Shown in pieces: positions 1-22,636 of a stretch of 22,636 bases of DNA. The notes beneath the pieces are model-generated. The model did not search any database. It was not told the DNA's origin and saw nothing but the letters and a program-made list of their open reading frames with translations. Position 1 is the first letter of the stretch, and each line of letters starts with the position of its first letter. Source of the DNA: a virus; the IMG/VR virus record IMGVR_UViG_3300048834_000729, positions 1-22,636 of that record; one strand, 5' to 3'. A program made the translations under genes and the position numbers.

Positions 1-662
1 ACTACCGCCGGGCCGACGGCGCGGACTATTTCTTCGCGTACCTCGACGACTACCCGGACAAGCACCTGGTCTTCGACGGCAACGACAGCCAGCCGACAGT
101 GCGCTGGGATCGGTACGCCTTCGAGAACGTGTTCGTTTACAGCGGCGACGAGGGCGTGCTGGAGATCGTCGCTCCTGGCGGCGGGAAGATGTGGGCCACA
201 CTCCAGGTCGCGTTCTGCAAGGCGGTGCTCAAGAAGGACATCCCGCCGGCGGACCCGCTCAAGCCTTCGTATCGCCTGGACCATCTGCTCCAGAACGACT
301 TCCCGCTCCCCACCGATCCCGCCGATCGTGTCCAGGAAGCGCGGATCACCCGCCTGCGCATTGTGCCACGCGGCGGGGGCGGACACATCGAGATCAAGGC
401 CGATCCGCGCGGCGACCGCAACGACATCTACCGCAAGATGGATCGGTGGCTGCGCCGTGAGAACCTGCCGATCGAGGGGCTGCGCGTGGTCCAAGCCACG
501 TTCTCGCTCCGGTTCGTTCACAACGGTGTCGGTCGCCAGCCGACGCTGACGTTCGAGGTCTCCGTCCCGCACTCGAGCAACCTCAAGAGCAAGCCCGACG
601 AGGTCCGTGTCGTTGGCGAGCGCTGCCTGCGCCGGTGGGAGGTGACCGATGACCAAGGCTGA
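1..662 (+). CDS. Hypothetical protein, 5'-truncated
   Basis: The reading frame is open from the first bases of the window (first whole codon at 3), so the gene starts upstream and only its C-terminal ~219 residues are seen. An internal GTG at 99 has no convincing SD and is not a likely start. The visible part is a mixed alpha/beta soluble protein with no membrane segment. It has a basic middle part near 'RLRIVPRGGGGH' and a C-terminal beta-rich stretch. I do not recognise the family. Its last 14 bases overlap the start of the next gene, and the next gene's SD lies inside it, so the two are probably translationally coupled and work together. No function is proposed. Confidence 0.75.
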   Translation, partial: YRRADGADYFFAYLDDYPDKHLVFDGNDSQPTVRWDRYAFENVFVYSGDEGVLEIVAPGGGKMWATLQVAFCKAVLKKDIPPADPLKPSYRLDHLLQNDFPLPTDPADRVQEARITRLRIVPRGGGGHIEIKADPRGDRNDIYRKMDRWLRRENLPIEGLRVVQATFSLRFVHNGVGRQPTLTFEVSVPHSSNLKSKPDEVRVVGERCLRRWEVTDDQG

Positions 663-1623
663 TCTCTTTCGCATGCTGCTTGTCGCGGCGGACGCTCCCG
701 GCGCGCTGTTCGACCACGCAGAAGTGTCGCGCTGGCCAAAGGGGGCTCTCGAGGACATGTTCCGCGCACAGTTGATGCGTCCCGCCCCGACGGGCCTCAC
801 GGCGCCCTGCCCTCACTGCGACGACGGCCACGCTGAGGCGGTCACGGTCGTCGAGCCAGCGGACGATCCGGGCAAACCGCGGTACTTCATCTGGTGTCCC
901 GAGTCGCTCCGCGTCGAGGTCACCGAAGAGATGTGCCGTGGCTGGGAGATCCATCTCGACGGCTTGGCTGTCGTGCTCGCGTCGGCTCTCGGTATGTCAA
1001 CCCCAAAGCCTGTCGTGCCCGGACGCTTCTGGCGACTGGGCCGGATGCCGTGGCGCGACAGCACACGCGAGGTCGTGTTTGCGGTGCGGCTCGGCGATGA
1101 TGATGCGGAAGCGCTGATGCGGCACGTTGGCACTGGCGGCCGGGCGGTGGTGTTCGTCCCGCACCGAGTACCGGGCCCGGGCCGATGGCCCGGTCGCGTG
1201 CCGGCCGTGATTCCCATGCATGGTGTGGCCGCAGTGGCGGACGACAACGTTGTGCTCGATCCGGGGGCAGTCCTCGAAGCGATCAATGAGGCGGATCGCG
1301 TGGCCGAGCTCGCCGGAGGAGTGTCGCTTGACGCACACGGGAAGAAACTCGTCCGCGCACAGGTCAAGGCGGAGATCAAGGCGAACTTGACCGACGACGT
1401 CCTCGTCGCGGCATATCAGGAGCACAACTCCATCGACAAGGCCGCCGAAGCCTTGTCCAAGCAGATGGAGACAAACGTCTCGAGGGACAAGGTATGGCGA
1501 GCTGTCAAGCGAGCTGAAGAGGCGGGACTGCTTGCACGGACAGCAGATTCCGGCTCCGTCAGCCGGTCTGTCGCGTCGCAGCGCCGCGACAGAGGAAAGA
1601 AAATGGATCAGTACCGCAACTAG
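649..1623 (+). CDS. Hypothetical zinc-ribbon / HTH-like protein
   Basis: 324 residues. The ATG at 649 follows a strong SD (GGAGGTGA at 637-644) and overlaps the preceding gene by 14 bases. Residues 54-57 form CPHC, and C83 (in 'IWCPES') and C96 could complete a zinc ribbon. The C-terminus (about 240-290) looks like a helix-turn-helix: 'AAYQEHNSIDKAAEAL' followed by 'VSRDKVWRAVKRAEEAG', and then a Ser/Arg-rich tail. Binding of nucleic acid is therefore plausible, but no catalytic motif is visible. Codons in the 3' third use more A/T at third positions (aca, gta, cga, gca) than the phage genes downstream, which hints at a different origin. It could be a host or accessory gene next to the phage block. 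Confidence 0.8.
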   Translation: MTKADLFRMLLVAADAPGALFDHAEVSRWPKGALEDMFRAQLMRPAPTGLTAPCPHCDDGHAEAVTVVEPADDPGKPRYFIWCPESLRVEVTEEMCRGWEIHLDGLAVVLASALGMSTPKPVVPGRFWRLGRMPWRDSTREVVFAVRLGDDDAEALMRHVGTGGRAVVFVPHRVPGPGRWPGRVPAVIPMHGVAAVADDNVVLDPGAVLEAINEADRVAELAGGVSLDAHGKKLVRAQVKAEIKANLTDDVLVAAYQEHNSIDKAAEALSKQMETNVSRDKVWRAVKRAEEAGLLARTADSGSVSRSVASQRRDRGKKMDQYRN

Positions 1624-1645
1624 CCGTCTCGCATGGGTTTAGGAA

Positions 1646-1662
1646 CGTCGCACACCGCGACG
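1646..1662 (+). other. Small hairpin after the left-edge gene pair
   Basis: CGTCGC (1646-1651) and GCGACG (1657-1662) form a perfect 6-bp stem with a 5-nt loop, 23 bases after the stop of the HTH-like gene. No T-tract follows, so it is only a weak terminator candidate. Confidence 0.25.
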
Positions 1663-1710
1663 CTCGCTCTGCGGAGCCGCGATTCCCGCGACATCAGGCC
1701 CCGCGTCCGA

Positions 1711-1838
1711 GGCCGGTCGGCTCATAACCGGCCAGTCACGGGCGCACCTGTGTTTCCCTCGCGGCACGTCGTCGCGGCACAGTCCATCGAGTGCGGTTCT
1801 GTGACTGGTTGGCGAGCAGACCTCCGGCCTCGGAGGTC
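1711..1838 (+). promoter_or_regulatory. Structured leader of the sigma-factor gene
   Basis: Three pairings can be drawn. Hairpin A pairs GGCCGGT (1711-1717) with ACCGGCC (1727-1733). Long stem B pairs 1728-1739 with 1801-1812, ten Watson-Crick pairs plus two G-U, and would compete with A because both use 1728-1733. Hairpin C pairs GACCTCCG (1819-1826) with CGGAGGTC (1831-1838) around a 4-nt loop. It contains the SD (GGAGG, 1832-1836) of the ATG at 1841. A 9-base direct repeat TCGCGGCAC lies at 1759-1767 and 1772-1780 in the loop of B. The layout resembles translational control by SD occlusion; the trigger is unknown. Confidence 0.5.
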
Positions 1839-1840
1839 CA

Positions 1841-2434
1841 ATGACCAAGCGAACCGACATCGTCAGCCACCCATTCGCCGCCAACCTGATCCGCCGCAAG
1901 GCCCAGCAGCTCTGCCGTCGCCCGGGCTTTAGCCGGTCCGACGAAGACGACCTGACGCAGGGCATGCTTCTGTACCTGTGGACCGCCTCCAGGCTCTACA
2001 ACCCCGCAAGGGGCAACGTCGAGGCGTTCATCGTCACCGCCGTCCGTAGCTGGATGGACATGGAGGTGCGCCGGCGCCGCGCGGAAATGCGCTTCACCGG
2101 CGTGCCAGACACGTCGCTCGACAGCACGCTCGTCGACTGCGGCGACGGCGACTTCTCTGCGCGGGTGAATCTCATTGGCACGAAGGACGCGGACAGGCGT
2201 CTGGGGCGCGAGGCTCGGGATCTGCTGGCAGATCTCGACCTCCGCGAGGCCGTCGCTCGCGTGACCTCGCGCCTCTCGCAGCGCGAGATGCAGTTCATGC
2301 GAGATGTGATCGACCGTGGTGTCGCTGGGACCGCCCGGAAACGCCGCGTCTCGCGCCGCCAAGTCCTCGCCAAACTCGCCGCGATCCGCGAGCGCTTCAC
2401 GCCCAAGCGGGCAGACGGCGAAACCGCCGCATAG
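1841..2434 (+). CDS. Sigma-70-family RNA polymerase sigma factor (ECF-like)
   Basis: 197 residues. A region-2-like part spans about 14-82: an acidic 'DEDDLTQGM' helix, then 'YNPARGNVEAFI' and 'VRSWMDMEVRRRRAE', the usual core-binding and -10-recognition layout of small sigma factors. A region-4-like HTH lies at about 134-187 ('LREAVARVTSRLSQREMQFM' and then 'KRRVSRRQVLAKLAAIRERF'). The linker 90-130 is longer than in minimal ECF factors. The gene opens the replication cassette, so it could redirect host polymerase to phage promoters. The SD (1832-1836) is buried in a hairpin, which suggests tight translational control. No anti-sigma gene is seen beside it. An alternative is a sigma-like regulator that no longer binds core enzyme. 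The family assignment comes from motif layout and is moderately secure. Confidence 0.75.
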   Translation: MTKRTDIVSHPFAANLIRRKAQQLCRRPGFSRSDEDDLTQGMLLYLWTASRLYNPARGNVEAFIVTAVRSWMDMEVRRRRAEMRFTGVPDTSLDSTLVDCGDGDFSARVNLIGTKDADRRLGREARDLLADLDLREAVARVTSRLSQREMQFMRDVIDRGVAGTARKRRVSRRQVLAKLAAIRERFTPKRADGETAA

Positions 2435-2446
2435 GAAACGACCAGA

Positions 2447-2461
2447 TGCCCCAACGGGGCA
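2447..2461 (+). other. Small GC-rich hairpin downstream of sigma gene
   Basis: TGCCCC (2447-2452) pairs with GGGGCA (2456-2461) around a 3-nt loop. It lies 12 bases after the sigma-factor stop and just before a larger hairpin. No T-tract follows. Confidence 0.4.
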
Positions 2462-2479
2462 AGTCGCGGAACCACCGGC

Positions 2480-2520
2480 GCGGAGCGCCCGGTCTCTCCC
2501 CCCAGAGCCGGGCGCTCCGC
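2480..2520 (+). terminator. Large perfect hairpin, terminator-like or processing site
   Basis: A 13-bp perfect inverted repeat: GCGGAGCGCCCGG (2480-2492) and CCGGGCGCTCCGC (2508-2520). Inside it CTCT can also pair with AGAG (one bulged T), leaving a loop of six C. It lies between the sigma gene and the small gene at 2568. There is no U-tract on either strand, so it is not a classical intrinsic terminator. It could be a U-independent terminator, an mRNA-stability element or a partial transcription barrier. Confidence 0.45.
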
Positions 2521-2567
2521 CAACCGGGGCTCCGACCGATCGCCATCTTCTCCCGGAGAGCGTTGCC

Positions 2568-2864
2568 ATGCGAGACACCGAGTTCCGCTTCCAGTTCACG
2601 CCCGATGTCAACCTCGCCGAGGCCGACGGCACGCTGCGCCTTTCCCTGCTCGCGGCAGAGGGGCTGCACGGCGAAGCCAGGGTGCGCACGGAAGTCACCT
2701 TCGCCGTCGATCCGGTCCGTGCGGAGATCTGCGTCGCGGGCGGCGGCGTCGTCACCGAGAACGTCGTGCAGGTCTACACGTCGCTCCTGACGCACGAGTT
2801 CGGACGCGGGGCATTCACCGTTCGGCGTGACTCGCGCCGGCCCGTCGCGGCGGCCGTCGCGTGA
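2568..2864 (+). CDS. Hypothetical small beta-rich protein
   Basis: 98 residues. The ATG at 2568 is chosen because GGAGAG at 2555-2560 is 7 bases upstream; the same frame is open further 5' but there overlaps the sigma gene. The protein is acidic and beta-rich ('FRFQFTPDV', 'GTLRLSLLAAEGLHG', 'VRTEVTFAVDPV'), has no cysteines apart from one near residue 55, and has a basic C-terminal tail ('FTVRRDSRRP'). No family is recognised. It sits between the sigma factor and the recombination ATPase. Its stop overlaps an in-frame GTG of the next gene (GTGA at 2861), which suggests coupling within one operon. Confidence 0.65.
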   Translation: MRDTEFRFQFTPDVNLAEADGTLRLSLLAAEGLHGEARVRTEVTFAVDPVRAEICVAGGGVVTENVVQVYTSLLTHEFGRGAFTVRRDSRRPVAAAVA

Positions 2865-2950
2865 CCGACCCCCTGCCCCTCGTTCGCCTCGGACAGGGCG
2901 ACTTCGTCCGCGACATCTTCCCCCACGACCTTGAACCCAATGGAGAACCC

Positions 2951-3781
2951 ATGACCGCGACCACCCTGATGAACCAGATCACCAAGGGCCGCAAGCCCAA
3001 GCCCCGCCGCGTGATGTTGTACGGCACGCACGGCATCGGCAAATCGACGTTCGGCGCGATGGCCGAGAGCCCCATCTTCATCCCCACCGAGGACGGGCTG
3101 GGCGACATCGAGTGCGAGTCGTTCCCGCTGTCCCGATCGCTCGGCGACGTGATGGCGGCGCTGGAGACGCTCTACTCGGGCGACCACGGATACAGGACCG
3201 TCGTCATCGACTCGCTGGACTGGCTCGAGCGGCTCATCTGGCAGGAGGTCTGCGAGGATGAGCAGGCGCCGAGCATCGAGAAGATCGGGTACGCCAAGGG
3301 GTACGCCTTCGCCATCGAGAAGTGGCGGACCGTGCTCGGTGCGCTCGACGCCCTCCGCAGCGACCGTGGCATGACCGTCATCGTCATCGCCCATGCCAAG
3401 ATCGAGAAGTTCGAGAACCCCGAGACGGTGCCGTACGACCGCTACTCGCCGCGTCTGCACAAGCTCGCCTCCGCGCTCGTGCAGGAGTGGGCCGACGAGG
3501 TGCTCTTTGCCACGTACAAGGTGCTCACCGTCAAGGTGGACGAGGGGTTCAACAAGGCGAAGCACAACGGCGTGGGCACCGGCGAGCGCATCGTCCGCAC
3601 GGTCGAGCGGCCGGCGCACGTCGCCAAGAACCGTCTGAACCTGCCCGAGGAACTGCCCCTCGACTACCGCGTCTTTGCTGCGCACGTCGCGGCCTCGCGC
3701 GGCGAGGGCAGCAGCACCACCACCCCGCTCACCCAGAACACCGACGCCGCGCCCAGCGAGGGCGCGGCCGCCACCAACTGA
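2951..3781 (+). CDS. Phage ATP-binding protein, Sak4-like recombinase ATPase (AAA_24 family)
   Basis: 276 residues from ATG 2951, which has GGAGA at 2942-2946. The frame also has a GTG at 2861 that would add 30 residues and overlap the previous stop, but it lacks an SD and the typical family N-terminus begins at 'MTATTLMNQITKGRKP'. The Walker A motif is GTHGIGKS near residue 26 and a Walker B-like strand is 'TVVIDSLDWLE'. 'MTVIVIAHAKIEKFENPE' resembles the sensor strand of RecA-fold proteins. Phage proteins of this family are RecA-core annealing or recombination ATPases, usually encoded next to a DUF669 or SSB gene and a RusA resolvase, as here. The C-terminal ~30 residues are Ser/Thr/Ala-rich and probably disordered. 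The family call is secure; the exact role in annealing is inferred. Confidence 0.85.
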   Translation: MTATTLMNQITKGRKPKPRRVMLYGTHGIGKSTFGAMAESPIFIPTEDGLGDIECESFPLSRSLGDVMAALETLYSGDHGYRTVVIDSLDWLERLIWQEVCEDEQAPSIEKIGYAKGYAFAIEKWRTVLGALDALRSDRGMTVIVIAHAKIEKFENPETVPYDRYSPRLHKLASALVQEWADEVLFATYKVLTVKVDEGFNKAKHNGVGTGERIVRTVERPAHVAKNRLNLPEELPLDYRVFAAHVAASRGEGSSTTTPLTQNTDAAPSEGAAATN

Positions 3782-3795
3782 AAGGACTCTGACCC

Positions 3796-4272
3796 ATGGC
3801 GAACCTGAACAACTTCGACGCGAACAACGTGGACCCCTCCGTTGCCCTCGACCCGATCCCCGCGGGCAAGTACATCGCCGTCATCACCGAGACGGAGATG
3901 AAGCCGACCAAGGCCGGCGGCGGGAAGTACCTCCAGCTGACCTTCCAGATCGTCGACGGCGATCACAAGGGCCGCCTGGTCTGGGCGCGGCTGAACCTGG
4001 AGAACAAGTCGGAAATGACGGTGAAGATCGCGCGCGGCGAGCTCTCGGCGATCTGCCGCGCCGTCGGCGTCATGGCCCCGAAGGACTCGGTCGAGCTCCA
4101 CAACATCCCTCTGGAGATCAATGTCGGCCTGAAGAAGCGCGACGACAACGGCGAGTTCACCAACGTGATCAAGGGCTATGGGAAGAAGGGCGGCGGCGGC
4201 GCTGTCGGCGCTCGCGTGCCCGTGGGCGTCGGCCCCGGGAGCCTGGGAGGGACGCCGCCCTGGAAGCGGTAA
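3796..4272 (+). CDS. DUF669 family phage single-stranded-DNA-binding protein
   Basis: 158 residues. The ATG at 3796 follows AAGGA at 3782-3786. The N-terminus 'VALDPIPAGKYIAVITETEM', then 'GGGKYLQLTFQIVDGDHKGR' and 'WARLNLENKSEMTVKIARGE' is the typical DUF669 pattern of an OB-like beta barrel. The tail is Gly-rich and ends in 'GGTPPWKR'. Members sit beside Sak-type ATPases in phages and are thought to bind ssDNA and load or stimulate the recombinase; the gene order here agrees. The tail lacks the acidic tip of bacterial SSB. The end of the gene overlaps the proposed start of the RusA gene by 13 bases. Confidence 0.85.
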   Translation: MANLNNFDANNVDPSVALDPIPAGKYIAVITETEMKPTKAGGGKYLQLTFQIVDGDHKGRLVWARLNLENKSEMTVKIARGELSAICRAVGVMAPKDSVELHNIPLEINVGLKKRDDNGEFTNVIKGYGKKGGGGAVGARVPVGVGPGSLGGTPPWKR

Positions 4273-4631
4273 GCCCATCCGGTCGCGTCCTCGAGCTCCC
4301 GTACCCGCCCAGTGTGAACCACATCTGGCGGCGCGCGGGGACGAGGACCGTCATCAGCCGCGAGGGTCAGCGCTACCGCACGGACGTGTGCGCCGCCCTC
4401 GCGGCGATGCGGGTGGAGCGGATGGACGGGCGGCTGGCGGTGCGCGTCACTGTTTGCCCGCCCGACGGCCGCCGGCGCGACCTGGACAACGTGCAGAAGG
4501 CGCTGCTCGACGCGCTGGCGAAGGGCGGCGCGTACCGCGACGACTCGCAGATCGATCGGCTGGAAGTGCAGCGCGGCCCGGTGACGCCGGGCGGCAAGGT
4601 GCTGGTGGAAATCACTCGAATCAAGCCATGA
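4260..4631 (+). CDS. rusA: RusA family Holliday-junction resolvase
   Basis: 123 residues if translation begins at the CTG at 4260. No ATG, GTG or TTG lies between the in-frame upstream region and the first core strand 'LELPYPPSVNHIW', which any functional RusA needs. The CTG has GGGAGG (4245-4250) at 9 bases. The catalytic pattern is intact: DLDN at residues 74-77 with D74 and D76, K80, and DD at 94-95, matching D70, D72, K76 and D91 of E. coli RusA. The enzyme cleaves four-way junctions as a dimer and would process recombination or replication intermediates. The stop overlaps the helicase start as ATGA. The family is near certain; the start codon is the only doubt. Confidence 0.85.
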   Translation: MEAVSPSGRVLELPYPPSVNHIWRRAGTRTVISREGQRYRTDVCAALAAMRVERMDGRLAVRVTVCPPDGRRRDLDNVQKALLDALAKGGAYRDDSQIDRLEVQRGPVTPGGKVLVEITRIKP

Positions 4632-6319
4632 ACCTCCGACCCTACCAATCCGAAGCCGTCGCCGCGGTGTACGAGCACCTGCGGACCCGCGACGACAACC
4701 CCTGCGTGGTGATCCCCACCGGGGGCGGCAAGACGCCTGTCATCGCCACCATCTGCCGCGACTCGGTCGGACCGTGGAACGGGCGGGTGGTCATCCTGGC
4801 CCACGTCAAGGAACTCCTGGAGCAGGCGGCGGACAAGCTCCGGCACATCGCGCCGGACGTGCCCGTGGGCATCTACTCGGCGGGGTTGAAGCGCAAGGAC
4901 CTCGGGTACGCCGTCACCATCGCCGGCATCCAGTCCATCTACCAGCGGGCGTGCGACCTGGGGCCGGTGGACCTGCTCATCGTGGACGAGGCACACCTGA
5001 TCCCGCCCGACGGGGAGGGGATGTACAGGCAGTTCATCGCAGACGCGAAGGTCGTGAATCCGCTGGTGCGGGTCATCGGGCTGACAGCGACGCCGTTCCG
5101 GATGAAGTCCGGCCCGATCTGCGAGCCCGGCAACATCCTCAATCATGTCTGTTTCGAAGTCGGCGTCCGCGAATTGATCGTGCAGGGCTTCCTGTCACCG
5201 CTGCGGACCAAGGCGGGGCTTCAGAAAGTCAGCACCGACGACCTGCACGTTCGCGCCGGCGAGTTCGTCGCCAGCGAGGTTGAGGACCTGATGGACAAGG
5301 ACGCCCTCGTCGACGGCGCGTGCGCGGAGATCGTCGAGCACACCAAGGACCGCGTAGCCACACTGATATTCTCGTCGGGCATCCGCCACGGCCAGCACAT
5401 CGTGGAGGTGCTCAAGTCCAAGCATGGTGTCGAGTGCGGATTCGTGTCCGGGGACACGCCCGCGGGCGTACGCAGCGCAATTCTCGACCGCTTCCGCTCC
5501 GGAGCACTCAAGTACCTCTGCAACGTCAACGTGCTGACGACCGGGTTCGACGCCCCGCACATCGACTGCGTGGCGCTCGTGCGGCCGACCATGTCGCCCG
5601 GGTTGTACTACCAGATGGTCGGTCGCGGCTTCCGCCTCAACCCGGGCAAGGCCGACTGCCTGGTGCTGGACTTCGGCGGCAACGTGCTCCGTCACGGGCC
5701 GGTCGATGCCATCCGGCTCACCACGGATGACCGGGGCGAGGGCGATGCGCCGGCGAAGGAATGCCCGCAGTGCCATGCGCTCATCGCGGCGGGCTACCAG
5801 ACCTGCCCGCAGTGCGGGCACCAGTTCCCCGAGCCCAACAAGCAGAAGCACGAGGCGCAGGCCAGCACCGAGGGCATTCTCTCCGGCCAGACCGCCCGCG
5901 AGGAGCACCACGTCAGCGAGACGACGTACCACGTCCACATGAAGCGGAATGACCCGGCCGCGCCGCTGACGATGCGCGTCGAGTACCGCGTCGGCTTCAA
6001 CCGCTACTTCCGCGAGTGGGTCTGCTTCGACCACACCGGGTACGCGCGGACGAAGGCCGAGGCGTGGTGGCGGGCGCGGTCGGTCGAGCCGGTGCCCGGC
6101 GGCACCGAGGAGGCGGTGGAGCTCGCGCGGGCCGGGGCGCTCGCGCCGGCGCTGCACATCACGGTCGAGAAGAAGGCGGGCGAGCAGTTCGAGCGGGTGG
6201 TGGCGCATCGCTTGGGGGACAAGCCGCCGCGGCTCGAGGGCGACGAAGGCCTGCCCGAGCAAGTGCCCGCGCCGGTCGGCACCACGTACGGCATCCCCGA
6301 CGACGAGATCCCCTTCTGA
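4628..6319 (+). CDS. SF2 DEAD/DEAH-box helicase with zinc ribbon and SSB-like tip
   Basis: 563 residues from the ATG at 4628, which overlaps the RusA stop (ATGA). Helicase motifs are in order: 'LRPYQSEA' (Q-like, 3-10), Walker A PTGGGKT (30-36), DEAH (120-123), TAT (153-155), 'TTGFDAP' (304-310) and 'QMVGRGFR' (329-336, motif VI). A CxxC-x10-CxxC zinc ribbon follows (C379, C382, C393, C396). The C-terminal ~120 residues contain another beta-rich part ('MRVEYRVGFNRYFREWVC'). The protein ends in 'PDDEIPF', very like the acidic DDxIPF tip of bacterial SSB. It probably unwinds DNA at the phage fork or at recombination intermediates. The ATPase assignment is firm; polarity and substrate are unknown. 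Confidence 0.9.
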   Translation: MNLRPYQSEAVAAVYEHLRTRDDNPCVVIPTGGGKTPVIATICRDSVGPWNGRVVILAHVKELLEQAADKLRHIAPDVPVGIYSAGLKRKDLGYAVTIAGIQSIYQRACDLGPVDLLIVDEAHLIPPDGEGMYRQFIADAKVVNPLVRVIGLTATPFRMKSGPICEPGNILNHVCFEVGVRELIVQGFLSPLRTKAGLQKVSTDDLHVRAGEFVASEVEDLMDKDALVDGACAEIVEHTKDRVATLIFSSGIRHGQHIVEVLKSKHGVECGFVSGDTPAGVRSAILDRFRSGALKYLCNVNVLTTGFDAPHIDCVALVRPTMSPGLYYQMVGRGFRLNPGKADCLVLDFGGNVLRHGPVDAIRLTTDDRGEGDAPAKECPQCHALIAAGYQTCPQCGHQFPEPNKQKHEAQASTEGILSGQTAREEHHVSETTYHVHMKRNDPAAPLTMRVEYRVGFNRYFREWVCFDHTGYARTKAEAWWRARSVEPVPGGTEEAVELARAGALAPALHITVEKKAGEQFERVVAHRLGDKPPRLEGDEGLPEQVPAPVGTTYGIPDDEIPF

Positions 6320-6333
6320 ATAAGGAGTATGCA

Positions 6334-6726
6334 ATGATCACGATCACCATCGAAGAGACGGATAAGGACGGCCGCGTGCTGGGGAGGCACGTCGCCTCGG
6401 CCTCCATCGACAAGAACGATGCCAAGGGCGTCGGGGCGCTCCTGGCCCGCAGCGTCGGTGGCCTCATGTACCACGGCCAGACGCGGGCCGAGGTTCCGCT
6501 GCTGCTCGCGGCGGCGGGAACGCACCGCTCCAGCCGCTGCACGCAGGCGATCGCGCACGCCCTGGGACTGGCCGGGAGCGAGCACAGCTTCGAGTACGCG
6601 GTGAAGCCGGTTGTGGACCTGGACCGCCTGTTCGACTACCGCGCGAGCAAGAAGGACCGCGAGCACGCGGCGCACATGCTCAAGATCCTGGGCGCAGGCG
6701 TCAAGACGAAGGGGGACGACGAGTAA
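6334..6726 (+). CDS. Hypothetical protein in replication operon
   Basis: 130 residues. The ATG at 6334 is preceded by AAGGAG (6322-6327). The N-terminus 'MITITIEETDKDGRVLGRHV' looks like a beta-hairpin. The middle is Ala/Leu-rich and helical ('VGALLARSVGGLMYHG', 'VPLLLAAAG') but not hydrophobic enough for a clear membrane span, and the C-terminus is charged ('RASKKDREHAAHMLKILG'). No family is recognised. It lies 14 bases after the helicase stop and 3 bases before the prim-pol start, so it is co-transcribed with them and may be a replication accessory factor. Confidence 0.7.
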   Translation: MITITIEETDKDGRVLGRHVASASIDKNDAKGVGALLARSVGGLMYHGQTRAEVPLLLAAAGTHRSSRCTQAIAHALGLAGSEHSFEYAVKPVVDLDRLFDYRASKKDREHAAHMLKILGAGVKTKGDDE

Positions 6727-6729
6727 GCG

Positions 6730-8907
6730 ATGAGCGACGGGCCGTCCAACCTGCTCGACGCGGCGCGGTGGTACCTCGCGCGCGGTTACGCGCCGATCCC
6801 CGTGCCCGCGGGGACGAAGGTCCCCGTGCTCAAGGGGTGGACGGACCTGCGCCTGTCCGACGCCGACCTGCCCCAGCACTTCAACGGCACTGGGAACATC
6901 GGCGTGCTGCTCGGTGAGCCGAGCGGATGGCTCGTGGACGTGGATCTGGACTGCGAGGAGGCGGTGGCGCTCGCGCCGGCGTTCTTGCCGTCGACGGGCG
7001 CGACTTCGGGGCGGCCCGGCAAGCCCTCGTCGCACTGGTGGTACATCTGCGAGGGGGCGAAGACCCGCAAGCACCAGGATCCGGCGTCGAAGAAGATGAT
7101 TGTCGAACTGCGCAGCACCGGCGCTCAGACGGTCGTCGGTCCGAGCATGCACCCCAGCGGGGAGCTGTACGACCCGCTCGAGGGCGAGCCCGCCGTGGTC
7201 GATGCCGAGACGCTCAGCGCGGCGGTCGCGGCGTTGGCCGCGGCGGTGACGACGCAGCGGCATGGCGATACACCCCCGCCGGAGCGACCGGCCTCTCGAC
7301 ACGCCGTGTCGAGGCCTGTCCCCGCTCCCGACACCGTCTTGCGACGTGCCGAGGCGTACCTCGACCGCATCCCACCGGCGATCTCCGGCTCGGGCGGGCA
7401 CAGCCAGACGTACGCGGCCGCGACGGCGATGGTGCACGGGTTCGGGCTCGACGCGGAGGCGGCGTTCGGGTTGCTGCGGGACCGGTACAACCCGCGCTGC
7501 CAGCCGCCGTGGTCGGAAAAGGAACTTCGGCACAAGGTCAGCGACGCGGCGAGTAAGCCGCACGACCGTCCACATGGCTGGCTGCGCGACGCCGGGCCGA
7601 TTGAGGCCACCGATGTGGACCTCTCGGGCTTCGATCCCGAGCGCCGGCGTGTTCCCGGTGAGCGCCCCCGCACCGAGCGCCCGGCCGACCCCGGCCCGTT
7701 CCCCGATCACCTGCTCCGTGTGCCCGGGTTCATCGAGCAGGTCGTGGCGTACAACCTGGCGACCGCCACGCGGCCGCAGCCGGTCCTGGCGCTGGCGGCC
7801 GCGATCTGTCTGCAGGCCGTCCTCGCGGCCCGCAAGGTGCGCGACGAGCGCGGCAACCGGACCAACGCCTACTGCGTCGGCGTCGCGCCCTCCGGCGCGG
7901 GCAAGGACAACGCCCGCAAGGTCAACAAGAACATCCTCTTCGCCGCCGACATGGTCGAGCACGAGGGGAACGAGGACCTGGCGTCGGATGCCGGTCTGGT
8001 GACCGCCGTGGAGGCCGAGCCGGCGATCCTGTTTCAGATCGACGAGTTCGGCCGCTTCCTCCGCACCATCGGCGACCCGAAGAAGGCCCCGCACCTGTTC
8101 AACGTGCTGACGGCGCTAATGAAGCTCTACAGCTGCGCCGACACCGTGTTCCGAGGCAAGGCGTACGCCGACAAGAAGCGGAACAAGGTGGTCGATCAGC
8201 CGTGCGTGAGCGTCTACGGCACGACCGTACCCGAGCACTTCTTCGAGTCGCTCACCGCCGACAGCCTCAGCGACGGGTTCATCGCCCGACTCCTGGTGTT
8301 CGAGTCGGCCGAGACGCCGGCGCGGCAGCGCGCCCGGGCGACGGGCGTCCCCGACGCGATCAAGCAGGCCGCCGAGTGGTGGGGATCGTTCAAGCCCGGC
8401 GGCAACCTCGCCCCCGAGCACCCCCAGCCGATCGTGGTCGAGGCCACGCCGGAGGCGGGCGCGGTGTTCGATGCGCTCGCCGCGATGGTGGACGCCGAGC
8501 TCGGGAAGCCGGATGAGGCGGGAAGGTCGCTGTGGGCCCGTGCCGAGGAGAAGGCGTGCCGCCTTGCGCTGATCTACGCCTGCTCCGCCAACGCCCAGAA
8601 GCCGGTGATCGACGAGGACGCCGCCCGCTGGGCGTGCGACCTGTCGTCGTACCTGACGCGGCGGATGCTCTACATCGCCCACGAGTGGGTTGCCGACGGC
8701 GTGTTCGACGCCCGGCAGAAGCGCGTGGTCCGGGTGGTGCGCAAGGCGGGTGGAAAGATCTCCCGCAGTGAACTCTGCCGCAAGACGCAGTGGTTGACGC
8801 AGCGGGAGCGGCAGGAAGTCATCGACAACCTCTTGGAAACGCAGCAGTTGCGGCAGGAGGAGGAAACGTCCGCGACGCGGCCGAAGGTGGTGTATGCGCT
8901 GGCCTGA
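6730..8907 (+). CDS. Prim-pol domain / DUF3987 ATPase fusion (replicative primase-helicase)
   Basis: 725 residues. Residues 8-170 are a bifunctional primase-polymerase N-terminal domain (AEP superfamily): 'WLVDVDLD' carries the metal-binding acids (D70, D72), 'SSHWWY' gives the motif II histidine (H102), and 'VELRSTGAQTVVGPS' (125-139) follows. Residues 200-280 resemble a primase C-terminal helical domain ('PPWSEKELRHKVSDAA'). The rest matches DUF3987: P-loop 'APSGAGKD' (386-393) and Walker B 'ILFQIDEFG' (433-441). The P-loop ends in Asp rather than Ser/Thr. The C-terminal ~60 residues look like a winged helix ('GGKISRSELCRKTQWL'). One polypeptide could prime and help unwind at the phage origin. 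It is followed at once by an iteron-like repeat region. Confidence 0.88.
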   Translation: MSDGPSNLLDAARWYLARGYAPIPVPAGTKVPVLKGWTDLRLSDADLPQHFNGTGNIGVLLGEPSGWLVDVDLDCEEAVALAPAFLPSTGATSGRPGKPSSHWWYICEGAKTRKHQDPASKKMIVELRSTGAQTVVGPSMHPSGELYDPLEGEPAVVDAETLSAAVAALAAAVTTQRHGDTPPPERPASRHAVSRPVPAPDTVLRRAEAYLDRIPPAISGSGGHSQTYAAATAMVHGFGLDAEAAFGLLRDRYNPRCQPPWSEKELRHKVSDAASKPHDRPHGWLRDAGPIEATDVDLSGFDPERRRVPGERPRTERPADPGPFPDHLLRVPGFIEQVVAYNLATATRPQPVLALAAAICLQAVLAARKVRDERGNRTNAYCVGVAPSGAGKDNARKVNKNILFAADMVEHEGNEDLASDAGLVTAVEAEPAILFQIDEFGRFLRTIGDPKKAPHLFNVLTALMKLYSCADTVFRGKAYADKKRNKVVDQPCVSVYGTTVPEHFFESLTADSLSDGFIARLLVFESAETPARQRARATGVPDAIKQAAEWWGSFKPGGNLAPEHPQPIVVEATPEAGAVFDALAAMVDAELGKPDEAGRSLWARAEEKACRLALIYACSANAQKPVIDEDAARWACDLSSYLTRRMLYIAHEWVADGVFDARQKRVVRVVRKAGGKISRSELCRKTQWLTQRERQEVIDNLLETQQLRQEEETSATRPKVVYALA

Positions 8908-9455
8908 ACCGAATCTTTCAATCTTTCACCTATTCTCCGCGCGCGTACGCGGGGTGCGGGTGCATGCGTGTAAGGGAGGTATTGAAAGATTGAAAGATCT
9001 CTCTCTTTCATCATGTACTTTCCCCCTCCCGCCCCGCCGCGCCCATGCAGGTCGCGTGCCAGGCCGCGCCTACCACGAGCCCAACAGCCCGAAGCCTAAC
9101 GGCGGGGGTGAGGGGGTCGGTAGGTACTTCCCGGCCCATGTCGCGTTGCTACGCCCGCGGGAACAGCCGCGCTTCCCGACTGAGTTTGTTTCGCCCGTCC
9201 GAGCGCCGGGACGCCGCGAGGCAGGGTTGGTACGCCGCCCCGCCAACGACGCGACGTGGGCCAACGTGGGCGGACCCGTGGCCAACGGGCGCGGCCCGTA
9301 ACGGGGCAGATCGGGCGGACGCGACGCCCCGGACGGGCCTGTAGCCCGAGCGATCCAACCAGCAATCCAGCGATCCCCGGACCCGGCGCATGTGCGGCGG
9401 GCCACCACGACGCCCCTGCGCCGCGCCCTCGCCGGCGCGCACGACGGAGATCGCT
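8908..9455. other. 548-bp non-coding region between prim-pol and methyltransferase
   Basis: No convincing gene was found. The first ~100 bases hold the repeat cluster described separately. The rest (9011-9455) is very GC-rich, with short self-complementary words such as CCCGT...ACGGG near 9280-9305 and two GCGATCC words near 9350-9372. Open frames here have weak third-position bias and no SD at a plausible start. It may hold promoters, an origin or an untranslated leader for the methyltransferase; nothing specific can be claimed. Confidence 0.6.
8913..9010. repeat. Iteron-like inverted repeat cluster (candidate origin or operator)
   Basis: Two tandem ATCTTTCA words (8913-8920, 8921-8928) are mirrored by two tandem TGAAAGAT words (8983-8990, 8991-8998), a perfect 16-bp inverted repeat with a 54-bp spacer. 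A fifth TCTTTCA lies at 9004-9010. The spacer contains a 10-bp palindrome CGCGTACGCG (8942-8951) and an SD-like AAGGGAGGT (8972-8980). These A/T-rich words stand out in the GC-rich surroundings. The cluster starts 6 bases after the prim-pol stop, so an initiator-binding origin is one reading. A large terminator hairpin followed by a pyrimidine tract (8999-9008) is another. Confidence 0.6.
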
Positions 9456-10820
9456 ATGAATATCGAAACGCTTTCCATCGACGCGGTCCACGAGTACGAC
9501 CGCAACCCCCGCACCATCAACGACGCCGCTATCGACGCGGTCGCTAAGAGCATCGAGGCGTTTGGCTTCAAGGTGCCGATCCTGATCGACGCCGACGGCG
9601 TGATTATCGCCGGGCACACGCGGCTTCGCGCCGCTCGGAAGCTCGGGCTCAAGGAGGTGCCGACCATCCGCGCCGATGATCTGACGCCGGAACAGGTCAA
9701 GGCGCTGCGCATCGCCGACAACAAGGTCGCCACGCTGACCTCGTGGGACATGGAACTCCTGCCGCTGGAGCTCGCCGACCTCAAGGGCGTGGACTTCGAC
9801 CTCGCGCTCATCGGCTTCAGCGCCGAAGACCTCAGCGCGATCATGGCTCCCGCGGGCAGCGAGGGTTTGACTGATCCCGATGATGTGCCGGGCGCACCGG
9901 ACGCAGCGACGACGGTGCCGGGCGACATTTGGGTGCTCGGTAACCACCGGCTGATGTGCGGCGACTCCTCGCAGTCCGAGGACATGGACCGACTGCTCGA
10001 TGGCCAGCCGATCCACCTAGTGAACACGGACCCTCCGTACAACGTGAAGGTCGAGCCGCGATCGAACAACGCGATCGTGGCAGGCTTGAGTTCATTCGCG
10101 CTCGGGAAGAAGGCCAACTCCAACGAGCACGATCAGCAGAGCGCCGACCTCAACCGCTACCCCGAAAAGAGCCGCGCAACGCACAAGAAGCTCCGGGCCA
10201 AGGACCGCCCGCTCGCCAACGACTTCGTGTCCGACGATGAGTTCGACCGTCTGCTCGCGGCATGGTTTGGGAACATCACCCGCGTGCTGATCCCCGGCGG
10301 CACGTTCTACATCTGGGGCGGATACGCCAACTGCGGCAACTACCCGCCGGTGCTCAAGCGCTGCGAGCTGTACTTCGCGCAGGCGATCATCTGGATCAAG
10401 GAGCACCCGGTCCTGACCCGCAAGGACTTCATGGGGAACCACGAGTGGTGCTTCTACGGCTGGAAGGAAGGCGCAGCGCACCGCTTCTTCGGCCCCGCGA
10501 ACGTGCCAGATACGTGGTCGATCAAGAAGGTCAACCCGCAGAGCATGGTGCATCTCACCGAGAAGCCTGTCGAGCTCGCGCGGCGAGCCATCGAGTTCTC
10601 TTCGCGGCCCGGCGAGAACGTGCTCGACCTCTTCGGCGGCAGCGGGAGCACGCTCATCGGCGCGGAGATGACCGGGCGGCGGGCGTTCCTCATGGAGCTC
10701 GACGCGCTCTACTGCGATGTCATTGTGCAGCGCTGGGAGAAGTTCACGGGCCGCAAGGCGGAGCGGCTCTCGGCACAGGGTGTGGCCGAAGAGAAAGCCC
10801 CGGCGAGCGCCGAGGCGTGA
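9456..10820 (+). CDS. ParB-like domain / DNA methyltransferase fusion
   Basis: 454 residues. The ATG at 9456 follows GGAGA (9446-9450). Residues 1-130 are a ParB/sulfiredoxin-like nuclease fold ('DADGVIIAGHTRLRAARKLG', 45-64). The DNA methylase part carries DPPY (192-195, motif IV) before the SAM-binding 'DLFGGSGST' (391-399, motif I), preceded by 'HLTEKPVELARRAI'. This order marks a beta-type N6-adenine or N4-cytosine enzyme. About 60 residues rich in Lys, Asn and Ser (200-255) are inserted after DPPY and may belong to the target-recognition part. Such fusions are common in phages and usually act without a partner nuclease, for example against host restriction or in gene control. No restriction gene is adjacent. 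Confidence 0.9.
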   Translation: MNIETLSIDAVHEYDRNPRTINDAAIDAVAKSIEAFGFKVPILIDADGVIIAGHTRLRAARKLGLKEVPTIRADDLTPEQVKALRIADNKVATLTSWDMELLPLELADLKGVDFDLALIGFSAEDLSAIMAPAGSEGLTDPDDVPGAPDAATTVPGDIWVLGNHRLMCGDSSQSEDMDRLLDGQPIHLVNTDPPYNVKVEPRSNNAIVAGLSSFALGKKANSNEHDQQSADLNRYPEKSRATHKKLRAKDRPLANDFVSDDEFDRLLAAWFGNITRVLIPGGTFYIWGGYANCGNYPPVLKRCELYFAQAIIWIKEHPVLTRKDFMGNHEWCFYGWKEGAAHRFFGPANVPDTWSIKKVNPQSMVHLTEKPVELARRAIEFSSRPGENVLDLFGGSGSTLIGAEMTGRRAFLMELDALYCDVIVQRWEKFTGRKAERLSAQGVAEEKAPASAEA

Positions 10821-10840
10821 GGGAGAGGTGTCAGATGCAT

Positions 10841-11095
10841 TTACTCCTGCCGAGCAAGCACTTCCATCCACCCCGGGCCGTTGCCCTCCGGGTCGGCCGT
10901 CGGTACTACCACCACGCCGTTGTCGAGCGTGATGGCCAATACCGGATTCATGCCGATGGTGGCGTCATCGAACCCAATCGCCACGCTCTGCTTTCGGTTG
11001 AGCGCTGCAACGGAGACGATGCGACGTCCAATCAACCCGGCGAAGTGCTTCCGCACTGCGGCGTGCGCTTCACGATGGCGCGCTTCTTCCCGCAT
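10841..11095 (-). CDS. Small hypothetical protein (EGNGPG motif)
   Basis: 84 residues on the minus strand. The ATG is at 11095, with an SD complement CTCCC at 11104-11108 that lies inside the end of the preceding gene, 4 bases away. The N-terminus is basic and helical ('REEARHREAHAAVRKHFAGL') and the rest is beta-rich, ending 'VVVVPTADPEGNGPGW'. The pattern 'LDNG...DPEGNGPG' reminds me of a widespread family of small proteins of unknown function. It is the last gene of the reverse-strand cassette and converges with the methyltransferase gene across a 20-bp gap without a visible terminator. Confidence 0.7.
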   Translation of the reverse strand: MREEARHREAHAAVRKHFAGLIGRRIVSVAALNRKQSVAIGFDDATIGMNPVLAITLDNGVVVVPTADPEGNGPGWMEVLARQE

Positions 11096-11098
11096 GAT

Positions 11099-11566
11099 TC
11101 AGGCTCCCTTCCCGGCGACGAAGACGCCGCGCTCGTGCTTCTTGAAGCGGGCAGTCGTCCCCTTCGCGGCGATCTCCCGGATGATCGCGGCGTAGAGCGT
11201 CGCTTCCGGCGTCTTGCCGCCGGGGCTCTTCCAGAGGCCCTTCGCCTCCATCTGGGCGATCATCTCCGTCGCCCGCATCGGCACCTCCGACGCGGCGAGC
11301 ACCTGCGCGGCGGCGTCGAGGGCGCTGACGCGCTTCGGCTTGGCCTCCTTCGCGGGCTTCGGGGCCTTCGCCGCCTTGGGCGGCTTCGCGGCCTTCTCGC
11401 CCTTGCCCTTCACCGGGGCGGCGGGCTTGCCGTCGATGCGGTCCTTGATCTCGGCGAGGGTCGCCTTCCGGAGGCGGTCCGTCTTGGCCGCACCCTCGGC
11501 GCGGGCGGCGCTCTTGGACATCTTGGGGGTGCGGGGCTTCGCGGCCTTCTTGGTCTTCGTACTCAT
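11099..11566 (-). CDS. HARE-HTH domain protein with linker-histone-like tail
   Basis: 155 residues. The ATG at 11566 is chosen over one 10 codons upstream because GGAG (complement at 11573-11576) is 6 bases from it. Residues 1-79 are dominated by Lys, Ala and Pro, with repeated AKP/KAAK words like eukaryotic histone H1 tails. Residues 80-149 form a HARE-HTH winged helix: '[20 protein letters not shown]', '[20 protein letters not shown]', '[13 protein letters not shown]', 'FKKHERGVF'. This domain is associated with DNA-modification and chromatin-type factors and is proposed to recognise DNA. The combination suggests a DNA-compacting or silencing protein. It lies in a reverse-strand cassette facing the methyltransferase gene, which may be functionally relevant. 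The domain call is fairly secure; the role is inferred. Confidence 0.82.
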
Positions 11567-11595
11567 GATCATCTCCAGAACGGTGGTGCGGAACA

Positions 11596-11614
11596 CCGCC
11601 GCACGTTGCGGCGG
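11596..11614 (-). other. Intergenic hairpin within reverse-strand cassette
   Basis: CCGCCGCA (11596-11603) and TGCGGCGG (11607-11614) form a perfect 8-bp stem with a 3-nt loop, in the 90-bp gap between the HARE-HTH gene and the upstream gene. No U-tract follows. It may be a processing or attenuation site. Confidence 0.4.
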
Positions 11615-11656
11615 GAAATCGCGTCCGGCGCGGTCTCCCGCGTCGTCGCGCGGGGT

Positions 11657-11911
11657 TCATTCGTCCTTGAGAAACTCCTCGACGTGTTCGGGGTCCATGT
11701 TCGCCATGAAGCCGACGAGGTTGACGAGGTCCTCGCGGACTTTGCCGAGGTTGCCAACCAACCCCCAGTTGGCCGGGGCGGCCGCGTGCTCTTTGTCGTT
11801 GATGTCGAGGTGCATCTGCAGCACGTCGAGCAGGCGGGCAATGTCGTTCCGACGCGCGGCGTACACCTCGGCGGCGGCGGGTTCAAGCTTCGTGGTCTTG
11901 CGCTTCGTCAT
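11657..11911 (-). CDS. Small hypothetical helical protein
   Basis: 84 residues on the minus strand. The ATG at 11911 has AGGAG (complement at 11919-11923) at 7 bases. After a basic start 'MTKRKTTKLEP' it is almost all helix: 'EVYAARRNDIARLLDVLQMH', 'NLGKVREDLVNLVGFMANM', 'PEHVEEFLKDE'. It has no cysteine and no membrane span. The family is not recognised. It lies between the HARE-HTH gene and the cassette's first gene, behind a hairpin that may end the upstream transcript. Confidence 0.7.
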   Translation of the reverse strand: MTKRKTTKLEPAAAEVYAARRNDIARLLDVLQMHLDINDKEHAAAPANWGLVGNLGKVREDLVNLVGFMANMDPEHVEEFLKDE

Positions 11912-11947
11912 GGTCGTGCTCCTGTGCGTGGTACTCTGGTAAACAGC

Positions 11948-11970
11948 GAAGCCCGCGATTCGCGGGCTTC
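11948..11970 (-). terminator. Strong hairpin, probable terminator of the minus-strand gene at 11969-12271
   Basis: GAAGCCCGCG (11948-11957) and CGCGGGCTTC (11961-11970) form a perfect 10-bp stem with a 3-nt loop, overlapping the stop codon of the gene at 11969-12271. On the minus strand it is followed by GCTGTTTACC, a weak U-rich stretch. Read-through into the next minus-strand gene is possible. Confidence 0.6.
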
Positions 11971-12271
11971 AGGTCGTTGGGCGGTTGTCGTTCTTGCGGT
12001 CCCAACTGGTCGTGTCCTTCGGCTCGCCGACCGCCGCGAGGTAGTCGATCAGGTCTCCGGCGTTCCATGTGTCGCCCTCGACCGCGTCGTGCTCGTTCGG
12101 CCCATCGCGGCCGTCCCGGTCGATCTCGAAGAGGCGGAAGCCGCCGGTGTTCGTGGTGTCGATCGCCCATGTGCGTCCGTCGGGGGTGTGGACCTCGACG
12201 CTGGCGACGGTGAAGCCCCGGCGGCCCAAGGCATTGGCGATCCCGATGGCGTTCTTCGTGCTGGTCTTCAT
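11969..12271 (-). CDS. Small hypothetical protein, first gene of reverse-strand cassette
   Basis: 100 residues from the ATG at 12271, with a GGAG (complement 12281-12284) 9 bases upstream. The frame is open further 5' but that part lacks an SD and reads as Arg-rich filler. The N-terminus 'MKTSTKNAIGIANALGRRGF' is helical. It is followed by strands 'TVASVEVHTPDGRTWAIDTT' and 'GFRLFEIDRDG', then an acidic turn and the helix 'NAGDLIDYLAAVG'. The protein looks like a compact alpha/beta domain. The family is not recognised. It is transcribed divergently from the packaging genes. Confidence 0.7.
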   Translation of the reverse strand: MKTSTKNAIGIANALGRRGFTVASVEVHTPDGRTWAIDTTNTGGFRLFEIDRDGRDGPNEHDAVEGDTWNAGDLIDYLAAVGEPKDTTSWDRKNDNRPTT

Positions 12272-12441
12272 CGCGTGGTTCTCCGTCGCGGGGTTCCGCC
12301 CCGCGTTGTGACACATGAAGCCATGACATCCGCGCACCGGCAAGGCGAATGCGCGAGGATTCGCCGTCAATCTCGCCCTTGTGGGCAACTACGCGGAACA
12401 TGTGGGCAAGTGGCGAAACCGGCGCGAATGGGAGGTCCGCG
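12272..12441. promoter_or_regulatory. Divergent control region between reverse cassette and late genes
   Basis: This 170-bp gap separates two divergently transcribed units, so promoters for both are expected here, although no clear -35/-10 pair is visible in the GC-rich sequence. It holds a hairpin CGCGGGG/CCCCGCG (12287-12293, 12299-12305) in the leader of the minus gene, a palindrome GGCGAAT-N8-ATTCGCC (12344-12365), and two direct repeats TGTGGGCAA (12380-12388, 12401-12409) spaced 21 bp. The last two look like protein-binding sites. Confidence 0.5.
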
Positions 12442-12687
12442 ATGACTCCCGAACACGCGCCTAGTTCCGGGTCGGGCGGGGCGGCGGGGATGGCGCGGCT
12501 GAACCCCGCCGCGCTCCCCGTGGTGGACGCAGCCCGCGTGCTCACGCGGCTTGGCGGCAAGCCCGTCTCCGAAGCGATGCTCCGCGCCGACATCGATGCG
12601 GGCGCACCGGCGAACGCCGACGGCACGCTCAACCTCGTCCATTACGCCGCATGGCTGGTGAAGGAGACGAGTGCCGGTGGCGATTGA
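12442..12687 (+). CDS. Small HTH-like protein, candidate terminase small subunit
   Basis: 81 residues. The ATG at 12442 follows GGGAGGT (12430-12436); the open frame upstream lacks an SD. After a Gly/Ser-rich start, residues 31-73 ('ARVLTRLGGKPVSEAMLRAD' and on to 'ADGTLNLVHYAAWLV') resemble residues 16-63 of the adjacent terminase large subunit ('ARLLN...VVSERQLHRHR...ADG...DLFRYVAWLV'). The shared block has a helix-turn-helix layout. Its place directly before the large subunit and the 17-base overlap suggest a DNA-recognition subunit for packaging. No known small-subunit family was recognised, so this is an inference from position and internal similarity. Confidence 0.65.
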   Translation: MTPEHAPSSGSGGAAGMARLNPAALPVVDAARVLTRLGGKPVSEAMLRADIDAGAPANADGTLNLVHYAAWLVKETSAGGD

Positions 12688-14962
12688 TCCGCGCAAACTC
12701 AAGCCCAGCGAACTCGCGCGGCTGCTCAACAGCACGCCGATGGGCGAGGTGGTCAGCGAGCGGCAGCTCCACCGGCACCGCACGCGCGCGGGCTTCCGCG
12801 TCGCGGCCGATGGCGATGCGGGCAAGGTCGATCTCTTCCGGTACGTCGCCTGGCTGGTGACCACGCGGCACGAGGCGCTCGCGGAGGCGGCACGGCCGCC
12901 GGAGGGTCTGACCGGGTACGAGGCGATGAAGGAGCGCGCGCGGCTCCGCAACGCCGTGCTCTCGCTCTCAGGGCGCGACATCGGCGACCTTCCGCCGGTC
13001 GCTGACGCGGCGCGGAAGGAGAGGGCGGCGCGGGACTTCCGGTACTTCTGCGACACCTACTTCGCGCAGACGTTCCACCTGCCGTGGTCACCGGATCACC
13101 TGCGGGTGGTCGCCAAGATCGAGCAGGCGGTGCTGGAGGGCGGTCTGTTTGCGATGGCCATGCCGCGCGGGAGCGGCAAGACCAGCCTGTGCGAGGTCGC
13201 GTGCCTTTGGGCGATGCTGTACGGCCACCGTGACTTCGTAGCGCTGATCGGTTCTGACGAGGAGCACGCGGCGGGAATGCTGGAGTCGATCAAGGCGGAA
13301 CTTGAGAACAGCGAGCTGTTGGCCGGTGACTTCCCCGAGGTCTGCCACCCGATCCGCTCGCTGGAGGGCATCCACCAACGGGCCTCGGGGCAGCTCTACC
13401 AGGGGAAGCAGACGCACATCGGGTGGACAGCCCGAGAGATCGTGCTGCCGACGATCCCGGGCTCGCCGGGAGCGGGCGCCATCATCCGCGTGGCGGGCAT
13501 CACCGGCCGCATCCGCGGCATGAAGCACAAGCGGGCGGATGGCACCTCGGCGCGGCCCTCGCTCGTGCTGATCGACGATCCGCAGACAGACGAGAGCGCC
13601 CGGTCGCCATCACAGTGCGCCAACCGTGAGCGCATTCTGGCCGGCGCGATCCTGGGGCTGGCCGGGCCGGGGAAGAAGATCGCCGGGCTGATGACGCTGA
13701 CGGTGGTCCGCCCCGACGATCTTGCCGACCGCATCCTCGACCGTGACAAGCACCCGCAGTGGCAGGGCGAGCGGACGAAGATGATGTACGACTTCCCCGT
13801 GCGGGAGGCGCTTTGGCAGCGGTATGCGGAGTTGCGTGCCGAGGGGCTGCGCCAAGAACGCGGCCTGGCGGACGCCACGGCGTTCTACGCACAGCACCGA
13901 ACAGCGATGGACGAGGGAGCGCGGATCGCCTGGCCGGAGCGCTTCAACCACGATGAGCTCTCGGCCGTGCAGCACGCCATGAACCTGAAGCTCCAAGACG
14001 AGGCGGCGTTCTTTGCGGAGTATCAGAACGAGCCGCTGCCGGAGGTGGAGGCGGCGGATGACCTGCTCACCGCCGACCAGATCGCGGCGAAGGTGAACGG
14101 GCAGGCCCGCGCCGAAGTGCCAATCGGCTGCACGCGGCTGACGATGTTCGTGGACGTGCAGGGGAAGGCCCTGTTCTACATCGTGGCGGCGTGGGAAGAC
14201 GACTTCACCGGCTACATCATCGAGTACGGCACGGAGCCAGACCAGAAAGCGGCATACTTCACTCTTCGAGACGTGCGCCGCACGCTCGGAATCGCCGCTC
14301 CCCGTGCTGGTGTGGAGGGCGCGATCTATGCGGGGCTGGAACGGCTCGTAGCGTCGCACCTGACCCGCGAGTGGCGGCGTGATGACGGCGCGATGGTGCG
14401 CATCGACCGCTGCCTGATCGACGCCAACTGGGGTTCGTCCACGGACGTGGTCTATCAGTTCTGCCGCCAGAGTCCGCACGCGGGCGTGCTCATGCCGAGC
14501 CACGGACGGTACGTCGGGGCGTCGAGCATCCCGTTCAGCGACTTCAAGCGCAAGCGCGGCGACCGAGTGGGGCTCAACTGGCGCATCCCCGTCGTCACCG
14601 GCAAGCGGGCCGTGCGGCACGTCGTCTTTGACACGAACTACTGGAAGTCGTTCGCGCACGCGCGGCTCGCCGTGCCCATGGGTGACCCCGGCTGCCTTTC
14701 CCTCTTCGGGCAGAAGGCGGAGCAGCACCGGCTGCTCGCCGAGCACCTGACCAGCGAGTACCGCGTCAAGACCGAGGGTCGCGGCCGCACGGTTGATGAA
14801 TGGAAACTTCGCGTCGAGGGCCTGGACAACCACTGGCTCGACTGTCTCGTCGGCGCGGCGGTGGCTGCGTCGATGGAGGGGGCGGTGCTGTTCGGGACGG
14901 ACGCTCGAACCGCAGCCCGACCACGGTTGAAACTCTCAGCGATCCAAGGAGGGCGACGCTGA
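12671..14962 (+). CDS. Terminase large subunit, GpA-like
   Basis: 763 residues from the GTG at 12671, with AAGGAG at 12661-12666; an in-frame GTG at 12677 is an alternative. The N-terminal ~63 residues repeat the HTH-like module of the preceding small protein. The ATPase part has Walker A MPRGSGKT (164-171) and Walker B 'LVLIDDP' (298-304). The nuclease part has an acidic strand 'TMFVDVQG' (D495), 'CLIDANWGSSTDVV' and a late 'DNHWLDCLVGAAVAA', consistent with an RNase H-like site. The enzyme cuts concatemeric DNA and pumps it into the prohead. Length and motifs fit lambda gpA-type terminases. It ends in TGATG, overlapping the next start by one base. Confidence 0.9.
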   Translation: MPVAIDPRKLKPSELARLLNSTPMGEVVSERQLHRHRTRAGFRVAADGDAGKVDLFRYVAWLVTTRHEALAEAARPPEGLTGYEAMKERARLRNAVLSLSGRDIGDLPPVADAARKERAARDFRYFCDTYFAQTFHLPWSPDHLRVVAKIEQAVLEGGLFAMAMPRGSGKTSLCEVACLWAMLYGHRDFVALIGSDEEHAAGMLESIKAELENSELLAGDFPEVCHPIRSLEGIHQRASGQLYQGKQTHIGWTAREIVLPTIPGSPGAGAIIRVAGITGRIRGMKHKRADGTSARPSLVLIDDPQTDESARSPSQCANRERILAGAILGLAGPGKKIAGLMTLTVVRPDDLADRILDRDKHPQWQGERTKMMYDFPVREALWQRYAELRAEGLRQERGLADATAFYAQHRTAMDEGARIAWPERFNHDELSAVQHAMNLKLQDEAAFFAEYQNEPLPEVEAADDLLTADQIAAKVNGQARAEVPIGCTRLTMFVDVQGKALFYIVAAWEDDFTGYIIEYGTEPDQKAAYFTLRDVRRTLGIAAPRAGVEGAIYAGLERLVASHLTREWRRDDGAMVRIDRCLIDANWGSSTDVVYQFCRQSPHAGVLMPSHGRYVGASSIPFSDFKRKRGDRVGLNWRIPVVTGKRAVRHVVFDTNYWKSFAHARLAVPMGDPGCLSLFGQKAEQHRLLAEHLTSEYRVKTEGRGRTVDEWKLRVEGLDNHWLDCLVGAAVAASMEGAVLFGTDARTAARPRLKLSAIQGGRR

Positions 14963-15147
14963 TGCCGCGCGTGACACGAGAATCGCAATCTCCGAACGGC
15001 GAGAAGATCGGCCTCGTCTGCCGGGGCTGCGGGTGCCAGCTCTTCCGCGTGGTGTATACCCGCCGTGCCAGTGGAGGACGACTGGTTCGTCGCAGAGAGT
15101 GCCGCCATTGCGGCCGTCGGCTTACCACAAATGAGCGGCCGGTCTGA
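14962..15147 (+). CDS. Small zinc-ribbon protein (NrdR-type finger)
   Basis: 61 residues. The ATG at 14962 overlaps the terminase stop, with AAGGAGGG at 14946-14953. Cysteines C20, C23, C47 and C50 form a four-cysteine ribbon. The second half 'RRRECRHCGRRLTTNERP' closely resembles the zinc ribbon of the NrdR repressor ('RRREC..CG.RFTT.E'), but the ATP-cone domain of NrdR is missing. Nucleic-acid binding is likely. It may assist packaging or act as a regulator translated with the terminase. Confidence 0.75.
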   Translation: MPRVTRESQSPNGEKIGLVCRGCGCQLFRVVYTRRASGGRLVRRRECRHCGRRLTTNERPV

Positions 15148-15240
15148 AGCCATGTCTACCGGTGGACCCAACTCGCTCGCATGGCTCAGGCAGCGCGCAA
15201 ATCGAGTGAGCGACGGCGTAGGTATCCAGTAGCCGAGCTC

Positions 15241-15258
15241 CGTCGGGCAACCCCGACG
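15241..15258 (+). other. Hairpin before the connector gene
   Basis: CGTCGGG (15241-15247) and CCCGACG (15252-15258) form a perfect 7-bp stem with a CAAC loop in the 131-bp gap between the zinc-ribbon and connector genes. There is no T-tract. It may stabilise the downstream message or adjust expression between packaging and head genes. Confidence 0.4.
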
Positions 15259-15278
15259 AACTCGCGATGGAGCACCCG

Positions 15279-15491
15279 ATGCCGGACCCCACCCCCGATC
15301 TTGAGCAGGCGATCCGCGACAACGCGGCCGGTCCCGCCAAGGCGGCGGGGGACTCCGGCAGCGTCGAGCAGCATCCGATCCCGCACCAGATCGAGGCTGA
15401 TCGCTACTTGGCGTCCAAGCAGGCGGCGAAGTCGCCCGCGAAGGCGCTGCGCCTGACGCGGTTGATTCCGCCCGGCGCGGAGGGCGGATGA
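15279..15491 (+). CDS. gpW-like head-tail connector / small head protein
   Basis: 70 residues from ATG 15279, chosen over the ATG at 15267 because GGAG at 15269-15272 sits 6 bases before it. The pattern 'DLEQAIRDNAAGPAKAAGDS', 'GSVEQHPIPHQIEADRYLAS' and 'LRLTRLIPPGA' resembles small gpW-type proteins found between terminase and portal in lambda-like phages. In lambda, gpW enters the filled head before gpFII and prepares tail attachment. Position and size support this call more than any catalytic motif. Its stop overlaps the portal start. Confidence 0.65.
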   Translation: MPDPTPDLEQAIRDNAAGPAKAAGDSGSVEQHPIPHQIEADRYLASKQAAKSPAKALRLTRLIPPGAEGG

Positions 15492-16954
15492 TGCTCGGGC
15501 TGTTCCGATCCAAGCCAACGCCCCCCAAGCCTCACACCCATGTGAAGGGCGGGTTCATTCGCCGGTTCCTCCGGGCGGGGTTCGACTCCGCCGTCACCAA
15601 CGACGGGAACCGGAAGCACTGGGCCAATGCCGACGGCCTGAGCGCCGACTCAGCGGCCTCTCCCGAGGTGCGCCGCGTCCTCCGCAACCGCGCGCGGTAC
15701 GAGGCAGCGAATAACTCCTATGCCAAGGGCATCGTTCTGACGCTCGCCAACGACGTGGTGGGCACCGGCCCGCGCTTGCAACTGCTCACCGAGGACGACG
15801 GAGGCAACGAACGGATCGAGCAGGCGTTCATGGCGTGGGCCAAGGCGGTCGGCCTGCCCGAGAAGCTCCGAACCATGCGGGCGTCCCGCGCCACGGACGG
15901 CGAGGTGTTCGCGGTACTCGTGAGCAACCCGCTCCTGCCCACCCCCGTAAAGCTGGACATCCGTCTCATCGAAGCAGATCAGGTCACCACGCCGGACCTG
16001 TCGATCCTCGACGACAGCGCCGTGGATGGCATCGTGTTCGACGATGCGGGCAACCCGTCGGAGTACCACATCCTCAAGGGCCACCCGGGGGACACCCGCA
16101 CCGGCTTCCTGGGGATCGAGTACGACCGCGTTCCCGCCGAGGCGGTCATCCACTTTTTCCGTGCCGAGCGCCCGGGCCAAAGCCGGGGCGTGCCGGACAT
16201 CACGCCGGCGCTCCCGCTTTTCGCGCAGCTGCGCCGCTTCACGCTCGCGGTGCTCGGCGCGGCCGAGACCGCCGCGGACTTCGCGGGCATCCTCTACACC
16301 GATGCTCCGGCGAATGGCGAGGCGGAGAGCGTCGAGCCGTTGGACGCCATCGAGCTCGAAGCGCGGTCACTGCTGACGATGCCGGGCGGTTGGAAGATGG
16401 CGCAGGTGCAGGCCGAGCAGCCCGCGACCACCTATGCCGAGTTCAAGCGCGAGATCCTCAATGAGATCGCCCGCTGCCTGAACATGCCGTTCAACGTCGC
16501 GGCCTGCAACTCTTCGGGGTACAACTACGCCTCGGGCCGTCTTGACCACCAGACGTACTTCAAGAGCATCCGCGTTGAGCAGGACCACATGGCGTGCGTC
16601 GTGCTCGATCGCCTGCTCATGGCCTGGCTCCGCGAGGCGGTGGTCGTCTCCGGCCTGCTGCCGCTGCGCATCCGGACGCTCGTCGCCACCGGCGAGGGGC
16701 TCGCGCACCAGTGGTTCTGGGATGGGAACGAACACGTCGATCCCGCCAAGGAGGCGACGGCGCAGCAGACGCGGTTGTCGTCGCACACCACGACGCTAGC
16801 CAGCGAGTACGCCAAGCAAGGCCGTGACTGGGAGAGCGAGCTCCGCCAGCGCGCCAAGGAAGTCGCGCTGATGAAGGAGCTGGGGCTGGTCGTCGAACAG
16901 GCGCAGCCGCTCCAGCCGACGCCCGCGCGCGAGGAGGACGACCATGCCGAATGA
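15488..16954 (+). CDS. Phage portal protein, lambda gpB family
   Basis: 488 residues from ATG 15488 (a second ATG follows directly; GGAGGG lies at 15479-15484). The layout is that of lambda-type portals: basic N-terminus, 'RARYEAANNSYAKGIVLTLA', 'NDVVGTGPRLQ', 'IRLIEADQV', 'RPGQSRGVPDITPAL', and 'CLNMPFNVAACNSSGYNYAS' followed by 'SGRLDHQTYFKSI'. The C-terminus is helical and acidic and probably disordered. A dodecameric portal forms the unique vertex through which DNA enters and to which the tail joins. The gene overlaps the capsid fusion gene by 11 bases. Confidence 0.92.
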   Translation: MMLGLFRSKPTPPKPHTHVKGGFIRRFLRAGFDSAVTNDGNRKHWANADGLSADSAASPEVRRVLRNRARYEAANNSYAKGIVLTLANDVVGTGPRLQLLTEDDGGNERIEQAFMAWAKAVGLPEKLRTMRASRATDGEVFAVLVSNPLLPTPVKLDIRLIEADQVTTPDLSILDDSAVDGIVFDDAGNPSEYHILKGHPGDTRTGFLGIEYDRVPAEAVIHFFRAERPGQSRGVPDITPALPLFAQLRRFTLAVLGAAETAADFAGILYTDAPANGEAESVEPLDAIELEARSLLTMPGGWKMAQVQAEQPATTYAEFKREILNEIARCLNMPFNVAACNSSGYNYASGRLDHQTYFKSIRVEQDHMACVVLDRLLMAWLREAVVVSGLLPLRIRTLVATGEGLAHQWFWDGNEHVDPAKEATAQQTRLSSHTTTLASEYAKQGRDWESELRQRAKEVALMKELGLVVEQAQPLQPTPAREEDDHAE

Positions 16955-19040
16955 GCGACTCCTGAATCTGTGCGCGCCCGTCGAAGGCTGGATTGAGGCC
17001 GCTGCCACGGCCGATGCCGGTGGCCCAGCGCTGCGCCGATTCTCCATGACAGCGTATACCGGCGGTCCCATGATGCTTGCGGGGTGGCCCCACCCTGTCG
17101 TCGTCGATCTGGCGGGGCTCCAGGTCGCGGGCGGCGGAACCAAGAGCCGGCCCATCCTCAAGGACCACAACCGCTCCCTCATCGTTGGGCACACCGACGG
17201 GGTTCGGATCGAGGGCTCCCAACTGCTGGTCTCCGGCGTGATCTCCGGAGCAGGCCCGGTGGCCCGCGAGATCATCGAGAGCAGCCGCAACGGGTTTCCG
17301 TGGCAGGCGTCGCTCGGCGCGCTGGCGCAGCCGGGCGGGATGGAGTTCATTCCCAAGGGCAAGAAGGCCGTCGCCAACGGCCGCGAGTTTGAGGGGCCGG
17401 TCCACATCGCCCGCCGCAGCGTGCTGGGCGAGGTGAGCTTCGTGGCCCTCGGCGCAGACGACAACACGACCGCGAGCGTCGCGGCGGCAGCGATCAAGGA
17501 GGACGACATGACGTTCGATCAGTGGCTCACCGCCAAGGGCTTCGATGCCGCCACGCTCAGCGACAACCAGAAGGCCAGCCTTCAGGCGATGTTCGACGCG
17601 GAGGAGAAGGCGACCGCCGTCACCGCAACCGCCGTGGAGACGGACCCCGGTGCCAGCGACGTGATCGCGCAACTCCGTGCGGAGGCCGCCACCGAGGCCA
17701 AGCGCATCGCCGATGTGCGGCGCATCTGCGCTGTCGGGGGCGGCAAGCACGCGGAGATCGAAGCGAAGGCCATCACCGAGGGATGGGACGTGACCAAGAC
17801 CGAGCTCGCGGTGCTCCGCGCCGAGCGCCCGGCCCTGGCCTCAGGCGGGGTCCGCCGTGACGCGGACCCAGCTCAGGCGGGGCGTGCGATCGAGGCGGCA
17901 CTGTGTCTGTCCGCGGGCATTCCGGAGTCCGCCGTCGCCAAGTGGTACGACCAGCGCACGATGAACGCCGCGGTGTCGGGCAACCTCAGCGGCGCGGGCA
18001 TCCACAGCGTCCTGGCCTACGCGATCGAGGCGGCGGGCGGCTCGGCTCGCATGCGCCGCGTGGACAACGACTTCATCCAGACCGCCTTCGAGGCGAACAC
18101 GGTGCTGCGCCAGCAGGAGCGGGAGATCCGCGCTTCAAGCGGGTTCACGACGATCTCGCTGTCGGGCATCCTGTCGAACGTCGCCAACAAGACCATGCTG
18201 GCGGCGTACACCGCCGTCGAGAGCGTGGTGGCGATGTTCAGCGCCGAGACGGACGTGAGCGACTTCAAGGAAGTCACCCGCTACCGGCTCACCGGCACAG
18301 GGGTCTTCGAGAAGGTCGGCCCGGACGGCGAGCTCAAGCACGCCGGTCTGTCCGAGCAGGCGTACACGAACAAGGTCGAGACGTTCGGCAAGATGTTCGC
18401 GCTGAACCGGCAGATGATGATCAACGACGACCTGGGGGCGTTCCTCCAGATCCCGCGCATCATCGGCCGCATGTCCGCGCTCAAGCGCGAGGAGGCGGTG
18501 TTCGAGCTGCTCCTGGCAAACCCGGCGGCCTTCTTCAGCGTCGGCAACAAGAACTTCATCTCCGGCGCGGCGACCAACCTCAGCATCGATTCGCTCACGC
18601 AGGCGGAGCAGGCGTTCCTCGATCAGACGGACACCGACGGCAAGCCCATCCTGCTCTCTCCTTCGGTGCTCCTCGTCCCGTCGGCGCTGAAGGTCACGGC
18701 CCAGGTGCTCATGACCGAGACGCGGATCAACGAGACGACCACGACGGACAAGGGCAAGCCCGCCGCCAACCCGCATGCGGGCAAGTGGAAGCCCGTCGCC
18801 AGCCCCTACCTCAACGCGCAGGGACTTGCGGGCGGGAGCGCCAAGGCTTGGTACCTGTTCGCCAATCCGGCGGACGTGGCCGCGATCGAGATCGCGTACC
18901 TGCGCGGCAAGCGCACCCCGACGATCGAGAGCGGCGACACCGATTTCAACCAGCTCGGGATGCAGTGGCGTGGCTATTTCGACTTCGGCGTCGCCATGCA
19001 GGACTCCCGCGCGGCGGTCAAGAGCAAGGGTGAGGTCTGA
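16944..19040 (+). CDS. Prohead protease / major capsid protein fusion
   Basis: 698 residues. The ATG at 16944 follows GAGGAGG (16931-16937) and overlaps the portal gene. Residues ~35-175 resemble HK97-type prohead proteases: 'ILKDHNRSLIVGHT' with candidate catalytic H75, 'FPWQASLGA' with candidate S123, and 'ARRSVLGEVSFVALG'. Residues ~189-310 are helical and charged, like a scaffold or delta domain. Residues ~330-698 are the capsid part ('SLSGILSNVANKTMLAAYTA', 'FALNRQMMINDDLGAFLQIP', 'YLRGKRTPTIESG'). An internal in-frame ATG (17508, M189) has its own strong SD, so capsid chains without the protease can be made in excess. The fused arrangement is a known phage protein type. It ends overlapping the decoration gene as TGATG. 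Confidence 0.9.
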   Translation: MPNERLLNLCAPVEGWIEAAATADAGGPALRRFSMTAYTGGPMMLAGWPHPVVVDLAGLQVAGGGTKSRPILKDHNRSLIVGHTDGVRIEGSQLLVSGVISGAGPVAREIIESSRNGFPWQASLGALAQPGGMEFIPKGKKAVANGREFEGPVHIARRSVLGEVSFVALGADDNTTASVAAAAIKEDDMTFDQWLTAKGFDAATLSDNQKASLQAMFDAEEKATAVTATAVETDPGASDVIAQLRAEAATEAKRIADVRRICAVGGGKHAEIEAKAITEGWDVTKTELAVLRAERPALASGGVRRDADPAQAGRAIEAALCLSAGIPESAVAKWYDQRTMNAAVSGNLSGAGIHSVLAYAIEAAGGSARMRRVDNDFIQTAFEANTVLRQQEREIRASSGFTTISLSGILSNVANKTMLAAYTAVESVVAMFSAETDVSDFKEVTRYRLTGTGVFEKVGPDGELKHAGLSEQAYTNKVETFGKMFALNRQMMINDDLGAFLQIPRIIGRMSALKREEAVFELLLANPAAFFSVGNKNFISGAATNLSIDSLTQAEQAFLDQTDTDGKPILLSPSVLLVPSALKVTAQVLMTETRINETTTTDKGKPAANPHAGKWKPVASPYLNAQGLAGGSAKAWYLFANPADVAAIEIAYLRGKRTPTIESGDTDFNQLGMQWRGYFDFGVAMQDSRAAVKSKGEV
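17508..19040 (+). CDS. Internal in-frame start: scaffold + major capsid protein
   Basis: Within the protease/capsid gene an in-frame ATG at 17508 is preceded by AAGGAGG at 17496-17502 with 5-base spacing, the best SD in the head region. Translation from here would give 510 residues beginning 'MTFDQWLTAKGFDAATLSDN', exactly at the junction between the protease-like part and the helical scaffold-like part. This is comparable to lambda C/Nu3, where a scaffold is translated from inside the protease gene in the same frame. It would allow many capsid subunits per protease copy. Confidence 0.65.
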   Translation: MTFDQWLTAKGFDAATLSDNQKASLQAMFDAEEKATAVTATAVETDPGASDVIAQLRAEAATEAKRIADVRRICAVGGGKHAEIEAKAITEGWDVTKTELAVLRAERPALASGGVRRDADPAQAGRAIEAALCLSAGIPESAVAKWYDQRTMNAAVSGNLSGAGIHSVLAYAIEAAGGSARMRRVDNDFIQTAFEANTVLRQQEREIRASSGFTTISLSGILSNVANKTMLAAYTAVESVVAMFSAETDVSDFKEVTRYRLTGTGVFEKVGPDGELKHAGLSEQAYTNKVETFGKMFALNRQMMINDDLGAFLQIPRIIGRMSALKREEAVFELLLANPAAFFSVGNKNFISGAATNLSIDSLTQAEQAFLDQTDTDGKPILLSPSVLLVPSALKVTAQVLMTETRINETTTTDKGKPAANPHAGKWKPVASPYLNAQGLAGGSAKAWYLFANPADVAAIEIAYLRGKRTPTIESGDTDFNQLGMQWRGYFDFGVAMQDSRAAVKSKGEV

Positions 19041-19453
19041 TGGCAGACGAAGTGCCGATCGGAGGCGGGACCGGCGGCGAGGTCGAACCCGGTGGTCCCC
19101 CAGGAGGTTCATTCATGCCAGCGAAGTTCATTCAGGATGGCGCAGCGCTCGATTACACCCCGGTCGCGGACACGCCCGCGGGCACGATCGTCGTGCAGAG
19201 CGAGATGGTCGGGGTCACCCGCGTGGACCTCAAGGCGGGCCAACTCGGCTCGCTGGCGGTCACCGGCGTCTTCGAGTTCCCCAAGGCCCTCGGCGTCGGC
19301 AGCGCGATTCCGATCGGGACGCTGACGTACTGGGATGCCGGTGGTCAGGTCGCCACCAAGAACGCGGCTGCCGGGGCCAACAAGCTCATCGGCAAGTGCA
19401 TCAAGACCACCGTGGACGCGGACACGGTCGTTCGCGTGCGGATGTCGCAGTGA
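19040..19453 (+). CDS. DUF2190 family capsid decoration-like protein
   Basis: 137 residues from the ATG at 19040 (overlaps the capsid stop as TGATG; SD-like GGTGAGG at 19029-19035). A second in-frame ATG at 19115 has a better SD, AGGAGG at 19102-19107, and gives 112 residues starting 'MPAKFIQDGAALDYTPVADT'. The extra 25 residues are Gly/Pro-rich and look disordered. 'PAGTIVVQSEMVGVTRVDLK', 'AGQLGSLAVTGVFEFPKA' and 'IPIGTLTYWDAGGQV' are typical of DUF2190, small beta proteins next to capsid genes, comparable in position to lambda gpD. It probably decorates and stabilises the head. Confidence 0.8.
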   Translation: MADEVPIGGGTGGEVEPGGPPGGSFMPAKFIQDGAALDYTPVADTPAGTIVVQSEMVGVTRVDLKAGQLGSLAVTGVFEFPKALGVGSAIPIGTLTYWDAGGQVATKNAAAGANKLIGKCIKTTVDADTVVRVRMSQ

Positions 19454-19465
19454 TCGGAGTCCTCG

Positions 19466-19849
19466 GTGGGCGACCTGCTCGATCAAGGCTCCGCGTTCCT
19501 GGATGACCAGCGGCATCGGCACATGAGCCGGACCGTGGTCTACCGGCGGGGCGCGGCGGAGAAGGAGGTCCAGGCCACCATCGGCCGCACCGAGTTCGAG
19601 CAGGCCGACGACGCGGGGTTGATCCACCGGACGGAGTCGCGGGACTTCCTGATCCGGACGGTGGACCTCGATCTTGGCTCTGGCCCGGTTCTCCCGCGGG
19701 CGGGCGACCAAGTGCGTGAGACGGCCGGGACGCAGGTGTTCGTGTACGAGGTCAACGCGCCGGGTGGGCAGCCGCCGTTCAGGTACAGCGATCCATACCG
19801 CAGGGTCTTTCGGATTCACACCAAGCACATCGCAACGGAGTCGGCATGA
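19466..19849 (+). CDS. Candidate head-tail joining protein
   Basis: 127 residues. The GTG at 19466 has GGAG at 19456-19459. The N-terminus ('GDLLDQGSAFLDDQRHRH') resembles the helical start of small head-completion proteins. It is followed by beta-strands ('RTVVYRRGAAEKEVQATIGR', 'RDFLIRTVDLDLGSG', 'PRAGDQVRETAGTQVFVYEV'). Its place after the decoration gene and before the tail-terminator candidate is where lambda gpFII-like proteins occur. No diagnostic motif is present, so the function comes from gene order. It ends in ATGA with the next gene. Confidence 0.6.
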   Translation: MGDLLDQGSAFLDDQRHRHMSRTVVYRRGAAEKEVQATIGRTEFEQADDAGLIHRTESRDFLIRTVDLDLGSGPVLPRAGDQVRETAGTQVFVYEVNAPGGQPPFRYSDPYRRVFRIHTKHIATESA

Positions 19850-20115
19850 CGAGCGGGAACGGACAGAACGGAACGAAGGCCCGGTGGGCGGGCGTGCTCG
19901 TCACGATCATCCTCGCCGCCGGTGCGATGACCATCCAGTGGGGCGTGGTCACGACCAAGCTCCAGCAGGTCGAGAAGCGGCTCGACGAGTTCATCGGCGA
20001 GGCGCGCTCCATCCGCGCCGACTACCAGGCGATGGAACGGCGCGTCTCTTACCTCGAAGGCAAGGTGGCGGGCCTGAGCGCCGCGGCGGAAGCGGCAAGA
20101 GGAGGACGCCCGTGA
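19846..20115 (+). CDS. Small membrane coiled-coil protein
   Basis: 89 residues. The ATG at 19846 overlaps the previous stop (ATGA). Residues 14-35 form one hydrophobic span ('WAGVLVTIILAAGAMTIQWG') after a basic, Gly-rich N-terminus. Residues 38-82 are a probable coiled coil with heptad-like spacing ('KLQQVEKRLDEFIGEARSIR' and 'MERRVSYLEGKVAGL'). The shape, a short N-terminal anchor with a coiled coil on the other side, resembles i-spanin-like or XhlA-like phage membrane proteins. Its place between head-tail joining and tail genes is unusual for lysis. An alternative is an assembly factor tethered to the membrane. Confidence 0.7.
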   Translation: MTSGNGQNGTKARWAGVLVTIILAAGAMTIQWGVVTTKLQQVEKRLDEFIGEARSIRADYQAMERRVSYLEGKVAGLSAAAEAARGGRP

Positions 20116-20543
20116 GCACCATCACCGCAATCGCCGACGCCCTCGCCGCGCACATCAACGCGGGGACCTTCTCGCAGCCGGTTAGCGCCGAGCGGGTGTA
20201 CCAGCCCGCGTTCACGCTGGAGGACCTGGCGACCCTGCGCGTATCCGTCGTGCCACGCACCGTCAGCATCACGGCGGCGAGCCGCGACAGCAGCGCGTTC
20301 GAGTGCGTGGTCGATGTCGGCGTGCAGAAGAAGCTCCCGGCGGAGAACGATCAGGCGGAGATCGACGGGCTTCTGGAACTGACAGAAGAGATCGCGGACC
20401 ACCTGCGGTTGAAGCGTCTGCCTGATGCCCCCGACGCCGCGTGGGTCGGGATCGCCCACGAGCCCGTGGTGTCGAGCGAGTCGCTGGAGCAGCACCGGGT
20501 GTTCACGAGCGTGTTGAGCGTCACGTACAGGGTGCGGAGGTAG
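20112..20543 (+). CDS. Candidate tail terminator / minor tail protein
   Basis: 143 residues from the GTG at 20112, which overlaps the preceding stop (GTGA) and has GGAGG at 20101-20105. The sequence runs 'TITAIADALAAHINAGTFSQ', 'VYQPAFTLEDLATLRVSVVP', 'SAFECVVDVGVQKKL', 'LLELTEEIADHLRLKRL', 'VFTSVLSVTYRVRR'. A helix, three to four strands, a long helix and a final strand is the topology of gpU-like tail terminators, and the gene sits just before the tail-tube gene. The proposed role is capping the tube and docking it to the head. This is inferred from topology and order. Confidence 0.6.
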   Translation: MSTITAIADALAAHINAGTFSQPVSAERVYQPAFTLEDLATLRVSVVPRTVSITAASRDSSAFECVVDVGVQKKLPAENDQAEIDGLLELTEEIADHLRLKRLPDAPDAAWVGIAHEPVVSSESLEQHRVFTSVLSVTYRVRR

Positions 20544-20545
20544 CC

Positions 20546-20803
20546 GTGCGGAATGTCGTGTTCATCAAAGTGGAACTCGAGGAGGGCGACAAGCCCCTCT
20601 CGGATACGCCGCTCGTGGCAACGTTCACGCTCATGGCCGCGCACACGAACACGCAGGCCATGACGCTTTCCGACGGCAAGGGCGTGGAGATTCCTGTCCC
20701 GGCGGGCGTGCAGTTGCCGTTCGAGCGGATCAACCTGGCGGACATCTTCGTGCGGAGCAAGGCGGGTGAGGTGGCGTTCGTAGTCGGCCACACGGCCGGA
20801 TAG
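20546..20803 (+). CDS. Small hypothetical structural-region protein
   Basis: 85 residues. The GTG at 20546 follows GGAGG (20536-20540) by 5 bases. It is beta-rich throughout ('VVFIKVELEEGDKPL', 'LVATFTLMAAHTNTQAMTLS', 'VEIPVPAGVQLPFERINLAD', 'GEVAFVVGHTAG'), without cysteines or membrane spans, and could be a small beta-sandwich. The family is not recognised. It lies 15 bases before the tail-tube gene and is probably a virion or tail-assembly component. Confidence 0.7.
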   Translation: MRNVVFIKVELEEGDKPLSDTPLVATFTLMAAHTNTQAMTLSDGKGVEIPVPAGVQLPFERINLADIFVRSKAGEVAFVVGHTAG

Positions 20804-20818
20804 GGCAGGAGAACGACG

Positions 20819-21247
20819 ATGGCGATCAAACTCGGCATGGAAGCAAAGCTGCTCTACAAGGTCGGCGGGCAGGCCGGCGGCGGAGCGTGGGTCGTCCTGG
20901 GCAACACACGGGACGTGACGCTGAACCTGGAGGCAGGGGAAGCGGATGTCACCACCCGCGCCAACAGCGGTTGGCGGGCAACCGTCGCCACGCTCAAGGA
21001 AGCCAGCGTCGAGTTCGAGATGGTGTGGGACACGGCGGATGCCGGGTTCACCGCCATCAAGAACGCCTTCTTCGGCAACGACCCCATCGGCTTCCAGATC
21101 CTCGACGAGACCAGCGGGCAGGGACTCCAGGCGGACTTCTCCATCACGAACTTCTCGCGCAATGAAGCGCTGGAGGAGGCGATCACCGTCTCCGTCACGG
21201 CGAAGGTGACGTACTCGGCGACGGCGCCTTCATGGATCGGCGGCTGA
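20819..21247 (+). CDS. Phage tail tube (major tail) protein
   Basis: 142 residues. The ATG at 20819 follows AGGAGA near 20806-20811. The pattern 'KLGMEAKLLYK', 'WVVLGNTRDVTLNLEAGEAD', 'VTTRANSGWRATVATLKEAS', 'VEFEMVWDT' and 'ALEEAITVSVTAKVTYSATA' is typical of siphophage tail-tube proteins of the lambda gpV/TP901-1 type: 'NVRDVTL' and 'VTTR' segments followed by a beta-sandwich. Hexamer rings stack to form the tube. With no sheath gene next to it, the tail is likely non-contractile. Confidence 0.85.
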   Translation: MAIKLGMEAKLLYKVGGQAGGGAWVVLGNTRDVTLNLEAGEADVTTRANSGWRATVATLKEASVEFEMVWDTADAGFTAIKNAFFGNDPIGFQILDETSGQGLQADFSITNFSRNEALEEAITVSVTAKVTYSATAPSWIGG

Positions 21248-21311
21248 GTCCGCAGGGTTTGCGATCGGAAGCGCGTCGGTGTGGAGTCGGCAGTTGCTCA
21301 CGGAGGCACAC

Positions 21312-21815
21312 ATGCGGTCATTCAAGGACAACCAAGGGCGGCAGTGGTCGGTCGAGGTAAACGTCACCGCCATCAAGCGCGTGCGCGGCCTCACCGGCGA
21401 GGACCTGATGCAGATCATCGAGGGGACGCTGATCGAGAAACTCATCCGCGATCCCGTCCTGCTCTGCGATGTGGTCTACGCCATCTGCAAGCCTGAGGCG
21501 GACGCCCGCAGCGTCTCGGATGAGGAGTTCGGCAAGGCGATGGCGGGCGACGCCATCGAGGCCGCGACGACGACAGTGCTGGAGGAACTCGTGGGTTTCT
21601 GCCCGAGCCCGAGGGACCGGGCCAACCTCGGGCGGGTGCTCCAGGCCACGCGGAAGGTGATGGACCGGGCGCGGGACTTGGTGGAAAAGAAGCTGGACAG
21701 CGGGGAACTGGACCGGCTGGCGGACCGCCTGCTGGCAGAGGGATCACCGGAAGCGACTGCTGGAAGCTCGTCCACCAGTGCGCCGGAATCCTCGGCATCG
21801 ACCCCGGCCCCCTGA
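21312..21815 (+). CDS. Tail assembly chaperone, upstream frame (gpG-like)
   Basis: 167 residues. ATG 21312 is chosen for GGAGG at 21302-21306; the open frame extends upstream without an SD. The N-terminus 'FKDNQGRQWSVEVNVTAIKR' with 'VRGLTGEDLMQII' is typical of siphophage tail chaperone N-terminal proteins. The rest is helical and charged and ends in a Ser/Thr/Pro/Ala-rich tail. In this position the gene usually produces a short protein plus a frameshifted longer one that holds the tape measure during tube assembly. A -1 open frame that lacks a start codon overlaps its 3' half. Confidence 0.8.
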   Translation: MRSFKDNQGRQWSVEVNVTAIKRVRGLTGEDLMQIIEGTLIEKLIRDPVLLCDVVYAICKPEADARSVSDEEFGKAMAGDAIEAATTTVLEELVGFCPSPRDRANLGRVLQATRKVMDRARDLVEKKLDSGELDRLADRLLAEGSPEATAGSSSTSAPESSASTPAP

Positions 21816-22048
21816 CGCTCCGCGACCTGGTGGCGATGCTCGACGGCAGGCAGCGCCACGACTGGTCGATCGCCTCCGCCGTCATGGCGCTCGTCGCCAA
21901 CATCCACCGCGACCCCAAGCGATCCCGCCGACTGAACCCCACCGACTTCGACCCCTTCGCCAAGCGCAATCGGCCCATCCCGGTCGGCGTGTCGGTCCTC
22001 AAGGACGTGTTCATCGACGGCAAGATGCCGCAGGAGGCTCACGGATGA
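21755..22048 (+). CDS. Tail assembly chaperone, downstream frame (gpT-like), reached by probable -1 frameshift
   Basis: The recognisable domain reads 'CWKLVHQCAGILGIDPGPLT', 'LRDLVAMLDGRQRHDWSIAS', 'VMALVANIHRDPKRSRRLNP' and 'TDFDPFAKR', the usual downstream partner of phage tail chaperones. It has no ATG, GTG or TTG at its N-terminus; the first in-frame start (GTG 21830, then ATG 21836) would cut off the conserved first 25 residues. The frame is open without a stop from 21524, fully overlapping the upstream gene in the -1 register. This fits a G/GT-type programmed frameshift. The coordinate given is the start of the recognisable domain, not a start codon. A shorter protein from GTG 21830 is the alternative. 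Confidence 0.7.
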   Translation, partial: DCWKLVHQCAGILGIDPGPLTLRDLVAMLDGRQRHDWSIASAVMALVANIHRDPKRSRRLNPTDFDPFAKRNRPIPVGVSVLKDVFIDGKMPQEAHG

Positions 22049-22533
22049 AGTTCCTCAGCTCACTTTCCACCCGCCACTACGTCTACATCGTCGGCCTGCT
22101 GCTCATGGCGCTCGTGCTCGCGTCGTGCGCGGGCTTCGACCTGGGCGACCTCGTGAAGGTCAAGACGCCCAACACCATCCAGCAGACCACGGGCCTGCCG
22201 TCAACGCTCAGCCTGAACGAGGCCGAGGTCGAGTACCAGAACTGGTTCAACCAGACGCAGACGACCGGCGCGCAGTGGAAGGGCAACATCGAGAAGGCCG
22301 GCGAGCTCCGCGGCCTGTTCAGCCAGCTCACGCTGTCGGCCCTCGACACCGTTGGGCCGACGGTTGCTGGCTTGCCCGTGCTCGGCCCCGCGCTGCCGGC
22401 GCTCACCGGGATCGTCGGCTTGTTCATCGGCTCGGGCAGGCTCCGCAAGGAAAAGGAAGCGTCGTTCAACAAGGGCCTGGAGAAGGGCAGCGGCCTCGCT
22501 GGAAGCACGCCCGCGGGCGGGAGCGGCGCGTGA
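22045..22533 (+). CDS. Lipoprotein with a second hydrophobic segment
   Basis: 162 residues. The ATG at 22045 overlaps the chaperone stop (ATGA), with AGGAGG at 22032-22037. Residues 12-27 are a hydrophobic signal ending in a lipobox LASC, so C28 would be lipidated. Residues 50-95 are polar and helical with a few aromatic residues ('VEYQNWFNQTQ'). Residues 103-129 form a Gly/Pro-rich hydrophobic segment ('VAGLPVLGPALPALTGIVGL'), followed by a basic tail. A lysis-related (o-spanin-like) or superinfection-exclusion role is possible; the function is not determined. Its position right after the chaperones, where the tape-measure gene is expected, is unusual. Confidence 0.75.
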   Translation: MKFLSSLSTRHYVYIVGLLLMALVLASCAGFDLGDLVKVKTPNTIQQTTGLPSTLSLNEAEVEYQNWFNQTQTTGAQWKGNIEKAGELRGLFSQLTLSALDTVGPTVAGLPVLGPALPALTGIVGLFIGSGRLRKEKEASFNKGLEKGSGLAGSTPAGGSGA

Positions 22534-22636
22534 TCACCATGCGGATCAAGGACATGTTCTTCGACCGCGCGGCGGTGGTCCGCGCGGTCGATGGGGCCAA
22601 GCGGAAGGTGCTCAGCAAGGCCGGCGCGTTCATCCG
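22530..22636 (+). CDS. 3'-truncated phage protein, possibly HK97 gp10-like
   Basis: The gene runs off the right edge. The GTG at 22530 overlaps the lipoprotein stop (GTGA) and has GGGAG at 22520-22524; an ATG at 22539 is an alternative. The visible part, 'MRIKDMFFDRAAVVRAVDGA' and 'KRKVLSKAGAFI', is a basic helix typical of the N-terminus of HK97 gp10-type tail-completion or minor head-tail proteins. Only about 35 residues are seen, so the assignment is tentative. Confidence 0.55.
   Translation, partial: MITMRIKDMFFDRAAVVRAVDGAKRKVLSKAGAFI

Follow-up and report, generated by a model that had tools for sequence, protein, structure and literature searches.

An internal translation start signal at the protease border of a phage protease-scaffold-capsid fusion gene, with a predicted nested capsid product

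The fusion gene and its domain border

The stretch of DNA analyzed here, referred to as the window, comprises 22,636 nucleotides of IMG/VR virus record IMGVR_UViG_3300048834_000729. It carries an open reading frame in which a prohead protease, a scaffold, and a major capsid protein are joined, and which begins before the portal gene has ended (Table 1). A cement/decoration ORF (19040-19453) has a possible start at 19040 that overlaps the fusion stop; the Shine-Dalgarno (SD) sequence CAGGAGG (-11.5) and the match to PF09956 fit a start at 19115, and the longer call from 19040 is probably wrong. Elsewhere in the window, positions 9390-10820 (+) encode a fusion of a ParB N-terminal domain with an N6/N4 DNA methylase, and positions 11099-11596 (-) a histone-H1-like stretch, rich in Lys, Ala, and Pro, that is followed by a HARE-HTH domain (E 8e-9). 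The small protein encoded at 1841-2434 (+) matched sigma-70 region 2 just above cut-off (25.8 bits), and is possibly a phage-encoded sigma-like factor.

Table 1. Coordinates of the fusion gene, its parts, and its two start signals in the window.
Feature	Position	Strand	Basis or detail
SD AGGAGG before ATG 16944, the full-length start (spacer 6 nt)	16932..16937	+	sequence; SD energy -11.6
Fusion ORF, 698 aa, 73.8 kDa: prohead protease + scaffold + major capsid	16944..19040	+	
Predicted protease domain, residues ~30-173	17031..17462	+	AlphaFold model; PHROG 3244 head maturation protease; invariant columns
Disordered, length-variable linker, residues 174-188	17463..17507	+	pLDDT < 50 at 174-187; alignment
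Internal Shine-Dalgarno AAGGAGG	17496..17502	+	sequence and conservation
Spacer ACGAC, 5 nt	17503-17507		between AAGGAGG and ATG
Internal in-frame start codon ATG, Met189	17508..17510	+	invariant in 16-sequence alignment; 131/179 in wider alignment
Predicted nested product, scaffold + major capsid, 510 aa, 54.4 kDa	17508..19040	+	inference
HK97-fold / Mu gpT-like capsid region, residues ~395-696	18126..19031	+	PF25209 E=4e-43, PF10124 E=6e-7; Foldseek

Pfam, NCBIfam, and PHROGs concur in identifying a prohead protease with a Mu-gpT/HK97-type capsid downstream of it. Phage_capsid_4 (PF25209) matched residues 395-694 with 149 bits against a gathering cut-off of 27 bits, and the best PDB matches of the capsid region in Foldseek were capsids and encapsulins. 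NCBIfam NF045541 matched with 279.9 bits (E 4.7e-83), below its curated cut-off of 525 bits, making the window protein a clear relative of that family outside its curated bounds. Among the relatives, protease and capsid lay in one uninterrupted frame at 178 of 182 loci, as defines a protease/MCP fusion gene. Fusion being so general, it is evidently old, and its occurrence across many assemblies led us to reject an assembly error joining two genes. Two loci were split. At one (L127) the break falls inside the scaffold. At the other (L024, 600-1330) the frame changes in the scaffold region and AAGGA is kept before the border ATG; this is probably a sequencing error or a decayed, frameshifted copy.

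An AlphaFold model of the fusion protein, built on 61 relatives (mean pLDDT 82), placed the first scaffold helix at residue 191 and a scaffold-like helical region onward from it; His75 and Ser123 were invariant in the alignment columns of the protease domain. Because linker disorder ends and scaffold helices start there in the model, a stand-alone scaffold-capsid protein would be expected to begin at Met189. The original prediction had set an internal ribosome-binding site exactly at the border between the protease and scaffold/capsid parts, and the modeled succession of protease, disorder, and scaffold helices agrees with that placement. Searches of experimental structures with the family profile matched only partial gpT-type capsids, the RcKemmy and Dulem capsid queries gave no match, and the matches listed for the F10 query were all ClpP; these searches thus yielded no experimental N-terminus for comparison.

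The internal site and its conservation in fused relatives

Positions 17490-17515 contain ...gatcAAGGAGGacgacATGacg, and inspection of these letters and of the reading frame confirmed the predicted AAGGAGG, 5-base spacing, and in-frame ATG at 17508. This ATG is codon 189, lying 188 codons downstream of, and in frame with, the ORF start at 16944. When both strands of the window were scanned for AAGGAGG-N4-9-ATG, two matches were found where 0.13 were expected from shuffles. The other match, at ATG 14962 (region 14946-15147, +), probably opens a small ORF that is Cys-rich and zinc-ribbon-like, its AAGGAGG overlapping the terminase stop. The SD energy of the internal site was -11.2 kcal/mol, scored with a canonical anti-SD tail that may not be the host's own; the host would be a planctomycete, judging from relatives found in planctomycete genomes, the closest mostly of Phycisphaerales. 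Under this scoring, the internal site had the best SD among the 22 ATGs of any frame inside the gene (runner-up, -7.0), as compared with -11.6 at the full-length start and -11.5 at the cement-protein start. Across the relatives, the SD energies of internal and full-length starts were equal on average. Since the SD of the full-length start is just as strong, a dosage of few proteases to many capsid subunits cannot be read from the sequence, and SD strength was discarded as proof of a capsid excess.

Conservation was assessed in relatives collected by two alignment-driven scans, the selecting peptides of which lie away from the border site; one earlier search used a peptide pattern that overlaps Met189, unlike the patterns of the later scans. 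Thinning at 85% identity left 90 fused relatives, mostly of Planctomycetota and still not fully independent, and 78% of these had an ATG with an SD of -6.5 or below within 12 codons of the border. Other in-frame ATGs of the same relatives had such an SD in 7.8% of 1089 cases, a control based on single ATG positions, whereas the border test took the best ATG within 12 codons. A position scan removes the concern over unequal windows, because it applies the same rule everywhere along the gene; it gave a single sharp peak of 0.78 at residues 186-192, against a mean of 0.037 and a maximum of 0.21 elsewhere. The original prediction would have been undermined by absence of the SD in close homologs, and the SD-ATG pair was instead kept in close homologs and in most of the distant ones, while the encoded peptide was free to change.

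What is conserved is a nucleotide signal. The four residues preceding the Met formed 69 different tetrapeptides in 77 sites, on which ground we rejected peptide conservation as the cause of the SD. GGAG occurred at the border in all three codon phases (61, 9, and 1 sites), and the SD-ATG spacing was 5-9 nt in nearly all sites. When codons were resampled synonymously from each gene's own usage, the mean SD pairing was -6.73 (sd 0.23) as compared to the observed -8.38, with none of 500 trials as good. The RNA near the border ATG was less folded than at GC-matched places in the same genes and was folded similarly to that at the full-length starts. A free peptide, phase shifts, constrained spacing, excess pairing, and low RNA structure are the marks of a translation start. 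Conservation, the codon-phase changes, and the synonymous null also led us to reject a chance SD in a GC-rich gene.

On a tree of the capsid domain with 90 rows, the site was present in 76 and absent in 14, requiring about eight changes, at least five of them forced by well-supported branches of what is a quick, unrooted tree. The pattern suggests that the site was there ancestrally and disappeared several times, Rhodopirellula-type prophages being the clearest case. Four prophages of Rhodopirellula/Pirellulaceae type (L051, L057, L134, and L146) carry fusions with no ATG plus SD near the border. In three other rows scored as lacking the site (L164, L174, and L180), a moderate SD precedes an ATG that lies 11-12 codons downstream, and the true losses may therefore be fewer than 14 rows imply. 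As several lineages have fusions with no such site, the internal start is not obligatory for the fusion architecture.

Other fusion groups, unfused relatives, and known nested genes

The border site recurs in other groups. All 32 S78-like fusions had a border ATG, preceded in 31 by an SD of -5 or below and in all codon phases, and the site was present in 12 of 12 ClpP-like fusions with mostly moderate SDs (-5.6 to -8.7). Among 14 actinophage-type fusions, it was found in five of five members of the RRH1/GMA5/Coeur/McGonagall/GRU3 subgroup; five fusions had no site, and a few others had weaker candidates. An SD-like ATG also stands at the border in the isolated fusion phages F10, mEp460, Fels-1, RcKemmy, PY223, and MinM1.

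In gut phages related to Dulem virus 34, 76 of the 77 loci that could be classified have the protease and the scaffold-capsid as separate genes meeting at the border. Nearly every capsid gene is preceded by its own GGAGG-type SD, and the capsid ATG lies from slightly before to 37 nt after the protease stop. The lone fused locus of the set (L434) retains GAGGAGG and an ATG inside the fusion. Profile alignments found both halves, protease and scaffold-capsid, to be homologous between the window family and the Dulem virus 34 type. Given that homology and the meeting of the two genes at the border, the start inside the fusions is equivalent to that of the unfused capsid gene.

Two well-studied phages have nested starts in a head protease gene, Z in gene I of Mu and nu3 in gene C of lambda, and both are annotated in the reference records. 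In Mu, the in-frame internal start likewise lies at the protease/scaffold border, and the Z site (CAGGAG, 9 nt, ATG, with an SD of -7.4, following QQENKP) looks just like those of the window family. Mu gpT is homologous to the capsid half of the window family (hhalign probability 96, E 4.5e-9), but T is a gene of its own, so that the nested product in Mu is scaffold only, whereas the window gene has scaffold and capsid in one frame. No similarity of Mu I to the window-family protease was detectable with the hhalign family profile (probability 0.2), and Mu I was rejected as its homolog. In lambda, the nested in-frame start within C, the frame of which was checked, likewise gives the scaffold; C, however, is annotated as an S49 peptidase, E (capsid) is separate instead of sharing the frame, and the SD before the Nu3 start is weak (-2.7 in the same scoring), unlike that of the window site. 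The comparison originally drawn with lambda C/Nu3, with the capsid itself as the nested product, is thus apt, although Mu I/Z plus T is the closer precedent.

The fusion families NF045541, NF045540, PHROG 4523, and PHROG 133 share the domain order of the window protein and are strongly homologous to it (best models, E 5e-83 and 2e-77), although the window protein falls below the NCBIfam cut-offs; the families are described as single fusion proteins, with an internal start absent from the description. Protease/capsid fusions have been remarked upon as unusual (PMC5513430). The accessible literature, subscription papers not included, yielded no description of an internal start in such fusions.

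A two-product reading of the fusion gene

Three other accounts of the border site were considered. Were only the full-length fusion made, with the capsid released by self-cleavage in the linker, the SD could be incidental to a conserved linker peptide (Lys-Glu-Asp) encoded in a GC-rich genome. KEDD is indeed common in close relatives, usually with AAG GAG as its first codons, and some lineages evidently cope with a fusion having no internal start. The SD is nevertheless conserved in several codon phases where the peptide is not, and the synonymous null was beaten 500 to 0; this account also leaves the Met at fixed spacing and the reduced RNA structure unexplained, and unfused relatives have a gene start at the border. 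We consider it very unlikely.

The site might instead be the little-used relic of a formerly separate capsid gene, fused to the protease gene by loss of the protease stop codon. The start at the homologous place in unfused relatives and the loss of the site in some lineages would fit such a history. Fusion is the rule among the relatives, however, and because fused relatives at 39-50% identity retain the site, selection appears to maintain it, which leaves a relic a shade less credible than an SD incidental to the linker peptide. We give least credence of all to an SD acting as a ribosome pause site that aids folding of the protease ahead of scaffold and capsid, with no initiation. Although a domain border is where a pause could help, pausing needs no ATG, yet one is kept at 5-9 nt spacing, the RNA is as little structured as at starts, and the place corresponds to a gene start in unfused relatives.

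We therefore favor, with high confidence, the reading of ORF 16944-19040 as a two-product gene yielding the full-length protease-scaffold-capsid and a nested 510-aa scaffold-capsid. Initiation at 16944 would give a 74-kDa polyprotein, and ribosomes using the internal SD and ATG (17496-17510) would produce a 54-kDa scaffold-capsid devoid of protease, presumably the more abundant form. The full-length start, overlapping the portal gene, may be coupled to portal translation. Both products would co-assemble via their common scaffold-capsid part, and the protease would as a consequence be tethered to only a fraction of the prohead subunits. How much protease the shell encloses would depend on the ratio of the two starts, and in maturation the protease would then cut itself and the scaffold free. 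The 14 of 90 relatives and five of 14 actinophage-type fusions that are devoid of the site count against this two-product reading, as do the moderate SDs of the ClpP-like fusions and, where dosage is concerned, the equal SD of the full-length start.

The principle of a nested start in a protease gene is known from Mu and lambda. What appears to be new is the capsid itself as the predicted nested product, since scaffold and capsid share one frame, and this across several groups annotated as simple fusions. As the second start signal is evolutionarily conserved, many genes catalogued as protease-capsid fusions probably encode two proteins. We think it likely, if with less assurance than for the window gene, that two products come from most protease/major capsid fusion genes of Planctomycetota and Proteobacteria phages, and from part of those of Cyanobacteria and Actinobacteria phages. 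On this view the shell consists mainly of the nested scaffold-capsid, and the full-length form is a minor component that carries the protease and tethers it to the shell; in lineages that have lost the internal start, every shell subunit would be protease-tethered.

An annotated fusion protein would in this way become a two-product gene, which would explain how a protease is tolerated in fusion with a capsid protein of which hundreds of copies are required, and would offer a testable picture of prohead protease dosing. The predicted capsid N-terminus would change for a large set of phages, with a bearing on structure work and gene calling, and natural comparisons of phages with and without the site are available for studies of capsid maturation.
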